A stretch of 64,000 bases of DNA from Blautia sp. Marseille-P3087 (GTDB lineage: Bacteria > Bacillota > Clostridia > Lachnospirales > Lachnospiraceae). The position numbers and the translations under genes are program-made. The notes below the pieces were generated by a model. That model did no database searches, was not told the origin of the DNA, and saw only the letters and a list, made by a program, of their open reading frames with translations. The stretch's first letter is position 1, and every line of letters begins with the position of its first letter. The DNA lies in assembly GCF_900120195.1 (NCBI RefSeq), contig NZ_LT635539.1:1287257-1351256 (forward strand), written 5' to 3'. Below, piece after piece: positions 1-64,000 of this stretch.

Positions 1-455
1 TTCATGATATCACTGTTGGATGCTTTCATAACAACATCTCGAACAAAACGTCCTGAAAGTGTTTCGAAGTTTTCCATAACGTTTTTGAATATCTGCATAT
101 CTTTTTCAGAAGGAAGTCTTCCGAATAATAAAAGATATATTGTCTCTTCGAAGCCGAATTTGCGGTCTTTCAGTCCATCTACGATATCGTTTACATTATA
201 TCCCTGATAATAAAGTCTGCCGTGTGCCGGAATCTTACGCCCATTTACCAGATCATATCCTGTGACATCAGAAATCTCGGTAAGTCCTGTCAGGACACCT
301 TTACCTGCTGAGTCACGGAGACCTCTTTTTACATCATATTCTACATACAGATTCGGGTTGATCCGGTGACCATTCATCAGCTCTTCCCCAAGCAGTTCCA
401 TGCTGTCCCGCAGGCTGCCCATCTCTTCAAGATTCATCATTTCATGATCTGCCAT
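1..455 (-). CDS. gltA: Citrate synthase, N-terminal part (cut by window edge)
   Basis: Condenses acetyl-CoA with oxaloacetate to give citrate in the cytoplasm. The open frame starts at the ATG at 455, with GGAGG a few bases upstream, and runs off the left edge after about 150 residues. The visible protein has the N-terminal landmarks of Firmicutes citrate synthases: a RGLRDSAGKGVLTGLTEIS stretch, then GRLYYQGYNVNDIVDGL and an EETIYLLLFGRLPS segment. The catalytic histidines lie beyond the window. It is on the same strand as the sugar operon upstream but is separated from it by a terminator and about 220 bp, so it is probably its own unit. Family assignment is firm; only part of the gene was seen. 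Confidence 0.9.
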   Translation of the reverse strand, partial: MADHEMMNLEEMGSLRDSMELLGEELMNGHRINPNLYVEYDVKRGLRDSAGKGVLTGLTEISDVTGYDLVNGRKIPAHGRLYYQGYNVNDIVDGLKDRKFGFEETIYLLLFGRLPSEKDMQIFKNVMENFETLSGRFVRDVVMKASNSDIM

Positions 456-621
456 TTTCTCTCTTCCTCCATCTCGCACTATTCTCCCGTGACACTTATA
501 TTTCTTCAGGTGTATCACGCGTTCATACTTTACAAAGCTAAATTGCTTTCATTTTACACGAATATACATAAAAATACAATAGATATACGCAGAAAACTTT
601 CATATTAAAAAGTTTTACAGC

Positions 622-662
622 GCAAAAATACCGGTGGATAGATTTTCATCTTCCGCCGGTAT
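622..662 (-). terminator. Rho-independent terminator of the hexulose-phosphate/transporter operon
   Basis: On the minus strand an 11-base arm (ATACCGGCGGA) pairs with TCCACCGGTAT with one mismatch, followed at once by a run of T. It lies just after the stop codon of the HAD phosphatase gene, the last gene of the operon. The rest of 456-673 holds only the leader of the citrate synthase gene; an AT-rich stretch near 545-575 could carry its promoter, but I see no clear consensus there. Confidence 0.75.
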
Positions 663-673
663 CCATAGCACCA

Positions 674-1336
674 TTAGTTTTCTTTCATAATCTTAATGAG
701 CTTATTGACATTTTCTACATTCCATTCACCAATCTCCAGCTCTGCATATGGAATATTCTGATCACCGGAGTCCGGATTATGATACCATACACATTTTGCT
801 CCGGCGGCTTTTGCTGCCCTTCCGCCATTTGTAGAATCTTCAATGATCAGGCATTCCTGTGGGCTTACCCCCAGTTTTTCCATTGCACGCAGAAATACAT
901 CTGGTGCCGGTTTTGGCTCGGCAACTTCCCTGCCGCTTGTTATGCTCTGGAAACAATCACGTACATCCAGTACATTCAGAGTTTCTTCTATTACATCTGT
1001 GGGAGAGGAAGATGCAACAGCCAGAATATACCCTGCCTCTTTAAGTTTACTTACAGCTTCTTTCACCCCTGAAAGAAAAGGAAAACCATCACGCTCAACA
1101 ATTTCTTTTTTCTTCTGCTGCATTTTTTTCAGAAGTTCATCCGGATCTCTTTTTAATTTTCCAAATCTTTCTTCAAGCAACTGTATCAGATATTCTCTTG
1201 TCGAACCGATGCATGGCTTATAAATATCATACGTCAGATTTATTCCATCTTCTTCCATAAGAATTTTCCAGCACTTAAAATGCAGTGGTTCTGTATTTAT
1301 CAGGACACCATCCATGTCAAAAATGATTGCTTTCAT
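674..1336 (-). CDS. HAD-superfamily sugar-phosphate phosphatase or mutase (beta-phosphoglucomutase-like)
   Basis: A 220-residue cytoplasmic HAD hydrolase. The N-terminal motif I is FDMDGVL with the nucleophile Asp8 and general acid Asp10. A helical cap follows, then motif II (VASSSP, about residue 107) and motif IV (IIEDSTNG, about 170), with a conserved KPAPDVFL in between. Length and layout match the beta-phosphoglucomutase/sugar phosphatase subfamily. It is the last gene of the importer 1 operon, 17 bp after a 6-phospho-3-hexuloisomerase gene, and is followed by a terminator. Probably it dephosphorylates or isomerises a sugar phosphate made by the operon; which one cannot be read from the sequence. 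Confidence 0.85.
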   Translation of the reverse strand: MKAIIFDMDGVLINTEPLHFKCWKILMEEDGINLTYDIYKPCIGSTREYLIQLLEERFGKLKRDPDELLKKMQQKKKEIVERDGFPFLSGVKEAVSKLKEAGYILAVASSSPTDVIEETLNVLDVRDCFQSITSGREVAEPKPAPDVFLRAMEKLGVSPQECLIIEDSTNGGRAAKAAGAKCVWYHNPDSGDQNIPYAELEIGEWNVENVNKLIKIMKEN

Positions 1337-1353
1337 ATCTTTCCTGCCTGTTT

Positions 1354-1911
1354 TTATTCAAGATTCGCATGCAATTTAAACATTTCTTCTTCTGTTCTTC
1401 CTGTTTTTTTCATCAGGATCATGATCACGGCATCGTATACAAGCCAGGTCATCTGCTCAAAAGCATTTCCCATAGGCTGTACAGACTTCACCGTATCTTC
1501 CAGATTGCTCTTTGGGGTTGCACCCGGAATGCAGATCCACGCCTCGGAAAGTTTTCCGATCGAAGCTTCCGGATGTATGGTAACTGTAATAACAGATGCT
1601 CCAATCTTCTTTGCCTTCTGTGCCATTACCACAAGGCTTCCTGTCTCTCCGCTTCCGGAGCCGATAACAAGAAGATCACTGGCCTTAATCGCCGGTGTTG
1701 TCGGTTCTCCGACAAAAAATACAGTCAGACCCATATGCATCAATCTGTTGGCAAAAGCACGTGCCACAAATCCGGAACGTCCTGCACCTGCAACAAAAAT
1801 TCTGTCAGCTTTCAGGATCGCGTCGGCAAATTTCTCCATTTCATCCTGTGAAACTCTTTTTTCATTTTCTGTAAGTTCCTGAAGTATACTCTTTAAAATA
1901 GTCTCTGCCAT
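1354..1911 (-). CDS. hxlB: 6-phospho-3-hexuloisomerase (SIS domain), copy 1
   Basis: SIS-domain isomerase of 185 residues, the usual length for 6-phospho-3-hexuloisomerase, which interconverts D-arabino-3-hexulose 6-phosphate and fructose 6-phosphate. Seen here: GAGRSGFVARAFANRLMHMG near residue 42, the sugar-phosphate loop GSGSGET near 84, and a C-terminal HANLE, all typical of the family. It lies 12 bp downstream of the 3-hexulose-6-phosphate synthase gene, its expected partner in the ribulose monophosphate pathway. A second, different copy lies on the other side of the synthase, which is unusual. The ATG at 1911 has a weak GGAG signal. Confidence 0.88.
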   Translation of the reverse strand: MAETILKSILQELTENEKRVSQDEMEKFADAILKADRIFVAGAGRSGFVARAFANRLMHMGLTVFFVGEPTTPAIKASDLLVIGSGSGETGSLVVMAQKAKKIGASVITVTIHPEASIGKLSEAWICIPGATPKSNLEDTVKSVQPMGNAFEQMTWLVYDAVIMILMKKTGRTEEEMFKLHANLE

Positions 1912-1923
1912 GACCGTCTCCTT

Positions 1924-2550
1924 TTATTGTAACTGCATATAAATTTCTTTTGCTGCCGCTGCCGGATCCTCTGCATGGCAGATGCCGCCTCCTACGATCA
2001 GCACATCAGGATGATATTCGATATAATCTTTTACTGTATCTGCATGGATGCCGCCTGCAACAGAGATCTTTGCTTTTTGGGCTGCGGCACTCATGACCTT
2101 CAGATCGTCCAGAGGCGTTCTTCCGATTGCCTGCTGATCTGTGCCTGTATGAACAGCGAGTCCATGGACACCAATCTCTTCCAGTTTTGCAATTCTTTCT
2201 TCCATGTTTTCCACACAGATCATATCAACAACGATTTCTTTACCGTATTTTTCTGCTGCCTCTTTGCATCCCTGTATCGTCAGATTATCGGTTACACCAA
2301 GTACTGTAACATAATCCGCCCCTGCTTTCAGCGCTTCTTCTGCCTCATAATAACCGGCATCCATGATCTTCATATCAGCCAGTATCTCTTTGTCCGGAAA
2401 ATGCTCTTTCATAGTCCGGACAGCCTGCATTCCATATTCGTATACAAAAGGTGTGCCGATCTCAATAATATCAATATAATCTCTGACCTTTTTTACCAGT
2501 TCCAAAGCACCTTCCAAAGTAACATCATCCAATGCAATCTGTAATTTCAT
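1924..2550 (-). CDS. hxlA: 3-hexulose-6-phosphate synthase (OMP decarboxylase superfamily)
   Basis: A 208-residue TIM barrel of the orotidine-phosphate decarboxylase superfamily. Family members join formaldehyde and ribulose 5-phosphate to 3-hexulose 6-phosphate, or run in reverse. The metal/phosphate motif DMKIMDAG (Asp59, Lys61, Asp64), the VVDMICVEN segment, AVHTGTDQQA and the C-terminal phosphate grip GGI/VGGGI are present. These, and the pairing with hexuloisomerase genes on both sides, favour the synthase over the related 3-keto-L-gulonate-6-phosphate decarboxylases (UlaD/SgbH). The latter cannot be excluded without a tree, because the island also contains ulaE- and araD-type genes. Start ATG at 2550; the next upstream gene ends 9 bp away. 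Confidence 0.83.
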   Translation of the reverse strand: MKLQIALDDVTLEGALELVKKVRDYIDIIEIGTPFVYEYGMQAVRTMKEHFPDKEILADMKIMDAGYYEAEEALKAGADYVTVLGVTDNLTIQGCKEAAEKYGKEIVVDMICVENMEERIAKLEEIGVHGLAVHTGTDQQAIGRTPLDDLKVMSAAAQKAKISVAGGIHADTVKDYIEYHPDVLIVGGGICHAEDPAAAAKEIYMQLQ

Positions 2551-2559
2551 GTTTTTCTC

Positions 2560-3126
2560 CTATTCAAGATTTGCGTGGTATTCCCAAAGTTTGTCAAGTT
2601 CCAGATGTTTGTCCCTCACAAGCATCAACGCTGTCGTATCTCCGAAAAGAAGAAGACTCTGTTCAAAAAGTGATGTCATAGGCTGTTCAGAATGGATTTC
2701 ATCCGGTGCTTTTGCACGGCTTTCAACCGGAATACGCACAAATAAATCTGCCACATCTTTCAGTCCGCTGTCTGGATTGCTTCCTATATGAATCACTTTG
2801 GCCCCGATTGCTTTGGCTTTTCCTGCAATTCCTGCCGGAAACATGGTCTCACCGCTTCCGGAACCAACGATCAACACATCATCTTTTGTGATTGCCGGCT
2901 CGGTGATCTGTCCGACGATCACTGTATCAATGCCAAGATGTGCATATCTTTTTGCCATTGCCTCGAGTGACAGAAGCACTCTGCCTACGCCTACAAAAAA
3001 TACCTTTCTTGCCACTGTGAGCATTTCCAGATATTCCAGAACTTTTTCCGGCTCAATTGCTTTCAGTGCTTTAGTGCATTCTTCTATCACAAGTGCTGCA
3101 GACTCTGCATAATCTTCTGCCTTCAT
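2560..3126 (-). CDS. hxlB: 6-phospho-3-hexuloisomerase (SIS domain), copy 2
   Basis: A second SIS isomerase, 188 residues, clearly related to but not a recent duplicate of the copy at 1354-1911. It keeps GVGRVLLSLEAMAKRYAHLG, the GSGSGET loop and the C-terminal HANLE end. In the first motif the serine of the usual GRSG is replaced (GRVL), which may alter substrate contacts. Two isomerases around one synthase suggest either different hexulose phosphates or a heteromeric enzyme. It is 4 bp downstream of the epimerase gene, so translation is probably coupled. Confidence 0.85.
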   Translation of the reverse strand: MKAEDYAESAALVIEECTKALKAIEPEKVLEYLEMLTVARKVFFVGVGRVLLSLEAMAKRYAHLGIDTVIVGQITEPAITKDDVLIVGSGSGETMFPAGIAGKAKAIGAKVIHIGSNPDSGLKDVADLFVRIPVESRAKAPDEIHSEQPMTSLFEQSLLLFGDTTALMLVRDKHLELDKLWEYHANLE

Positions 3127-3130
3127 ATTT

Positions 3131-3805
3131 TTATTCTCCTATGATCTTTCTGAATTTTTCGAGATTTTCTTCCAGTGTGCCTGCCTTTGAGAAAATGCTG
3201 GATGTGCCGGCAACATATATGTCTGCTCCGGCCGCATGCATTTTAACTGCATTTTCAAAGCTTACGTTTCCGTCTGCCTCGATCAGTACTTCGGAATATC
3301 CTTTTTCATTCAGTAATTTACGTATTCTGGTAATCTTATCCAGAGTTGCCGGGATCAGTTTCTGTCCCGCAAATCCGGGATTTACTGTCATACACAGAAC
3401 CATGTCCACATCCGGAAGAATGTCTTCCAGTACACATACCGGTGTCGCCGGATTGATTGCTATTCCGGCTTTAACCCCCATCGCTCTGATGGATGCCAGT
3501 ACTTTCTGCGGATGAAGTGTTGATTCATAGTGGATACAGATAATATCATTTTCGTCACAGCAGGTCAGTTCGGGGATAGTCTGCTCCGGATGTTCGATCA
3601 TCATATGGATGTCCAGCGGTGTTTTGCTGATCTTCTTTAATGCTTTAATAAAATCTGTACTCAATGTGATATTCGGAACAAAATGATTATCCATCATGTC
3701 AACATGAAAATAATCCACACCGACTTTTTCAAGTTTCTCAATATCGCTCTGCACATTCATCAGATCCACACACATCAGCGAAGGTGAAACATAACCTTTT
3801 CTCAT
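3131..3805 (-). CDS. alsE: D-allulose-6-phosphate 3-epimerase-like / ribulose-phosphate 3-epimerase family
   Basis: A 224-residue TIM-barrel epimerase that inverts C3 of a ketose phosphate. The N-terminal SPSLMC, HVDMMDNHFVPNITLS, the metal/acid site in HMMIEHPE, MTVNPGFAGQ and the C-terminal VAGTSSIF are all visible. The SPSLMCVDL and FVPNITLS stretches resemble E. coli AlsE (allulose 6-phosphate to fructose 6-phosphate) more than housekeeping Rpe, as I remember those sequences. The context (ribose-type importer, PfkB kinase, rpiB, LacI) also resembles an allose operon. Start and the preceding stop share a base (TAATG at 3803-3807), showing translational coupling to the kinase. Plain ribulose-phosphate 3-epimerase remains the alternative. 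Confidence 0.78.
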   Translation of the reverse strand: MRKGYVSPSLMCVDLMNVQSDIEKLEKVGVDYFHVDMMDNHFVPNITLSTDFIKALKKISKTPLDIHMMIEHPEQTIPELTCCDENDIICIHYESTLHPQKVLASIRAMGVKAGIAINPATPVCVLEDILPDVDMVLCMTVNPGFAGQKLIPATLDKITRIRKLLNEKGYSEVLIEADGNVSFENAVKMHAAGADIYVAGTSSIFSKAGTLEENLEKFRKIIGE

Positions 3806-4749
3806 TACAGTACACCTCCAATTCTTTCTGTCAGAAAGTTCTCTACTTCTTCCTCTGTCGGTATGGATGTCTGTGCACCCAGTCTTGATACGCAGATGCC
3901 TGCTGCTGCATGTGCAAAAAGAATCGCATCTTCAATCTTGCTGCCTTTGCAGAGTCTGATTGCCAGTGCAGCACCGAAAGTATCTCCTGCTGCTGTGGAA
4001 TCTACTGCTTTTACCTTAAAGCACTCGATAAATTTTGCCTCTGTTCCATTATAAAGCAGAGCACCTCTTTCTCCCATCTTCAGGATGACATACTGAGGAC
4101 TTACCTCATCATACAGCCATTTTGCTGCTTTGAGCGCATTTTCATTGCTGTCGATACAGATTCCGGTAAGGGCTTCTGTTTCTGCTTCATTTGGCGATAA
4201 AATAAAAAGACCTTTTAATCGTTCCAGCGGAATCTTCATAGCCGGCCCTGCATCCAGAAATACCGGTATTCCTTTTTCCCTGGCCAATTCATAGGTCTGG
4301 TAAACTGTTTCAAGCGGCATTTCAAGCTGCATGACTACCATATCAAATTCATTTTCATCCATTGCTTTTCTGACAGCATCCGGACTTAACCGATCATTAC
4401 CGCCCATCGCTACATAGGATACATATCTGCCAGTCCGATCATCCAGCAGCATCAGTGCCAGTCCTGTCTGTGTCTCAGGATCTATCACCAGATAATCTGT
4501 ATTTACACCGGCCTTATCCAGAGATGCTTTTACCTGTTTTCCGTTTTCATCATCTCCAATACAGCCTACAAATACAACGTCCGCTCCCTGTTTAGCAACG
4601 GCAAAGGCCTGATTAGAGCCTTTGCCGCCAGGAGCATAACCATAATGTCTGCATCGAATGGATTCTCCGTATCCCGGAATTGCATTTGCACCTTCCACAA
4701 AAAGATCCATATTGATGCTTCCCACAACTAAAATCTTAGGTTGCTTCAT
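3805..4749 (-). CDS. rbsK: Ribokinase-family (PfkB) sugar kinase
   Basis: ATP-dependent sugar kinase of 314 residues. Visible family signatures are the N-terminal GSINMDLF, the sugar-binding GGKGSNQAFAVAK near residue 42, and the catalytic DSTAAGDTFGAAL near 250 with the base aspartate in AAGD. These are the hallmarks of ribokinase rather than fructokinase or 1-phosphofructokinase. In this operon it should phosphorylate the imported sugar (ribose, or a ketohexose such as allulose) to feed the epimerase. I place the start at 4749 because GGAGG lies 5 bases before that ATG; an in-frame ATG at 4761 has no such site. It follows the permease gene by 35 bp. Confidence 0.88.
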   Translation of the reverse strand: MKQPKILVVGSINMDLFVEGANAIPGYGESIRCRHYGYAPGGKGSNQAFAVAKQGADVVFVGCIGDDENGKQVKASLDKAGVNTDYLVIDPETQTGLALMLLDDRTGRYVSYVAMGGNDRLSPDAVRKAMDENEFDMVVMQLEMPLETVYQTYELAREKGIPVFLDAGPAMKIPLERLKGLFILSPNEAETEALTGICIDSNENALKAAKWLYDEVSPQYVILKMGERGALLYNGTEAKFIECFKVKAVDSTAAGDTFGAALAIRLCKGSKIEDAILFAHAAAGICVSRLGAQTSIPTEEEVENFLTERIGGVL

Positions 4750-4784
4750 ATTATCCTCCATTTTCTGTAACTGAATGCTCAGCC

Positions 4785-5753
4785 TTATTTCTGGCTTAAT
4801 TTTGCCATTCTTCTCTTCTCGATCGTGAAGTTCATGATAAGAACTGCGATCAGTGCAACTCCCCAGATCAGGTCACGATAGTAGTTACTGATGCTCGGGA
4901 ACATATTCAGATAAGAAGACAGCATCTGAAGAATCAGAACTGCGATTGCAACACCCGGAATAGAACCAAATCCACCATCCGGATTAATTCCGCCGAGTAC
5001 TGAAATAAGGATTGTCTGCATTGTGTAGCTGCTACCAAAATCGGCTTTTGCTGAGTTGATTCTGGAAAGACTCAGAAGACCTGCAACTGCTGATACGATA
5101 CCGGAAAGCATGTATGCACGGATCAGAACAGATACATTATTGATACCAGCAAACTTAGATGCCTTTTCATTTGTTCCTACGAGATGTACACGTTTGCCGA
5201 ATTTTGTTTTTCCCATAATAAAGGAAATAACAACGATCATAAGGATGAATACGATAAACGGCATTGGGATTCCTGCAACTGTCATGTATGCAAAAGAGCT
5301 GTATACAGTCGGCACGCCGCTTACAGTACTTCCCTTGGAGGCTACGATCGCGATACCCATGTATAACTGATAAGTACCAAGTGTTGCAAGCATTGCCGGG
5401 ATTTTCAGTACAGATACAAGGAATCCGTTGAAGATACCGCAGGCAGCACCAACAATAAGTGCTACGATAATTGCAACTACAATGCTGGAGCCTGACTCAT
5501 TCATGGTCAGACCGGCAACGATTCCACAAAGGTTTGCAATATAAACAGTAGAAAGGTCGATACCTCCGGAAATCATTGTAATACCACAGCCGACCGCCAT
5601 CAGACCATATTCGGTAAGTGTCTTTGCCATGGACTGTAAATTGCCTACATTCAGGAAACTTGTTCCTTTTGTAATACCGGAAACTGCAATGATGATAACA
5701 AAAATAGCAAGCAGTCTTAAAATATTTCCATCAATCTTTTTTGCTTTTTTCAT
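4785..5753 (-). CDS. Sugar ABC importer 1, permease B (ribose-type, RbsC family)
   Basis: Integral membrane permease of 322 residues with roughly nine hydrophobic segments. It has the family marker ISGGIDLS near residue 61 and the cytoplasmic SVLGGINPDGGFGS loop near 250 that contacts the ATPase. It should pair with the other permease at 5755-6780 to form the translocation channel. The start is 1 bp after the stop of that gene and the ribosome binding site lies inside it, so the two are coupled. The binding protein, ATPase and kinase of the same operon indicate a pentose or ketohexose substrate. Confidence 0.9.
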   Translation of the reverse strand: MKKAKKIDGNILRLLAIFVIIIAVSGITKGTSFLNVGNLQSMAKTLTEYGLMAVGCGITMISGGIDLSTVYIANLCGIVAGLTMNESGSSIVVAIIVALIVGAACGIFNGFLVSVLKIPAMLATLGTYQLYMGIAIVASKGSTVSGVPTVYSSFAYMTVAGIPMPFIVFILMIVVISFIMGKTKFGKRVHLVGTNEKASKFAGINNVSVLIRAYMLSGIVSAVAGLLSLSRINSAKADFGSSYTMQTILISVLGGINPDGGFGSIPGVAIAVLILQMLSSYLNMFPSISNYYRDLIWGVALIAVLIMNFTIEKRRMAKLSQK

Positions 5754-5754
5754 T

Positions 5755-6780
5755 TTATGCTGCCTCCTTCTTTCCTGTTTTTGCCTTGCCGATCTTTACA
5801 TTATGGCTCTGCATTACGGAAATTGCAGTACCAATGATAATGATCGCACCGATAAATACTTTCTGCCAGTAAACAGAGATTCCGAGAAGGATCAGACTGT
5901 TTGATACCATGGTAAGAAGTAAGGTACCGAGGATACATCCTTTCAGAGTTCCCACACCACCGTTCAGTCTTGTACCACCAAGAATGATTGCAGCGATAAC
6001 ATCCATTTCTGCACCTGAATACTCAGTCGGAAGATATCTCATGGACATAACTGCATAGGAAAGACCAGCTACTGCTGCCAGCATACCATTTACGACAAAA
6101 ATGCCAAAACGGATTTTCTTTACGGCAAATCCGGCTCTTTCTGCTGAAACCTCATCACCACCGATAGCATATACGCCTCGGCCAACCATCGTATAATTCA
6201 GGACGAAATATACAATAATGTAAAGTACTACCATGAGCAGAAACGTCATCGGAAGAGTAGATCCAAGTCCTGTTTTTGCATTTTTTACGGTAAGCAGAGA
6301 CACTTTTCCAAATCTCTGAAGTGTATCCGGAAGATCCATACGTTCTGCCTCGAATGCACCAAGGAGAAGACCACTGAAAATAGATGAAGTACCAAGTGTT
6401 ACGATCAGGCTCGAGAATTTGTATTTTACAATGATAAATCCGTTGAAAGCTCCCATCAGAGCTCCAAAGAACATACCAATGATAAATACTACGATCCAAG
6501 GTCCGTCATATCCTGTTTTGTATGTAATAGTAATTGCAAGGTAACTGCTCAGTGCAGCGATCAGAGGGAACGAAACATCTGGTCCTGTACTGATAAATGC
6601 GAGAAACGCACATAAAGCATAAATACATGGTACGATCATGGATCTCATGATATCCACAATATTGTTATTTGCAAAAAACAATCCGGAACGAATCTGAATA
6701 ATGACTGATAAAACAACAATGATCAGAAATACATAAAATTCGGACTGTTTGGTGATTTTTTTCCAGTTGAATCCTTTCAT
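5755..6780 (-). CDS. Sugar ABC importer 1, permease A (ribose-type)
   Basis: Integral membrane permease of 341 residues, about nine to ten hydrophobic segments. The coupling loop AAIILGGTRLNGGVGT near residue 266 is conserved. The usual GGID motif is altered to STGPDVSF near residue 66, whereas its partner keeps GGIDLS; the same asymmetry occurs in importers 2 and 3. An N-terminal basic/aromatic stretch (FNWKKITKQSEF) precedes the first membrane segment. It lies 20 bp after the ATPase gene. Function as half of a heterodimeric sugar channel is well supported; the substrate is inferred from neighbours. Confidence 0.9.
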   Translation of the reverse strand: MKGFNWKKITKQSEFYVFLIIVVLSVIIQIRSGLFFANNNIVDIMRSMIVPCIYALCAFLAFISTGPDVSFPLIAALSSYLAITITYKTGYDGPWIVVFIIGMFFGALMGAFNGFIIVKYKFSSLIVTLGTSSIFSGLLLGAFEAERMDLPDTLQRFGKVSLLTVKNAKTGLGSTLPMTFLLMVVLYIIVYFVLNYTMVGRGVYAIGGDEVSAERAGFAVKKIRFGIFVVNGMLAAVAGLSYAVMSMRYLPTEYSGAEMDVIAAIILGGTRLNGGVGTLKGCILGTLLLTMVSNSLILLGISVYWQKVFIGAIIIIGTAISVMQSHNVKIGKAKTGKKEAA

Positions 6781-6800
6781 TTATATTTCACTCCCTTTCC

Positions 6801-8282
6801 TTAGTTTGCTGCCGCAGCAAGATTCTGCTCAGTCAGTTCAGATTTTTCAAGTCTTCCTGTAATGCATCCGCCCTGCATGATCACAACACGGTCACATGTG
6901 GCAATGACTTCTGCAGTATCATCGGATACAACGATAACGGCCATACCCTGTGCTGCCAGTTTCTTAAGCAGATTGTGAATATCGTATTTTGCACCGATAT
7001 CAACACCAACGGTCGGTCCGTTCAGGATCAGAACCTTCGGACTTGTTGCAAGTGCACGTGCCAGCACAACTTTCTGCTGGTTACCACCGGAAAGTGTTGC
7101 TACCGGGAAAGTGTGGTCTTTTGTTGCAACACCCAGATCTTTAACCCAGTCTGCAGATTCTTTCAGGACTTTGTCTTTATTTACAATTCCGCCTGCTGTC
7201 GCGATATCATCCAGTCTGGTAACTGTGATATTGTCTACAATAGACTGTGGAAGGAACAGGCCTTCTGTCAGTCTGTCTTCCGGCACAAGCGAAATCCCCA
7301 TCTTCTGTGCCTGAGTTACAGATTTAAAGTTTACATCTTTGCCTTCCAGTTTGATGGTTCCTTCTGTTGGTTTCAGCATTCCGGAAAGAGCCAGCGACAG
7401 CTCTGTTCGTCCTGATCCCAGCTGTCCGGTAATTCCGAGGATTTCTCCTTCATGAAGATCAAAGCTGATATTTTCAAATCCCGGAGCAGATAATTTATCT
7501 ACCTCCAGAACAGTTTTTCCGATTTTCTTTTCACCTGTATCATCCTGTTTGTCCTCAAAATGACGTCCGGTCATATAATAAGTAAATTTCTCTTCTGTCA
7601 TTTCTGAAGTCGGACAACTGATGACATTTTCGCCGTTTCTCATGATTGTAATACTGTCAGAGATTTCGAATACCTCGTCCAGCTTATGAGAAACAAAAAG
7701 AATTGTTACGCCATTTTCTTTAAGCTGTGCAATGATCTCAAACAGACGTTTTACTTCTTTTTTGGTAAGAGCTGTTGTCGGTTCATCCATGATGATCAGT
7801 TTTGCATTGTCAAGAAGCGCTCTTGAAATGGCGATCAGCTGCTTGTCTGCAACCGGAAGTGTTTCTACCAGTGCATCCAGATCTACATCAAAATTGATCT
7901 TGGCAACTGCCTCTTCTGCAATTCTTCTGAATTCTTTTTTGTTTACGAATTTTTTCTTATTAGCAAGCACCTGATTGAATGCCAGGTTTTCAATAACAGT
8001 CAGGTTTGGGAAGATGGAAAAATCCTGATAAATTACCTGGATTCCTGCTTTGATTGCTTCTGCCGGTGTCATAACCGGATACGCTTTTCCGTCTACTTCG
8101 ATACTTCCTCCGTCCGGTTTATAAAATCCGGAGATTACCTTGATTATTGTTGACTTACCACAACCATTTTCTCCTGCCAGACAATGTGTCTCGCCTTTTT
8201 TGATTGTAAGGTCAACCCCTTTCAATGCATGTACTCCGCCGAATGACTTCTTTATCTGTTTTACTGAAAGAATATTTTCCAT
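6801..8282 (-). CDS. Sugar ABC importer 1, double ATPase (RbsA-type) with an altered second Walker B
   Basis: Cytoplasmic ATPase of 493 residues with two nucleotide-binding domains. The first has Walker A GENGCGKST (37-45) and Walker B IIMDEPTTAL. The second has the usual relaxed Walker A (GQLGSGRTE), an intact signature LSGGNQQKVVLARAL, but reads VLILNGPTVGVD where the other three importers of this window have DEPT. Thus both the Walker B aspartate and the catalytic glutamate are replaced, so the second site probably binds but does not hydrolyse ATP. The gene follows the binding-protein gene after a 166 bp gap that contains a strong hairpin. Confidence 0.92.
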   Translation of the reverse strand: MENILSVKQIKKSFGGVHALKGVDLTIKKGETHCLAGENGCGKSTIIKVISGFYKPDGGSIEVDGKAYPVMTPAEAIKAGIQVIYQDFSIFPNLTVIENLAFNQVLANKKKFVNKKEFRRIAEEAVAKINFDVDLDALVETLPVADKQLIAISRALLDNAKLIIMDEPTTALTKKEVKRLFEIIAQLKENGVTILFVSHKLDEVFEISDSITIMRNGENVISCPTSEMTEEKFTYYMTGRHFEDKQDDTGEKKIGKTVLEVDKLSAPGFENISFDLHEGEILGITGQLGSGRTELSLALSGMLKPTEGTIKLEGKDVNFKSVTQAQKMGISLVPEDRLTEGLFLPQSIVDNITVTRLDDIATAGGIVNKDKVLKESADWVKDLGVATKDHTFPVATLSGGNQQKVVLARALATSPKVLILNGPTVGVDIGAKYDIHNLLKKLAAQGMAVIVVSDDTAEVIATCDRVVIMQGGCITGRLEKSELTEQNLAAAAN

Positions 8283-8363
8283 CCTATCATCCTGCCTTTC
8301 CTTTCCTATTTAAACGAATAAAACTAATGGAATTTTTGGTTTTTTCCTGAATTTTTTGCAAAA

Positions 8364-8406
8364 ATATTGTTACAGTCCAGATTTACGGTCTGAACTGTAA
8401 CAATAT
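8364..8406 (-). terminator. Intra-operon hairpin after the binding-protein gene (attenuator-type terminator)
   Basis: A perfect 13-bp stem (8364-8376 with 8394-8406), extended inward by further pairs, followed on the minus strand by TTTTT. It lies between the binding-protein gene and the ATPase gene of the same operon. Such partial terminators commonly keep binding-protein mRNA above permease and ATPase mRNA. The rest of the gap is AT-rich without further recognisable signals. Confidence 0.75.
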
Positions 8407-8448
8407 GCATAAATTTACTTATCTACGGGTTACTGACTGATTCGAAAA

Positions 8449-9498
8449 TCAGAAGTCATAGTCATCAATGTTGTCTTTTGTGATTGTAAGGTCAGCCTGT
8501 CCGATGATGCACTTGTTATCGCCTTCGCTGATTGTGATGCTGTTGTATCCGTCAAGACCAAGATCTGCGCCTTCTTCAATTGTTTCGCCGCCAAGAATCA
8601 TGGAAGCAACTTTGCACATGATATATCCGGAATCTTTTGGATCCCACAGTTTGATTGTGGAGATTGTGCCAGATTCTACATATGGTTTAAATTCGTTAGG
8701 AGTACCAACACCAACAACTTTTACATCAAGACCAAGTTCTTCAACTGCTTTTGCGATACCTGGGCAGTCAGTAGAAGCAACACCTGTGAATCCTTTCAGA
8801 TCCGGGTTAGCTTTAAGAACTTCTTTTGCACGCTCATAAGCTGTATCAATACTTTCTTCAGATTCACATGTCGGAACAGCGCCGTCATTGATCAGTTCCA
8901 TGTTCGGATAAGCTTCTTCCTGACGTTTTTTCTCTGCATTTGCATATTCCATATGTGTAGTACTTGTTGTGTAAGCAACCATTTCAGCATATTTTCCTTC
9001 TTCGCCCATGTCAGCTGCAAGTGCATCCATAAGAGCTGCACCGAAATCCTCTGCTGTAAATGCTTCAGTATCATACAGTGTATTTACCTGGTTGGATGCT
9101 TCATGTGTTACAACAACGATACCTTTGTCCATTGCGTTTTTCAGGGATGCTTCAATTGCGCCCGGGTCGATCGGAACTACGCAGAGAGCGTCAACACCCT
9201 GGTTGATCATATCGTCAATAACCTGAACCTGAGACGCTGCGTCTGCATTTGCAGGTCCTTTCTGGATTACGTTGATTCCGGTTTCTTCGCCGAACTCATT
9301 TACTCCAACTTCCATACGTTTGAACCAGTTTGCTGTGTTGTCTTTTGTTACAACTGCAATTGTCCATTCGGATGAATCTTTGTCGGATTTGAAATCTGCC
9401 GGATCATATCCGTCTGCTGCGAATACATTCACAGATGCTGCCATTGATACGGTCATGGCTGCTGTTAATGCTACTGCTGCTACCTTCTTTGCTTTCAT
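8449..9498 (-). CDS. Sugar ABC importer 1, substrate-binding protein (RbsB/AlsB type)
   Basis: Exported binding protein of 349 residues. It begins with a classic signal peptide: basic KAKK, a hydrophobic Ala/Val/Met stretch and a probable signal peptidase I site after VFA (about residue 27). There is no lipobox cysteine, so lipid anchoring is not predicted, which is unusual for a Gram-positive importer. The mature part has the periplasmic-binding-protein fold signatures of the ribose/galactose family, for example the VCVVPIDPGAIE strand and the second-lobe VVGVGTPNEF. It sits between a SIS gene and the ATPase. The substrate is inferred to be a ribose/allose/allulose-like sugar. Confidence 0.9.
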   Translation of the reverse strand: MKAKKVAAVALTAAMTVSMAASVNVFAADGYDPADFKSDKDSSEWTIAVVTKDNTANWFKRMEVGVNEFGEETGINVIQKGPANADAASQVQVIDDMINQGVDALCVVPIDPGAIEASLKNAMDKGIVVVTHEASNQVNTLYDTEAFTAEDFGAALMDALAADMGEEGKYAEMVAYTTSTTHMEYANAEKKRQEEAYPNMELINDGAVPTCESEESIDTAYERAKEVLKANPDLKGFTGVASTDCPGIAKAVEELGLDVKVVGVGTPNEFKPYVESGTISTIKLWDPKDSGYIMCKVASMILGGETIEEGADLGLDGYNSITISEGDNKCIIGQADLTITKDNIDDYDF

Positions 9499-9573
9499 GT
9501 TGCTTCCTCCTTTTAATTGAAAGTTTATAATTGTAAAAACCGCGTTTACCGCGTTTCCCCAAAGGGTTCTCAG

Positions 9574-10137
9574 TTATTCCACATTTCTGTGGCGTGCGAC
9601 CATCTCTTCCGGTTTGATGTCCATTTCTTCACGAAGCATCATTACCAGAATGTCGTAGAAAATAAATAATGTCTGCTCAAACAGATTTCCCATCAGCTGC
9701 TCGGATGGTACGAAATCTCCTACTGCCTTATAAGCTGCTGCCGGAACATTTACTACCATATCTGCAATGGAAAGTAAAAATCCTTCAGAAGAAGGTGTGA
9801 TCAGTGCAAGTTTTGCACCATTCTTCTTTGCCATATCTGCCACATAGTTTTCATGTCCTACATTTGCGGAACCACATGCACAGATCATCAGGTCGCCCTC
9901 TCCTATGGATGGAGTTGTATCATCCCATATCCAGAAAGACTCTTTGCCGAGATGCATCAGTCTCATTGCAAAAGACTTTGTTGCAAGTCCCTCACGTCCT
10001 GCTGCCAGAAGAAAAATTCTCGGTGTCTTTTTAATCTCTTCCAGAAGTTCTCTTACATTTGAGTCATCCATGCGTTCAAATACTTCTGTCAGTTCTTTCA
10101 TGCACTGTGTGCTCAGTTCTTTAAATCTGTCTTTCAC
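9574..10137 (-). CDS. SIS-domain sugar-phosphate isomerase-like protein, divergent third copy
   Basis: A 187-residue SIS protein related to the two hexuloisomerases of this operon (AAGREGLATKSFAMRLMHLG near residue 46, C-terminal RHRNVE replacing HANLE). The sugar-phosphate loop GSGSGET is replaced by CGSANVGHEN, so it may use another substrate or have a regulatory role. It is the first gene behind the second LacI operator and starts with GTG at 10137, seven bases after AGGAGG. A catabolite-repression-like site lies between promoter region and start. Isomerase activity is a family inference; the changed loop makes the exact reaction uncertain. Confidence 0.75.
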   Translation of the reverse strand: MKDRFKELSTQCMKELTEVFERMDDSNVRELLEEIKKTPRIFLLAAGREGLATKSFAMRLMHLGKESFWIWDDTTPSIGEGDLMICACGSANVGHENYVADMAKKNGAKLALITPSSEGFLLSIADMVVNVPAAAYKAVGDFVPSEQLMGNLFEQTLFIFYDILVMMLREEMDIKPEEMVARHRNVE

Positions 10138-10153
10138 TTTTATACCTCCTGTT

Positions 10154-10168
10154 TTGAAATCGTTTCCA
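10154..10168 (-). promoter_or_regulatory. Catabolite-responsive element (cre)-like site
   Basis: The 15 bases TTGAAATCGTTTCCA fit the Gram-positive CcpA consensus WTGNAANCGNWNNCW at every defined position. It lies between the probable promoter (-10 at 10248-10253) and the GTG start at 10137, a position typical for roadblock repression. It implies that importer 1 and its catabolic genes are shut down by preferred sugars. Confidence 0.7.
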
Positions 10169-10220
10169 ATTTCATGTGAAAAAACGCTTATTTTACAGCA
10201 TTTTTTGTTTTATTTAATTG

Positions 10221-10253
10221 TGTAACCGGTTTCTATTTTGTGTAAAAATTATA
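10221..10253 (-). promoter_or_regulatory. Operator 1 of the LacI repressor with a TATAAT -10 box
   Basis: The 16 bases TGTAACCGGTTTCTAT at 10221-10236 recur exactly at 11327-11342 in front of the repressor gene. The core AACCGGTT is palindromic, as in LacI-family operators. A perfect TATAAT (minus strand, 10248-10253) lies 11 bases upstream of the operator; the -35 region is weak (AAATAC at 17 bp). A repressor bound here would block transcription of the SIS gene and importer 1. The remaining gap to 10288 is AT-rich. Confidence 0.72.
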
Positions 10254-10288
10254 TGTAAATAAGATAATTCCGTATTTGCATATATTTT

Positions 10289-11299
10289 TTATAATTTATT
10301 GATAATTAGTTTCGTATCCAAAACCACTTCCATTTTAGGTCTGTCCGGAAATGCCATTCTGTTGATCAGAAGTTTGATTGCTTCACGTCCCATCTTCATG
10401 GCATCACGTTCAATAAAATTGTAGTTATTCCCCAGAAGCTCCAGCGTTTCAATACGATCCAGCCCGAAACATACGATATCATCCGGTACTGATTCGCCCC
10501 TCTCTGACAATGCCTTCAGAAATCCCAACGTCGTGCGGTTATTACATGTAATCACTGCCGTCGGTCTGTCTTCCATAGACAGAAGCTCTCTGGATAAGTG
10601 GTATGATTTTGTTGCATGGAAATCGCCTGCAAAAATATAATCTTCTCTGATTGGAATGCCGGCCTGCTCCATGGCCTCTGTAAATCCCTTCTGTCTGTCT
10701 CTTGCCAGAGGCTTTTCAAGATCAGCATTTATGATTCCGATCTTTGTATGTCCCGCCCCGATCAGCGCCTTCGTTGCTTCATATATACCCTGATAATCGT
10801 TGAAATAAACTCCGTCTACATTTGGAAGATTGATATTTCGATCCATAACGATCACCGGTACATTGATTTCATCAAATGTCCGGATCAGATTCTTCCGGTC
10901 TTTCTTGTCCGTGTAATCAACCGCTGGTGTATACAGGATTCCTCTGACACGGTTCTCTTTGAAAAGATCCAGTGCCCTGCGGTCTTTCTCCCGTTCATCG
11001 TCTGTGTTACAACAGATCAGTGTCAGATTATTTTTGTCTGTGATTTCTGTTACACCCCGAAGTATCTCACCAAAGAAAGGGTTATCTATCTCCGGGACAA
11101 CAAAACCGATTGCTGATGAAGTACCTTTTGAAAGATTACGTGCAGTAGCAGATGGAGAAAACTTATTTTCTTTAATAATCTCCAACACCCGTTCTTTTGT
11201 CCTTGGGCTTACTGCTCCTGAATTATTTATTACTCTGGAAACAGTTGCTTTGGAAACACCTGCTTCTCTTGCAATATCCATAATCGTCAAGTTACTCAT
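10289..11299 (-). CDS. LacI-family transcriptional repressor of the importer 1 operon
   Basis: DNA-binding repressor of 336 residues. The N-terminal helix-turn-helix reads TIMDIAREAGVSKATVSRVIN (residues 5-25), followed by the hinge helix (SPSATARNL) and a sugar-binding core starting with IGFVVPEIDNPFF. This is the canonical LacI/PurR architecture at full length. Its own promoter is a consensus one with an operator directly downstream, and the same operator lies before the transporter genes, so autoregulation plus control of importer 1 is well supported. The inducer is probably the imported sugar or its phosphate. It lies between rpiB and the SIS gene. Confidence 0.93.
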   Translation of the reverse strand: MSNLTIMDIAREAGVSKATVSRVINNSGAVSPRTKERVLEIIKENKFSPSATARNLSKGTSSAIGFVVPEIDNPFFGEILRGVTEITDKNNLTLICCNTDDEREKDRRALDLFKENRVRGILYTPAVDYTDKKDRKNLIRTFDEINVPVIVMDRNINLPNVDGVYFNDYQGIYEATKALIGAGHTKIGIINADLEKPLARDRQKGFTEAMEQAGIPIREDYIFAGDFHATKSYHLSRELLSMEDRPTAVITCNNRTTLGFLKALSERGESVPDDIVCFGLDRIETLELLGNNYNFIERDAMKMGREAIKLLINRMAFPDRPKMEVVLDTKLIINKL

Positions 11300-11326
11300 A
11301 CGCTGTCCTCCAGATCACTCCGCAAA

Positions 11327-11342
11327 TGTAACCGGTTTCTAT
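11327..11342 (-). promoter_or_regulatory. Operator 2 of the LacI repressor
   Basis: Exact second copy of the 16-base element found at 10221-10236, with palindromic core AACCGGTT. It lies immediately downstream of the -10 box of the repressor promoter and 28 bp before its ATG, the ideal place for negative autoregulation. Confidence 0.8.
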
Positions 11343-11349
11343 ATTTGGT

Positions 11350-11378
11350 ATTATAGGATAAGCAAATCAGTTTGTCAA
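11350..11378 (-). promoter_or_regulatory. Consensus vegetative promoter of the lacI-type gene
   Basis: On the minus strand TTGACA (11373-11378) and TATAAT (11350-11355) are separated by exactly 17 bp, a perfect match to the sigma-A consensus. Operator 2 begins 7 bp further downstream. It lies after the stop of rpiB, so repressor and catabolic genes can be transcribed separately from rpiB. Confidence 0.88.
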
Positions 11379-11455
11379 CAGGTTCCGTCATTTCTTTTGT
11401 GCTTTCTGTATATTTCAACATATTCATCATATGTATTTTGTGCATTTTAGACAAA

Positions 11456-11932
11456 TCACTGTCTGACATCCCCGTACATCTCATTTTCAAACTCGACCAG
11501 CTCATCAAATTCTTTCTCAACGATTCTGGCCATCTCAGGATCCAGTCCTACCATGTGCTCGGCTTCCAGCCATGCGCGTGCCATTTCACGCCCCATCTCA
11601 TTGCCAATGATAAATCCACCCATGCAGAGTACATTGGTGTTATTGACAACTTTTGCCCTTCTGGCCTGATAAATACTTTCGCATAATGCCGCATAAACAC
11701 CTCTGTGCTTATTACAGATAATGCTTACTCCCATTCCGGTTCCACAAATGGCAATCCCACGCTCATACTCTTTGCTCTGGACACCTCTCGCAACTGCTTT
11801 CGCCGCCTCCTGAAACAGCACCGGCTCGTCCGGATCAATGTCCATGATCTCGTATCCTCTCTTTAACAGATCCTCTTTGATTGCGTTTTTCAGTTCAAAT
11901 CCCGCCGGATCTGCTCCCATAATAATCTTCAT
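11456..11932 (-). CDS. rpiB: Ribose-5-phosphate isomerase B / allose-6-phosphate isomerase (RpiB/LacAB family)
   Basis: Cytoplasmic isomerase of 158 residues. The N-terminal GADPAGFELKNAIKEDL replaces the usual GxDHAG (proline instead of the ring-opening histidine), while the phosphate/anion hole loop GIAICGTGMGVSIICNKHRGV with the catalytic cysteine is intact, as is NNTNVLCMGGFIIG. It interconverts ribose 5-phosphate and ribulose 5-phosphate, and in allose pathways allose 6-phosphate and allulose 6-phosphate. It is the first gene of the island, next to the LacI gene, just as rpiB adjoins the als operon in E. coli. The changed DHAG motif points to a non-ribose substrate such as a hexose phosphate or a galactose-type sugar. 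Confidence 0.85.
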   Translation of the reverse strand: MKIIMGADPAGFELKNAIKEDLLKRGYEIMDIDPDEPVLFQEAAKAVARGVQSKEYERGIAICGTGMGVSIICNKHRGVYAALCESIYQARRAKVVNNTNVLCMGGFIIGNEMGREMARAWLEAEHMVGLDPEMARIVEKEFDELVEFENEMYGDVRQ

Positions 11933-11953
11933 CTTGTTTTCCTCCGTGATATT

Positions 11954-11971
11954 TTAATTTTTAAAAATTAA
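11954..11971. promoter_or_regulatory. Perfect 18-bp AT palindrome downstream of the rpiB promoter
   Basis: TTAATTTTTAAAAATTAA reads the same on both strands. It lies between the rpiB -10 box (11982-11987) and its start codon (11932). It could be an operator or simply AT-rich leader sequence; no second copy was noticed in the window. Confidence 0.4.
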
Positions 11972-11981
11972 CCTTTTTTTC

Positions 11982-12011
11982 ATAATACTCTACCCGTACT
12001 CGCACTGTCAA
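11982..12011 (-). promoter_or_regulatory. Probable promoter of rpiB
   Basis: Minus strand TTGACA (12006-12011), 18-bp spacer, TATTAT (11982-11987), with the ATG 50 bp downstream. A strong match to the sigma-A consensus. The rest of the divergent gap up to 12199 must hold the promoter of the plus-strand unit; the only candidate I see is a TACAAT near 12122 without a good -35 box. Confidence 0.75.
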
Positions 12012-12199
12012 CGAACTTTTGGGGTAATATTTTGTTGAATGATCCGGAAGTGCAGTCATAAATTTTTCCATACGGGCTGATTATTTGCCTTAACGGCTCT
12101 GGTATTTTCCAAACGAATCTGCTACAATATGTTGCAGTATTTTAACTCCATGCTGTTTATGCTGCAATCAGCAGCTCATCTTATAAAGGAGGTCCCGTT

Positions 12200-12733
12200 A
12201 TGGGTTATGATAAACTTGAACGAAATCTGATTGATATTGTCAAAGAAGAACAGGCTAAGCTTGGCTTTTTTAAAGAAGATATACGACTTTATTATCCGCT
12301 TTCTTCCCTGAATCATTTCTTTAATGCCAACGACAGTGCAGATGAAATGCAGATGCGTCTCGATACACTTCCGGAATCTATCACTTCAAAACTTGGACAG
12401 ATCGAAGTCAGTCATAAAGGCGACCGTTTCTGTTTCCATATTCCGCAGGAAGGCACCGTATATGTGCATGACAACACCGCACCAAATGAATTTATCCACC
12501 AGCTTGTGGAATTAGTCGGAAAACATGGCTGTACTATGAATGAAATTCTGGATCTGTTCCATACTTATTCAGAGAACATTATCACCGAAGAAATGAACAA
12601 TGGTGAATTTGACCGCCTGATCCGTTTTGCTGACAACAGCGAAGATCCTTATTACTATTGTTTTAAAGACGAAGGCTGTCATATCATCTATCACCGTTTT
12701 CTGCCGGAGGACTATGCAGATTTTGACTTTTAA
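12200..12733 (+). CDS. Conserved hypothetical protein, DUF3877-like
   Basis: A 177-residue soluble, acidic protein without signal peptide or membrane segment. It begins GYDKLERNLIDIVKEEQAKLGF and contains YYPLSSLNHFF and a C-terminal aromatic/acidic stretch (EDPYYYCFKDEG). This resembles DUF3877 proteins of Clostridia, an assignment from memory only. No catalytic motif is obvious. It starts with AAAGGAGG upstream and its stop is 14 bp from the start of the bile-salt-hydrolase-type gene, so the two are cotranscribed. Function unknown. Confidence 0.75.
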   Translation: MGYDKLERNLIDIVKEEQAKLGFFKEDIRLYYPLSSLNHFFNANDSADEMQMRLDTLPESITSKLGQIEVSHKGDRFCFHIPQEGTVYVHDNTAPNEFIHQLVELVGKHGCTMNEILDLFHTYSENIITEEMNNGEFDRLIRFADNSEDPYYYCFKDEGCHIIYHRFLPEDYADFDF

Positions 12734-12747
12734 GGAGGAAATGTTTT

Positions 12748-13722
12748 ATGTGTACTGCCGCAACTTATCAGACAAAAGATTTTTATTTTGGAAGAACTCT
12801 GGACTATGAGTTTTCCTATGGTGACCAGATTGCCATCACACCACGAAATTATCCGTTTTCTTTCCGGCATGCCGGCGAAATGGCCACTCACTACGCGATC
12901 ATCGGTATGGCTCATGTTGCCGGAAACTACCCCCTCTATTATGATGCCATCAACGAAAAAGGTGTTGGTATGGCAGGATTAAACTTTGTCGGAAATGCCG
13001 CTTATGCAGATGTTTCACCTGACAGAGATAATGTCGCCCAGTTTGAATTTATTCCATGGATTTTAAGCCAGTGTGCGACTCTTTCCGAAGTACGGACGCT
13101 TCTTGAGCGCATGGCCCTGGTGGCCACTCCGTTCAACGAACAGTTTCCGCTCGCGCAGCTTCACTGGATCATCTCGGACAAAACAGGTTCCATTACAGTA
13201 GAATCTATGGCTGACGGACTTCATATTTATGAGAATCCGGTCGGTGTGCTCACGAACAATCCGCCTTTTCCACAGCAGATGTTCCAGCTCAACAACTTTA
13301 TGCACTTGTCTCCGAAACAGCCTGTAAATACTTTTTCCGATGATCTTGCTCTCACTGCATACAGCCGCGGAATGGGAGCGCTCGGTCTTCCGGGAGATCT
13401 GTCTTCCGCATCCCGTTTTGTCCGGGTTGCTTTCACAAAGATGAACGCCTTTTCAGGCGATTCCGAAAAAGAAAGCGTAAGCCAGTTCTTTCACATTCTC
13501 GGTTCCGTGGATCAGCAGCGCGGATGCTGCGAAGTCGCTGATGGAAAATATGAGATTACGCTTTATACTTCCTGCTGTAATGTCACAAAGGGGATCTATT
13601 ATTATACAACCTATGAAAACCACCAGATCAGTGCTGTCGATATGCACAGAGAGAATCTGGATGGTGGTGCCCTGATCTGCTATCCGGTCATTCAGGGCGA
13701 ACAAATCAATTATCAGAATTAA
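12748..13722 (+). CDS. cbh: Choloylglycine hydrolase family protein (probable bile salt hydrolase)
   Basis: N-terminal-nucleophile amidase of 324 residues, cytoplasmic (no signal peptide). After removal of Met1, Cys2 becomes the nucleophile. The other active-site residues of the family are visible: Arg16 in FGRTLDYE, Asp19, Asn79 in AGLNFVGNA, Asn170/171 in LTNNP, and Arg223 in SASRF. The family deconjugates glyco- or tauro-bile acids or hydrolyses penicillin V and N-acyl homoserine lactones; the early Arg and Asp spacing and gut origin favour bile salts. It is the middle gene of a three-gene unit. Substrate specificity cannot be settled from sequence alone. Confidence 0.88.
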   Translation: MCTAATYQTKDFYFGRTLDYEFSYGDQIAITPRNYPFSFRHAGEMATHYAIIGMAHVAGNYPLYYDAINEKGVGMAGLNFVGNAAYADVSPDRDNVAQFEFIPWILSQCATLSEVRTLLERMALVATPFNEQFPLAQLHWIISDKTGSITVESMADGLHIYENPVGVLTNNPPFPQQMFQLNNFMHLSPKQPVNTFSDDLALTAYSRGMGALGLPGDLSSASRFVRVAFTKMNAFSGDSEKESVSQFFHILGSVDQQRGCCEVADGKYEITLYTSCCNVTKGIYYYTTYENHQISAVDMHRENLDGGALICYPVIQGEQINYQN

Positions 13723-13735
13723 CGGAGGTACTTAC

Positions 13736-13951
13736 ATGAATCTTGGAAATTTAATGCAGCTCAAAAATTCCTGGGCAACATTCACCCGGAATCATCCGAA
13801 ATTCCCGAAGTTTCTTCAGGCAGCAGCTACTGCTGTCAAAGAAGACACACTGATCGAAATCAAGATCACAACCGCTGAGGGAAAAGTAATAGAAACAAAT
13901 CTCAAAGTAAAAGCGTCAGATATCGAGCTTGTCAAAAACCTTGCCATGTGA
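13736..13951 (+). CDS. Small hypothetical protein cotranscribed with the bile salt hydrolase gene
   Basis: A 71-residue protein with a good ribosome binding site (GGAGG, 9 bases before ATG) 13 bp after the hydrolase stop. No signal peptide or membrane segment. The N-terminal half is basic/aromatic (NSWATFTRNHPKFPKF), the C-terminal half looks like two beta strands and a helix (TLIEIKITTAEGKVIETNL). I do not recognise a family. Its position suggests a function linked to the hydrolase or the DUF3877-like protein, but this is only context. Confidence 0.7.
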   Translation: MNLGNLMQLKNSWATFTRNHPKFPKFLQAAATAVKEDTLIEIKITTAEGKVIETNLKVKASDIELVKNLAM

Positions 13952-13970
13952 TATACTAAGCGCAGATTTT

Positions 13971-14060
13971 AAATTATGTACAAAAGAACAGGACACGAAA
14001 GAGAAGTGAGCAAAGCAATTCAGAACGGCAGTTTCTCTGCATTCGGGTTCTACATAATTT
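13971..14060 (+). ncRNA. Structured 3' untranslated region, candidate RNA element
   Basis: A perfect 10-base inverted repeat (AAATTATGTA at 13971-13980, TACATAATTT at 14051-14060) closes a region of 70 bases. A further GAAC/GTTC pair stacks next to it across a 5-base bulge, and inner pairing GAGAA/TTCTC and a small GCAG/CTGC hairpin are possible. It lies between the last gene of the hydrolase unit and its terminator. It may be a 3' UTR-derived small RNA or an mRNA-protecting structure. I match it to no known RNA family. Confidence 0.4.
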
Positions 14061-14100
14061 CCGGACATTCCAGTCCATTACAAATGATAAAATAAAATCC

Positions 14101-14147
14101 AAAGGGACATCGCAGTATCGGTTTTCTCCGTAACTGTGTGTCCCTTT
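14101..14147. terminator. Bidirectional terminator between the hydrolase unit and the AraC gene
   Basis: AAAGGGACA (14101-14109) pairs with TGTCCCTTT (14139-14147), followed by T residues on the plus strand. Inner bases can pair further. On the minus strand the same stem follows the AraC gene (stop at 14203), though with a weaker T run. Confidence 0.72.
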
Positions 14148-14202
14148 TTATATTCTGCAAAATTATTTTATTTCTGAATTTCCAGCCGGGTACTGCTGAT
14201 TT

Positions 14203-15186
14203 TTACAGACGTACGCGTTCTTCTTTGTCGTTTGCCACACGGAACGCACGTGGTGTCGTATGATATCGTTCTTTAAATACACGATGAAAATAGCTGCCAT
14301 TTTCGTAACCGACCGCCGCAATGATATCACTGATCGGAAGATCCGTCTCACACATCAGCTCAACTGCCTTGTTCAATCTCTTGCGCTGCAAAAGCTCCTT
14401 AAAATTGAAGCCTGTATTTTTCTTGATCATCTTGCTCAGCATGTGCATCGGCAGATGCAGCTGCTCACAAAGCTCTGTAAGCGTTGCTGTCCTGTACTCC
14501 TGCTCAATATAGTCCAGAGTAGTCATTGCGATCATATTTTCGTACTGATTCGGAAGTCGCATTTCTGCATACTGCACAGACTCCAGAAGATACAGGAAAA
14601 TAAGTCCCATTGTTGTCTGATTGATGCGGTTCTGGTCACCCTTGCCGGTTACAAGTGAATAGATCATATTTTCGAGAAGGTTCTGAATCTGCAGAACCTC
14701 CGCCACTTTGAAATGAAGGTATTCACCACGCTCCTCATCCTGACGCAGCACATTCACAAGAAAATCCGCAAGGACATTGTTATTTCCCGCCATCGTATAT
14801 GCCACATCAAAAAACTCCGGAAGAATCATAAAATTGATTGCAATGTCTTCCTCTCCCGCCGGAAGTATCTCATGTCTTGTATACTGATTCAGAAAAAGAA
14901 GTTCCCCCTGCCTTATCACGACTTCCCTGCCGCCGATGATATTGGTCAGCTGTCCCTGACAGACATAAAGCACCTCGATAAAATTATGCCTGTGTGCCGG
15001 AAAATGGACAAAACGAGTGTGCGTACGCACGGCGATCAGCTTACCTTCATTCAGCATCTTTGCACTGTCTACGATGAAATCCTTACCGGATGTATAGAGG
15101 TCTTTATCCACCTTCGCCACGCCATCCAGTATCTGCTGTTCTTCTTCTGTTATGATTCTCAAATGATCCAAAAGAGCCTGCTGCAT
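14203..15186 (-). CDS. AraC-family transcriptional regulator with cupin sensor domain
   Basis: A 327-residue regulator. Residues about 60-150 form a cupin-type sugar-sensing domain (HFPAHRHNFIEVLYVCQGQL, with the histidine pair), and the C-terminal 100 residues carry the double helix-turn-helix of AraC/XylS proteins (TLTELCEQLHLPMHMLSKMIKK and the second element ISDIIAAVGYENGSYFHRVFK). It is transcribed alone and convergently with the hydrolase unit. The target is unknown; no divergent partner gene exists, so it may act on distant or nearby sugar genes. Confidence 0.88.
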   Translation of the reverse strand: MQQALLDHLRIITEEEQQILDGVAKVDKDLYTSGKDFIVDSAKMLNEGKLIAVRTHTRFVHFPAHRHNFIEVLYVCQGQLTNIIGGREVVIRQGELLFLNQYTRHEILPAGEEDIAINFMILPEFFDVAYTMAGNNNVLADFLVNVLRQDEERGEYLHFKVAEVLQIQNLLENMIYSLVTGKGDQNRINQTTMGLIFLYLLESVQYAEMRLPNQYENMIAMTTLDYIEQEYRTATLTELCEQLHLPMHMLSKMIKKNTGFNFKELLQRKRLNKAVELMCETDLPISDIIAAVGYENGSYFHRVFKERYHTTPRAFRVANDKEERVRL

Positions 15187-15259
15187 GTTTCCTCCTGATA
15201 TCGTTACGTTGCTGCTGGTCTTATTTTAACACGCACAGGCAGGATAAAGCAATATGAGC

Positions 15260-16171
15260 TCAGGCTTTCAGTCTCTCTATTTCTTCGTAAGTAAGATTCG
15301 TAATACATCCCTGAATCTCCGCAGTTGACATTCCCCTTTTCATCATCTTTTTGGCAATCTCCATTAATGACTGCTTTTCCTTCCTCTCTTGCTGTTCCAA
15401 TGCTTCTGCCACCAACTTCTCACCATATGCAATTTTTTCCTCTTCAAACAGTCTTCCTACTTTCGTCATCATAATCCACCTCCTGATTTTTTCTGATTCC
15501 TCCCGTTCGATGACTTTGTCAGTAAATACCAGAAGGCCTGACAACAAAAACACCTGCAATTCCTGGCAAGGAATCTTCTTTCCCAATTCAAAGCATCTCC
15601 AGATGCATGTCTGTTTTTCCTCTTTTGTGCGGTAAACCAATGGCAGAATAATAAATTCCATCTGTTCTTCGTCAGATAACTCTTCTCCTGCATTTATCTT
15701 TTTTGTCAAATTTTGTTCGATAGCTATTGCGTCAAGCTCCGACAGAAATATTTCTTCCACATTAAACTGAAGACATCCAACATCCAGTTCTGCTTTCGTT
15801 TCTTCTCTTGTTATATCTCCTGTGTAAATGATAATCACACGTAATACCTGATCTGTATTTCGATACAAATGCTCTTTCTTTACTGTACGAACTACGTAAT
15901 TCAGATACTTAATCTTATTCTCTGCCTTATATCTGCTCTCGTAATCTATCAATGCCAGTGAGTCATCCTCCAGTCGGAAAAGATTGTCGATTCTTAACTC
16001 ATTTGCTTCGATTGCGGGCAAATTTGTCGGCATTACAGCTTTTATCTTTGGTAAATTTACTCCATATACAGCCAGTGATTTGTTCATAAGATTCTCTCCA
16101 AATATTTTGGAAACTACATCTTTGTTCTGGTATGTAATGGAGCGCCTGCCTCTGGTTTTTCTTTTCTGCAT
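15260..16171 (-). CDS. Rpn-family nuclease / YhgA-like putative transposase, copy 1
   Basis: A 303-residue protein of the recombination-promoting nuclease (Rpn, PD-(D/E)XK) group. The catalytic core is seen as DNLFRLEDDSLALIDYESRY near residue 90, where the second strand normally carries the E-x-Q/K end of the motif; here it reads YES. A C-terminal charged segment (EQQERKEKQSLMEIAKKMMKRGMSTAEI) follows the usual Rpn pattern of a short helical tail. I choose the start at 16171 because AGGAGG lies 4 bases before it; a longer reading from 16201 would translate this ribosome binding site. These genes move among Clostridia but no inverted repeats or target duplications are seen here. Confidence 0.75.
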   Translation of the reverse strand: MQKRKTRGRRSITYQNKDVVSKIFGENLMNKSLAVYGVNLPKIKAVMPTNLPAIEANELRIDNLFRLEDDSLALIDYESRYKAENKIKYLNYVVRTVKKEHLYRNTDQVLRVIIIYTGDITREETKAELDVGCLQFNVEEIFLSELDAIAIEQNLTKKINAGEELSDEEQMEFIILPLVYRTKEEKQTCIWRCFELGKKIPCQELQVFLLSGLLVFTDKVIEREESEKIRRWIMMTKVGRLFEEEKIAYGEKLVAEALEQQERKEKQSLMEIAKKMMKRGMSTAEIQGCITNLTYEEIERLKA

Positions 16172-16223
16172 GATACCTCCTGTCTTTTTCCTCGGAAGCA
16201 CCAGTGCATTTTGTTCTATCTAT

Positions 16224-16252
16224 ATTATACAAAGATTATTGTTTCTATGCAA
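16224..16252 (-). promoter_or_regulatory. Probable promoter of the Rpn-family gene
   Basis: Minus strand TATAAT (16224-16229) preceded at 17 bp by TTGCAT (16247-16252). The -10 is perfect and the -35 partial. In the gap 16172-16510 I otherwise see only a hairpin with 8-bp arms TCTTTCGC/GCGAAAGA at 16392-16422 and the terminator described separately. Confidence 0.6.
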
Positions 16253-16421
16253 TATTACAAAAGATACTTCCTGATATTTTCATGTCTGGGGATTGCTGGC
16301 GGAACCGCCATTTGAATTATTGAATTGATTAGTTTTATAGTAACATATATTTTATAAAATACAAGAAAAACCATTTGACAGGATTCGACAATCTTTCGCT
16401 GTTTTATAAAATCTGCGAAAG

Positions 16422-16463
16422 AAAAAAAACAAGACGGAGCCTTACGGCTCCGCCCTGTTTTTA
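16422..16463 (-). terminator. Terminator of the importer 2 operon
   Basis: On the minus strand a GC-rich stem (CGGAGCC with GGCTCCG, loop of 4, extended outward with a mismatch to AACAGG/CTTGTT) is followed by a long T run. It lies 48 bp after the stop of the binding-protein gene, the last gene of importer 2. Confidence 0.85.
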
Positions 16464-16510
16464 AGGATTTATCATATTCAGAAAAACTTTAGCTTCTCTA
16501 AAGGTGCTGA

Positions 16511-17539
16511 TTAGTACAGTTTAGCGTAGTCAGCAACGTTTTCTGGTGTGAACTGAAGTGGCTCACCAAGAACGATTTCTGTTCCTTCATCATCAGCTGT
16601 TGTGATTGTGAATTCACCCATGTCGCCAGCTGTGAATGTTTCATCAACTGCACCAGTGATGTCACCTTTTACAAGTGCCATTGTTGCATATGCGGAAAGT
16701 TTTCCAAGGCCTTCCATATCCCACAGATAGAAGTATGGGCAGGAATGTGCATCGTCATCACCTGTGTACTCCTGCATTTCAGACGGAAGTCCAAGACCTG
16801 TCAGTTTGCAGGCAGATTCGTTGTCCTGAAGGTATTTAGCTGCTGCAGCGATACCAACTGTTGTAGGTGCGCAGATAACTTTCAGATCTGGGTAGTTCTG
16901 AAGAAGAGCTGCTGTCTGGTCTGTAGATTTCTGAGGTTCGTCATCACCATAAGCTACTTCTACAAGTTCCAGTTTGCTGTATTTCTCATCGCCTTCCATG
17001 ATGGATTTCATAGCATCGATCCAAGCGTTCTGGTTTGCAGACTGAGATGTTGCAGAAAGGATAGCAAACTGTCCTTCTCCACCGGAGATATCAAGAACTG
17101 CATCCATAAGAGCCTGTCCAACTGCCTGTGTACCAGCCTGGTTTACGAATACCTGACGGCTGTCTTTATTCGGAGCGGAGTCGAAAGAAGATACTTTGAT
17201 TCCAGCGTCCATAGCTTCTTCCAGTTTAGCCTGAAGAGCGTTAACGTCGTTTGCGGAGATGCAGATTGCATCTGGCTGCTGGGAGATCAGGTTGTCAAGA
17301 ACTTTGATCTGAGCATCTGCTGTTGCAGCTTCCGGGTAAACAACATCTACAGTTGCACCTTCAGCTTCTGCTGTTTCTTTGTATGCTTTTGCAGCGATTT
17401 CGAAGAATGCGTTACCAGCTGATTTACCAACCAGTGCGATCTTCTGTCCGTCTCCAGCTTTGTCAGCAGCCATTACAGGTGCTGCACAGCCAAGTACCAT
17501 TGCTCCACAAAGAAGTGCGCTAATAACTTTTTTGTTCAT
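16511..17539 (-). CDS. Sugar ABC importer 2, substrate-binding protein (RhaS/XylF-type)
   Basis: Exported binding protein of 342 residues of the autoinducer-2/rhamnose group (type I periplasmic binding fold). Signal peptide: basic NKK, hydrophobic core, then either signal peptidase I cleavage after VMA or, less likely, a lipobox at VLGC (Cys18). The core shows KIALVGKSAGNAFFEI, AICISANDVNALQ and a C-terminal DMEGLGKLSAY segment. The start at 17539 is chosen because GGGAGG lies 8 bases upstream; a longer frame would translate that site. It ends the importer 2 operon. The closest paralogue is the binding protein at 37187-38329 (shared VGNAF, TAQALL/QAFL-type and GLGLPSEM segments). Substrate perhaps a deoxy- or L-sugar. 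Confidence 0.9.
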   Translation of the reverse strand: MNKKVISALLCGAMVLGCAAPVMAADKAGDGQKIALVGKSAGNAFFEIAAKAYKETAEAEGATVDVVYPEAATADAQIKVLDNLISQQPDAICISANDVNALQAKLEEAMDAGIKVSSFDSAPNKDSRQVFVNQAGTQAVGQALMDAVLDISGGEGQFAILSATSQSANQNAWIDAMKSIMEGDEKYSKLELVEVAYGDDEPQKSTDQTAALLQNYPDLKVICAPTTVGIAAAAKYLQDNESACKLTGLGLPSEMQEYTGDDDAHSCPYFYLWDMEGLGKLSAYATMALVKGDITGAVDETFTAGDMGEFTITTADDEGTEIVLGEPLQFTPENVADYAKLY

Positions 17540-17581
17540 TTTGTTTTCCTCCCTTGGAAAAATATAGTTTTTTATTTGCAA

Positions 17582-17606
17582 CTGCTCTTCTGCTACAAAA
17601 GAGCAG
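17582..17606 (-). other. Hairpin in the leader of the importer 2 binding-protein gene
   Basis: CTGCTCTT (17582-17589) and AAGAGCAG (17599-17606) form an 8-bp stem with a 9-base loop between the permease stop and the binding-protein start. No T run follows. Comparable hairpins precede the binding-protein genes of importers 3 and 4, suggesting mRNA processing or protection that raises binding-protein yield. Confidence 0.55.
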
Positions 17607-17635
17607 CTACTTACGTGATTATTGTAATACTTTAT

Positions 17636-18643
17636 TTAGTTTTTCTTCATGCTTAATGCTTTTTTTGCATTTCCGATAATGTTCGGAAGAGCTACTGCTG
17701 CGATCAGAAGAATACCGATAATCAGCAGGATAACCTGTGCGTTGACGTTTCTCTGACCAAGACCTACACGGAGGCAAACGATGATGAATGCGGAAATAAA
17801 TCCACCTGCGATATTACCTTTACCACCTGTAGAGGAGATACCTCCAAATACTGCCATTGCGATGGCATCCATTTCAAATCCGTTACCGGTTGTTGTGTTT
17901 GCACCGTATGAAGAAGAAACCAGGAACAGTGCGCACAGTCCGGAAACTGTACCCATGATGGTATAGATGATGAAACGGATCTTCTGTACATGAACACCTG
18001 AATAATATGCTGTAAGACGGTTGGTACCGATTGCATATACACGACGTCCAAATGTGCTCTTGCCTAAGATTACGGCGAAGATTACAGAAAGAATAACAAC
18101 GAGGAACAGGATGTATGGAACATCTCCGACTTTTCCGCCGATTGCACGGAAACCATCTGTATTGCTTGCAGAAATACTACCGCCGCTTCCAAGTACGATC
18201 TCGGAAATACCACGGAAGATGATCTGTGTTGCAAGTGTAACAATCATTGGCGGCAGTTCCTGGAATTTGGTGAGGATAAAGCCGTTGACCGCACCGCAAA
18301 TAGTACCAACACCAAGTGCTGTGATCACTACTACGATAAACGGAGCATTTGTATTGCAGACAATACAGCTCATTGTTGCAGAAAGACAAACGATCGCACC
18401 TACAGAGATGTCGATCTCGCCAAGTACCAGGATGTATGCCATCGGCAGCATCATGAATACTTCTGCCAGATAAACAGGCATCTGACGAAGCAGACTGCTC
18501 ATGTTATAATATTCAGAAAACATTGCACAGAAAATATTGACCGCAATAAACAGCAGAACTAATATTCCCTCCCAGGAAAAGATCATTTTCTTCACTGGGC
18601 TTTCCGGCACATTATTAATACTTCTTCCAGATTTTCCAGCCAT
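17636..18643 (-). CDS. Sugar ABC importer 2, permease B (ribose/rhamnose type)
   Basis: Membrane permease of 335 residues with about nine hydrophobic segments. It has the coupling loop AMAVFGGISSTGGKGN near residue 268 and the modified family motif VLGEIDISVGA (GGID changed to GEID) near 76. A hydrophilic N-terminus of about 27 residues precedes the first membrane helix. Its start is 2 bp from the stop of the partner permease. Forms a heterodimer with the product of 18646-19641. Confidence 0.9.
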   Translation of the reverse strand: MAGKSGRSINNVPESPVKKMIFSWEGILVLLFIAVNIFCAMFSEYYNMSSLLRQMPVYLAEVFMMLPMAYILVLGEIDISVGAIVCLSATMSCIVCNTNAPFIVVVITALGVGTICGAVNGFILTKFQELPPMIVTLATQIIFRGISEIVLGSGGSISASNTDGFRAIGGKVGDVPYILFLVVILSVIFAVILGKSTFGRRVYAIGTNRLTAYYSGVHVQKIRFIIYTIMGTVSGLCALFLVSSSYGANTTTGNGFEMDAIAMAVFGGISSTGGKGNIAGGFISAFIIVCLRVGLGQRNVNAQVILLIIGILLIAAVALPNIIGNAKKALSMKKN

Positions 18644-18645
18644 GA

Positions 18646-19641
18646 TTACATCTCCCTTCCTTTCAGTGCATTCTTATCAGCGATACGCTGCAGGATTACG
18701 TTCATTACTACTACGACGAGGATGATAACACCCTTGATGGTATTCAGCCATAACTGGTTGAAGAATGGGATCAGCGGAAGTGCTTTTGCGATTGTTGCAA
18801 GGATCAGGGATCCGAGTAAAGCACCTACTACTGTACCACGTCCACCGCTCATGCTTACACCACCGATAACGCAGGCTGCGATAACGTCCATCTCACCGCC
18901 GTACTGCATATCAGGCATTGCGGATGCATATACAGAAACCTGAAGTGCACCGCCGAGACCTGCGAGAAGACCCATGATTGTATAAACAAGTAATTTGATA
19001 TTTTTTACATTGATACCGGATACTTCTGCTGCACTCGGGTTACTTCCGACTGCATAGATCATACGGCCTGTTCTGGTCCATTTCATAAACCAGAAGAAGA
19101 ATACATAGCATACAATAATTACCCAGATAACACAGTTTAATCCGAGGAATTTTGTTGTTGCGAAATTTTTGAATTCACCAAGTGCTGCTGCACTTGCCCA
19201 TTCACCACCGTGAGATACCTGATAACCAAGTGCACGGTAGATGTACATGAAGCCCATGGTTGCAATGATCGGTGGTACATCTGCTCTGGAGATGATCAGA
19301 CCAACGACTGCTCCGCAGACGATACCGATTGCAATTGCAATCACAAATGCGAGGAATGTGCTGGAGATATGTTCATATTTCAGAAGCATACCAATGCTCA
19401 TACCGGAAAGTGCAAGTGTTGACATGATAGAAATATCAATACCGCCAACAAGCATTACACACAGCATACCAAGTGACATTACCATTGTTACTGCATTGTT
19501 TTTCAGCATATCCATCAGTGACTTAGGAGTCAGGAATGATGGGTTGATTGCTGTGATGATTACAAAAAGAACGATCAGGACAATCGCAAGCAGTGCTTCA
19601 CGGGAGCCTGTGATCTTTTTCATAACTGATTTCTTTTCCAT
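18646..19641 (-). CDS. Sugar ABC importer 2, permease A (ribose/rhamnose type)
   Basis: Membrane permease of 331 residues with intact VGGIDISIM near residue 65 and the coupling loop ACVIGGVSMSGGRGT near 258. The start codon overlaps the stop of the ATPase gene by one base (TAATG), so the two are translationally coupled. Of the two permeases of this importer it keeps the canonical motif. Confidence 0.9.
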   Translation of the reverse strand: MEKKSVMKKITGSREALLAIVLIVLFVIITAINPSFLTPKSLMDMLKNNAVTMVMSLGMLCVMLVGGIDISIMSTLALSGMSIGMLLKYEHISSTFLAFVIAIAIGIVCGAVVGLIISRADVPPIIATMGFMYIYRALGYQVSHGGEWASAAALGEFKNFATTKFLGLNCVIWVIIVCYVFFFWFMKWTRTGRMIYAVGSNPSAAEVSGINVKNIKLLVYTIMGLLAGLGGALQVSVYASAMPDMQYGGEMDVIAACVIGGVSMSGGRGTVVGALLGSLILATIAKALPLIPFFNQLWLNTIKGVIILVVVVMNVILQRIADKNALKGREM

Positions 19642-21146
19642 TATTCAGCACCCCCTGTATGTCCTTTTTCCATAGCAAGTTCGAGGATTCTTTCCTGTGT
19701 TGCGTCGCCACGGTTCAGTTCACCGGTCTTACGTCCGTTACACATAACGACAATACGGTCTGCCATACCGAGGATCTCCGGCATTTCGGAAGAAATCAGG
19801 ATGATTGCATATCCTTTCTTTGCAAGATCTCCCATGATTGCATAGATTTCAGCTTTTGCACCTACGTCTACACCTTTGGTAGGCTCATCCATGATAACAA
19901 CTTTCATTTCCTGACTTAACGCCTTGGCAACAACAACTTTCTGCTGGTTACCACCGGAAAGAGAGCTTGCCGGCTGGAAGATATCAACTGCCTTTGTATC
20001 AACTTCTTCGAGAAGTTTCTTGGCAAGATCACGCTCTGTCTTTTCGTCATTGATTCCGTTCTTCGCATATTTGCTGATGGTAGGAAGTGTTACGTTTCTT
20101 CCAAGTCCCCAGCTCATGATCAGACCTTCTTTCTGACGGTCTTCCGGAAGGAGAATGATACCTTTTTCCATTGCATCAGATGGTTTTTTGATATGAACTT
20201 CTTTACCTTCCAGATATACTTTACCGGAATCCGGCTGAGTGATACCACAGACAGCTTCTACTGTTTCTGTACGTCCTGCACCTACCAGACCGGTAAGTCC
20301 AAGGATCTCGCCGGCGCGAACGCTGAAGGATACATCTTTGAAGTAACCTGTTCTGGAAAGATTCTCAACTTTCAGCATCTCGTCTCCGAGTTTTACTTCC
20401 GGTTTCGGGAACAGATCTTTGATCTCACGACCAACCATTGCTTTAATCAGGTCTGCATTTGTAATTCCGTCAACATCGTATGTTCCGATGTACTGGGAAT
20501 CACGGAATACAGTAACTCTGGATGCCAGACGATACATATCTTCAAAACGGTGAGAAATGAAGATAATGGAAACACCGTCAGCTTTTAATTTGTCAACCAG
20601 TGTATAAAGCTTCTCGGATTCGGATCTTGTCAGTGCTGCAGTAGGCTCATCAAGAATGATGATTCTTGCGTTAGTAGACATCGCCTTTGCAATCTCAACC
20701 ATCTGCTGCTGAGCAACACTTAAAGTACCCATCTCTGCTGTTGCATCAAAATCTGCATCCAGCTGTTTGAGAAGTTTGTTTGCTTCTGTGTTCATGGCTT
20801 TCCACTGGATCATTCTGTTTTTGATGATCTCATGTCCCATGAAAATATTTTCTGCAACAGTCAGATGCGGATAGGATGTCGGATGCTGATATACGGCTGC
20901 GATACCTGCTGCCTGTGCATCTTTTGGTCCTTTGAAGTCAACCTTCTGACCATTTAAGAACATTTCGCCTTCTTCTGCCTTATGTACACCGGTAATAACT
21001 TTAATAAATGTAGATTTACCAGCGCCGTTTTCGCCCATAAGTGCGTGAACTTCACCCGGTTTTAACTGAAACTGTACGTTGTTCAGTGCCTTAACGCCCG
21101 GGAAAATCTTTGTTATGCCTTTAAGTTCAAGAACATATTCAGACAC
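19641..21146 (-). CDS. Sugar ABC importer 2, double ATPase (RbsA/RhaT type)
   Basis: A 501-residue ATPase with two nucleotide-binding domains: first Walker A GENGAGKST near residue 37, Walker B IIILDEPTAAL; second domain GLVGAGRTE, signature LSGGNQQKVVVAKAL and intact Walker B VVIMDEPTKGVD. It begins with a GTG at 21146 preceded by AAAGGGAGGAAAG. First gene of the importer 2 operon; a weak -35/perfect -10 promoter (TATAAT at 21180-21185) and a large inverted repeat lie upstream. It is very similar to the ATPase at 40633-42138 (both open MSEY-LELK and share GENGAGKSTFIKVITGVH), marking importers 2 and 3 as paralogues. Confidence 0.93.
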   Translation of the reverse strand: MSEYVLELKGITKIFPGVKALNNVQFQLKPGEVHALMGENGAGKSTFIKVITGVHKAEEGEMFLNGQKVDFKGPKDAQAAGIAAVYQHPTSYPHLTVAENIFMGHEIIKNRMIQWKAMNTEANKLLKQLDADFDATAEMGTLSVAQQQMVEIAKAMSTNARIIILDEPTAALTRSESEKLYTLVDKLKADGVSIIFISHRFEDMYRLASRVTVFRDSQYIGTYDVDGITNADLIKAMVGREIKDLFPKPEVKLGDEMLKVENLSRTGYFKDVSFSVRAGEILGLTGLVGAGRTETVEAVCGITQPDSGKVYLEGKEVHIKKPSDAMEKGIILLPEDRQKEGLIMSWGLGRNVTLPTISKYAKNGINDEKTERDLAKKLLEEVDTKAVDIFQPASSLSGGNQQKVVVAKALSQEMKVVIMDEPTKGVDVGAKAEIYAIMGDLAKKGYAIILISSEMPEILGMADRIVVMCNGRKTGELNRGDATQERILELAMEKGHTGGAE

Positions 21147-21186
21147 GGCTCTTTCCTCCCTTTTCTTAAATCTGATGTTATTATAA

Positions 21187-21266
21187 CAGTAAAATCTTTT
21201 ACCCTAAACAGGAAAATATTTCGAATCAGGGTAATATATTTTCCTGTTTTAGGCAAAATTTTACTG
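21187..21266. promoter_or_regulatory. Large imperfect inverted repeat upstream of importer 2
   Basis: The left arm 21187-21220 and right arm 21233-21266 are reverse complements apart from a few mismatches: both contain CAGTAAAAT at the outer end and an inner block ending ACAGGAAAATAT. A nested TACCCT/AGGGTA pair lies inside. The left arm covers the -35 region of the importer 2 promoter (-10 at 21180-21185). This looks like a double binding site for a dimeric activator or repressor, or a long cruciform. The rest of the gap carries the plus-strand promoter. Confidence 0.6.
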
Positions 21267-21335
21267 CATATGTATAAAATTTCACTGTTTCTATGTGAAT
21301 TTTTTCCAGTTACCCCCGCCTGCCTTCGTGTAAGA

Positions 21336-21364
21336 TTGACATAAGTTTTGGCTTTTGTTATATT
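21336..21364 (+). promoter_or_regulatory. Consensus-like promoter of the CDP-glycerol transferase genes
   Basis: TTGACA (21336-21341), 17-bp spacer, TATATT (21359-21364), 32 bp before the ATG at 21397. Strong match to the vegetative consensus, suggesting steady expression of the cell-surface genes downstream. Confidence 0.82.
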
Positions 21365-21396
21365 TAATATATTAAATTTGAAGGGAATCCGGACAA

Positions 21397-23820
21397 ATGA
21401 GCTTTCTCAATAAAGTCAAAAAAAAATTAAAAAACGGAAGCTGGTATCCTTTTTATAACTCCTTTTATGAAAATAATTCTCTTGATCCCCGCATGATTCT
21501 TCTTGAATCCAGAAGCGGCGGTGCTCTCGAGAGTAATATCCTTTCCTTATTAAGGGAGTTATCCAGAGAACCATACAAAAATTTCAACCTCGTACTTTCG
21601 GTACGTAAAAATGCCGAATCCGAAATCAAAGAAAAGCTGCGTAAAAACTCCATTCAGGGAGTTTCTTTTGTGCATACAGGATCTGTCTCCTATTACCGTG
21701 CCTTAAGCCGCGCCGGTTATCTGGTCAACGATTCCTCTTTTCCCGGCAGATTTGTCAAAAAAGAAGGCCAGATCTATCTGAACACCTGGCATGGTACCCC
21801 TCTTAAAAAAATGGGCCGTGACAACCGTCCGGAGATGGTGACGATGGGAAATATTCTCCGTAACCTTCTGGATTCCGACTATATTGTCTTTCCGAACCGC
21901 TTCATGGAAGAAAAAATGTCCGGGGCCTACATGCTCGACAGTCTGTACAGAGGTACCGTACTTCGTGAAGGCTATCCGCGCAACGATATTTTCCGTCAGA
22001 AACCTGATCTTTCCATGAAAGAGCGCGCTGGTTTCGCCGGTAAGACACTGCTTACCTACTTTCCAACCTACCGCGGTATTTTTAATCAGGTAGAGCGTCA
22101 GGAATACATGGAAACACTTTCTGCCAATCTCGCTCTCTGGGACAGCCAGTTAAAGGATGACGAGATTCTTCTTATTAAACTACATCCGTTCCTTCATGGT
22201 TCCGAATCTTTTGACGGTTACCGTCATATCCGCGCTTTCCCGACCGACTGGGATACCTATGAAGGCTTAAATCTCTGTGATGTACTGATCACGGATTATT
22301 CCAGTGTTTTTTATGATTATGCAAACACCGGCAAAAAAGTCATCTTCTTTGCCTACGACCGTGCAGAATACGAAAGCACCCGTGGAATGTATGAAGACAT
22401 TGAGACTTATCCGTTCCATTATACAGAAGCTGCTGCCGAAGTCATTCCATATGCACATGCTGACGGCGGCACCCCGGATGAAGCATTTATGGAGAAATAT
22501 GCCTCTTATGAAGATGGGCACGGTGCCGAAAAAATCTGCCGACAGGTATTCCTTCATGAAGACTGCTGCCGCCAGAAAAAATATACCGGAAATGGTAAGA
22601 AAAACATCCTGCTCTACGGTGGTGACCTCGATCAGAACGGTATCACCAGTGCACTGTACGCGATGCTCCACGAGCTGGATCTTACAAAATATAACTACTT
22701 TTTGTCTTTCCGTCTGATTTCTGTCAAAGATCATCCTGAAAGAATGGATCGTATTCCGGATCATATTGGTATCTATCCATTATCCAGCGAAATGAATATG
22801 GATGTACTTACCGGTTTTTCACTGATGCGCAAAATGCGCGGTGCAAACACTAATTCTATCAACAGACGGATCCATATTGCTTACCAACGCGAATGGAAAA
22901 AACATTTCGGCAGTACTGATTTTTCTGCCGTGATCCATTACAATGGTTACGAAGCTTACATCACTTCACTTTTTGAGGAATCACCATGTGGACGGACGAT
23001 CTGGGTTCACAATGATATGGCCGATGAGATCCGCACAAAAGGAAACCAGAATATCTATCTTCTTCGAGAAGCTTATCAGAAATATGACCATATCGTTACT
23101 GTCAGTGAAGATATTCTCGATTCCACGATCCATGGCATTGGCGCAGATCCGGCCAAAGTTACCGTAGTCAACAACTGTCATGACTATCAAAGTGTAATTA
23201 AGCGCAGCGAGGAAATGCTTGCTTTTCAGGAAACAACGAAATCCACTGTTTCTGTCGATCAGCTTTCCAATGTTCTGTCAGGCAATGATACAAAATTTAT
23301 CAGCATCGGCCGCTATTCTCCGGAAAAAGGCCATGTCCGTCTGATGAATGCATTCAACACCTACCAGGCTTCACATCCGGATACCTGGCTGATCATCATC
23401 GGCGGCGTTGGTACGCTCTATGAGGATTCTGTTGCACATGCAAAAAGCCTCGCTGCATCTGATCATATTATTTTGATCTACTCCATGCAGAATCCTATGC
23501 CGGTTCTGAAAAACTGCGACCTGTTTCTGCTTTCTTCTTTTTATGAAGGGCGCCCGATCGTACTTATGGAAGCTGCCTCACTTGGACTTCCACTTATGGC
23601 CTGCGACGTCAACGGCTGCCATGGATTTATGACAGAATATCACGGAACGCTTACCGACAATTCCGAAGAGGGAATCCTTCATGGAATGCAGCTTTTTGCT
23701 GAGGGTAAAGTGCATCCGATCCAGATTGATTTTGATAAGATCAATGCTGCCTCTGCTGCTCAGACCGAAGCTCTGATCGAAGACTGCATACACATTTCAC
23801 ATTCAGAAAGGACGCATTGA
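21397..23820 (+). CDS. Fusion of CDP-glycerol glycerophosphotransferase (TagB/TagF) and GT4 glycosyltransferase
   Basis: An 807-residue cytoplasmic/peripheral membrane enzyme with two catalytic parts. Residues about 30-390 match TagB/TagF-type poly(glycerol-phosphate) transferases: NTWHGTPLKKMGRD with His132, YFPTYRG, and the CDP-glycerol site ITDYSSVFYDYAN near 297. Residues about 400-800 match GT4 glycosyltransferases: the donor site ISIGRYSPEKGH and SSFYEGRPIVLMEAASLGLP with the conserved E-x7-E. It probably adds glycerol phosphate and a sugar during teichoic-acid-like polymer synthesis. The frame is continuous, so the fusion appears genuine. The ribosome binding site is weak (GAAGGGAAT). 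Cotranscribed with the next gene, 1 bp away. Confidence 0.88.
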   Translation: MSFLNKVKKKLKNGSWYPFYNSFYENNSLDPRMILLESRSGGALESNILSLLRELSREPYKNFNLVLSVRKNAESEIKEKLRKNSIQGVSFVHTGSVSYYRALSRAGYLVNDSSFPGRFVKKEGQIYLNTWHGTPLKKMGRDNRPEMVTMGNILRNLLDSDYIVFPNRFMEEKMSGAYMLDSLYRGTVLREGYPRNDIFRQKPDLSMKERAGFAGKTLLTYFPTYRGIFNQVERQEYMETLSANLALWDSQLKDDEILLIKLHPFLHGSESFDGYRHIRAFPTDWDTYEGLNLCDVLITDYSSVFYDYANTGKKVIFFAYDRAEYESTRGMYEDIETYPFHYTEAAAEVIPYAHADGGTPDEAFMEKYASYEDGHGAEKICRQVFLHEDCCRQKKYTGNGKKNILLYGGDLDQNGITSALYAMLHELDLTKYNYFLSFRLISVKDHPERMDRIPDHIGIYPLSSEMNMDVLTGFSLMRKMRGANTNSINRRIHIAYQREWKKHFGSTDFSAVIHYNGYEAYITSLFEESPCGRTIWVHNDMADEIRTKGNQNIYLLREAYQKYDHIVTVSEDILDSTIHGIGADPAKVTVVNNCHDYQSVIKRSEEMLAFQETTKSTVSVDQLSNVLSGNDTKFISIGRYSPEKGHVRLMNAFNTYQASHPDTWLIIIGGVGTLYEDSVAHAKSLAASDHIILIYSMQNPMPVLKNCDLFLLSSFYEGRPIVLMEAASLGLPLMACDVNGCHGFMTEYHGTLTDNSEEGILHGMQLFAEGKVHPIQIDFDKINAASAAQTEALIEDCIHISHSERTH

Positions 23821-23821
23821 C

Positions 23822-24973
23822 ATGAGTAAAATTAAAAGCCTCGTGCTTGCAGAATTTCTGAAGCACTTTGCAGACAAAAAGCCGGATCCGTATATCTGGA
23901 TTTTTTCCTCAACGGATAACCGGCATTATAACTACAACTCCCGTTATCTTTTTGAATATGTAAAAGATAATCTGCCGGAAATCACACCGCGATTTGTCAT
24001 CAATGATCCGAAGCTTCGCGCGGAGCTCTCCGCCGAATACGGCAGCCAGTACTTTATCGAGACTGAAAGCGCATCCGGGATCCGATATGTTCTGAATGCC
24101 GGTGTCTGGTTTACTTCTGCCGGACTTCCTGCCTATGCGAGCGGTCTCGGCAAAAACAGACTGATCGTCAATCTCTGGCACGGCGTACCGCTGAAAAAAA
24201 TCGCACTGCTCGATCCGAACCTCAAAAAGATGTCGCGTATCTATTTCCGGAAGATTTTTTCCGAAAACTATACGTACGTTCTCACAACTTCACATGCGCT
24301 TGTACCACTTATGGCAAAGAGTTTTGATATTTCTGAAGATCTTATCAAAGTATGGGGACAGCCGCGAAACGACGGCATGTTTCAGCCAAATGATCCTGCC
24401 TTGATCCTTTCCGGAATTTATCCGGATATCCCGGAATTTGAGCGAACGGTTCTTTATGCACCGACCTTCCGCGACTACGGCCAGGTACGGCTTTTCCCGT
24501 TCGATGATTTTGACCTGAACCGGATGGAGGCATTTCTCGAAGAACATAAGATGCTTCTTTTTATCCGTACACACATTGCCGAACAGGGATCTGCTACGCC
24601 ATATCTCGGAAAAAGAATCCGTTTCCTCGGGAACGAACAGGCAGAGGATGTCACCGGAATCCTCAATATTTTTGACTGCCTGATCACGGATTATTCAAGC
24701 ATTTATATTGATTATCTTCTGACTGACAAATCAATGATCTTTCTTCCATATGACCGGAAAGAATATCTGACCGGACGTGGTATGAATTTCGATTATGACG
24801 AAGTCACTCCCGGCCCGAAACCAGATACTTTCCAGAGTTTTCTGGATGCCCTTCTCACAGAGGATTCTCACTGGAAAACCGAACGCGACCGCGTCAATCT
24901 GCTTTTTAATGAGATTCATGAACCATGTTCCGCACAGATCTGTGAGCAGATATTAAAAAAGATCCAACAGTAA
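23822..24973 (+). CDS. CDP-glycerol glycerophosphotransferase (TagB/TagF-type)
   Basis: A 383-residue transferase of the same family as the first half of the preceding protein. It shows the acceptor/catalytic motif NLWHGVPLKKI with His120, VLYAPTFRDYG near 207, and the CDP-glycerol site LITDYSSIYIDYL near 288. No membrane segment; such enzymes sit on the inner membrane face through basic patches. It starts 1 bp after the fused gene (TGACATG). The two probably act in turn on a wall or lipoteichoic-type glycan. The polymer and number of added units are unknown. Confidence 0.9.
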   Translation: MSKIKSLVLAEFLKHFADKKPDPYIWIFSSTDNRHYNYNSRYLFEYVKDNLPEITPRFVINDPKLRAELSAEYGSQYFIETESASGIRYVLNAGVWFTSAGLPAYASGLGKNRLIVNLWHGVPLKKIALLDPNLKKMSRIYFRKIFSENYTYVLTTSHALVPLMAKSFDISEDLIKVWGQPRNDGMFQPNDPALILSGIYPDIPEFERTVLYAPTFRDYGQVRLFPFDDFDLNRMEAFLEEHKMLLFIRTHIAEQGSATPYLGKRIRFLGNEQAEDVTGILNIFDCLITDYSSIYIDYLLTDKSMIFLPYDRKEYLTGRGMNFDYDEVTPGPKPDTFQSFLDALLTEDSHWKTERDRVNLLFNEIHEPCSAQICEQILKKIQQ

Positions 24974-25001
24974 CAGCTTTTTCACTACCAAGGAGAAAAC
25001 C

Positions 25002-26177
25002 ATGAAATTACTGATCGTAGATGATGAAGAGCTCACCCGCACCGGTGTGATCTCCTCTCTGGACTGGTCATCTCTCGGAATCGATGAGGTGATTCAGGCC
25101 GATGATGGTGTACACGGACTGGAAACAGCCAGACCATCGATGGCTGACTTCTGTCAGGATTTTCTTGACTTCCTTGCATCATTCCGTACGAAATGTATCT
25201 ATCTCGAAAAGAAAATGCAGTATCTGGTCTATTTTCTTTTTTCGCAGGAAGCTCCGTCTTCCCACCAGATTCATGCAGCCGGAGAATACCTGTGCAGCCA
25301 TTTTGAAAAATACGGCCGCTATACTATTGCTGTCGGCGATACCGTGTATGGACTGCCAAAAGCCTACCAGACTTATACTTCCGCAGTTATCCTTTTGCAG
25401 ATACTCCTGCCGGTTCCTTTGCGGATATTCTTTCACGTCAGGATGCTGATGGCGCCAAAAAGTTTCTGGATATGCTGCATCAGAACTTTTTTAAAAATCA
25501 CCGTTTTCTGCAGAATCCGGTCAAAGACTTGTATTACAAACTTTTTCTCTGTCTGGAAGATGCACGTCATCAGCAAAAAATTGCAGGTTCCGGTAATGTG
25601 GAAAGCATTGCCGAAACAATTGACGACTGTTTCACCTTCCCTTAATTGCATCAGACACTCGTGGACAAGACTTCTGAGTTTTTCCGCAAGGCAGAATCTT
25701 CCTCACAGGAAAATCCAACCATCTTTCTGATCAAAGATTATATCAGTCAGAATTATATGCATGAGACGCTTTCCGTCAAAGATATCAGCGAACACGTCTT
25801 CCTGTCTACTTCTTATGTGTGTACCTTTTTTAAGAGTGAGACTGGTCAGACTCTGAACCAGTACCTGACGGAATACCGCATGGAAAAAGCAAAGCAGCTT
25901 CTCAAAGATGCCCGGTTTAAGATCTCTGATATCTCTTCCCGGGTTGGCTACAGTGACGGCAACTATTGATGGCGTGGGAATTTTTCCGGAAATTCTTCCG
26001 ACAATTCTCTCCGGAAATGGAAACAGTACTTCCGGAGGAACAAACATTGCAATTTACAATACGCACCGTCGTCTTCAGATTCTGTACGGACCAGACTACG
26101 GACTTACTTATTCCAGCGAGCCCGGTCATGGTACAGAAGTCGAAATACGAATACCTGCAAAAAAGGAGACCGCTTAA
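25002..26177 (+). pseudogene. Decayed YesN response regulator fused by deletion to the end of a YesM-type histidine kinase
   Basis: Remains of a two-component pair. The receiver start is intact (KLLIVDDEELTRTGVISSLDW) but jumps after about 43 residues into mid-protein sequence, losing the phosphoacceptor region. The middle part reads in frame 1 to about 25385, then continues in another frame (PFADTPAGSFADIL to FTFP) up to a stop at 25643, and the AraC-type DNA-binding domain follows in a third frame (25646-25969, containing TLSVKDISEHVFLSTSYVCTF). That domain breaks at GYSDGNY and is joined directly to the ATPase end of a histidine kinase (GVGI, then QILYGPDYGLTYSSEPGHGTEV). So at least two frameshifts and two deletions occurred. 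It retains a ribosome binding site (AAGGAG) and a terminator. Confidence 0.88.
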
Positions 26178-26195
26178 AAAGCGATCTCCTTTTTG
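26161..26195. terminator. Terminator shared by the pseudogene and the converging isomerase operon
   Basis: AAAAGGAGA-CGCTT and its complement (AGCG-TCTCCTTTT) form a stem with a short A-rich loop; T runs follow on both strands. It lies at the end of the plus-strand remnant and 35 bp beyond the stop of the minus-strand isomerase gene. Confidence 0.8.
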
Positions 26196-26230
26196 AATAT
26201 GAATATGTGTAATACAATGGTAGGCAAATC

Positions 26231-27649
26231 TTATCTTGTAACGATATCAACAGGTATGTTGAAGATCTTGGCAACCTTCAGAATTGTGTCGATATGTCTT
26301 CCTGTTGCAGCAGCCATATGATGTGTCGGGCCGGCTTCGCTCCAACGATTTACGAATTCTCTTGCACCACATGTGAAACGAGTTCTCATGTTGGTATCAC
26401 CGAAGGAAAGGATCGGTCCCTCTTCGTTTACACCTTCTGCAACAACAAATTTGAAGTGTCCGTCGCCATCCTGTGTGATTGCAAGATAGGTAACCGGACC
26501 TGTATATGGATAGAACTGTGTCAGGTATCCGCCGCCTGTTTTGCCGTGGAATACCGGAACGATTTTCATGGTAGGTTTTTTATCGGAAATATCAGCATCT
26601 CCACTTCCAGAATGTCCGATGATGCAGATATCATCATTGAAGTCGATGGAATACATTTCAGAAAGCTGGCCTGTACCGGAAATTGTCTTAAGGATACTCA
26701 TTGCCATAGCAACTTTCATATCACCTTCAACGGCGCATGCAGTACCCTGTTTGATCAGCATGGAGAATGCCGGGATCAGCATACTGTCAAGGACACCTGC
26801 TTTACCCTGTGCAAATCCGTCGTAATGGGAAGCAACCATGCTAAGGTGCTCGTCTTTTACCCATTTCTCGAATGCAACAACGTATTTTGCCATATCCCAT
26901 ACTTTTTCGATTGTGCCGCCGCCTTCGATATCGAAAGTATCAAGAATATCCTGAGCTTTTGCACGGATTGCTTCTTCATCTGTAATATCATCAGCGATTG
27001 CCCACATTTTTTCCCAGTCAAACTGTTTGGTGTACAGGAACATTCTGTTGTACAGGTTTGTCTCATCAATATAAAGATCCATCATACCCGGATATGGTCT
27101 TCCGATCTGAGCGATGTTAGTATCACGAAATCTTCTTCTTACCTGAGCTGCTTTACACCAGTCTTCGATCTCTGCCTGAACAGCCGGATCTCCGCCTTCT
27201 ACAACACCGGTGATAACAGCATGTCTCTTGCCTGCTCTCTCGAGGTCAGCAACAGCTTCGCCAACAGCACCACAAGCATAACCTTCGCCAAGCCATGCAG
27301 CGATATCTGTGTGATCATAATCCAGTGCTTTCAATTTCTGAACGTTTACCAGAACAACCGGTACATCCAGGTCGCGGATTGCAGGAAGCATATTGTAAGA
27401 TGTCGCATAAGTCAGCATCTGAAGGAATACAAGGTCAACGTCTGCTGCACGGAATTTATCTCCGGCTTCCATTGACTGCTCTTTTGTTGTAACCATTCCT
27501 CCGTCAATGATTTCTACTGTATCCGGAATTGTTTTTTTGAAGGCTTCATACTGTGCTTCAAACTCAGGTACCAGTGACGGGAACTGAGGCAGGTATGCGC
27601 CTAAAGCAATAGAGAATACACCGACTTTTGCTTTTGTGTTTACTAACAT
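26231..27649 (-). CDS. L-arabinose/L-fucose isomerase family protein
   Basis: A 472-residue cytoplasmic aldose-ketose isomerase of the arabinose/fucose isomerase fold. The N-terminal Rossmann part (KVGVFSIALGAYLPQFPSL) and the C-terminal catalytic/metal region (GDMKVAMAMSILKTISG, HSGSGDADIS, and the end GPTHHMAAATGRH) are visible. In most bacteria such a protein converts an L-aldose such as L-arabinose to its ketose. It is the last gene of a run with rhaB, araD, ulaE and lyxK, so it probably supplies L-ribulose or L-xylulose-type ketoses. Sequence does not distinguish arabinose from fucose or related sugars. Confidence 0.85.
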   Translation of the reverse strand: MLVNTKAKVGVFSIALGAYLPQFPSLVPEFEAQYEAFKKTIPDTVEIIDGGMVTTKEQSMEAGDKFRAADVDLVFLQMLTYATSYNMLPAIRDLDVPVVLVNVQKLKALDYDHTDIAAWLGEGYACGAVGEAVADLERAGKRHAVITGVVEGGDPAVQAEIEDWCKAAQVRRRFRDTNIAQIGRPYPGMMDLYIDETNLYNRMFLYTKQFDWEKMWAIADDITDEEAIRAKAQDILDTFDIEGGGTIEKVWDMAKYVVAFEKWVKDEHLSMVASHYDGFAQGKAGVLDSMLIPAFSMLIKQGTACAVEGDMKVAMAMSILKTISGTGQLSEMYSIDFNDDICIIGHSGSGDADISDKKPTMKIVPVFHGKTGGGYLTQFYPYTGPVTYLAITQDGDGHFKFVVAEGVNEEGPILSFGDTNMRTRFTCGAREFVNRWSEAGPTHHMAAATGRHIDTILKVAKIFNIPVDIVTR

Positions 27650-27691
27650 AGTAAAACCTCCTATTGATTGTTAAATAAAATATTGGTTTGC

Positions 27692-29092
27692 TTATTTATA
27701 GATTTTAATTCCAAAGGACTCGTGGATTGTTGTACGAGCTTCTTCAACAGATTTAAATTCGCCTTCCTTGATCATCTGTGCAGTGATATTTCCGATCGCA
27801 GTTGCTTCTCCAGGACCTGCATGAACTTCTTTACCTGTTGCCTTTGCTGTAAGTTCATTCAGATATCCCGCATTGGAACCACCACCAACTACATGGATAC
27901 GGCTGTAAGTTCTTCCTGTAAGTTCTTCCAGTTCTTTTGCTGCTTTTGCATAGCACTCAGCAAGACTGGTGTAGATAACTGTTGCAATCTCGCCCATTGT
28001 CTCCGGAACCTGCTGTCCGGTTCTGCGGCAGTAGTCCTTTACTTCTTCTGTCATGTTTTCCGGAGAAAGGAAGCACTCATCATTTGCATCTACTCTGGAT
28101 GGGAAATCCTTTGCTTCTTCTGCCATAGCACAGATTTCTGCAAAACTGTATCTGTCATTTACTTCATGACGAACTGACTGGATCATCCACAGTCCCATGA
28201 TGTTCTTGATATAACGGAAGCGTCCTTCATAACCACCTTCATTTGTGAAGTTCAGTTCGCAGCTCTTTGGTGAACAGTCCGGAGTCTTTCTTTCGATTCC
28301 CATCAGGGACCATGTTCCGGAACTGATATAGATAAAGTCATCATCGTTTGCCGGTACTGCAAGGACTGCGGATCCTGTATCATGTGTTGCCGGTGCGACA
28401 ACTTCTACGTCAAAGCCGACTTCTTTCTGAAGTTCTTCAGTCAGATGTCCTACACTTGTGCCAGGCATGATCAGTTTCTGGAAAATTCTTCTCGGATATC
28501 CCAGTTTGTCGATGATCTCATAATCCCAGTCTTTTGTCTGTGCATTTACCATCTGGCCTGTTGTAGCCTCTGTATACTCACAGGTCTTCTGTCCTGTCAG
28601 AAGGAAGTGGAAGTAATCCGGTACATGAAGAAGAGTCTCTGCCTGCTCCAGATATTCCGGATGTTTTGTCTTAACTGCCATAAGCTGATAAATAGTATTG
28701 TAAATAGCTTTCTGAATACCTGTTCTTGCATACAGTTCTTCAAATGGAATGATCTTGTAAACTTCTTCATCCATTCCCTCTGTACGATGGTCGCGGTATC
28801 CGACTGTGTTACCAAGTACCTTGTCATCTTTATCAAGAAGAACGAAGTCAACACCCCAGGTATCAACGCCCATGCTTACCGGAATCTTGCCAATCTCTTT
28901 ACATTTCTTAAGACCTGCAACGATTTCTTTAAAAATACGGTCAAATTCCCAGCAGAGTTCTCCATCTTTCTTTACCATACCATTCTCAAAACGATGAATC
29001 TCCTCAAGCTCCATTCTGCCATTCTCCATGTGTCCAAGGATCAGACGTCCACTGGATGCTCCCATGTCTACTGCTGCGTAATACTTAGCCAT
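27692..29092 (-). CDS. rhaB: Rhamnulokinase family kinase (RhaB), possibly acting on L-ribulose
   Basis: FGGY-type kinase of 466 residues with rhamnulokinase landmarks: AVDMGASSGRLILG at the N-terminus, GVDTWGVDFVLLD near 75, THDTGSAVLAVPA near 236, SSGTWSLMGIE, and the C-terminal VGGGSNAGYLNELTA. RhaB phosphorylates L-rhamnulose at O-1, but homologues also phosphorylate L-ribulose or L-fuculose. No rhaA or rhaD gene lies nearby, while araD and an arabinose-type isomerase flank it, so an L-ribulose or related role is quite possible. It follows araD after a 158 bp gap with a strong hairpin. Confidence 0.88.
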   Translation of the reverse strand: MAKYYAAVDMGASSGRLILGHMENGRMELEEIHRFENGMVKKDGELCWEFDRIFKEIVAGLKKCKEIGKIPVSMGVDTWGVDFVLLDKDDKVLGNTVGYRDHRTEGMDEEVYKIIPFEELYARTGIQKAIYNTIYQLMAVKTKHPEYLEQAETLLHVPDYFHFLLTGQKTCEYTEATTGQMVNAQTKDWDYEIIDKLGYPRRIFQKLIMPGTSVGHLTEELQKEVGFDVEVVAPATHDTGSAVLAVPANDDDFIYISSGTWSLMGIERKTPDCSPKSCELNFTNEGGYEGRFRYIKNIMGLWMIQSVRHEVNDRYSFAEICAMAEEAKDFPSRVDANDECFLSPENMTEEVKDYCRRTGQQVPETMGEIATVIYTSLAECYAKAAKELEELTGRTYSRIHVVGGGSNAGYLNELTAKATGKEVHAGPGEATAIGNITAQMIKEGEFKSVEEARTTIHESFGIKIYK

Positions 29093-29191
29093 TGTAAAAA
29101 CCTCCTAAATGTTTTTCTTTTATACAGCAAATTTCTTTGTGCAAACTGCTGTATATCCATTCTCGTTTTCTTCTTAATAATAACATAATAC

Positions 29192-29223
29192 AACAAGGTT
29201 CTTCAAGTGTGAAGAACCTTGTT
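29192..29223 (-). other. Hairpin between araD and rhaB
   Basis: AACAAGGTTCTTC (29192-29204) and GAAGAACCTTGTT (29211-29223) form a perfect 13-bp stem with a 6-base loop. On the minus strand it follows the araD stop by 27 bases but the downstream sequence is only moderately T-rich (TGTATTATG), so it may be a leaky terminator or an mRNA processing/stability element within the operon. The remainder of the gap up to rhaB has no evident signal. Confidence 0.6.
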
Positions 29224-29250
29224 TGTTTAAAAAAGTGTCTTTATTTGCAA

Positions 29251-29946
29251 TCATTTTACAATCTGCCCATAATAAGCGTTTGCGCCGTGCTTTCTGTAAT
29301 AATGTTTATCCTGAAGTTCCTGTGGTGCCGGTTTTACCTGCGGATTGATAAGTTCACAGCGAGATGCCATTTTTGCAACTTCCTCAAGTACAACTGCATT
29401 ATGTACTGCCTCATGAGCATCTTTGCCCCAGGTGAATGGTCCGTGGTTTTTGCAGAGTACTGCAGGAACTGCCTCGTAATCTTTGTCCTTAAAGTAATCA
29501 GCGATCAGCACTCCTGTATTTTTCTCATATGCCTCGTCGATTTCTTCTTTTGTGAGGTTTCGCACACAAGGTACTTCTCCATAGATATAGTCTGCATGTG
29601 TGGTTCCATAGCACGGAATGCCTCTTCCTGCCTGTGCCCAGCTTGTTGCCCAGGAAGAATGTGTATGTACGATTCCACCTATGTTCGGGAATGCATTGTA
29701 CAGCACAACATGTGTTGCGGTGTCAGAGGACGGATTGTACTCACCTTCTACTTTGTTTCCCTGAAGGTCAACAACAACCATATCTTCCGGTTTGAGCTTA
29801 TCGTAATCCACACCGCTTGGTTTAATTACAAAAAGTCCCTTCTCACGGTCGATGCCGCTGACATTGCCCCATGTAAATGTCACCAGCCCATATTTCGGCA
29901 GATCCATATTTGCTTTGTAAACTTCTTCTTTTAATTTTTCTAACAT
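29251..29946 (-). CDS. araD: L-ribulose-5-phosphate 4-epimerase
   Basis: A 231-residue class II aldolase-fold epimerase converting L-ribulose 5-phosphate to D-xylulose 5-phosphate. The metal-binding histidines are in [15 protein letters not shown] near residue 95 and NHGPFTWG near 168; GNVSGID and PSGVDYDKL bind the substrate phosphate. The C-terminal [14 protein letters not shown] is typical. It is 20 bp downstream of the ulaE-type gene. This enzyme links the L-pentulose steps of the operon to the pentose phosphate pathway. Confidence 0.95.
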
Positions 29947-29966
29947 TGTTCTTTCCCCCTACCATT

Positions 29967-30812
29967 TTATTTCTGAACATCCAGTATCGGACACATCATT
30001 TTTACTGCACCATCAAGATCTTTTTTCCATTCCGGATTTCCTGTGTACCAGAATTCCGTCACAAATCTGCGCACTCCCAGATCCCATGCCTTCTTTATTG
30101 CCGCCTCAAAATCCACGTGTCCGGTTCCATACGGAATTTCCCTGAATTTTCCAGGAACTGTTTCCTTAAGATGAAGAGAAGTCAGATTTCCTCTGCCAAG
30201 TTCCATATCCTCAAGTACATCTGACTTGTAAAGAACCGCTGCATTGGTGAGATTTCCGATATCCGGATAGACTTTAAGATAATTGGAGCCACACAGTGTT
30301 ACATATTTCATGGCTTTCTCAACCGTATTCATAAATTCATTTTCCATCGTCTCAAGTCCGATGAGCACGCCGGTCTTTTCTGCCAGTCTTGCAGCCTTTC
30401 TCAGATTTTCAAGAAATCTGTGTTTTGTATCCAGTGTTGATTCTTCATAATAAACATCATATCCCGGGATCATCACAACACGGATTCCAAGATCATCTGC
30501 TAGCTGAAGTGATTTTTCCAGGATCGCCATTCCTCTTGCACAGCATGCTTCATCACTGCTTCCGATCGCATATTTGGTAAGTGCACTGACACACATTGTC
30601 CGGATCGGAATTCCGGTCTCATACATGGTTTTTACAAGTTCCAGGCGTGATTCTCTGTCCATATCCAGCCGGGCGATTTTTTCTTCTGTTGCATCAATAC
30701 TGATTTCAACATAATCATAGCCTGCTGCCTTTGCCGCCTCCAGTCGTTCTTTCCATGTCAGCGTACCCGGCATTGCCTTTTCATACAGTCCAAGCTCATA
30801 TGCCTTACTCAT
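29967..30812 (-). CDS. ulaE: L-ribulose/L-xylulose-5-phosphate 3-epimerase (UlaE/SgbU family)
   Basis: A 281-residue xylose-isomerase-like TIM barrel. It starts with the typical ELGLYEKAMPGTLTWKERL and has DYVEISIDATEEKIARLD near residue 40, GLETMENEFMN near 154, VYPDIGNLTN near 184 and HLKETVPGKFREIPYGTGHVDF near 210, which carry the metal ligands. It converts L-xylulose 5-phosphate to L-ribulose 5-phosphate, the step between lyxK and araD. I place the start at 30812 where AAAAGGAG precedes the ATG; a longer frame would overlap the kinase gene. Operon order lyxK-ulaE-araD matches the order of steps. Confidence 0.92.
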   Translation of the reverse strand: MSKAYELGLYEKAMPGTLTWKERLEAAKAAGYDYVEISIDATEEKIARLDMDRESRLELVKTMYETGIPIRTMCVSALTKYAIGSSDEACCARGMAILEKSLQLADDLGIRVVMIPGYDVYYEESTLDTKHRFLENLRKAARLAEKTGVLIGLETMENEFMNTVEKAMKYVTLCGSNYLKVYPDIGNLTNAAVLYKSDVLEDMELGRGNLTSLHLKETVPGKFREIPYGTGHVDFEAAIKKAWDLGVRRFVTEFWYTGNPEWKKDLDGAVKMMCPILDVQK

Positions 30813-30831
30813 TCTGTGGTTTCTCCTTTTC

Positions 30832-32346
30832 CTAGTTTCTGAAATACTTCCACGCACCATTCAGTCCGTCGATCACCGCACGGTATGCCTCATATTTTTC
30901 TTTGTAGATATCTGCATATTCCGGTCTTGGCTGTATTGTCTTGGTGATCTTCACTGTACGTCTCATTGCATCCTGATAATCTTTATAGATTCCTGCTGCG
31001 ATACCGGCCGCCATAGCTGCACCCTGTGCACCAAGCTCTTTGTCCTCGATCACATCGATCGGAAGCTGAAGTGCGTCTGCAAAAATCTGTACCCATACAT
31101 CTGAATTTGCAGCGCCTCCGGAAAGTCGTACACTCTTCGGACGTTCACGGTTTCTCAGCAGTTTGTTGACATGGGTCACATGGGAGAAAACAATTCCCTC
31201 ATAAACTGCACGAAGCATATGTTTCTTATTATGGTAAGCAGTCAGGCCTACAAAGGTTCCCTTTGCCAGTGGATCTTCGTTGGAGCCGTTCAGGAATGGA
31301 AGGAAGATGATATTGTTGTCCTGCGGCTCGATAGAAGCTACCCACTCATTGGTGATATCGTATACGGAGCCTCCGTTTTCTTTCGCTTCTGCTTTTTCAT
31401 AACTCATAAGATTGCGGATGAACCACTCCATATTTCCGGCAGATGTCGGGCTGCTCTCCTCGATCAGATAATATCCCGGCATACAGAACAGAGAATTCAG
31501 TGCAACTGTGCCGTTTGTCACAGGTTCTTTCGAAATATACTCGTTGATACTCCAGGTTCCGGCCACCATACACATCTGTTCTTCATCAGAAAGTCCGGAT
31601 GCGATTCCGCATGCGTTGATATCAAACATACCTGCAGCTACCGGGATTCCCTCCGGAAGACCGGTCTTCTCACTCGCTTCTTTTGTCACATGTCCACAGA
31701 TATCGGCAGCGTTGCGAAGCGGTGGAAGCTTGTCGTAGCATTCTTCCAGATCAAAAAGCTTCATCAGTTCACGGTCATGTTCGTGTGTGATCATATTGAC
31801 AAGATTTGATCCGGAACAGTCTGTGTATTCACTGTATGCCTCTCCTGTCAGCATGTAACGGATATAATCTTTTACTGCAAAGATATACTGTGTTCTCTCA
31901 ATGACTTCCGGCATATTTTCTTTGAACCATGCCAGGATGCTTACCGGCTGTACTGCCAAAATGTCCTGCAGAGTTTTCTCATAAACCTTTTTGTCAGTGC
32001 CATCCTCATGCCATCTTTTGACCTGTGCCCAGGCTCTTGTATCCGTAGAAATGATTCCGTTATAGGAAGGCTTTCCATCATAGCCTACCATGTACAGACC
32101 TTTTCCATGTCCTGAAAAAGAAACCCCTGCAATGTCCTTTGGATCGATATTACTCTTCTCGATCGCATTACGTACAGCCTGTGCATTTACCTCCCAGAGT
32201 TCATCCATATCCCTTTCTGTATAACCTGGCTTCGGAGTGATCGTCACAGTCGGTACACTGGCCACAGAAATCTGCTTTCCGTCTTCATCAAAGAGCGCTG
32301 CCTTTGAAAAAGTACCCCCATTGTCAATCCCCATTAAGTATTTCAT
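30832..32346 (-). CDS. lyxK: L-xylulose kinase-like FGGY kinase (LyxK type)
   Basis: FGGY-family kinase of 504 residues. The N-terminal phosphate loop is MGIDNGGTFSKAALFDEDG; the sugar site region ISTDTRAWAQVKRW, the FDINACGIASG segment, EESSPTSAGNMEWF near 296 and FLPFLNGSNEDPLAKG near 347 resemble E. coli LyxK rather than xylulokinase or glycerol kinase. It probably makes L-xylulose 5-phosphate from imported or isomerised L-xylulose. The gap to the DUF4340 gene upstream is just 30 bp with no terminator, so it may be read from the gld-like operon. Strong AGAGGAGG site at the start. Confidence 0.88.
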   Translation of the reverse strand: MKYLMGIDNGGTFSKAALFDEDGKQISVASVPTVTITPKPGYTERDMDELWEVNAQAVRNAIEKSNIDPKDIAGVSFSGHGKGLYMVGYDGKPSYNGIISTDTRAWAQVKRWHEDGTDKKVYEKTLQDILAVQPVSILAWFKENMPEVIERTQYIFAVKDYIRYMLTGEAYSEYTDCSGSNLVNMITHEHDRELMKLFDLEECYDKLPPLRNAADICGHVTKEASEKTGLPEGIPVAAGMFDINACGIASGLSDEEQMCMVAGTWSINEYISKEPVTNGTVALNSLFCMPGYYLIEESSPTSAGNMEWFIRNLMSYEKAEAKENGGSVYDITNEWVASIEPQDNNIIFLPFLNGSNEDPLAKGTFVGLTAYHNKKHMLRAVYEGIVFSHVTHVNKLLRNRERPKSVRLSGGAANSDVWVQIFADALQLPIDVIEDKELGAQGAAMAAGIAAGIYKDYQDAMRRTVKITKTIQPRPEYADIYKEKYEAYRAVIDGLNGAWKYFRN

Positions 32347-32376
32347 GCCATACCTCCTCTTTTTATATATGATTTT

Positions 32377-33771
32377 TTATTTTAATTCTTCCAGAAGTCT
32401 GTCCAGCTTCTCTGTCATTGTCTTTACATACAGTTTATTTGTATGTGCTGCTTTTGTGCCATCCTCATAGATGACCGTGTAGAAATTCTGGTCTTCTTCA
32501 TAATATGTAATTTCTTTCTTTGAACCATCCGTCAGTGTATATACAAGCTTCAAAGCCTCATCTCCGGTTTCTTCCGGCACGCTCTCCAGACGTTCCTGGG
32601 CGGTCACACTGACACATGCATAGTAGAAATCTGTAAATAATTTTTCATCCACTTCCTGCTCATCTACAAGCCATTTTACTGACTCCAGACCACCCTTTGT
32701 CGTCTGTGTTTCTTTTCTGAGCACATGCGTTGCACCATCTCTTGTAACTTCAAGTTTATCAAGATCCCCAATCGAAACAAAGCTGTATGTCAGACTCCAG
32801 TAAGAAGCCGCACTGGATTTCAGAAGGTCTGTCAGATACTCTCCACGAATCGTATGAATCTCCGGAAGTTCATTCAGCCTTGCATAATAGTTGCCGTTTT
32901 CATCCTCATCGCCTACGGAGAGTTCAAACTCTTTTGCTTCTTCTCCGTCTTTGTATTTTACGGTGAGTACCATCTGCGGATCGTCCAATCCATATTTTAC
33001 ATAATCGGAACAATTGTATTCAAGATCCTGATACCAGATAATATTGGACACATTATCCTGGACCATGCCGACCAGATTCAGGTTTGCAAGCTGGCTTTCT
33101 CCCTCTTCATCCTCCACCGTACACTGGTCATCCCCTGTCATGATAAGGACATAAGAATCTTCTTCCTTGTCCACATCAAACTCTGTCATCGTTTCCGGTT
33201 TTACCTTCGGGAAGTCCGTATAGGCTGCAAAATCCTGCAGCTTACCTGCGAAATCCGAGTCAAAGGCAGTTTTTGTCATATAAACCTTATCTAATTTTTC
33301 TTCTGTCTGGAAGTACAGTTCATGCGTGGACGTATTCTTATCTCCGATATACAAATCCCTCTCTGTTCCGTCAGAAAGTGATATCTGAATCGTATTTGCC
33401 GGTTCTTCCAGTCCGAACTGCGCCAGATCCCCCCTTGCGTCCAGCTCTCTGGTACAGCTCACAGAAGAAATATCTGCAAGCAGCTTCTGGATCTTATTTT
33501 CATTCATCTGAAATACAGAGTCATCCGGACAGATCCAGGTGTCATTCTTTTTTTCAAAGGTCAGTATCCCGTCGTCACCGCTGAAAGAAATACTGCTCAC
33601 TTCATCCGTGTCTGTCTCAAACACAACAGATGCCGCAGCCTCTTCCTGCTCTTTCTGGCTCTCTGCCTCTTTTTGTTTATCTGAGTAACGCAGAAGAAAC
33701 AGATAGGCCAGTCCTGCAAGGATGACCAGGATCAGTGCAATGACCAGTTTTTTTATTTTTTTTCCATCCAT
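32377..33771 (-). CDS. DUF4340-domain membrane-anchored protein
   Basis: A 464-residue protein with a single N-terminal membrane anchor (residues about 6-24, LVIALILVILAGLAYLFLL) and a large extracellular region containing DUF4340-type repeats, for example TICP-type strands followed by LFGLEEPANTIQISLSDG-like segments that recur near 95 and 235. The start at 33771 is supported by AAGGAG and by one-base overlap with the stop of the preceding gene. Together with the three upstream genes it forms a gliding-motility-like ABC system often found in Clostridia, whose substrate is unknown. It is the last of the four. Confidence 0.85.
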   Translation of the reverse strand: MDGKKIKKLVIALILVILAGLAYLFLLRYSDKQKEAESQKEQEEAAASVVFETDTDEVSSISFSGDDGILTFEKKNDTWICPDDSVFQMNENKIQKLLADISSVSCTRELDARGDLAQFGLEEPANTIQISLSDGTERDLYIGDKNTSTHELYFQTEEKLDKVYMTKTAFDSDFAGKLQDFAAYTDFPKVKPETMTEFDVDKEEDSYVLIMTGDDQCTVEDEEGESQLANLNLVGMVQDNVSNIIWYQDLEYNCSDYVKYGLDDPQMVLTVKYKDGEEAKEFELSVGDEDENGNYYARLNELPEIHTIRGEYLTDLLKSSAASYWSLTYSFVSIGDLDKLEVTRDGATHVLRKETQTTKGGLESVKWLVDEQEVDEKLFTDFYYACVSVTAQERLESVPEETGDEALKLVYTLTDGSKKEITYYEEDQNFYTVIYEDGTKAAHTNKLYVKTMTEKLDRLLEELK

Positions 33772-35207
33772 CAGCGTTTTCTCCTTGATGCCCAGACTGC
33801 CAGTCCTGCAATAATAAACAGAAGTGGAAGTGTAAATACACAGATCGCTGTCCATATATTTGCTGCCCGGTCTGTCAGTGTCAGATATTTGACCTGAAGG
33901 CTCTTGGTCTGTACTGCTGCTGAAGTTTTTTCTCCATTGCAGAGGTAATTTACAGTTCCGCCGAGAAGCTGTGCATTGCTTCCGGATACAGCCTGATTAT
34001 AATTGGATTCCAGCAAATATCCTGTACTGTAATAGACGATCTCCGTATCAGCCTCATCATCGTTGTTCGTATCTTCCTGGATCAGCATACCGATCGTAAA
34101 CGGACCGCTCTTATCTCCCTTTTCCTTCTCAGAGGTTGTCATGTTTTCCACATCTTCTTTGCTGTAGGATGTATCAGAAGTCGTCAGAAACGGCTGATAG
34201 GTGATGGAATCTCTGTGTGAATCCGAAGTAAGGATTCCCTGGCTCATCGGTGCCAGAACAGAACCATTGCCATATACATTTTCGGTAATTGCCGAATAAC
34301 TGATATCCGGAACCAGACAATACTGATAAGACATATATTTATCAGAGTCGCCTTCCAGGATGATTCCTTTTTCTCTTTCAACTCCATAATTTGCGAGGAT
34401 GGAGTCAAAATTCGGCATATCCTCTACGGTATAATTTGAGAAGATAATTGCTTTGCCTCCGTCTTCCAGATAATCAATGATCTTCTGTGCTTCTTCCTCA
34501 GAATAATCTACCGTCGGCGTATTGATAAGAATTGCATCTGCATCATCCGGAACCTTATCTGTGGTCATCAAATTCAGCGTCAGTGGATTTACATTATCCT
34601 TGGAGATCACATCTCCAAATGCACTTCCAAGTGCTGTCTCACCGTTTCCGCTTAAGATATACAGATTCGGGATGTCTTTGGCTGTCACATAATCTACAGC
34701 ACTTGTTATCATTCCCTCGCCGTCAAATCCGGTCTTTACATAACTGTAAGTATTATAGTTCATGCTCTCCACATACATGGAATCCGCATTCACTACCTTG
34801 CTCACATCACCGCTGACCGCGATCACACTGTTATTCGCAACATCTTCCTGGGTATATTTGGAAGTAAATCCCGGATACAGTGCCGGATCGATCTGCTCTA
34901 CCTTAATGTGGGAGGATGCAGACTCATAACGGTCCAGAAGCTTCTGGATCGTGTCGTCTTCTTTTCCGCCTTCACAGATATAATAAAGTTCCACATCCTG
35001 ATCCAGATTTTTGAGTATTCCTGTCGTAGTATCGGTCAGTGTATACAGTTTTGCGTTGCTGAAATCAAACTGGGTTACTTTGACCGGAAGATGATTCACG
35101 ATCAGATTCACTATGATCAGTCCTGCCAGAAGCAGTACGGTAAGCAAAATACTGTAAGAACCGTTTATCAAAATTTTGCTGCTCTGTTTGTTGTCTTTAT
35201 TCTTCAT
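33771..35207 (-). CDS. GldG-like ABC-associated exported protein
   Basis: A 478-residue protein with an N-terminal membrane helix (residues about 15-37), a long extracellular domain and a C-terminal helix (about 452-472, ICVFTLPLLFIIAGLAVWA) followed by a basic tail SRRKR. The extracellular domain resembles the ABC-type uncharacterised transport (GldG) family: LKNLDQDVELYYICEGG, YESASSHIKVEQIDP and GEMITSAVDYVT-type segments. Such proteins accompany GldA/GldF transporters. In non-gliding Firmicutes their job is not known. It overlaps the DUF4340 start by one base. Confidence 0.85.
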   Translation of the reverse strand: MKNKDNKQSSKILINGSYSILLTVLLLAGLIIVNLIVNHLPVKVTQFDFSNAKLYTLTDTTTGILKNLDQDVELYYICEGGKEDDTIQKLLDRYESASSHIKVEQIDPALYPGFTSKYTQEDVANNSVIAVSGDVSKVVNADSMYVESMNYNTYSYVKTGFDGEGMITSAVDYVTAKDIPNLYILSGNGETALGSAFGDVISKDNVNPLTLNLMTTDKVPDDADAILINTPTVDYSEEEAQKIIDYLEDGGKAIIFSNYTVEDMPNFDSILANYGVEREKGIILEGDSDKYMSYQYCLVPDISYSAITENVYGNGSVLAPMSQGILTSDSHRDSITYQPFLTTSDTSYSKEDVENMTTSEKEKGDKSGPFTIGMLIQEDTNNDDEADTEIVYYSTGYLLESNYNQAVSGSNAQLLGGTVNYLCNGEKTSAAVQTKSLQVKYLTLTDRAANIWTAICVFTLPLLFIIAGLAVWASRRKR

Positions 35208-35218
35208 GTCCCTACCTC

Positions 35219-36082
35219 CTAGTTCCAGCGTCTTTTTGCAATCGTCTGAACTGTCAGGAACAAAAAGAAAACAATAACAGATACATAGTACACGATCGCG
35301 GATATATCCAGAATACCGTCAAAGAAATTTGTCAGCCTTCCATTCATATAAAATACAGACAGAACCTTGCGGAAGCTTCCTTCCAGAAGAGATGCTTTTG
35401 CAAAATAAACCACCTGGAGTGCCACCTCAAGAAGCACGCCTGCTCCGATCACAACCTTGAGATTTCCGATCATATTATAGACCAGGGCCATCACAAGAAC
35501 AATCACTACAGTAAATGCACTCACAGATGCGATTGCAGTATTAGGAACCATTTTTCCGATCGTGTTCATCAGATAGCAGACCAGCAGAGTTCCGAATGTC
35601 ATAACCGCTGAGATCACCGGATTTTCTGTGACCGATGAGAAAAATACTCCGATTGCAATATTGGCACAGCCGAGGAGATAGAATCCAAGGATTGAAAAAT
35701 ATGCTGCCGGAAGGTTTACTGTTCCAAACATAGTAAGAATCAGCGGATAAATGCAGATGATCAGCATCGGAATGGTGAACAGAACTACAACTGCCAGATA
35801 TTTACCGATCACAATGTCTTTTACTGTCATTGGCAATGTAAGTAATAACTGATCTGTTTTCTGTTTTTTCTCCTCTGCCAGAACACGCATCGTCAGGATT
35901 GGGACAAATACCAGAAAAATAAACTGAACATTCTGGAGTACCAGTTCAAATCTCGGCGAAGCAAGATTCAGATTCTGATAGGCAAAATATAGGCTTACGA
36001 CTGCCAGCATAAATGCAATAAACACATATCCGATCATTGAGATCCGATAACTTCTTAATTCTTTTCTACATACAGCGATCAT
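35219..36082 (-). CDS. ABC-2 type permease (GldF-like)
   Basis: Membrane protein of 287 residues with six predicted helices. The N-terminal CRKELRSYRISMIGYVFIA and the loop AEEKKQKTDQLLLTLPMTVKDIVIGKYLA near 70-98 are hallmarks of GldF/NosY-type ABC-2 permeases. The start overlaps the stop of the ATPase gene by 4 bases (ATGA), typical of coupled translation. Probably forms the transport channel with the ATPase at 36079-37020. Confidence 0.9.
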   Translation of the reverse strand: MIAVCRKELRSYRISMIGYVFIAFMLAVVSLYFAYQNLNLASPRFELVLQNVQFIFLVFVPILTMRVLAEEKKQKTDQLLLTLPMTVKDIVIGKYLAVVVLFTIPMLIICIYPLILTMFGTVNLPAAYFSILGFYLLGCANIAIGVFFSSVTENPVISAVMTFGTLLVCYLMNTIGKMVPNTAIASVSAFTVVIVLVMALVYNMIGNLKVVIGAGVLLEVALQVVYFAKASLLEGSFRKVLSVFYMNGRLTNFFDGILDISAIVYYVSVIVFFLFLTVQTIAKRRWN

Positions 36083-37020
36083 GCTCTTCCCTCCTCAGTA
36101 ATTTCAAGAAAGATGTCTTCCAGCGACATTCCTGCCCTGCTGATCTCAAGAAGCGGGATTCCTGCCTCTGCAAAACGGAAGAATAACTGTTTTCTGTAAT
36201 CCGCCTGATCCTGTACTTTCAGCTGGAACCTGTATGTCTCAGCTTCTTCTGCTTCTTTCATATCAGCGATACTGAGTGCCGGGAATTCACGCAGGATATT
36301 CTGGATCTTTTCCAGTTCTCCCTGTGCACTCAGACACAGGATATCCTGTCCCTTAAACAGTTTTTCCAGATTTTCTGTACTGTCACTCACTACCAGATGT
36401 CCCTTGTTGATAATGACTACATGGTCACACACTGCCCCGATCTCAGAAAGAATATGCGAGCTTATCAGAACGGTGTGATCTTCTCCCAGCCGCTTTATCA
36501 ATGTGCGGATCTCTATGATCTGCTTCGGATCCAGTCCGACGGTAGGCTCATCAAGAATAATGATATCCGGATTTCCGATCAGTGTCTGTGCAATTCCGAC
36601 TCTCTGTTTATATCCTTTGGAAAGATTTTTGATCAGTCGGTCCTTCATATTGGTGATCATCACTTTTTCCATGACATCTCCTATCATGGACTTTCGTTCT
36701 GATTTCGGCACGCCCTTGAGATCTGCCACTGTGAACAGATACTCCCAGACTGTCATGTCCATATACAACGGGGGAATTTCAGGAAGATATCCAATATGCT
36801 TCTTGGCCTCTTCTGCCTCTTTAAAAATATCATGTCCTTCAATAATGACTTCCCCTGATGTCGCGGCAATGTAGCCGGTCATTATATTCATTGTAGTTGA
36901 TTTTCCGGCACCATTTGGTCCTAACAATCCATAAATCTTTCCTTTTTCAAGTGAAAAACTGATGTCCTGTATGGCAAAATGATCTCCGTATTTCTTTGTA
37001 AGATTTCTAACTTCAATCAA
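36079..37020 (-). CDS. ABC transporter ATPase (GldA-like)
   Basis: Single-domain ATPase of 313 residues. Walker A GPNGAGKST (34-42), signature LSKGYKQRVGIAQTL near 133, Walker B IIILDEPTVGLDP near 153 and the H-loop SSHIL are all present; the C-terminal 80 residues form the extension usual for ABC-2 exporters of the GldA/CcmA group. First gene of a four-gene unit. A TATAAT at minus strand about 37060 with a poor -35 box may be its promoter, and the terminator of importer 3 lies upstream at 37109-37138. Confidence 0.92.
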   Translation of the reverse strand: MIEVRNLTKKYGDHFAIQDISFSLEKGKIYGLLGPNGAGKSTTMNIMTGYIAATSGEVIIEGHDIFKEAEEAKKHIGYLPEIPPLYMDMTVWEYLFTVADLKGVPKSERKSMIGDVMEKVMITNMKDRLIKNLSKGYKQRVGIAQTLIGNPDIIILDEPTVGLDPKQIIEIRTLIKRLGEDHTVLISSHILSEIGAVCDHVVIINKGHLVVSDSTENLEKLFKGQDILCLSAQGELEKIQNILREFPALSIADMKEAEEAETYRFQLKVQDQADYRKQLFFRFAEAGIPLLEISRAGMSLEDIFLEITEEGRA

Positions 37021-37108
37021 GATATTCCCTCCTGTTGATCAAACTCTTCCCCAATTATAATACATTATCAGAAAATATGCCACTGTCGTCCCTGATATGT
37101 ATGAAAGA

Positions 37109-37138
37109 AAAGGCGTCCGCCCGCGGGCGAACGCCTTT
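37109..37138 (-). terminator. Terminator of the importer 3 operon
   Basis: AAGGCGT-CGCCCGC/GCGGGCG-ACGCCTT forms a very stable GC-rich stem with almost no loop, followed by TTTT on the minus strand. It lies 49 bp after the stop of the importer 3 binding-protein gene. Confidence 0.85.
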
Positions 37139-37186
37139 GTTATCACACTTCTAATTTATTTCCATTAAACAGAACTGCAATACAGA

Positions 37187-38329
37187 TTAAAGTTTGTCAA
37201 CCCACTCTGCCATGTTGTCTTTGTAGAATACATAAGGCTGACCTGTAAGAACGCCTGTGCCACCATCGCCATTGTCTTCAGCGGTGAATGTCTCAGCATC
37301 ATATTCGCCCCAAGCTTCCATATCAACAGTTGATCCTTCGGATCCGTCGAATCCATCATTCTGAACTGCCATCTGGATAGCTGCTGTAGAAGCTCCAAGA
37401 TGAGATACATCCCACAGCATCATGTATGGGCAAACAAATGAGAACTCATCATCATCTGCTGTAGCCGGCATGTAGTTCTTCATTTCTGAAGGAAGTCCAA
37501 GACCTGTCAGTTTGATATCAGATTTAGCCTGTGTAAGAACTTCACCTGCTGCTGCGATACCAACTGTTGTTGGGGAGATGATTGCATCTACATTGTTTTC
37601 AGCCAGGAATGCCTGAGCCTGTGTAGTAGATTTTGTTGCTTCGTCATCACCATATTTCTTGTTGAGTTCCGGGCTTACCTTGCCTTTGTAGATGTCTTTC
37701 TGAAGTTCCTTCTCCATAACTGCGATCCATCCATTCTGTACAGGTGTATCAATACCAGCGGAAAGAACACCAAGTCTGATCTCGTCTCCGTCGTAATCAG
37801 CCAGAGCTGCCTCTACAGTTTTTTCCATTGTTGCGTCTTCCGGATCATAAGCTACGCCAAGAACCTGAAGAACTGCTGCACGAACCTGCATAGCTCCGAT
37901 ATCTTCTGTGGATGCCTGATTGTTGTGAGTTACACGGTAATCAGCAGATGCAGAAGAGTCAACGGATACGATCGGAACACCCTTTTCCTGAGCTTTTCCA
38001 AATACTTCATCAAATCCTGTGTCACCATTTGTAGAAATGGAGATGGATTTGCATCCCTGAGTAATTGCTTCGTCAATGAGCTGTACCTGAGCTGCTACAG
38101 TTGTCTCAGCCGGTGATTTCTCTGTGCAGTTTTCCCCAACCTGCTCCATATAAGATGAGAAACCTTCATACATGATAACACCAAATGCGTTACCTACGGA
38201 TTTGAACATAAATACGTGGGAACCAGATACATCTGATGTGTCACCTGCTGCTGAAACTGCTGCCGGAGCTGCCAACGCCATTGTTGTTGCAAGGCCCATA
38301 GCCATTGCCTTTTTGAGATTTTTCTTCAT
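37187..38329 (-). CDS. Sugar ABC importer 3, substrate-binding protein (RhaS/XylF-type)
   Basis: Exported binding protein of 380 residues. The signal peptide (KKNLKKAMAMGLATTMALA) ends at a signal peptidase I site VSA-AG near residue 27; there is no lipobox. The mature protein contains VGNAFGVIMYEGF, ISISTNGDTGFDEV and GLGLPSEMKNYMP, shared with the importer 2 binding protein, so both belong to one subfamily. It is the last gene of importer 3. About 35 residues longer than its paralogue, mostly in acidic loops. Substrate unknown; the neighbouring operon suggests an L-pentose or L-rhamnose-like sugar. Confidence 0.9.
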   Translation of the reverse strand: MKKNLKKAMAMGLATTMALAAPAAVSAAGDTSDVSGSHVFMFKSVGNAFGVIMYEGFSSYMEQVGENCTEKSPAETTVAAQVQLIDEAITQGCKSISISTNGDTGFDEVFGKAQEKGVPIVSVDSSASADYRVTHNNQASTEDIGAMQVRAAVLQVLGVAYDPEDATMEKTVEAALADYDGDEIRLGVLSAGIDTPVQNGWIAVMEKELQKDIYKGKVSPELNKKYGDDEATKSTTQAQAFLAENNVDAIISPTTVGIAAAGEVLTQAKSDIKLTGLGLPSEMKNYMPATADDDEFSFVCPYMMLWDVSHLGASTAAIQMAVQNDGFDGSEGSTVDMEAWGEYDAETFTAEDNGDGGTGVLTGQPYVFYKDNMAEWVDKL

Positions 38330-38353
38330 GAAACACTTCCTCCTTTTTTATAT

Positions 38354-38377
38354 ATATAAACATCTTTGTGTTTATAT
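38354..38377 (-). other. Hairpin in the leader of the importer 3 binding-protein gene
   Basis: ATATAAACA (38354-38362) and TGTTTATAT (38369-38377) form a 9-bp stem with a 6-base loop, 25 bp before the start codon. No terminator-like T run. Position is equivalent to the hairpins at 17582 and 44677/44727. Confidence 0.5.
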
Positions 38378-38399
38378 TTCGTAGTTCAGACAGGTAAGA

Positions 38400-39647
38400 T
38401 TATTTGAAACGCTCTTTTGCTTTCTTTGCGTTTTCCTGCTGTTCTGCCCACCACTGAGCAGATTTCTCTTTACATTCTTTCTGAGCTGCTTCGATCTTCT
38501 TATTGAGTTTCTCGATCTGAGCTGCCTTGTCAGATGCATTGCCTTTTTCAAGTTCTTTGATCTGTTTCTTCATATCTTTAACAGCAGCTGCTGTTCTGTC
38601 ATTGATTGCTTCAATGTTCTTATTGTTATGATAGAACAGTCTCAGTTTGATATCTTTGAGCATCTGTTTGTTGATCGTGGAGATCAGGATCGTTACGATA
38701 AGGATAACACCGATAACGATTTTCTTTGTGTTCGGGTCGATACCCATAAGTCCCAGTGCATATGTAAGGAAAGCCATGATAAAGGTTGCAATGATAGGTC
38801 CCCACATTTTACCTTTACCACCATTGGTAGAAACACCACCTAATACCGCACAGGCGATCGCTGTCATTTCATATCCTGTACCCATGGAAGAGGAAAGACC
38901 TCCACCCATACGTCCGATAAAGAAGATAGAACCGATACCTGCCATGAATCCCATGAGGATAAATACCTGCATTTTGACTTTCTTAACACTGATACCTGAA
39001 TAATTTGCACATGTCGGGTTGTTACCAACAATGTAAACTTTACGTCCAAATGGTGACTTGTGAAGAACAAAGATGAAGATAGCACCCATGATAAGGAAAA
39101 GCACCATACTCAGCGGAATGATTCCACCAATGTTCATCCATCCGATCTTGCTGTACCACTTCGGGAAATTCTTCAGAGAATTCTCACCCAGAACGATTTC
39201 CACGATACCTCTGAATAACATAGAAGTAGAAATTGTAGTGATAACGGCCGGCATTTCAAGGAAAGCAACACAGAATCCATTGAATGCTCCACAGAGCATA
39301 CAAACAATGATTCCGACGATAACACAGATGAGTGACGGAAGTCCTTTGTCCATCAGAAGTCCTGTTACCATTCCACCCAGGATCATCTGTGCTGCTACTG
39401 ACACGTCAATGTCACCCAGCAGAAGGATGAATACCATACCAAGTACAAGCGGAGAAACATCCAGACCTGCATTGATCATTGACTGAACTGTACCGTGGGT
39501 AAAATAAAGATCCGGTTTTATAACCGCCAACAGTACATTAATTAAAACCATGATATATACAAGAATCATTTCCCATTTGACAAGGAATTTCTTTAATACA
39601 AATCCTTCCTTGACACTGAGGTCTCTGTCGTAATTACTTCCTGGCAT
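38400..39647 (-). CDS. Sugar ABC importer 3, permease B with C-terminal coiled-coil extension
   Basis: Membrane permease of 415 residues, about 80 longer than its relatives. Residues about 20-335 form the usual nine-helix permease, with LLGDIDVSVAA (GGID altered to GDID) near 81 and ACAVLGGVSTNGGKGK near 264. The extra tail (about 340-415) is cytoplasmic, charged and helical (KDMKKQIKELEKGN, AAQIEKLNKKIEAAQKEC) and looks like a coiled coil. It might contact the ATPase or a regulator. The start overlaps the stop of the partner permease by one base. Confidence 0.88.
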   Translation of the reverse strand: MPGSNYDRDLSVKEGFVLKKFLVKWEMILVYIMVLINVLLAVIKPDLYFTHGTVQSMINAGLDVSPLVLGMVFILLLGDIDVSVAAQMILGGMVTGLLMDKGLPSLICVIVGIIVCMLCGAFNGFCVAFLEMPAVITTISTSMLFRGIVEIVLGENSLKNFPKWYSKIGWMNIGGIIPLSMVLFLIMGAIFIFVLHKSPFGRKVYIVGNNPTCANYSGISVKKVKMQVFILMGFMAGIGSIFFIGRMGGGLSSSMGTGYEMTAIACAVLGGVSTNGGKGKMWGPIIATFIMAFLTYALGLMGIDPNTKKIVIGVILIVTILISTINKQMLKDIKLRLFYHNNKNIEAINDRTAAAVKDMKKQIKELEKGNASDKAAQIEKLNKKIEAAQKECKEKSAQWWAEQQENAKKAKERFK

Positions 39648-40633
39648 TAGATCAACGCACTCCTTTCTTTGAGAGCCTGTCTCTTAGCGGACTGCTCGGT
39701 AAAGTAGTTAATTGCAACGGCAACAATGATAATTCCGCCCTGGAGTGCTTTCTGCCATACACTCATACCAGGAATCATACTAATGAAATATGTGATCACA
39801 GACATGATAAGTGCACCGATTGCCACACCATCCATACGTCCTTTACCACCGGTGATAGATACTCCACCGAGAACGCAGATTGCGATCGCAGTCATTTCAA
39901 AACCGTCTGCCATTCCATAATAACCAATTGCATAGTTTGCAGTATAAAGCATACCTGCCAGACCTGTCACTGCACCACAGATCACGAAAGAATAAAATGT
40001 TACTTTTGGTTCTTTGATACCTGCAACTGCTGCAGATTCACGAGATGTACCGATTGCATAGATTCTTCTTCCTGCGGAAGTATATCCAAGGAACAGTCCT
40101 GCTACAACCAGCAGAATGATCGTGACCCAGAGGATGATCGGCAGTCCTAAAAACTGTCCGATTGCAAACGTACGGTATCCGTTCAGTTCTTCGTACTGTG
40201 CTGCGAACCACCACTGTCCGCCAGAAACAACAAACGCAAGACCACGGAAGATGTACATTGTACCCAGAGTACAGATCATCGGAACCATGTGAAGGTATCC
40301 AACCAGGAAACCATTCAGTGCACCACAGAGTGCGCCGAGAACAATTGCAAATAATACCCATACGATTCCAGGGATTCCCGGATGGCTGCATGCAAGAGTG
40401 GTACAGGAAATACCAACAAATGCAAGCTGGGAAGCGATGGAAATATCAATACCACCAGTAAGAATAACCATCATCTCAGCAATCGCAAGGAGTGCATAGA
40501 TTGTATTGTTCTGAAGCATACTTACCAGAGATGTGGCAGTAAACATACCCGGTGTAAGGAAACGGGCGATCACCAGCAAAATGATCAGAACTGCGATCAA
40601 TCCGGTATTTCTGGATTTTAATAAATTTTTCAT
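39647..40633 (-). CDS. Sugar ABC importer 3, permease A (ribose/rhamnose type)
   Basis: Membrane permease of 328 residues with canonical LTGGIDISIAS near residue 60 and coupling loop AICVLGGVSITGGKGR near 250. Its ATG overlaps the stop of the ATPase gene by one base (TAATG), as in importer 2, and its own stop overlaps the start of the next permease. Partner of the product of 38400-39647. Confidence 0.9.
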   Translation of the reverse strand: MKNLLKSRNTGLIAVLIILLVIARFLTPGMFTATSLVSMLQNNTIYALLAIAEMMVILTGGIDISIASQLAFVGISCTTLACSHPGIPGIVWVLFAIVLGALCGALNGFLVGYLHMVPMICTLGTMYIFRGLAFVVSGGQWWFAAQYEELNGYRTFAIGQFLGLPIILWVTIILLVVAGLFLGYTSAGRRIYAIGTSRESAAVAGIKEPKVTFYSFVICGAVTGLAGMLYTANYAIGYYGMADGFEMTAIAICVLGGVSITGGKGRMDGVAIGALIMSVITYFISMIPGMSVWQKALQGGIIIVAVAINYFTEQSAKRQALKERSALI

Positions 40634-42138
40634 TATTTATGCCCCTCTCTTTCTTTCAGAGATGCTTCGAGCAGCATTTCCTGGGTTACAGTTTCCATAT
40701 CGCCAAACTCACCTGCCACACGGCCGCTCTTCATTACAACGACTCTGTCTGCAACACCAAGAACCTCCGGCATTTCAGAAGAAACCATAATGATTCCGTA
40801 TCCTTTGCATGCCAGACTGTTCATAATCTCATAAATAGAATATTTTGCACCAACGTCGATACCCTTTGTAGGCTCGTCCATGATCAGAACCTTCTGATCG
40901 GAACTCAGCATCTTGGCAACAACGACTTTCTGCTGGTTACCACCTGACAGAGATGACGGCGGTGCTGTAATATCGTTTGCTTTCAATTGGATCTTCTTGC
41001 ACAGGGCAATCGCATTTTCCATTTCTTTATCTACATCCATCTGTCCGCCCTTTACAAACTGCTTCATGGAAGCGGAAGATACGTTCTGATAAATAGGAAG
41101 TTCATTTACAAGGCCCTGGGTCTGTCTGTTCTCCGGAAGAAGTCCGATTCCAAGATTAAGAGCATCGATCGGACTCTTGATATCTACTTTCTTTCCTTCC
41201 AGACGGATCTCACCGCTGTCCGGATGCATGATACCATAAATTGTCTGACATACCTCAGTACGTCCTGCTCCTACCAGACCTGTCAGTGCAAGGATCTCAC
41301 CTTTACGTACATTGAAGGAAATATTCTTGAAATATCCTTCTTTGCTGATATTATCAACCTCAAGTACCACATCACCGATCTTGGCTGTTTTCTCAGGATA
41401 CATGGAATTCAGTTCACGACCAACCATTGCCTTTACAAGATCTGCATTTGTGATCTTGTCAACATCCCAGGAACCAACATATGTAGAATCACGGAATACG
41501 GTAACACGAGTAGCCAGCTCATACATATCTTCAAATCTGTGAGTGATAAAGATAATAGAAACGCCTTTGTCTCTCAGATCCTTTGCGATACGATATAACT
41601 GAAGACATTCATTTCTTGTAAGAGAAGCTGTCGGCTCATCCATGATCAGGATTCTTGCGTCACAGGAAAGTGCCTTTGCGATCTCAACCAGCTGCTGCTC
41701 TGCAACAGATAAGTTGCCCATCGGTTTGTTTACATCGATCTCTGCACTTAAAGGCTGAATCAGTTCTTTCGCACGCTGTCTCATTGTCTTCCAGTCATAG
41801 AAGCCAAATTTATTCTTAATCTCCCGTCCCATAAAAATATTCTCTGTAACAGTCAGATCAGGGAACGCTGTTACATGCTGATAAATAGCAGCAATTCCAA
41901 GTTTCGCTGAGTCTGTAGTGTTTCTTAATGTTACCTGCTCACCATCCAGCAGCATGATTCCGCTGTCCGGCTGATGTACACCGGTAATGACCTTAATAAA
42001 AGTTGATTTACCAGCTCCGTTTTCTCCCATCAGAGCATGAATCTCGCCTCTTTTTAACTGAAAGTGAACTCCATTCAGAGCTTTAACTCCACCAAATGTT
42101 TTTACTACATCTTTCAGTTCCAAGATATACTCACTCAT
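40633..42138 (-). CDS. Sugar ABC importer 3, double ATPase (RbsA/RhaT type)
   Basis: A 501-residue ATPase with two intact domains: Walker A GENGAGKST near 37, Walker B ILIMDEPTASL, second domain GLVGAGRTE, signature LSGGNQQKVVVAKML and Walker B VLIMDEPTKGID. The start at 42138 is chosen for the GGGAGG 12 bases upstream; a longer frame exists but would translate it. First gene of importer 3, with a good promoter at 42229-42257, and closely related to the importer 2 ATPase. Confidence 0.93.
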   Translation of the reverse strand: MSEYILELKDVVKTFGGVKALNGVHFQLKRGEIHALMGENGAGKSTFIKVITGVHQPDSGIMLLDGEQVTLRNTTDSAKLGIAAIYQHVTAFPDLTVTENIFMGREIKNKFGFYDWKTMRQRAKELIQPLSAEIDVNKPMGNLSVAEQQLVEIAKALSCDARILIMDEPTASLTRNECLQLYRIAKDLRDKGVSIIFITHRFEDMYELATRVTVFRDSTYVGSWDVDKITNADLVKAMVGRELNSMYPEKTAKIGDVVLEVDNISKEGYFKNISFNVRKGEILALTGLVGAGRTEVCQTIYGIMHPDSGEIRLEGKKVDIKSPIDALNLGIGLLPENRQTQGLVNELPIYQNVSSASMKQFVKGGQMDVDKEMENAIALCKKIQLKANDITAPPSSLSGGNQQKVVVAKMLSSDQKVLIMDEPTKGIDVGAKYSIYEIMNSLACKGYGIIMVSSEMPEVLGVADRVVVMKSGRVAGEFGDMETVTQEMLLEASLKEREGHK

Positions 42139-42228
42139 TTTGTGTCTTACTCCTCCCTTTCCTTCGTTGTGATTGAACTGCGTTGCGTTCTTTATGTATC
42201 TGATTTTATACAAATCATAGAGTTTTTC

Positions 42229-42257
42229 AATATATAAAATTGCTTTACAGGTATCAA
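42229..42257 (-). promoter_or_regulatory. Promoter of importer 3
   Basis: Minus strand TTGATA (42252-42257), 17-bp spacer, TATATT (42229-42234): five of six matches in each box. It lies 91 bp upstream of the ATPase start. In the divergent gap 42139-42514 the plus side has a TATAAT at 42441-42446 before the AraC gene without a recognisable -35, consistent with an activator-dependent or weak promoter; I see no clear palindromic operator. Confidence 0.75.
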
Positions 42258-42514
42258 AAATTGTGTTTTTGGCACTTTTTTATATTTTACAACAAAAAAC
42301 ATCTTATCTTTTAACAATCTTCACATCAATTGCATCTACCTGTCAGTTTTTGTTTATCTATATTGCCAGTAACAGATTTTGCATGAATTTTTTTCTTTAT
42401 TTTGGTTCTTTGTACACTTTTTTTTCTTCTATATTATTGTTATAATATAAAAATATTACAAGCTGCGTTCACTTTGTCCACAGCAGCTTGCTATCATTTC
42501 TTGTGGAGGTTTTT

Positions 42515-43381
42515 ATGCGACTGCCAAAACACATTATGCCTGATGACTATTTTTCAGTCACACCCAAAACAGATATCCAGATCACATCACTTCCTTTCTA
42601 TATAAAGGAAGCCGGATACTGCAATGACCGTAAATTTATCCGTGGGGCCTGCAATAATTATTCAGACTACTTATTCGTCTATTCCCTGTGTACCATGAAG
42701 TTCAAAAAAAACGACGAAAAGTACCCCGTTCATTCCCATGATATCATTGTATCTGCCTGCAACACGCCCCTGAGTTTTTCCCTTCCTCTCTCCTATGGAA
42801 AGACACGACGCGAATATCTGTATTTTATCATCGGCGGTTCCCACGCACAGCAGTTTTACAATTATATCAGACGGCATGACTGTACGTTTCATTTCAACAA
42901 GCTTCACCATATGCTGGATCTTTTTCTTGAGATTCTTGAGATCGACTATAAATCAGATCCTATGTCAGCACAAATGCATGCCAGTTCTGTAGTGCATCAG
43001 ATCTACCTGGAGCTCTACATTCTGTCCCAGAATATTCTGAACGCAAAAAAGCAGACTCCTGTGCAGGACAATGCCGTAAACACAGCACTCAAATATATCC
43101 AGACGCATTATCAGAGCGATCTGAGCATCGACGCCGTCTGCAACAGTGTCAGTTTCTCAAAATATTACTTCTGCAAGCTGTTTAAAGAGCATATGGGAAT
43201 CTCAATCCACCAGTATGTCACGGAATTCCGTGTTAATAAGTCCAAAGAACTTCTGAGTTATTCAAAACTCTCCATTTCTGCAATCGCAACCTCTGTCGGA
43301 TTTAAAAATGCACTTACCTACACGAGAAACTTCGAAAAGCTGGAGCATATGACGCCTTCTGAATACAGAGAATTATACTAA
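42515..43381 (+). CDS. AraC-family transcriptional regulator, divergent from importer 3
   Basis: A 288-residue regulator. The N-terminal part is a cupin-like sensor (PVHSHDIIVSACNTPLSFSLP) and the C-terminal 100 residues hold the AraC double helix-turn-helix (DLSIDAVCNSVSFSKYYFCKLFKEH and ISAIATSVGFKNALTYTRNFE). The start at 42515 has GGAGG 7 bases upstream. Divergent orientation to the importer 3 operon suggests that it controls that operon; the inducer would be its substrate. Single gene ending at a strong terminator. Confidence 0.88.
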   Translation: MRLPKHIMPDDYFSVTPKTDIQITSLPFYIKEAGYCNDRKFIRGACNNYSDYLFVYSLCTMKFKKNDEKYPVHSHDIIVSACNTPLSFSLPLSYGKTRREYLYFIIGGSHAQQFYNYIRRHDCTFHFNKLHHMLDLFLEILEIDYKSDPMSAQMHASSVVHQIYLELYILSQNILNAKKQTPVQDNAVNTALKYIQTHYQSDLSIDAVCNSVSFSKYYFCKLFKEHMGISIHQYVTEFRVNKSKELLSYSKLSISAIATSVGFKNALTYTRNFEKLEHMTPSEYRELY

Positions 43382-43435
43382 ATCTTTCATCGGAAGATAT
43401 TTCTCTGGTAAGAATCCGGCAGATTCATAGAAAAA

Positions 43436-43482
43436 AGACATAAAAAGAAGCCCCGGAAAATCCGGGGTTTCTTTTTATGTCT
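43436..43482. terminator. Strong bidirectional terminator between the AraC gene and importer 4
   Basis: Nested complementarity from 43436 to 43482: outer AGACATAAAAAG with CTTTTTATGTCT and inner CCCCGGA with TCCGGGG around a 3-base loop. It stops the plus-strand AraC transcript and, on the other strand, the importer 4 transcript whose last stop is at 43514. Confidence 0.9.
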
Positions 43483-43513
43483 TCAGAACACTGCTTCAAA
43501 AGCTGTGTTCAGA

Positions 43514-44629
43514 TTAATCGTACAGGTTTGGAGCGATTTCTTCGTCATCCATGTTTGTGGAATCATACCAGTAACCATCTGTAGGAACATCTTCAAGTTC
43601 CTGTCCGTTAGCTGCTGCTGTCAGAGCGTAGATTGCATAGTAGCCCATCATCAGAGGAGACTGTGTAACTGCACCAAGGAATGTTCCATCCTGAACTGCT
43701 GCTTTGATGATAGAACCAGCATCGAAACCAACACCGATAACGTCGCCGTTAGCTGCATCAGAACCAAGAACGTTCAGGTTTGCGTTAGCTGCAAGAACAC
43801 CTTCTGCTGCTGTCTGGTTGGAACCGAAGATAGCGATGCAGTTTTCTTTGGAAAGGATAGCCTGAGCTTCATTGGAGCAAAGCTCTACAGTTGTCTGTGC
43901 CGGAACAGCTACCTGGATAACAACATCTGCGTCAGCTTCTGTTGCATCAGCACCTTTAGCTGCGTTTACATAGAATTCGTTACCTGCAACTGCTACTGTT
44001 TTGCCATCAGCCTGAAGCAGTTCGATCATTTTGTCGATGAATCCGCCACCACGCTGCTGAATGTTCTGAGCTGTAGCATCCTGGTTAACTTCACCGATAA
44101 CAACCTGTCCGTCAGCGTTAGCTACAACATCTTTGATTGCATTATACATATTTTCTGCTGCTACGGAACCAGCCTGTGCGTTGTCTGTACAAACTTCGCA
44201 AGCGATAGATCCTTCCGGAGCATCTGCGATACCTGTATCAAATGTTACAACCGGGATTCCTTTGTCAGCGCAATCCTTAAGAGCGTCAAGTACAGAAGAT
44301 GTATCACAAGCTGCCAGACCTAATCCAGCCGGGTTGGAAGCGATTGCTGTGTTAACCATGTTAACCTGGTCAGCGATATCTGACTCACTGTTCGGTCCCT
44401 GTGCTGTATAAGTAACACCAAGTTCTTCAGCAGCCTTCTTCATACCTTCCTGAGCTGCATCCCAGTATGTGGACTGGAAAGATTTAACCATCATTGGGAA
44501 CTCATAAGCTTCGTTTGCTTTGAGATCTTTGAACTGATCCGGAAGATCAGCGGCCATAACTGTTGATGCAGACATACCTGCTACCATTGCTGCACAGATG
44601 CTTAATGCTACTACTTTTTTGAAATTCAT
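43514..44629 (-). CDS. Sugar ABC importer 4, substrate-binding protein (RbsB-like)
   Basis: Exported binding protein of 371 residues. Signal peptide with basic NFKK, Ala/Met-rich core and signal peptidase I site VMA-AD near residue 27; the single early cysteine (Cys12) is too near the N-terminus for a lipobox. The binding fold shows AEELGVTYTAQGPNSESD, GIPVVTFDTGI near 120, EVNQDATAQNIQQRGGGF and VLGSDAANGDVIGVGFDAG. Probably binds a hexitol or ketose since the downstream sensor and catabolic genes share its strand. Last gene of importer 4. Confidence 0.9.
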   Translation of the reverse strand: MNFKKVVALSICAAMVAGMSASTVMAADLPDQFKDLKANEAYEFPMMVKSFQSTYWDAAQEGMKKAAEELGVTYTAQGPNSESDIADQVNMVNTAIASNPAGLGLAACDTSSVLDALKDCADKGIPVVTFDTGIADAPEGSIACEVCTDNAQAGSVAAENMYNAIKDVVANADGQVVIGEVNQDATAQNIQQRGGGFIDKMIELLQADGKTVAVAGNEFYVNAAKGADATEADADVVIQVAVPAQTTVELCSNEAQAILSKENCIAIFGSNQTAAEGVLAANANLNVLGSDAANGDVIGVGFDAGSIIKAAVQDGTFLGAVTQSPLMMGYYAIYALTAAANGQELEDVPTDGYWYDSTNMDDEEIAPNLYD

Positions 44630-44676
44630 AATTTACTTCCTCCTTATAAATTATATAGTTTTTTATTATGATGATA

Positions 44677-44753
44677 CGTCAGTAGGAAATTTCTGACGCC
44701 CCACATCCTTATGGAATTTTGGTTGTCAAAGCGGATATCAGTAATCCGCTTTG
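44677..44753 (-). other. Two hairpins in the leader of the importer 4 binding-protein gene
   Basis: CGTCAG/CTGACG (44677-44682, 44693-44698) and a perfect 10-bp CAAAGCGGAT/ATCCGCTTTG (44727-44736, 44744-44753) lie between the permease stop (44766) and the binding-protein start (44629). Neither is followed by a T run on the minus strand. Probably mRNA-stabilising or processing structures. Confidence 0.6.
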
Positions 44754-44765
44754 ATTTTATACTGC

Positions 44766-45746
44766 TTACATAGCAGCTTTTTTCTTTTCTTTGATGATAT
44801 CGATCAGGACTGCGATGATAAGTACAAGACCTGTGATGATCTGCTGCCAGTTTGCCTGCAGGCCGACATATGGAAGACCTGTTTTCAGAAGCATGATGAC
44901 AAAGATACCAACAAATGTACCGATTACAGAACCGTAACCACCGGTTGCAGCAACACCACCGACGAATACACCGCCGATCGCATCCATTTCAAGTCCGGCA
45001 CCGGTACCCGGCTGTACAGTAGGTGTAACTGCTGCATAAGCGATAGCTGCAAGACCTACAAACAGACCACATACTACATAAACCATTACATGGTAGAATT
45101 TTACGTTGATTCCTGAAAGAGCTGCTGCTTCTTTGTTGGAACCGATTGCGATGGTGTAACGTCCGAATTTTGTATGGTTCAGAACGAATTCCATCAGAAG
45201 TACCAGAATGATCATCCACAGGAAACCGATCGGGTAACGGGAAGCGCTTCTTCCTGTACCAACTGTAATCTTGAAGATTGTGTGGAACCATCCACCATCC
45301 TGTGTAAGTCCCGGCCATGGTGTAGCACTGCAGAGAGAGCCGGCACCACGGGTGATCATACATGTACAAAGAGTTGCAAGGAATGGCGGCAGGTTCATGA
45401 TTCCGATCAGGACACCATTCAGTGCTCCGATCGCAATTCCCAGTACCAGGCAAAGTACCATAGCTGCTGCTACCGGCCATCCGTGGCTTCTTACCATTGT
45501 TCCGGCGATCAGTGCGTAACACACCATACCGGTTCCGATTGACAGGTCTACACCACCAGTGATAAGCGGGAATGTAACACCGATTGCCATCAGAAGATCA
45601 TAGTAAGAAAAGTCCAACATACTTAAAAGTGTTGTATACTGTCTGAACTCCTTACTCATAATAGAGAAGATTGCAGACAGTGCAATGATAACAAGTAAAA
45701 CAATAAATCTCTGATCACTTATAATACTTTTTTTCTTCTTAGTCAT
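44766..45746 (-). CDS. Sugar ABC importer 4, permease B (ribose/galactofuranose type)
   Basis: Membrane permease of 326 residues, about nine helices, with ITGGVDLSIGTG near residue 60 and GGVFVGGVAATGGYGS near 252. The start at 45746 has GGGGAGG 7 bases upstream; a longer frame would extend into the end of the ATPase gene. The gene order permease-ATPase-permease-binding protein resembles YtfQ/R/T-YjfF importers. Partner of the product of 47295-48272. Confidence 0.88.
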   Translation of the reverse strand: MTKKKKSIISDQRFIVLLVIIALSAIFSIMSKEFRQYTTLLSMLDFSYYDLLMAIGVTFPLITGGVDLSIGTGMVCYALIAGTMVRSHGWPVAAAMVLCLVLGIAIGALNGVLIGIMNLPPFLATLCTCMITRGAGSLCSATPWPGLTQDGGWFHTIFKITVGTGRSASRYPIGFLWMIILVLLMEFVLNHTKFGRYTIAIGSNKEAAALSGINVKFYHVMVYVVCGLFVGLAAIAYAAVTPTVQPGTGAGLEMDAIGGVFVGGVAATGGYGSVIGTFVGIFVIMLLKTGLPYVGLQANWQQIITGLVLIIAVLIDIIKEKKKAAM

Positions 45747-45759
45747 GACTGTCCTCCCC

Positions 45760-47274
45760 TTAATTGATATTTCTTGTTGCCTTATCCATGATGTGTTCCT
45801 GTGTTGCCTCAGAAATATCAATATTTCCTGTCACTTTACCTTCACACATTACGATGATACGGTCACTCATACGGAGAATCTCTGTCATTTCAGAAGAAAT
45901 CATGATAATAGACTTTCCTTCTGCTGCCAGTTTACTCATTAACTTGTAAATTTCGTTCTTCGCACCGACATCGATACCTCTTGTCGGCTCATCGAAGATC
46001 AGGATATCACTGTCGCGGGTAAGCCACTTCGCAATAACGACTTTCTGCTGGTTACCACCGGAAAGGTTCACTACCAGCTGATCACCGTTCGGTGTCTTTG
46101 TAGCAAGTTCTTTGATGTATTTCTCAGAAACTTCTTTTTCTTTTGCTTTGTTGATGAAGATTCCGCTTGTGAACTGCTCCATCGTTGCCAGTGTTGTGTT
46201 TTCATTTACAGATTTCTGAACAACAACACCATATCTTCTTCTGTCCTCAGACAGATAACCGATACCATATTTAACAGCATCCTGTGGGCTGTTGATAGTT
46301 ACTTCTTTGAGCTGGCCGCTCTGTTTGTCCATGATGGAAATCTTTCCGCTCTGTTTCGGATCGGCTCCAAACAGTGCTCTTGCAGTTTCGGTACGTCCTG
46401 CACCCATCAGACCGGAGAAGCCAAGGATCTCACCTTTTCTCAGTTCGAAGCTTACGTCCTGAACCATCTTACCTGCATTCAGGTTTTCTACTCTAAGAAC
46501 CACCGGTGCATCCGGTGCTACCATGCTGTGTTCCTTAGGATCTTCATAAATAACACGACCAACCATCATGTTGATGATGTCTTCTTTTGTACTGTCTTTT
46601 GTAATCAGAGTTCCTACATATCCACCATCTCGCATGACTGTTACACGGTCTGTGATGACTTTGATCTCATCCATACGATGTGAGATATATACGATACCGA
46701 GGTTCTTCTCACGAAGATCTCTGATGATTACGAACAGGTCAGCGATTTCTTTTTCTGTAAGAGCTGCTGACGGCTCATCGAAGATGATAACTTCTGCTTT
46801 GTGGGAAATAGCTTTTGCAATCTCACACATCTGCTGTTTACCAACTGTTAAGTTGCTCATCTTTTCTCTTGGGTCGATCTCGATGTTCAGATCCTTGAAT
46901 AATTTCTTTGAATCTTCGATCATTTTCTTATCGTCTACACGGATACCCTTTTTCGGCTCACGTCCGATAAAGATGTTCTGTGCAACGGTCAGGTCACCGA
47001 CCATGTTTAATTCCTGATGTACGATTACGATACCATTGTCCTGTGCCTCACGTGTATTGTGGAAAGCCACTTCCTGACCTTTGTATGTAATAGTACCGGA
47101 ATCCTTCTGATAAATACCGGTAAGAACTTTCATCAGTGTTGATTTACCGGCACCGTTCTCTCCCATAAGTGCATGTACTTCGCCGCGTCTTACTTCGAAA
47201 TTAACGTGATCCAGGGCATGAACACCAGGAAAGGACTTATCAATATCCTTCATTGTTAAAATAACGTCACCCAT
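45760..47274 (-). CDS. Sugar ABC importer 4, double ATPase (MglA/YtfR type)
   Basis: A 504-residue ATPase. First domain: Walker A GENGAGKST near 37, Walker B VIIFDEPSAAL; second: GLMGAGRTE, LSGGNQQKVVIAKWL and Walker B ILIFDEPTRGID. It has the longer linker (VAPDAPVVLRVENLNAG) of the galactoside/MglA group. Spaced 20 bp after the permease gene. Fully intact in contrast to the importer 1 ATPase. Confidence 0.93.
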   Translation of the reverse strand: MGDVILTMKDIDKSFPGVHALDHVNFEVRRGEVHALMGENGAGKSTLMKVLTGIYQKDSGTITYKGQEVAFHNTREAQDNGIVIVHQELNMVGDLTVAQNIFIGREPKKGIRVDDKKMIEDSKKLFKDLNIEIDPREKMSNLTVGKQQMCEIAKAISHKAEVIIFDEPSAALTEKEIADLFVIIRDLREKNLGIVYISHRMDEIKVITDRVTVMRDGGYVGTLITKDSTKEDIINMMVGRVIYEDPKEHSMVAPDAPVVLRVENLNAGKMVQDVSFELRKGEILGFSGLMGAGRTETARALFGADPKQSGKISIMDKQSGQLKEVTINSPQDAVKYGIGYLSEDRRRYGVVVQKSVNENTTLATMEQFTSGIFINKAKEKEVSEKYIKELATKTPNGDQLVVNLSGGNQQKVVIAKWLTRDSDILIFDEPTRGIDVGAKNEIYKLMSKLAAEGKSIIMISSEMTEILRMSDRIIVMCEGKVTGNIDISEATQEHIMDKATRNIN

Positions 47275-47294
47275 TGTTTCATCCTCCCTTTCGA

Positions 47295-48272
47295 TCAGTT
47301 CTTTCTACGTCTTGCAGAAACGTCGGCATATACAGCTACGATTACGATGATACCTGTGATGATCATCTGCTGTCCTTTACCAAGACCAAATGCCATGATT
47401 CCCTGCTGCAGAAGAGAGATAATAAATACACCGATTACAGTACCGCCGATGGAAGCAAGTCCACCAACCATGGATGTACCACCCATTACACAACCAGCAA
47501 TTGCTTCGTTGTTGTACTGATCGCCATAACCAGGCTGAACGGTTGTATATGTAGCTACGAAAAACAGTGCTCCAATTCCAACTAAAACGCCGCAGATTAC
47601 ATATGAAAGCATGTTCCATTTCTTTGTATCTACACCAGAAAGTCTTACGGCTTCTGTGTTGGATCCGAGGCAGAGGATGTAACGTCCAGGTTTGGTATTG
47701 TAAAGAATGATTCCACAGATAATTGCTGCTCCGAGGAAGATCACCAGACCTACCGGAAATCCTTTATAAGATACAATGTTACGGAACCAGCCGTTTGTCG
47801 GGTCACTTGCCAGCGGCCAGCTTACGGACTGTGTTTTTGTGAATACAGATGCGATACCTTTTGCAATATTCATGGAAGCCATGGATACGATGAATGGCGG
47901 AACTGATAAGTAAGATACCAGCCATCCGTTAAAGATACCAAATGCAAGACCGATCAGTACACAGATTACCATTGCTGCTGCGCATGGAACCTTGTAGCTT
48001 GTCATGCAGTAACCGGAAACGAGTGCACAACAGAACATTACCGGTCCGATGGAGAAATCGATTCCTCCTGTTGCGATTACGAATGTGACACCAAGTGACA
48101 GGAAGCCAAGGAAATATACATAGTTCAGTGTGGACTTGATACTGTCTCCAACAGGGAACTTACTTCCGAGAACCACCTTAAAAACTACGAACATCAGAAT
48201 CAGGATGCAGACAAGTAAGATCCTGTTCAGGCCGAGTTTTTTCACGATTGGATTTTGTTTCAGCTTTTCCAA
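47295..48272 (-). CDS. Sugar ABC importer 4, permease A, TTG start
   Basis: Membrane permease of 325 residues with ATGGIDFSIGP near residue 69 and GCVMGGTSMVGGLAS near 256. I place the start at a TTG at 48272 because AAGGAGGG lies six to seven bases before it and no ATG or GTG fits; an ATG 69 bp upstream lacks a ribosome binding site and would add the sequence that holds this site. First gene of importer 4. A TATTAT around 48325 with a poor -35 may be its promoter, consistent with activation by the adjacent two-component system. Confidence 0.85.
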   Translation of the reverse strand: MEKLKQNPIVKKLGLNRILLVCILILMFVVFKVVLGSKFPVGDSIKSTLNYVYFLGFLSLGVTFVIATGGIDFSIGPVMFCCALVSGYCMTSYKVPCAAAMVICVLIGLAFGIFNGWLVSYLSVPPFIVSMASMNIAKGIASVFTKTQSVSWPLASDPTNGWFRNIVSYKGFPVGLVIFLGAAIICGIILYNTKPGRYILCLGSNTEAVRLSGVDTKKWNMLSYVICGVLVGIGALFFVATYTTVQPGYGDQYNNEAIAGCVMGGTSMVGGLASIGGTVIGVFIISLLQQGIMAFGLGKGQQMIITGIIVIVAVYADVSARRRKN

Positions 48273-48362
48273 TTTTTCGCCCTCCTTAAAAGTTTTACAC
48301 ACACATCTTGCGTTTTCTATATAATACCGTGAATACCGCACAATTGTAATGGAAAATCTTAC

Positions 48363-48420
48363 AAAAAAAGGTTAAATATTTACGGTTCGTCCATAAATAT
48401 TTAACCCTTTTTATATTTTT
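48363..48420. terminator. Bidirectional terminator between the sensor operon and importer 4
   Basis: GGTTAAATATTTA and TAAATATTTAACC are perfect complements separated by 11 bases, with T runs on both strands. It lies 13 bp beyond the stop of the sensory binding-protein gene, so the sensor operon ends here and importer 4 starts separately downstream. Confidence 0.85.
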
Positions 48421-48432
48421 TTTACTATTTTA

Positions 48433-49425
48433 CTAGGAAAGCTTCAATGTATTGAACGGAAACAGCAGTTTTTCGATTTCACTGTCATACATATTATCCG
48501 GTGTCACAAGTTCGCACCCGGAATTTACATCTTTCTCATAGCTCTTACCGCGGAGCATCAGAATGGTCTCTTTTACACCAATATAACCCATCTTAAAAGC
48601 TTTCTGTACAACAAGGCCTTTAAATACTCCGTTTTCCATAAGCTGAACAGCCTCCTGTGAACTGTCGACGCCGACTACCTGGATTCTGTCTTTGGCTCCG
48701 GCCGCTTTTACTGCCCGCGCCGCTCCGACAGACGAATACTCATTCATTCCGGCAACCATCTTGAGATTTGGATATTTTTCCATAAGCTCCTGCGTAAGTT
48801 TACGTGATTTCTCATACTGGGAATCGCAGTAAACTACTTCAACAATATTTTTTGCCAGATCTCCGAGACCTTTGCGGAAGCCTTCTTCACGCTCGACTGC
48901 AGTTGATACTCCTTTGACATGAGCAACAATCGCGATCTGATCATCCGGATCAAGAAGTGTTGCCGCAAATTTCCCCAGTTTTTCTCCTGCCTCGAGGTTA
49001 TCTGTCGCTACCGTCAGATTCTGTACCTTCTCCTCGGTATAAGAATCGATAAAGCTGATGCAGATACCTTTTTCTTTTGCCTCTTTCAGAAGATCATTGG
49101 ATTCTGTAAAACTGGATGGTGAAAAAAGGATTGCATCCGGTTCTTCAGAAATAGCTTCTTTCAGAAGTTCATTCTGCCGCTCAATATCATTTTCCTCTGT
49201 CGGTGCTTTGATCTCAATATCGGCATTATATTCTTTGGCTGCCATTTTGGTTCCGAGAATCAGTGCTTTCCAGAAATCATTCGTGCTGTCCTCAACTTTT
49301 GGAATATAAACAAGGGACATTCTTCTTTCTTCAATTTTTTTCTGGCGGTACCAGGCTGCGCCTCCAATCCCGCCAATCAGGCAGATCACAAGGCAGATAC
49401 TCAGCCATTTTTTCTTTTTTATCAT
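48433..49425 (-). CDS. Membrane-anchored sugar-binding protein, probable sensory partner of the histidine kinase
   Basis: A 330-residue type I periplasmic-binding-fold protein with an N-terminal anchor (KKKKWLSICLVICLIGGIGGAAWYRQKK) that has no signal peptidase or lipobox site, so it should stay membrane-bound facing outward. The fold is visible from LVYIPKVEDSTNDFW, EPDAILFSPSSF and VVGVDSSQEAVQLM. It overlaps by 4 bases (ATGA) with the histidine kinase upstream and is cotranscribed with the response regulator. This resembles the known XylFII-LytS arrangement of clostridia, where a binding protein presents the sugar to a kinase. It is separate from the importer, which has its own binding protein. 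Confidence 0.87.
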   Translation of the reverse strand: MIKKKKWLSICLVICLIGGIGGAAWYRQKKIEERRMSLVYIPKVEDSTNDFWKALILGTKMAAKEYNADIEIKAPTEENDIERQNELLKEAISEEPDAILFSPSSFTESNDLLKEAKEKGICISFIDSYTEEKVQNLTVATDNLEAGEKLGKFAATLLDPDDQIAIVAHVKGVSTAVEREEGFRKGLGDLAKNIVEVVYCDSQYEKSRKLTQELMEKYPNLKMVAGMNEYSSVGAARAVKAAGAKDRIQVVGVDSSQEAVQLMENGVFKGLVVQKAFKMGYIGVKETILMLRGKSYEKDVNSGCELVTPDNMYDSEIEKLLFPFNTLKLS

Positions 49426-51209
49426 TTCTGTCCCTCCTGTCTGCCCGGAATCGTGATCGTTGCTGTCGTGCCTTTGCCCACCACACTCTCGTAAGTAATG
49501 CCGTAATCTTCACCGTAATAAAGTTTCAGCCGCTTCTGTACATTATATACGCCAACTCCGTTTGAATGATAATTTACTTTGTGGCGGTCATAAATATGAG
49601 CCAGCGTTTCTTCATCCATTCCGACACCATCGTCAATGACCTGAAGAACAGCATTTCCGTCTTTCGGAAATCCCTTTATAATAAGAAGTCCTTTGCTCTC
49701 TTTGTACTTCAGACCATGGTAAATCGCATTCTCAATAATCGGCTGAAGCACCAGTTTGATCAGTGGGATATGTAATATGGAAGGATCTACATCAATCTGG
49801 AATTCCAGTTTATCTTTGTAACGCATTTTCTGGATTGTCAGATAGCCACGTGCATATTCTACTTCATTGGCAATCGGAACAACCTCATCCTCGTTACTTA
49901 TACTCTGGCGAAGAAGCCTTGCAAGTGAAGCCGTCATCAGGACAACCTCCTCATTTTTCTTTCCTTCTGCCATCCAGATGATAGAATCCAGCGTGTTGTA
50001 AAGGAAATGTGGGTTGATCTGAGACTGAAGTGCTTTCAGCTCGCTCTTTCGCTTCTGCTCCTGCTCATGTACATTCTGCTCCATCAGTTCCTGAATACGG
50101 TGTGTCATCACATCAAATGATTTTGTCAGACTGCCGATTTCATTTCTGGAATCCACAACAACATCAGAAACGCTGAAATCTCCTTCCTGAACTTTTTTCA
50201 TGGAATCACGCAGTTTCTGAATTGGAAGTGTAATACTTCTTGCCATAAATCTGGAAAAAAGGAGCGCCACAATCACCAGAACGACCGCTGTCAGCACATA
50301 GATACTCTGCGCCTGACGGCTTTTGCTGAGTAGTTCGCGGACATTGGTGCAGTCAACAACGGTCCATCCGGTTTTATCCGATCTGGAAATGGAATATAAT
50401 TTTCCATTATTCCCGGTTCCGGTCAGTACTGTATCATCGTCTGTATCCATGATCAGACTGATATTCTCCGTCTGAAGTTCGTTATAAAGCTGCTGCTGCT
50501 GTGGATGATAGACAATATTTCCCTTTGCATCAAGGATAAATGCATATCCTTTTGTTCCTACTGTACTCTGGTCGCAAAGTCCACTGATCGCACTGTAATT
50601 CAGATCAATAAAAAAGACGCCCTCTTTTTCTCCGCTGCCGCTGCGATCACGGATTCCACGGCTTAAAGTGATCACCCACGGACGTTCCCCACTGATAATA
50701 TGCTGCACATGAGAAGAGGTCAGTGTCGGCCCTTCCGGACTGTTCAGCGCCTGCGTATACCATTCCTGTGTATTGAGATTCAGATCATGATTAACAGATT
50801 TGCTTCCATTATTAATAAGCATCCTGCCGCTTTTACTGATGATTCCTACATTTCGAATATCGCTTCGGCTGTCCAGAATAGTCTCAAACTGTTTCAGGAT
50901 ACGATAACGTCCCTCGCTGTCAATTTCGTCCGAAAAAAGATAGTCCTGGACATCCTCGTTGCTCGAAATCAGATAGGCAATATTTTCCATGTAATCGATG
51001 TAGGAGTCAATGTTCTGGTTCATCTGCTGGATGATTGTCTGTGTATACTGTGAAGAGTTTTCAAAAATAGAAGTATTTGTAAAACGCATCGAGACACCTG
51101 TCACGATTACAACGGCACTCAGAACCAGAACGGCTACCGTCGCAAAAATAACACTCTGAATACTGCTGAATCTTCCGATAAATCTTGCTGACAGATTCTT
51201 TTTTTTCAT
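49422..51209 (-). CDS. Sensor histidine kinase (YesM/LytS type)
   Basis: A 595-residue membrane kinase. First helix about 19-39, extracellular Cache-like domain about 40-300, second helix about 302-322, HAMP linker, then the kinase domain: His401 in the H-box (QSQINPHFLYNTLDSI), N-box NAIYHG with Asn494, and G-box DDGVGMDEE near 526. This is the single-histidine-kinase YesM class that signals to YesN-type regulators. Its stop overlaps the sensory binding-protein start and its start overlaps the stop of the regulator gene (ATGA both times), so all three are tightly coupled. It probably activates importer 4 and the hexitol genes. Confidence 0.93.
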   Translation of the reverse strand: MKKKNLSARFIGRFSSIQSVIFATVAVLVLSAVVIVTGVSMRFTNTSIFENSSQYTQTIIQQMNQNIDSYIDYMENIAYLISSNEDVQDYLFSDEIDSEGRYRILKQFETILDSRSDIRNVGIISKSGRMLINNGSKSVNHDLNLNTQEWYTQALNSPEGPTLTSSHVQHIISGERPWVITLSRGIRDRSGSGEKEGVFFIDLNYSAISGLCDQSTVGTKGYAFILDAKGNIVYHPQQQQLYNELQTENISLIMDTDDDTVLTGTGNNGKLYSISRSDKTGWTVVDCTNVRELLSKSRQAQSIYVLTAVVLVIVALLFSRFMARSITLPIQKLRDSMKKVQEGDFSVSDVVVDSRNEIGSLTKSFDVMTHRIQELMEQNVHEQEQKRKSELKALQSQINPHFLYNTLDSIIWMAEGKKNEEVVLMTASLARLLRQSISNEDEVVPIANEVEYARGYLTIQKMRYKDKLEFQIDVDPSILHIPLIKLVLQPIIENAIYHGLKYKESKGLLIIKGFPKDGNAVLQVIDDGVGMDEETLAHIYDRHKVNYHSNGVGVYNVQKRLKLYYGEDYGITYESVVGKGTTATITIPGRQEGQK

Positions 51210-52825
51210 CGGCGTTTCTCCCTTGCATATTCTGTCGGTGTATAGCCTGTCATCTTTTTAAACGAAATACCGAAATAGTGAGGATCGGAAAATCCGACTT
51301 TTTCAGCAATCTCATAGTTTTTCATCGTAGTATTTTCCAGAAGTTCCTTTGCCTTCTCCATACGGGTACGGATCAGAACTTCCGTAAAGGTCTCACCGGT
51401 TTCTTCTTTAAATATGGTACTGAAATAACTGGTGCTGATATTTAAATAAGAACAGATACTGTTCAGGCTGAGATCCGGAACCATGTAATTTTTCTGTATA
51501 TAGTCGATTGCAAGACGTGCCTGACGCTCACTGCTTGACGTATTCATTGCAGAAAGAATACTGATCACACGTTTTGTATGGCGGGCAACTACTTCGCATG
51601 CCTCTCCGAAAAACTTCTGATCAGTGATCTCGCGGATCAGTTCATCTCGGCCTTCCCGGATCTGCTCCATATCTGCTGAAACATCTTCGCAGGCATTGTC
51701 CATGGTTCGTATAACCTGCTGAAGATACATACAGGCACGGCTTTTTTGCATAAGTGCATTACGAATCAAATCTTCAATTGATACAAGCGTCTGAAGAGCC
51801 AGGTCTTCCTGTCCGGTTTTTAATGCTTCTTTCAAAACAGAAAGCGGTTCATCTATCGATATTTCCTGTACCGGATGTTTTTCTTCCATATCAATAAGCA
51901 GATTTCCGCCCAGGAGATAGCGATACTGCAGGGTATCCTGCGCCATGTTGTGGGACTGTACCAGTTCTTCCGGTTTCTTCACCCATTTACCGATTCCCAT
52001 AGATACGTCAAATCCCATAACTTCTTTGGTCTTATCCTGAATTTCCCGACAGATTTCTCTTGTCTTTTCGGTGAAGTTGCGGCTCCATTTTTCCTGAAAC
52101 AGAATTCCGACACGATTGTTACCTTCCTGATATGCAAATCCTGCTTCTTCACGTGTCACGATCTCATCACTGATATTGTAGAGAACAAATGCCATGAGTG
52201 CACTTTCCTGCTGTTTTTCGGTATCCAGTTCATACATTCCTGAATAAAGGTCGATATCAAAAAGAGCCACACGATAGCTGATTGCAGAAATGTCGATTCC
52301 CATCTCTGCAAGGCGCTGGATGCTTTTGCTCACATCGGTGGTACAATTGACCAGAGCCTCCATGTTTTTAGAACGGATCACCTGTGCATTTTTGCGGTAT
52401 TTCTCTGAATTTTCGGTCAGCTTGTTCATTTTGTTTTTTTCACTGCGAAGCTGATCGACTTTTTCTTTCATTTTATTGATCACACCGGTAAGTTCCATGG
52501 CAGTCACCGGTTTCAGAAGGTATTCGCTGACACCATACTGGATGGCCTTTTTGGCGTATTCAAATTCGCCGAAGCCGCTGAATATCACGATCACGACATC
52601 CGGATAATTGTCATGCAGAAATTTACTGAGTTCCATACCGTCCATATATGGCATGAGAATATCGGTCAGAACAATATCCACGGGATGTTCTTTTACAAAT
52701 TCTGATGCCTGTTTGCCGTTTTCGCAGTCACCCACAAGTTCACAGTCCAGACTTTTCCAGTCGATGTTTTCTTTGATGGCATCACGAACAAGGATTTCGT
52801 CATCTACGAGTAGTATTCGATACAT
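51206..52825 (-). CDS. Response regulator with AraC-type DNA-binding domain (YesN type)
   Basis: A 539-residue regulator. Receiver domain 1-120 with Asp8/Asp9, phosphoacceptor Asp55 in IVLTDILMPYMDG, Ser83 and Lys105. The middle 250 residues form the usual YesN linker. The C-terminal AraC domain has LSLNSICSYLNISTSYFSTIFKEETG and NYEIAEKVGFSDPHYFGISFKKMTG. First gene of the sensor operon; start ATG preceded by GGGGGAG. It likely binds upstream of importer 4 and possibly of its own operon; no repeat motif was confidently found there. Confidence 0.93.
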   Translation of the reverse strand: MYRILLVDDEILVRDAIKENIDWKSLDCELVGDCENGKQASEFVKEHPVDIVLTDILMPYMDGMELSKFLHDNYPDVVIVIFSGFGEFEYAKKAIQYGVSEYLLKPVTAMELTGVINKMKEKVDQLRSEKNKMNKLTENSEKYRKNAQVIRSKNMEALVNCTTDVSKSIQRLAEMGIDISAISYRVALFDIDLYSGMYELDTEKQQESALMAFVLYNISDEIVTREEAGFAYQEGNNRVGILFQEKWSRNFTEKTREICREIQDKTKEVMGFDVSMGIGKWVKKPEELVQSHNMAQDTLQYRYLLGGNLLIDMEEKHPVQEISIDEPLSVLKEALKTGQEDLALQTLVSIEDLIRNALMQKSRACMYLQQVIRTMDNACEDVSADMEQIREGRDELIREITDQKFFGEACEVVARHTKRVISILSAMNTSSSERQARLAIDYIQKNYMVPDLSLNSICSYLNISTSYFSTIFKEETGETFTEVLIRTRMEKAKELLENTTMKNYEIAEKVGFSDPHYFGISFKKMTGYTPTEYAREKRR

Positions 52826-52976
52826 GTATTTTGCTCCCCCATCTATATCAATTCATGTACTTCTGGATATTTCCCAGTATTTTATTGTAACATGATTTGG
52901 GGTGTTTGGGTACAGGAAATGTGGGAGTTTTGTTAAAAAAAATACAATTCCACCATGTTATTTTCCCAATAAAATA

Positions 52977-53066
52977 CCCCACACGGGCGCTTGCTTTGCG
53001 TGGCCAGGTGGGGTGCGCGAGGGGAGAGCGGCCTTCGCAACTGTGAGCGCCCTCCCCTCGCAAGTT
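52977..53066. repeat. GC-rich double-hairpin intergenic element
   Basis: Two adjacent stems in a markedly GC-rich stretch within AT-rich surroundings. One (CCCCAC 52977-52982 with GTGGGG 53008-53013, loop pairing inside) is followed by T-rich sequence on the minus strand and may end the aldo/keto reductase transcript. The other (GCGAGGGGAG 53017-53026 with CTCCCCTCGC 53052-53061) is followed by TTTTTTTT on the plus strand, although no plus-strand gene precedes it. A similar GC-rich tract lies at 56172-56212. The rest of 52826-53110 is the leader of the regulator gene. Confidence 0.6.
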
Positions 53067-53110
53067 TTTTTTAATTGTCAAATTATTTAACGGGTCTGAG
53101 GGCAGTTCCC

Positions 53111-54112
53111 TTATTTTACAATATATCCCTCTTCATCCCACAGATCATGCCAGTCTTTTGCGCCTTCCCACAGAAATACCTGGCCTTTAACCAGTCTGTT
53201 TCCTTTTTCGAGTGTACCGATCTTTGCCATTTCCTCATCGGTCAGCGGATCTTCTGTGACGCATTTCAGATTGCTTACATAGTTATGTACTGAGAACGGA
53301 ATGGAGATTTCTCCTCTCTGATGAGCCCATTTCAGAGCGATCAGTGCCGGATGAACACCATGTGCTTTTGCAATCTCCTGCATTTCCGGTGTCTGCATAT
53401 CAGCAACATCTTCCGGGCAGATATCTCTTTCCGGTCTTCTCGGTGAACCAAGCGGCATATAGCCTACCGGCTGGATGTTGTGTGCAACAAGATAGTCATA
53501 CTGCTCCTGCTGCTGGAAGCATGGATGAAGTTCCAGTTCACATGCTGCAGGTTTGATTTTCATTAATGGAAGAACTGCTTCCAGTTTCGGAATGGTCATG
53601 TTGGAAATACCGATGTAACGGATTTTTCCTTTTTCTACCAGCTCTTCACACTGACGGTAGGTATCCATGAATTCTTCTACGCTGAACGGTCTGGAATCCG
53701 GATTTCTGGAATCTACATCACAAAATGGTGCATGGTAATTCGGGAATGGCCAGTGAATGAAGTACAGATCCACATAGTCGCATTTCAGATCCTGAATGCT
53801 CTTTGTGCATGCTTCTTCTACTTTTCTGTGCATGTCATTCCATACTTTTGTCATGATGAAGAGGTCTTTTCTTTCTACGACGCCTTCTTTGATCGCTGCT
53901 TCAAAAACTTCACCGATCTGATGCTCATTTCCATAGCATGCTGCACAGTCAAACATACGATATCCGCTGCGGATTGCTCCTGCAACTGCTGCAGATACAT
54001 CTTCTGCGCTTACCCTGTCAGAACCAAATGTTCCCATACCCATACATGGTACTTCTTCTCCTGACGGAAGTGTTACTTTCGGCACAATTGCCGGATCGAT
54101 AAATTCTGCCAT
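53111..54112 (-). CDS. Aldo/keto reductase
   Basis: NADPH-dependent oxidoreductase of 333 residues with the AKR barrel. The catalytic tetrad is visible: Asp55 and Tyr60 in FDCAACYGNE, Lys89 in IMTKVW and His120 in FIHWPFP; the cofactor region GISNMTIPKLEAVLPLMKIKP and the SIPFSVHNYVSNLKC segment follow. In this operon it may interconvert an aldose and an alditol or a ketose and a hexitol. The C-terminus (FLWEGAKDWHDLWDEEGYIVK) is longer than in most Firmicutes AKRs. Follows the PfkB kinase gene by 41 bp, last gene of the block. Confidence 0.9.
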   Translation of the reverse strand: MAEFIDPAIVPKVTLPSGEEVPCMGMGTFGSDRVSAEDVSAAVAGAIRSGYRMFDCAACYGNEHQIGEVFEAAIKEGVVERKDLFIMTKVWNDMHRKVEEACTKSIQDLKCDYVDLYFIHWPFPNYHAPFCDVDSRNPDSRPFSVEEFMDTYRQCEELVEKGKIRYIGISNMTIPKLEAVLPLMKIKPAACELELHPCFQQQEQYDYLVAHNIQPVGYMPLGSPRRPERDICPEDVADMQTPEMQEIAKAHGVHPALIALKWAHQRGEISIPFSVHNYVSNLKCVTEDPLTDEEMAKIGTLEKGNRLVKGQVFLWEGAKDWHDLWDEEGYIVK

Positions 54113-54153
54113 TTTAATTTCCTCCTGATTTTGATTATATAGTTTTCGTTTTC

Positions 54154-55089
54154 TTAAAGTCTTTGTATAGCAATCTGCGGTAACAGTTTTTTCATATCTT
54201 CCATTACAAAGAACCCGGTCTCTTCACGCATTGCTGCCGCCGCAGAAATTGCGCTTGCTCTTCTTAATGTTTCTTCGAGAGAAAGTCCCTCGCTTAAGCC
54301 CAGTGCAAATCCGGCGATCATGGAATCACCACATCCTACAGTATTGACTGCATTGATCTTCGGAACGATTGCACGGAAGATTCCTTCCTCCCCTACTGCC
54401 AGCGAACCATCTGCGCCAAGTGAAACCGCAACGATCTCCACGCCATTTGCGTGAATCGTTTTTGCCGCATCAATGATATCCTGAATGTCATCGCAGTGTT
54501 TACCGGTCAGCATACGGATCTCATCAATGTTTGGTTTGATCAGTGTCGGGCATGCCTCGATGCCCATCTCCAGGAGCTTACCGCTCGTATCAAGGATTAC
54601 CGGTCTGCCGGCTTCTTTTACGATCCTGACCAGTCTCTGGTATGCTGTTCCGTCAAGTCCTTTTGGCACACTGCCGGACATGGATACAACGTCTGCATCT
54701 TTTACCAGTTCTCTGAATTTCTTTTCGAATCCGGCAAAATCTTCTTCTGTCAGTGTAAATCCCGGCTCCAGAAATTCTGTCTGCACATGATTTACCTCAT
54801 CCCAGATATTGATGCAGGACCTGCTCTCTGCATTCACATGATAAAAATCACCTTTGATGCCGAATGGTTTCAGCGCATCTTCGATATAGTTTCCTGCATG
54901 GCCGCCCACAAATCCGGTGGCAACAACCTCTGCCCCGTAAATGGATGCCGGTTTGGATACATTCAGACCTTTACCGCCGGGAACATAAGAACATTCCCGG
55001 ACACGGTTGACTTCGCCTGTTTTAAAATCATCTACCACATATCTTTTGTCGATTGCGGCATTCAATGTCACTGTCAGTATCATTTTCAC
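54154..55089 (-). CDS. PfkB-family hexose-phosphate kinase (tagatose-6-phosphate or 1-phosphofructokinase type)
   Basis: A 311-residue kinase of the FruK/LacC branch: TVTLNAAIDKRYVVDDFKTGEVNR at the N-terminus, PGGKGLNVSK near residue 38, KPNIDEIRMLTG near 185 and the catalytic NTVGCGDSMIAGFALG near 250. Family members phosphorylate tagatose 6-phosphate at O-1 or fructose 1-phosphate at O-6. Next to a GatD-like dehydrogenase and in the same cluster as a class II aldolase, the tagatose-6-phosphate reaction fits best. Its start overlaps the stop of the gatD-like gene by 4 bases. Confidence 0.87.
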   Translation of the reverse strand: MKMILTVTLNAAIDKRYVVDDFKTGEVNRVRECSYVPGGKGLNVSKPASIYGAEVVATGFVGGHAGNYIEDALKPFGIKGDFYHVNAESRSCINIWDEVNHVQTEFLEPGFTLTEEDFAGFEKKFRELVKDADVVSMSGSVPKGLDGTAYQRLVRIVKEAGRPVILDTSGKLLEMGIEACPTLIKPNIDEIRMLTGKHCDDIQDIIDAAKTIHANGVEIVAVSLGADGSLAVGEEGIFRAIVPKINAVNTVGCGDSMIAGFALGLSEGLSLEETLRRASAISAAAAMREETGFFVMEDMKKLLPQIAIQRL

Positions 55090-56138
55090 TCTTCCTCGTT
55101 TGATAAGAGAATCTTTCCTTTTACAAGTCCCGGTGTCTTAAATAACTGGAATGCTTCCTGTGCCTGACTCATCGGGATCTTTTTGTAAACGAAGCCCGGA
55201 TCAAATTTAAGCTGGCCTGTTGCAAAATAATGTGCTGTCAGATCCCATTCACGTCCCGGGAATGGTGCACTGTAGGACATCCAGGAACCGGTCAGTTTGA
55301 ACTCTTTACGATTCATGTTTTCCCACTGCGCAGGTGTGAAGGTCAAATTCTCATGTGGAGTACCGATAAAGCATACATGAGCTTTGTTTGCAGCAAGTTC
55401 AAATGCCATATGCATGGTCGGAACCTGTCCTGCTGTCTCGAATACAAATCCGTATCCTTTGCCGCCGGTGATCGCCATTGCTTTTTCCATGTAACCTTCT
55501 TCTTTTGTATTGATGACTTCATCTGCACCAAGACGTTTTGCAAGATCAAGACGCTCATCGCTGATATCGAATACAACAACTTTCTTTGATCCGAAGATTT
55601 TAGTCCACTGCATGGTGAACATTCCGACTGTACCGCCGCCGAGGATTGCTACATACTCTCCGCCATGATAATCGTTCTGGAATACACCATGGATAGCCAC
55701 AGTTGCAGGCTCAAACATTGCGCCCTGCTCATAGGAAACGCTCTTGTCAAACGGAACTGCATTCTGCTCCGGAACTACAACATAATCTGCGTTGCTTCCC
55801 TGCTGTCTGGAACCGATAAAACTGTAATGTTTGCAAAGGGAGAAGTTGCCCTGCTGGCAGTCGTCACATTTCATGCATGGAAGAAGTGGTGCTCCGGATA
55901 CACGGTCGCCGACTTTTACCTTTGTTACACCTTCACCGACTTCTACTACATCACCGGAAAATTCATGACCGAGAACGATCGGATAAAAATGAACGCCATG
56001 ATTCAGAACACGCGGGATGTCAGATCCGCAGATACCGGAATATCTGACTTTGATCTTTACGGCACCTTTTGTTACCTTTGGTTCTTCAATTTCCTGATAC
56101 TGTACATCTTCATTTGCAACTACTACTGCTGCTTTCAT
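55086..56138 (-). CDS. gatD: Galactitol-1-phosphate 5-dehydrogenase-like zinc dehydrogenase
   Basis: Medium-chain zinc dehydrogenase of 350 residues. Catalytic zinc ligands in GICGSDIPRVL (Cys37) and GHEFSGDVVEVG (His58, Glu59); structural zinc cysteines in LPCMKCDDCQQGNFSLC near 89-103; NAD-binding GGGTVGMFTMQ near 168. The stretches HFYPIVLGHEFSG, FIGSR and GSWMSYSAPFPGREWDLTA are also found in E. coli GatD, which oxidises galactitol 1-phosphate to tagatose 6-phosphate. Sorbitol or another hexitol (phosphate) is the alternative. The ribosome binding site AAAGGAG is buried in a hairpin (see 56148-56165). Confidence 0.85.
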   Translation of the reverse strand: MKAAVVVANEDVQYQEIEEPKVTKGAVKIKVRYSGICGSDIPRVLNHGVHFYPIVLGHEFSGDVVEVGEGVTKVKVGDRVSGAPLLPCMKCDDCQQGNFSLCKHYSFIGSRQQGSNADYVVVPEQNAVPFDKSVSYEQGAMFEPATVAIHGVFQNDYHGGEYVAILGGGTVGMFTMQWTKIFGSKKVVVFDISDERLDLAKRLGADEVINTKEEGYMEKAMAITGGKGYGFVFETAGQVPTMHMAFELAANKAHVCFIGTPHENLTFTPAQWENMNRKEFKLTGSWMSYSAPFPGREWDLTAHYFATGQLKFDPGFVYKKIPMSQAQEAFQLFKTPGLVKGKILLSNEEE

Positions 56139-56147
56139 AATATATTA

Positions 56148-56165
56148 CTCCTTTCGTGAAAGGAG
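56148..56165 (-). promoter_or_regulatory. Hairpin sequestering the gatD ribosome binding site
   Basis: The 18 bases CTCCTTTCGTGAAAGGAG are an inverted repeat with 8-base arms. In the minus-strand mRNA the Shine-Dalgarno AAAGGAG (9 bases before the ATG at 56138) forms one arm and CTCCTTT the other, leaving it paired in the ground state. This could hold back translation of gatD until a protein or an RNA rearrangement opens it. Confidence 0.6.
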
Positions 56166-56171
56166 GAAATA

Positions 56172-56212
56172 CCGAGGGTGCGTGCGCCGCCCCCTCGAGC
56201 TCCCCCTGCGTT
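56172..56212. repeat. GC-rich hairpin tract upstream of the gatD-pfkB-AKR block
   Basis: A C/G-rich stretch with the complementary ends CGAGGG (56173-56178) and CCCTCG (56192-56197), then TCCCCCTGCG and T6. It is similar in composition to the element at 52977-53066, and the two lie exactly at the two ends of the three-gene block 53111-56138. It may act as an attenuator or processing signal. Confidence 0.5.
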
Positions 56213-56283
56213 TTTTATAAAAACAATCAAGGTTTTTCAGAAAAAACTTCTATTAAACATTCAATTTGCCCAAAATCATTAAA

Positions 56284-57795
56284 TCACTTTGTCATCATAT
56301 GTGCCAGAGACTTGTAAAGTTCAAGATACGTCTCATAAGTCTTATCATACACTTCTTTATTCTCCGGGTTTGGCTCATGGCGACGTGTTTCTTTTACAGT
56401 GATGGAAACGGCTTCATCATAATCTTTGTAAAGTCCGACTCCGACACCTGCAAGGAGTGCGGCTCCAAGCGTTGTTGCTGTATCGGACGCCGGTACAACG
56501 ATCGGTTTTCCTGTGATATCGGATTTGATCTGTGTCCAGAGAAGAGAATTCGCAGAACCGCCCATTGCTCTTAAGACTTCTGCATTTGCTCCGGCTGCCT
56601 CTGCCACCTCAAGATTGTGGCGCAGAGAAAGTGCCACGCCTTCCATGCAGGCACGTACCATATGGCCTTTGGTCTTTGCAAAATCAAGTCCGTAGAAAAC
56701 ACCTTTTGCATATGGATTCCAGATTGGGGAACGCTCACCGGACATATATGGAAGGAATACGACCCCGTCACTGCCCGGATTGATTTTTTCTGCAATCTCA
56801 TTGAGCTGATTCAAAGAAGATGCTCCTGTCTGTTCCTTCATCATTCGCTCATAATCGGCAAATTCACGTTCAAACCAGCGCATCACTCCGCCGCCACCGG
56901 TCGTTCCGCCCTGCAAAAGCCATTTACCCGGAATGACATGATACCCAAGGATCAGTCGTGGATCTGCTTTGTATTCATCAATACAGATGCTCATTCCACC
57001 TGCCTGTCCGCCCTGTTCCTGTGTTTCTCCCGGATGAATGACACCGGCACCCAGAGTTCCACAGGCTGCATCCAGACCACCTGCTACAACCGGGGTTCCT
57101 TCTGCGAGTCCGCACTCTGCGGCTGCTTTTGCTGTCACGCTACCTACGACATGGTCACATTCGCAGATCTCCGGCAAAAATTCCATCGGAATTCCGAGGT
57201 GTCTACACATCTCTTCGTCCCAGCATCCCTTCTTCATATCGAAACAGTGAAGGCCGTATCCCTGAGACATATCCTGTGTGATCGCGCCTGTCAGCTTAAA
57301 GGCGATAAAACTGTTGGACTGGAGGATCTTGTCGATCTTTTCATAAACCTCCGGAAGATTTTCTTTGTACCAGATGATCTTTGCTGTCGTATAAGACGGC
57401 TGAAGTGAATTTCCTGCAACTTCAAAGATTTTATCCTCACCGATTTTCTTATTCAGCCGTTCACAGATTTCCTGCGCACGGGTGTCCATCCAGATCGGTG
57501 TATTGGTAAGTACTTTGCCCTCTTTGTCGAGCGCGATGGCCGACCAGCTCTGTCCGTCAATGCCGACTCCGGCAATCTCCGCCGGATCAATGCCTGCTTT
57601 CTGCACGGTTTCTTTCGTTGCCCTGCATACAGCACTCCACCATTCCTCCGGATTCTGCTCCGCCCAGCCTTCCTGTGGATAGTATACCGGATAGTCGCCA
57701 TTGGCTGCGGCAAGGACTTTGCCCTCTTTATCAAACACCGCTACCTTACAGGCACTTGTTCCGATATCGATTCCAAGTAAATATGATTTCATCAT
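56284..57795 (-). CDS. FGGY-family carbohydrate kinase (xylulokinase-like)
   Basis: A 503-residue kinase of the xylulokinase branch: LGIDIGTSACKVAVFDKEG at the N-terminus, GVGIDGQSWSAIALDKEGKVLTNTPIWMDTRA near 75-107, GGLDAACGTLGAGVI near 240, GGTTGGGGVMRWFER and the C-terminal MGGSANSLLWTQIKSDI. It phosphorylates a ketose or polyol. Here it probably phosphorylates the imported polyol or ketose, replacing the PTS that normally makes hexitol phosphates. The start may also be the second ATG (57792). It ends 145 bp before gatD. Confidence 0.88.
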   Translation of the reverse strand: MMKSYLLGIDIGTSACKVAVFDKEGKVLAAANGDYPVYYPQEGWAEQNPEEWWSAVCRATKETVQKAGIDPAEIAGVGIDGQSWSAIALDKEGKVLTNTPIWMDTRAQEICERLNKKIGEDKIFEVAGNSLQPSYTTAKIIWYKENLPEVYEKIDKILQSNSFIAFKLTGAITQDMSQGYGLHCFDMKKGCWDEEMCRHLGIPMEFLPEICECDHVVGSVTAKAAAECGLAEGTPVVAGGLDAACGTLGAGVIHPGETQEQGGQAGGMSICIDEYKADPRLILGYHVIPGKWLLQGGTTGGGGVMRWFEREFADYERMMKEQTGASSLNQLNEIAEKINPGSDGVVFLPYMSGERSPIWNPYAKGVFYGLDFAKTKGHMVRACMEGVALSLRHNLEVAEAAGANAEVLRAMGGSANSLLWTQIKSDITGKPIVVPASDTATTLGAALLAGVGVGLYKDYDEAVSITVKETRRHEPNPENKEVYDKTYETYLELYKSLAHMMTK

Positions 57796-57848
57796 TTTGC
57801 TGCTCCCATTTCTCCGGCTGCCCGGAGTTCCTTCTCTTTATCAGATGT

Positions 57849-58859
57849 TCATACTAAAACCCTTACGGATTTTCCGGCAATAATCTCGGTCTCAAGTTTC
57901 TCACTAAAAAGCTCTCCGGATGCCTCGCCGGTATTTTCCAGATGATTCAGCATAACCTTTGCCACTTCTTTTGCAATGCCGTCCGTCGGCTGCGCTACGA
58001 TCGTCAGCTTCGGATTACATGCTCTCGCAAACTGCAGGTTGTCAAACCCGATCATCGACAGCTGCTCCGGAATCCGGATGCCCAGTTCGTTTACTCCGAT
58101 CATGGCCCCCATAGTCATTTCATAGTTCGTCACAAACACTGCTGTCATCTCCGGATTATTCTGTACAAGTTCTTCAAGTCCCCGGACACCGCCCTGAATC
58201 GTATAGTCTCCATGCCAGATCAGAGATTCACTCACCGGGATCCCGGCACTTTCCAGTGCTTTATAATATCCCGCCATACGCTCCTGTGCAGTAAAAACTT
58301 CTTCCGGTCCGCCAATGATCCCAATATTCCGGTGTCCTCTCTCGATAAAATACCGGACTGCATCTTCAGCGGCTTTTTTATTATCAACCAGCACACTGTC
58401 ACAGTTGATACCCTGAATCTTTCGATCAATCAAAACGATCGGTTTACCCGTCTTCTGAAACCTTTTCAGGTGGTTTCCCTCTTCATCAACCGGCATGTTG
58501 ATGATACCGTCCACACGCCTGCGAGTCAGGAATTCAACCGCCTCCTGTTCCAGTTTCTTATCGGTTCGGCAGTCGCAGACGATCGTCGCATAACCATGAC
58601 TTCGCAGGATATCCTCCATACCGGTGATGATCTCGGCACAGAAAGTATTGTTCAGCTCCGGAATGACAACGCCAATCGTTCTGGTCGCGTTCGTCTTTAA
58701 ACCTCTTGCCACCTCATTGACTTCGTAATGAAGTTCTTCGATAGCTTCCTCAATCTTTATTCTGTTTTTTTCACGGACATTTCCTCCGTTAAAATAGGAA
58801 GAAATCGTAGCCAGCCCAAGTCCTGTCCGTCTGGCTATATCCTTCATGGTCGCTGCCAT
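57849..58859 (-). CDS. LacI-family transcriptional repressor of the hexitol genes
   Basis: A 336-residue regulator. Helix-turn-helix TMKDIARRTGLGLATISSYFNGG (residues 4-26), where the usual VSRVLNG of the recognition/hinge part is SSYFNGG, and an effector core beginning IGVVIPELNNTFCAEI. The intergenic palindrome at 59801-59824 before the aldolase gene is its likely operator. It is 22 bp after the aldolase gene, so probably autoregulated in the same transcript. The atypical recognition helix matches the unusual CGAAACG core of the palindrome. The ribosome binding site is weak (GAGG). Confidence 0.9.
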   Translation of the reverse strand: MAATMKDIARRTGLGLATISSYFNGGNVREKNRIKIEEAIEELHYEVNEVARGLKTNATRTIGVVIPELNNTFCAEIITGMEDILRSHGYATIVCDCRTDKKLEQEAVEFLTRRRVDGIINMPVDEEGNHLKRFQKTGKPIVLIDRKIQGINCDSVLVDNKKAAEDAVRYFIERGHRNIGIIGGPEEVFTAQERMAGYYKALESAGIPVSESLIWHGDYTIQGGVRGLEELVQNNPEMTAVFVTNYEMTMGAMIGVNELGIRIPEQLSMIGFDNLQFARACNPKLTIVAQPTDGIAKEVAKVMLNHLENTGEASGELFSEKLETEIIAGKSVRVLV

Positions 58860-58881
58860 TTCGCCTCACTGCCTTCTGCTT

Positions 58882-59733
58882 TTATTCTGCTTTACCGTCG
58901 CATCCGCAGACTTTCATTCTTGCCATAACCAGTTCTTTCACTGCTGCGATTGCTGTCTTGCCATAAGCTTTCGGATCAATGGTATCCGGTTTTTCTTCAA
59001 GAAGTTCTTTGACTGCTTTGGAGTAAGCTGCACGAAGTTCTGTCGCAAAGTTTACTTTGCAGATACCACGTTTTACGCAGTCGCTTACATCTTCGTCACT
59101 GAGTCCGGATGCTCCGTGAAGAACCAGCGGAATATCAACAACTTCGCGGATCTCACTTAAACGTTCTTTATCAAGAACCGGTGTACCTACATAGAAACCA
59201 TGTGCTGTTCCGATTGCAACTGCCAGAGAAGTAACACCTGTACGCTCAACAAATTCTTTTGCTTCCTGCGGATCTGTATTGGTGTCAGCTTCTGCTTCAA
59301 GATCATCTTCCTTGCCGCCGACTTTACCAAGCTCTGCTTCACATGGAATATCCAGTGCATTTGCTACATCTGCTACACGTTTTGTCTCTGCAATGTTTGC
59401 CTCGAAGTCCAGTTTGGATCCGTCGATCATAACAGAAGTATATCCTGCATGGATTGCCTGCATAGCCAGTTCAAAACTGCTGCCGTGATCAAGATGAAGG
59501 CATACCGGAACAGATGCTTTTTTAGCTTCTGCTGCAACGATTGCTGCATAGGTATCCACAGTACCGTACTTTATAGTAGATGGAGTTGTCTGGATCATAA
59601 CCGGTGCTTTCAGTTCTTCTGCTGCCTGAATAATGGCTTTCACCATTTCCATATTCTCTGCATTAAATGCTCCGACTGCATATCCACCTTCCTGAGCTTT
59701 TAACAGCATTTCTTTTGATGTAACAAGTGGCAT
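58882..59733 (-). CDS. Class II fructose/tagatose-bisphosphate aldolase
   Basis: A 283-residue zinc aldolase. The zinc ligands and catalytic residues are clear: Asp82 and His83 in LHLDHGSS, Glu134 in CEAELGKVGG, His178 in GTAHGF and His206 in HGASG. Length and the AVGAFNAENMEM start match the GatY/KbaY/FbaA small-subunit type. It would split tagatose or fructose 1,6-bisphosphate into glyceraldehyde 3-phosphate and glycerone phosphate, ending the hexitol route. The C-terminal CGCDGKAE is an unusual cysteine pair. First gene of the cluster, with strong upstream control signals. Confidence 0.9.
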   Translation of the reverse strand: MPLVTSKEMLLKAQEGGYAVGAFNAENMEMVKAIIQAAEELKAPVMIQTTPSTIKYGTVDTYAAIVAAEAKKASVPVCLHLDHGSSFELAMQAIHAGYTSVMIDGSKLDFEANIAETKRVADVANALDIPCEAELGKVGGKEDDLEAEADTNTDPQEAKEFVERTGVTSLAVAIGTAHGFYVGTPVLDKERLSEIREVVDIPLVLHGASGLSDEDVSDCVKRGICKVNFATELRAAYSKAVKELLEEKPDTIDPKAYGKTAIAAVKELVMARMKVCGCDGKAE

Positions 59734-59800
59734 AACTTTTTCCTCCTTAATGATATATGTATATTTTTTGTTTTACTACTTGTGATTGATCGGAAAATTC

Positions 59801-59824
59801 CAAAACCGAAACGTTTCCGTTTTG
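59801..59824. promoter_or_regulatory. 24-bp palindromic LacI-type operator before the aldolase gene
   Basis: A near-perfect palindrome (11 of 12 positions match between the arms) centred on CGAAACGTTTCC. It lies 68 bp upstream of the aldolase start, in the gap to the divergent mutarotase gene, and fits LacI-family recognition. A second GGAAAATTTTCC palindrome occurs at 59882-59893. A plus-strand TTGCAT near 59895 with TAAATT 17 bp later may be the mutarotase promoter. The remaining gap bases carry no other recognisable signal. Confidence 0.72.
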
Positions 59825-59996
59825 AGTTAATCATACATCGCCTCCCGCATTCTGTCAACCGTAAAATATTTATCTTTTATCGGAAAATTTTCCCTTGCAT
59901 TGTACAGTAATTACAGGTAAATTGAATATAGAAAGGCGTATTTTAAAAGACTGCGCCGGCGAGAAATCAAATTATCTGAACGGAGGCATAAACGAC

Positions 59997-60440
59997 ATGT
60001 TAAAAGGTATTCCTGAAATCTTATCACCAGAATTATTAAAAGTATTATGTGAAATGGGACACAGCGATCGTCTTGTTATCGCTGATGGTAACTTCCCGGT
60101 AGAATCCATGGGTAAAAACGCTATCACAATCCGCTGCGACGGACATGGTGTTCCGGAAATCCTGGAAGCAATCCTGAAAGTTTTCCCACTGGATACTTAT
60201 GTAGAACATCCGGTAAACCTGATGGAAGTAATGCCTGGCGATGATGTAGAAACCCCGATCTGGGATACATACAAAGAAATCATCCGCAAATATGATGACA
60301 GAGGAGACGCTACTGTAGGAAACATCGAGCGTTTCGCATTCTATGATGAAGCAAAAACAGCTTACTGCATCATTTCCACAAGCGAAAAAGCTCTGTATGC
60401 AAACATTATGCTGCAGAAGGGTGTTGTCATCAACAACTAA
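59997..60440 (+). CDS. fucU: RbsD/FucU-family sugar mutarotase
   Basis: A 147-residue cytoplasmic protein. It starts LKGIPEILSPELLKVLCEMGHSD with the conserved His22, then ADGNFPVES with Asp30 and a C-terminal TSEKALYANIMLQKGV, typical of FucU/RbsD proteins that interconvert alpha and beta anomers of fucose, ribose or related sugars. The start at 59997 has GGAGG 10 bases upstream; a longer frame has no such site. It is divergent from the hexitol operon and may accelerate ring opening of its sugar, but could be independent. Confidence 0.88.
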   Translation: MLKGIPEILSPELLKVLCEMGHSDRLVIADGNFPVESMGKNAITIRCDGHGVPEILEAILKVFPLDTYVEHPVNLMEVMPGDDVETPIWDTYKEIIRKYDDRGDATVGNIERFAFYDEAKTAYCIISTSEKALYANIMLQKGVVINN

Positions 60441-60459
60441 TTATCGGCCATCTTTTTTC

Positions 60460-60498
60460 AAAAACCCCGGGGATCTTTGGAGACCTCCGGGGTTTTAT
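60460..60498 (+). terminator. Terminator of the mutarotase gene
   Basis: AAAACCCCGG and CCGGGGTTTT pair around a partly paired loop, followed by ATTTT. It lies 20 bp after the stop codon. Confidence 0.8.
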
Positions 60499-60502
60499 TT
60501 TC

Positions 60503-60541
60503 TGCGCCTTTCTCCAGCTGTAAAATTGTTCTGTTAGAGAC
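60503..60541 (-). pseudogene. Remnant of a second Rpn-family gene next to the intact copy
   Basis: Just downstream of the stop of the intact gene, 60503-60534 matches its internal segment 61464-61495 at 28 of 32 bases. Read on the minus strand it encodes LTEQFYSWRKAQK, where the intact gene has LTEQFYSWREAQR. Homology stops on both sides. It is best explained as a trace of another copy lost by deletion. Confidence 0.6.
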
Positions 60542-60544
60542 TTT

Positions 60545-61579
60545 TTATTTTTGAAGCAATTCTATCTGCTTTTTTAATTCTTCAATACTTTCTTGCATTT
60601 CCTGCATTTCGCAGATATTTTCTTCTAACTTCCTGTCACGTTCAGCCAGCATTTCTTTCTGTTCATCTATCGTCTCTTTCTGTTCGTCTATCGTCTCCTG
60701 CATTTCATCTACCATGTACCTCACTGTGTTCCGATCCATAATTCTTAATTCCTCTGAAAATATCCCCATTACATCCTCCACATTCCGGCATATGTAATAC
60801 ACATGCTCATACATCTCTCTGAATTCCGGATAGGTATTTATCAGCTCGATGATTTTCTCCGCATCATCCATCCCCAGAAATGTCAGCCATCCGTCTATTT
60901 TGTTCTTGATACCTTTATTTTCTACATTCTTCTTAAAGATGTCAAGGGGTATAAAAATATATTTCTGCAACAAATCCATCTCCAGTCCTGTATCTGCTTT
61001 CTGCATAAAAATATGTATATACTCATCTGGATATTTCTGAAAAACCGCAGGACTTTTTTCCATCAGCACAATCGTATACACGCCCTTTACATCCTTATAT
61101 GTAAAGTGATCTTTCTTTACACTGCGAGCTTTTTTGTACTGACGAAGCAGCAAATCTGAGGAATAACACGCACTCCGTTCTCCCGGAAATGCATAACCGA
61201 TCTTCTGCACTTCCACATTACAATATGTTCCATCTTCAAAGCGCACCAGTATGTCCATGATCAGCAGTGACTGCTCATCTGCAATTCTCGTGGAATCTCC
61301 CGGCAGGATTTCTATAATCTTTACTTTTTGATTCAGAAGAATACCAAGGAATTCTTCGAGTCGCTCAGGCACTGTTTCCGGATTCATGACTTCTTTAAAA
61401 AAAGAATCATACAACATTTTGATTCCACGCACTCCTGTGCAAAAATCCAGAAACTCCTGTCTCTGTGCCTCCCTCCAGCTATAAAATTGTTCTGTAAGTT
61501 TCACATTCTCATCAATTTCTCTCAAGATTTCCTCCCTGCTTCTGAGCATAGGAAAATATTTCTGAAGTTTTGTTTGCAT
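60545..61579 (-). CDS. Rpn-family nuclease / PD-(D/E)XK putative transposase, copy 2
   Basis: A 344-residue protein of the Rpn/YhgA group, full-length. N-terminal FKEVMNPETVPERLEEFLGILLNQ and the nuclease core LIMDILVRFEDGTYCNVEVQ near 115-135 (D-x-n-E-x-Q) with catalytic Asp and Glu. Residues about 283-344 form a long coiled coil with a direct repeat (ETIDEQKETIDEQKEML). Relative of, but not close to, the copy at 15260-16171. Such proteins promote recombination in E. coli; they are no longer considered classical transposases. No terminal inverted repeats seen. Confidence 0.8.
   Translation of the reverse strand: MQTKLQKYFPMLRSREEILREIDENVKLTEQFYSWREAQRQEFLDFCTGVRGIKMLYDSFFKEVMNPETVPERLEEFLGILLNQKVKIIEILPGDSTRIADEQSLLIMDILVRFEDGTYCNVEVQKIGYAFPGERSACYSSDLLLRQYKKARSVKKDHFTYKDVKGVYTIVLMEKSPAVFQKYPDEYIHIFMQKADTGLEMDLLQKYIFIPLDIFKKNVENKGIKNKIDGWLTFLGMDDAEKIIELINTYPEFREMYEHVYYICRNVEDVMGIFSEELRIMDRNTVRYMVDEMQETIDEQKETIDEQKEMLAERDRKLEENICEMQEMQESIEELKKQIELLQK
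61464..61495 (-). repeat. Intact copy of the 32-bp direct repeat (partner of 60503-60534)
   Basis: Same orientation as the remnant at 60503-60534, differing at 4 of 32 positions. It encodes part of LTEQFYSWREAQR of the intact Rpn-family gene. Recombination between these repeats could delete the gene. Confidence 0.7.
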
Positions 61580-61739
61580 AGGCAGGCTTCCTTTCGTCTG
61601 ATTAGATCTTAATAGATTTCCACTTTATTGGGTTTCTGTTTCAGAATTGAAACATTTTAGAATGCCCTGACGGGCTTAGAATTTAAGATGTAAGAATTAT
61701 AGCACGCTTTGTACTCAAAAATCAAGAAAAATCATTCGA

Positions 61740-61782
61740 CAAAAAATGGATGTTTCCCCTAAACTACGGAGAAACATCCATA
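61740..61782 (-). terminator. Terminator after the DUF5057 gene
   Basis: ATGGATGTTTC and GAAACATCCAT form an 11-bp stem around a short loop, followed by TTTTTT on the minus strand, just past the stop at 61788. The rest of the gap to the Rpn gene start (61580-61739) is AT-rich with nothing else recognised. Confidence 0.85.
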
Positions 61783-61787
61783 ATTCT

Positions 61788-64000
61788 TTAATCCAGTTCG
61801 AAAAGCTGACGCTGTTTCAGGTCGATGGATGACCATACGGTACTTGTATGTTCCTGACCGTACAGATATACAGTACTGGAAACTTTCGCATACAGCTTAC
61901 AGGACTCTTTATATCCATTGCTGCCATTCTGGTTTCGCAGATACTGTTCGATATCAGAAACTTTCAACGCGTAGGCACTGTTCTGAGACAGATGGAATTT
62001 GCCATCACTGCCACTCTCAATTGTACCGATATTTCCATAACCGCTCAGACTTCCGATCTGCGCTGTAATATCAGATACATTCTTCGTGGTCGGGCATCCG
62101 TCTTCTACTCTGCCATGTTCATCTTCAATGTAAAACTGAACAGTCATCTCCTGTTTATCGAGTTCTTCCTGACTTAAATCAGCACTTACCATATTGTAAT
62201 CCCTGACATTGATGTAGAAATCCATATTTTCTTCCAGTGTATTTGCTTCATTAGAATCCCATGATGTCTGGTCTGTCATATAAAATCTGGTGCTCTCTGT
62301 CTCTGCTGCCGGATTCAGTGTTTTTACAAAGTTTACTTCCGGTTTTACCGCAGTAACGTTTGCCGCTGCCACGATCGTATTGATAAACAGTTTGATTTCA
62401 TCATCATTCTGTACCCGCCGATGTCCTGCTCCGGTATAAATAACATTCCCCTTACTGTACAGATAATAATTATTTCGAGCATCATTTGGTGAATTATTAT
62501 AATAGTGATCCGTCAGACAATACCAGGCAACCACATCGTTCATTCCATCGCTCTGATCATTGATATCTCGATCCTGCTCCATCCCAAGCTGATAATACTG
62601 TCCGTGTGTCTCTGCAATGGTAATACTGTCGCCAATCACATAAGGATACTGCGTGATCGCACCATCATTTACCTTTGTTGCCCTTGTTGTCAGTGTATCT
62701 CCCGTACCGAGCGTTTTACCGTCCAACATTGCATTTGTATATCCCTGTGTCTGTGCATAGCTCTTTGATTTATCACCGTTTTTATATGCCACATCACCTG
62801 CCAGCGTAAGCAATGTCTTAAAGTCCACACTTCCATCTGACAATGGTTTGCCTTTTTTGAGCAGTTCAGAAACCGTCTGATTTCCAATCGTTGCATCAGA
62901 AGTAATACCATAGCGGTCCATACCTACTACCGAACGGAGAATTGTATTCAGCGACAGTCCCCAGTTTTCATTTCTTGCAGTATTCCACAGCCAGCTGTCG
63001 TTATAAAGACCAATGCTTCCGCCGCTGTTTACTGTTCCATTTGAATTGTAACCGTCCCTTGCGATCTGGCCGTATATTTTTTGATGATCAGTATTGATAT
63101 AAGAAGTCGTGTCATGTGCAAAAATAACACTCTTTCCGGATCGGATAAATTTCAGGATCTCCTGCACCGCATCTATGGAAATATCCTGATACACATCCTG
63201 GAATCCTATGATCAGCATCTGCTGATCATCCAGCAGATTTGCAAAGGTTGTTTTCTGTCCGTTTTTATCCAGAACATTTCCATTATTAATGTCTGTAACA
63301 TTTCTGGAAATTACATTGATATTGAAGTCCTGCACTCCGGCTATCAGATTCTTAAAAATGCTGCTGTCCGCAAGTGTCCATGTACATGGATTTGAACGAT
63401 TTACTGAATTATCCTGTGGAACAAGCTGCAGAACATTGATCGTCTGTTTCGCAACCCCATCCGGTTTCTGCTGTTTTGCATAGCCAATCTCAGAAGTATG
63501 GATATAGGTGTTACGGTTGCTTGTCAGTTCCAGTTTCCAGGTAATCAGCTTATAGTAATCTGACGGAATTTTTCTGGTAACGGTATATTTCTTTCCAAGC
63601 TTCAGTTCATAACGCATATCTCCGCTACCATAATCTTTCTGTGAAAGGACATTTCCGTCTTCATCCTGCACGACCATATATTTGTCCTGCGATTCTTTCT
63701 TTGAAAGATTACCGTCAAAGTTCAGATCCAGGTAAAGTTTACAGTCATAAGTTGTCGTTGCCGGGGCTGCATCAGAATCATTTTCTACCGTAAAAGTATA
63801 TTTCAGCTCCCCGTCAATATATCCTGTATCACTGAGATCCACAGGTGTCTTGAATGTGCCGGCAGTTCCCAGCCGCTGCGGTTCCTTCGGTTTGCCTCCG
63901 TTCTCATCAAATTTGATTACCGGCTTTGCCAGATTCATAAAGAAGCTGAGATCTTTTGCTCCGCTTTCCAGTTCTTTATTCGTAGCTACATTTTCATATT
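61788..64000 (-). CDS. DUF5057-domain protein, C-terminal part (cut by window edge)
   Basis: An open frame of at least 737 residues without a start in the window; it ends at the TAA at 61788. The central region resembles DUF5057 proteins: INVLQLVPQDNSVNRSNP opening, ADSSIFKNLIAGVQDFNINV, and the strand/loop GKSVIFAHDTTSYINTDHQ of a Rossmann-like glutamine-amidotransferase-type fold. The C-terminal part has beta-rich segments and a YLYGQEHTSTVWSSIDLKQ end. Probably a large secreted or surface protein, since relatives have N-terminal signal peptides, but that end is outside. Function unknown. Confidence 0.75.
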   Translation of the reverse strand, partial: YENVATNKELESGAKDLSFFMNLAKPVIKFDENGGKPKEPQRLGTAGTFKTPVDLSDTGYIDGELKYTFTVENDSDAAPATTTYDCKLYLDLNFDGNLSKKESQDKYMVVQDEDGNVLSQKDYGSGDMRYELKLGKKYTVTRKIPSDYYKLITWKLELTSNRNTYIHTSEIGYAKQQKPDGVAKQTINVLQLVPQDNSVNRSNPCTWTLADSSIFKNLIAGVQDFNINVISRNVTDINNGNVLDKNGQKTTFANLLDDQQMLIIGFQDVYQDISIDAVQEILKFIRSGKSVIFAHDTTSYINTDHQKIYGQIARDGYNSNGTVNSGGSIGLYNDSWLWNTARNENWGLSLNTILRSVVGMDRYGITSDATIGNQTVSELLKKGKPLSDGSVDFKTLLTLAGDVAYKNGDKSKSYAQTQGYTNAMLDGKTLGTGDTLTTRATKVNDGAITQYPYVIGDSITIAETHGQYYQLGMEQDRDINDQSDGMNDVVAWYCLTDHYYNNSPNDARNNYYLYSKGNVIYTGAGHRRVQNDDEIKLFINTIVAAANVTAVKPEVNFVKTLNPAAETESTRFYMTDQTSWDSNEANTLEENMDFYINVRDYNMVSADLSQEELDKQEMTVQFYIEDEHGRVEDGCPTTKNVSDITAQIGSLSGYGNIGTIESGSDGKFHLSQNSAYALKVSDIEQYLRNQNGSNGYKESCKLYAKVSSTVYLYGQEHTSTVWSSIDLKQRQLFELD

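Follow-up and report, generated by a model that had tools for sequence, protein, structure and literature searches.

Genes for 3-hexulose-6-phosphate synthase (HPS) and 6-phospho-3-hexuloisomerase (PHI) are usually read as signs of methylotrophy or of formaldehyde detoxification, and a sugar-import operon of Blautia sp. Marseille-P3087, probably a gut bacterium, that contains both raises the question of what they do there. The window, i.e. the whole stretch of 64,000 nucleotides that was analysed, carries this operon at positions 1354-11932. All genes named in the earlier note were confirmed as uninterrupted open reading frames on the minus strand, and family models identified 10 of the 12 operon proteins; the family scans covered these ten, and the two permeases were called by position and conservation (Table 1). 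The short gaps described for the operon hold from the ATPase gene through hxlB (-1 to 23 nt), with wider ones on either side of lacI (156 and 151 nt), between the genes of SIS1 and the sugar-binding protein (SBP; 75 nt) and between those of the SBP and the ATPase (166 nt).

Table 1 Features of the operon, its putative control sites and the adjacent HAD gene
Feature	Position	Strand	Basis
Promoter-like boxes 5' of the rpiB-like gene	11982..12011	-	11/12 consensus matches; consensus match only
RpiB/LacAB-family isomerase, divergent	11456..11932	-	family scans, residue comparison
Promoter-like TTGACA-17-TATAAT 5' of lacI, followed by operator	11350..11378	-	12/12; consensus match only
Putative LacI-type operator, after the lacI promoter-like boxes	11327..11341	-	exact match
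LacI-family regulator	10289..11299	-	family scans; relatives 49-61% identical
Putative LacI-type operator, second copy, upstream of SIS1	10221..10235	-	exact match
SIS1, divergent HxlB-fold protein	9574..10137	-	TIGR03127, clade, loop letters
Sugar-binding protein (SBP), RhaS/LsrB-like	8449..9498	-	family models
18-bp stem-loop between the SBP and ATPase genes	8364..8406	-	fold of 8290-8450, z -3.08
Fused sugar ABC ATPase	6801..8282	-	family scans
Permease A	5755..6780	-	position, conservation
Permease B	4785..5753	-	position, conservation
PfkB-family, ribokinase-like sugar kinase	3805..4761	-	family scans
AlsE-like hexulose-6-phosphate 3-epimerase (AlsE/Rpe-like), predicted	3131..3805	-	models, motif letters, tree
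SIS2, HxlB-family isomerase (predicted), separate clade tracking AlsE-type genes	2560..3126	-	TIGR03127, tree
HxlA, 3-hexulose-6-phosphate synthase type	1924..2550	-	TIGR03128, residues, tree
HxlB, 6-phospho-3-hexuloisomerase by family model	1354..1911	-	TIGR03127, tree
HAD phosphatase (beta-PGM/hexitol phosphatase-like), adjacent	674..1336	-	family models

HxlA is of the synthase type by its predicted activity and not a decarboxylase of the UlaD/SgbH type, although both belong to the OMP-decarboxylase suprafamily (PF00215). It passed the model TIGR03128 (287.9 bits, cut-off 200) and stayed below the cut-offs of two decarboxylase models (139.0 and 117.8 bits). At UlaD positions 112, 139, 169 and 192, which we take to be the residues separating 3-keto-L-gulonate-6-phosphate decarboxylase (E112, R139, T169, R192) from HPS, it carries D/T/A/G, close to the D/L/A/G of the Mycobacterium gastri HPS and distinct from the E/R/T/R of UlaD and SgbH, from which it was also split in the tree (SH-aLRT 100); the grouping with UlaD/SgbH that the earlier note had considered was not found. 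The ula/sgb units of E. coli resemble the operon in combining a suprafamily enzyme with a 3-epimerase in a catabolic unit, but the window's gene set has no 4-epimerase and its HxlA lacks the decarboxylase residues. Among sampled family genomes, HxlA exceeded the cut-off in 13 of 299. An hxlB gene lies within 400 nt of hxlA in 40 of 47 relatives, a count that includes one duplicated genome (L040/L063).

The two hexuloisomerases claimed earlier both affiliate with the HxlB family, but the gene then listed only as a SIS gene encodes a third member. Against TIGR03127 (cut-off 160) HxlB scored 241.2 bits, and SIS2 (164.6) and SIS1 (160.7) barely passed; both are filed as HxlB-family proteins and predicted isomerases. 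The three fell into separate clades (SIS1, 10 rows, SH-aLRT 99; SIS2, 17 rows, 99; operon HxlB, 11 rows, 96) in a tree with a weak backbone where long branches meet. YckF of Bacillus subtilis lay outside all three and outside the 32-row set holding the window's HxlB. The loop SGSGET, presumably the phosphate loop of the family, is kept in HxlB and SIS2 and replaced by CGSANV in SIS1. Matches of the SIS proteins to the AlsR model were weak (18.6-36.8 bits). The SIS2 gene lies 4 nt from the AlsE-like gene, and its relatives adjoin AlsE-type genes in 7 of 16 SIS2 loci, including 7 of the 8 operons with other importers (two of them, L162 and L163, being near copies). Six such operons (L162, L163, L246, L247, L249 and L250) encode the kinase, the AlsE-type epimerase and the SIS2-clade isomerase one after another, as in the window, and L248 combines AlsE and SIS2 with a mannitol-type PTS. 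All seven differ from the window in their importers, and no HxlA was labelled in the stretches examined. A D-lyxose/D-mannose isomerase-like gene is present in L162, L163, L249 and L250; the one scanned, from L162, scored 231.3 bits (cut-off 350).

The epimerase passed the Rpe model (227.7 bits, cut-off 212.6), missed that of AlsE (207.1, cut-off 271) and formed a clade with E. coli AlsE with a support of 82/60; since this support is limited and the AlsE cut-off was missed, we call it AlsE-like and not AlsE. With E. coli AlsE it shares the motifs MC, PGFA, DG[SN] and GTS, whereas canonical Rpe sequences, including that of the same genome, carry LAAD/LSAD-type letters, PGFG, DGG and GSA, GSY or GTA. 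The epimerases of related operons mostly carry AlsE-like letters, with exceptions such as PGFS in L061 and GSS in L065. The RpiB-like protein matches PF02502 (136 bits) and falls below the rpiB equivalog cut-off (113.3 against 138.65). Compared with E. coli RpiB, SRQHND is changed to AKVVNN and CDHVGF to ADPAGF, while ICGTG is kept. One conserved histidine is valine in all six full-length sequences and one partial sequence, and the other is proline (five) or serine (one). A canonical RpiB or allose-6-phosphate isomerase was therefore rejected.

The importer had been described as ribose-type and is rather Lsr/Rha-like, with two permeases and an SBP nearest to the RhaS and LsrB models; an RbsB/AlsB-type importer was discarded. 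The kinase scored 280.1 bits against the ribokinase model (cut-off 299.65). The als operon of E. coli (alsR-alsBACEK with rpiB beside it), which takes D-allose to fructose 6-phosphate, likewise has an ABC importer, a sugar kinase, an AlsE-type 3-epimerase and an RpiB-family isomerase. In contrast, the window has LacI instead of the SIS-domain AlsR, PfkB instead of AlsK (presumably a ROK kinase), two permeases, a Lsr/Rha-like SBP, a divergent RpiB, and HxlA together with three HxlB-family proteins. An E. coli-type D-allose operon was rejected on the AlsB score (50.1 bits, cut-off 335), the kinase family and the regulator. The HAD phosphatase, counted earlier as part of the set, lies beyond the interval given for the operon, reached only the generic HAD-IA cut-off and has no counterpart in 14 related loci. 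HAD-family genes stand 3' of hxlB in five PTS-type loci (L044-L047 and L049).

The family scans of ten operon proteins identified LacI as the only regulator and none of the HxlR (DUF24) type. The putative operator TAGAAACCGGTTACA matches the 3.3 Mb genome exactly at two places, both within the operon. With up to two mismatches it occurs in 12 of 16 related loci against 1 of 39 control loci, the pattern having been derived from the same related loci; among the four related loci that lack it are those holding the importers of G038 and G354. As proposed, one sugar-import regulon contains both an AlsE-like epimerase and an HxlA of the synthase type. It may comprise more than one transcription unit because promoter-like boxes precede both rpiB and lacI; the promoter-box scan returned 27 sites overall and 26.5 in shuffled sequences.

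The earlier note proposed a search for the same gene set in other genomes, and we found it in eight, in whole or for the most part, carried by a single locus or by two; given this conservation, the grouping is not a product of chance. In G104, G214 and G005 a single locus holds SIS1, the importer, PfkB, SIS2, HxlA, HxlB and LacI together with an AlsE gene 5' of lacI (truncated in L062, where the stretch ends), and a cut RpiB-like gene is present only in L061. The set is split over two loci in G967 and G968 and, lacking SIS1, in G038 and G354. G966 (L039) has the RpiB-like protein, LacI, importer, HxlB and HxlA, but PfkB, AlsE and SIS2 are replaced by a D-psicose 3-epimerase (464.7 bits, cut-off 300). 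The SBPs of these eight genomes are 77-87% identical to that of the window; across nine close-importer loci, identities are 76-80% for permease A and 60-72% for permease B (59 and 52% in L111). Searching with the SBP gave seven genomes with a close importer, six of which have HxlA; in G966, G967 and G968 its presence reflects selection, HxlA having been the query. G433, whose importer is close, retains the SBP (72%), PfkB (56%), AlsE (63%) and HxlB (57%) without HxlA. G046 and G374, whose importers are more distant, also have an HxlB-family isomerase in the operon and no HxlA; genome-wide, HxlA found no match above about 30 bits in these three. Formaldehyde release, offered earlier as a possible function, is hence unlikely as the core of the pathway. 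Of 15 loci examined with more distant importers, 12 have no HxlB-family gene.

Taken together, the gene content suggests that the role of the operon is not formaldehyde capture and that it would instead convert an unusual six-carbon sugar to fructose 6-phosphate. We give about an even chance to a LacI regulon for import of a rare hexose and its conversion to fructose 6-phosphate, with HxlA as an add-on branch and the substrate a candidate. D-Allulose, its aldose D-allose or a 3-ketohexose would enter through the Lsr/Rha-type importer and be phosphorylated at C6 by PfkB. Allose 6-phosphate, allulose 6-phosphate and 3-hexulose 6-phosphate are distinguished solely by where the carbonyl lies or by the configuration at C3, and the RpiB-like, SIS2, HxlB and AlsE-like enzymes would interconvert them, with SIS2 possibly yielding allulose 6-phosphate, the AlsE substrate, and HxlB yielding fructose 6-phosphate directly. 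HxlA would provide a reversible, accessory branch between 3-hexulose 6-phosphate and ribulose 5-phosphate plus formaldehyde, and SIS1, its usual phosphate loop lost, may work before phosphorylation or as a sensor. The hexulose-phosphate route to fructose 6-phosphate envisaged earlier fits the comparative data, and the imported sugar remains a candidate. Against this reading, the SBP is not AlsB-like, the RpiB-like protein lacks histidines of E. coli RpiB, the epimerase passed the Rpe model and missed the AlsE cut-off, its clade with AlsE has limited support, and the operator, whose pattern came from the loci in which it was counted, is absent from four of them. Three SIS proteins are also surplus for a simple allulose route, for which a kinase and AlsE suffice. 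Nor is the enzyme in G966 proof of allulose, because, of 20 stretches examined among 49 listed places, 18 had the D-psicose 3-epimerase gene and none of these 18 has an importer of this type. Such epimerases exceed the cut-off in 31 of 329 family genomes, the window's genome having a copy elsewhere.

A bolder version, rather unlikely in our estimation, gives 3-hexulose 6-phosphate a genuine place as an intermediate of catabolism in gut Firmicutes that are not methylotrophs: a hexose of a rare, 3-keto or branched kind (e.g. hamamelose) would be imported, phosphorylated and resolved to fructose 6-phosphate by HxlB-family isomerases and AlsE. HxlA would then be a carbon-shifting or branch enzyme, and formaldehyde, transient or bound, neither growth substrate nor poison.

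In archaea, HxlA and HxlB run in reverse for pentose supply. An equivalent role here, deriving ribulose 5-phosphate and formaldehyde from fructose 6-phosphate in a cell that lacks the oxidative part of the pentose phosphate pathway, with the AlsE-like and RpiB-like enzymes distributing ribulose 5-phosphate, seems unlikely to us. The window's genome, G104, G005 and G966 all carry HxlA and gave no match to 6-phosphogluconate dehydrogenase (PF00393), and the frequent pairing of hxlA with hxlB fits, but the dehydrogenase is present in five HxlA carriers with the same regulon (G214, G038, G354, G967 and G968). HxlA is also rare in the family, and control by LacI with an importer would be odd for a housekeeping need.

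Decidedly unlikely is uptake of ribose or ribulose with HxlA and HxlB fixing formaldehyde onto ribulose 5-phosphate, a detoxification of the ribulose-monophosphate type. The kinase is ribokinase-like, RpiB-like and Rpe/AlsE-like enzymes surround ribulose 5-phosphate, and D-psicose 3-epimerases also accept ribulose. A precedent is the hxlAB pair of B. subtilis, which is formaldehyde-induced and dissimilatory (PMC8879981). The window's HxlA and HxlB resemble those of B. subtilis and methylotrophs in that they pass the family models and that HxlA has synthase-type residues. However, they sit in a sugar-import regulon with extra SIS paralogs and AlsE, under LacI and with no HxlR-type protein among the ten scanned; the epimerases look more AlsE-like than Rpe-like, and G433 keeps importer, kinase, AlsE and HxlB without HxlA.

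There is little chance that hxlAB joined a rare-sugar operon by random rearrangement. The importer and hxlAB are on different loci in four genomes, but eight genomes, including the window's, have both modules (in the other four on one locus), and in G967 and G968 operator-like sites precede both loci. Smaller still is the chance of a 2-C-hydroxymethyl pentose such as D-hamamelose, phosphorylated to the 5-phosphate, from which HxlA would remove formaldehyde and re-add it at the neighbouring carbon, giving 3-hexulose 6-phosphate for HxlB to turn into fructose 6-phosphate. On chemistry alone, the HPS enediolate could take formaldehyde at either carbon. This route would account for a ribokinase-like kinase, HPS and PHI together, and in G046 relatives of SIS2, PfkB and LacI stand beside two esterase-like genes (53-56 bits, under the esterase cut-off), but AlsE, the RpiB-like protein and the D-psicose 3-epimerase variant would be superfluous and HxlA is missing from G433, G046 and G374. 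A 3-keto-aldonate route with HxlA as decarboxylase is hardly credible, the shared suprafamily notwithstanding, being contradicted by residues, tree and model scores.

HxlAB adjoins sugar import elsewhere too, further pairs from Firmicutes being located in sugar operons of the PTS type or with other ABC importers. Since HPS and PHI thus occur in sugar catabolic units, a genome annotated for C1 metabolism solely on the strength of these two genes could be misread. SIS1 and SIS2, with their divergent clades, represent two putative phosphosugar proteins with strong context clues. Finally, if the imported sugar is allulose, the operon would be a candidate for the bacterial use of a low-calorie sweetener.

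The operon runs on the minus strand in the order RpiB-like protein, LacI regulator, SIS1, sugar-binding protein (SBP), ATPase, permease A, permease B, PfkB kinase, AlsE-like epimerase, SIS2, HxlA and HxlB, and a HAD-family gene stands next. Ten of its 12 proteins are backed by family scans; both permeases were assigned from position and conservation. Genes 3' of the ATPase gene are almost contiguous, and wider gaps flank lacI (156 and 151 nt), separate SIS1 from the SBP gene (75 nt) and follow the SBP gene (166 nt). The stem-loop in this last interval could perhaps set an excess of SBP over the importer. Open reading frames were called with a simple longest-ORF script, by which starts are approximate, small genes can be missed and some of the sequences compared carry N-terminal extensions. 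The names PTS, DeoR-like and aldo-keto reductase for unscanned neighbours are our reading of N-termini. A bile salt hydrolase is encoded near the operon.

Features of the sugar-import operon and its surroundings (window coordinates)
Feature	Position	Strand	Remark
Sugar-import operon	1354-11932	-	
HxlB	1354-1911	-	HxlB family
SIS2	2560-3126	-	HxlB family
Stem-loop, 18 bp, strong	8364-8406	-	SBP-ATPase intergenic
SIS1	9574-10137	-	HxlB family
Choloylglycine (bile salt) hydrolase	12748-13722	+	NF038245, 497.2 bits (cut-off 350)

HxlA reaches 287.9 bits with its family model (cut-off 200). At the positions of UlaD 112, 139, 169 and 192, which we take from the KGPDC/HPS literature to be diagnostic, it holds D, T, A and G, close to the D, L, A and G of M. 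gastri HPS; UlaD, SgbH and a distant relative (L078) hold E, R, T and R (55 rows). On these residues and the tree, a UlaD/SgbH-type decarboxylase (KGPDC) was rejected. The protein does not group with UlaD and SgbH, part of the placement that the earlier note had named as fatal to its reading, and by sequence HxlA is of the synthase type. Its nearest solved relative, 3f4w, is labelled a putative synthase only.

The earlier note had also counted two hexuloisomerases. Their affiliation with the HxlB family held, and their number rises to three, since SIS1, too, just passes the threshold of the HxlB model, with 160.7 bits against 160. Exactly three proteins in the genome match this model, all within the operon. 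In a tree of 79 proteins they fell into three clades, those of SIS1 (10 rows, SH-aLRT 99), SIS2 (17 rows, 99) and the operon HxlB (11 rows, 96), joined by a weak backbone where long branches meet; YckF of B. subtilis stood outside all three. Both this tree and that of HxlA are quick searches with SH-aLRT values only and long-branch warnings, and locus L169, a copy of L039, was left out of the SIS tree and of the adjacency count below. SIS2 and HxlB share an SGSGET loop, replaced by CGSANV in SIS1. The predicted model of SIS1 (pLDDT 93.5) has the YckF/HxlB fold (TM 0.83-0.85 to YckF chains), from which no function can be deduced.

The epimerase passes the rpe model cut-off and stays under that of AlsE. 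In the tree it joined E. coli AlsE and the epimerases of the other operons with modest support (82/60), apart from canonical Rpe, of which the genome holds a separate copy near C2:1471.7 kb; we regard it as AlsE-like rather than as a certified AlsE. Its nearest counterpart is the epimerase of genome G433, at 63-64% identity; those of the other operons share only 45-49% with it, and there the gene is moreover placed upstream of lacI. This low identity and different gene position suggest that the epimerase was replaced or relocated with its function kept. In the window, SIS2 and the epimerase gene are 4 nt apart, and 7 of 16 SIS2 genes of relatives have an AlsE-type gene at most 400 nt away on their own strand. 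Seven of the others accompany this importer (L061, L062, L065, L109, L110, L159, L160) and have AlsE elsewhere in the operon or on a second locus; the remaining two are L111, where no AlsE was seen, and L251. Next to other importers (L162, L163, L246-L251), AlsE adjoins SIS2 at seven of eight loci, L162 and L163 being near copies, and six of these seven combine PfkB, AlsE and SIS2. The simplest chemistry would have SIS2 and AlsE act successively on hexulose 6-phosphates. Locus L248 pairs AlsE and SIS2 with a sorbitol-6-P dehydrogenase-family gene and a mannitol-family PTS. The six PfkB-AlsE-SIS2 operons (L162, L163, L246, L247, L249, L250) may constitute a second rare-sugar pathway with a SIS2-clade isomerase; four contain a D-lyxose/D-mannose isomerase-like gene and five of the six a gene of about 355 aa, whose L162 copy has no NCBIfam match.

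HxlA above the cut-off was found in 13 of 299 sampled genomes of the window's family, and an SBP with E <= 1e-60 in 27 of 397, exceeding 700 bits in only six, the window's included. A close importer (SBP at least 72% identical) occurs in ten genomes, counting the window's (G000). The whole set stands at one locus in G000, G104, G214 and G005, although no RpiB-like gene was found beside the G005 operon. G967 and G968 divide it between a locus with LacI, RpiB-like protein, SIS1, importer and SIS2 and another with AlsE, a second LacI, PfkB, HxlA and HxlB; G038 and G354 show a like split, without SIS1 and without LacI at the importer locus (loci L035 and L110 belong to one genome, the places of G969 being the same as those of G354). 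G966 (L039/L169) carries a SIS1-like gene (34% identical), RpiB-like protein, LacI, importer, D-psicose 3-epimerase, HxlB and HxlA, and G433 an importer, PfkB, AlsE and HxlB. An HxlB-family gene is thus present in 10/10 genomes and HxlA in 9/10, or in 6/7 when G966, G967 and G968, which HxlA itself had retrieved, are set aside; the best match to HxlA in G433 is 30 bits. The HAD phosphatase that the earlier note had included was rejected as a member, its counterpart missing from all 14 related loci. HAD-family genes do trail hxlB in the PTS-type loci L044-L047 and L049, which makes a wider HAD-HxlAB link conceivable. The genes after hxlB at L033, L034, L061 and L062 form a common cluster of a DeoR-like regulator (our reading), an MtnA-family isomerase and an RpiB that passes its cut-off (the latter two scanned in L061 only), joined in L061 and L062 by an iron alcohol dehydrogenase-like gene; this is possibly just a common neighbourhood.

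Among 15 loci with more distant importers (L111-L120, L128-L132), three contain an HxlB-family gene and 12 none. L111 (G046) resembles the operon in SBP (50% identical), LacI (56%), PfkB (57%) and SIS2 (55%) and adds two esterase-like genes; L112 (G374) has an SBP (48%), a PfkB, a TIM-barrel isomerase-like gene and HxlB; L113 (G010) has operators, an SBP (44%), a SIS1-like gene and a kinase gene truncated where the contig stops. Genome G010, which encodes an HxlA-type protein elsewhere (179 bits, below the cut-off), was excluded from the counts. In the genomes G046 and G374, selected for carrying an HxlB-family gene, no match to HxlA exceeded about 22 bits. Together with these selected cases, the lack of HxlA in G433 is our main argument that the core of the system is isomerisation and not formaldehyde chemistry.

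A promoter-like match (12/12) directly upstream of lacI is followed by TAGAAACCGGTTACA, of which the 3.3 Mb genome holds two exact copies, one before lacI and one before SIS1. A genome-wide search allowing mismatches gave seven matches versus nine for the reversed control, and we therefore rely only on the two exact sites and on comparison across loci. Counting sites with up to two mismatches to TGTAACCGGTTACA gave 16 in the 307 kb of the related loci, spread over 12 of 16, and one in the 762 kb of the control loci, at 1 of 39, which supply the background rate; the excess is partly by construction because the pattern was derived from the loci counted. Most precede AlsE, LacI, RpiB-like or SBP genes; that of L061 falls within an over-long LacI ORF and that of L062 adjoins a doubtful ORF. 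None was found within two mismatches at L109, L110, L127 and L111, and hence operators do not show the two loci of G038 and G354 to be under common control. A scan for cre-like motifs gave 17 matches, both operators included (shuffle mean 9.4; 17 reached in 1 of 100 shuffles).

In the proposed mechanism, the Lsr/Rha-like importer with its two permeases would take up a sugar for PfkB to phosphorylate, the AlsE-like, SIS2, HxlB and RpiB-like proteins would interconvert isomers to yield fructose 6-phosphate, and HxlA would join this isomer pool to Ru5P and formaldehyde. The SBP is nearest to the RhaS and LsrB models and, by fold, to 3d02, 9i1m and 5bra (ligands not named among the matches listed). 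According to PMC8879981, RpiB and AlsE act on allose-6-P and allulose-6-P. The RpiB-like protein lacks histidines that E. coli RpiB has and perhaps does not act as a typical aldose isomerase. D-Allulose or D-allose is the leading candidate substrate on account of the AlsE-like enzyme and the D-psicose 3-epimerase variant of G966, a tentative reading since members of that epimerase family stand in many other contexts (18 read, from 20 stretches taken out of 49 places listed; no gene found by the script in L213 and L222); for the same diversity, the G966 gene was rejected as proof of allulose. The window's genome has a member of this family (G000:C2:1899572-1900432, 356.8 bits) adjoining another ABC importer. 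Absence of 6PGDH as an explanation gave a mixed picture, four without versus five with it among the nine HxlA genomes of the regulon.

In its working the operon would resemble an allose/allulose operon, but its kinase, regulator and binding protein belong to families other than those of the E. coli als type. By sequence, HxlA belongs to the HPS family and HxlB to the PHI family, yet the operon does not appear to be a formaldehyde-response unit like hxlAB of B. subtilis, which HxlR controls (PMC8879981). Among the literature matches listed, from a collection with few subscription papers, none presented this gene set in its title or the opening of its abstract; the set may nonetheless have been published. 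In Enterococcus, Bacillaceae and other groups, HxlAB have PTS-type, MtlD-like or dihydroxyacetone-kinase-like genes as neighbours. At L041, L043-L050 and L068 (Enterococcus, Bacillaceae, Paenibacillus and one member of the window's family), HxlA and HxlB lie beside genes whose N-termini we read as PTS-type; most of these loci also have a mannitol-1-phosphate dehydrogenase-like gene, and several of them have DhaK/DhaL-like genes; three proteins of L043 and one of L044 were scanned. The unusual gene set to which the earlier note had drawn attention is, as judged from sequence comparison, real, conserved and built of known enzyme families, its substrate and direction being proposals, and the HxlAB pairs near PTS-type and MtlD-like genes elsewhere suggest that sugar-linked HxlAB is a wider theme.
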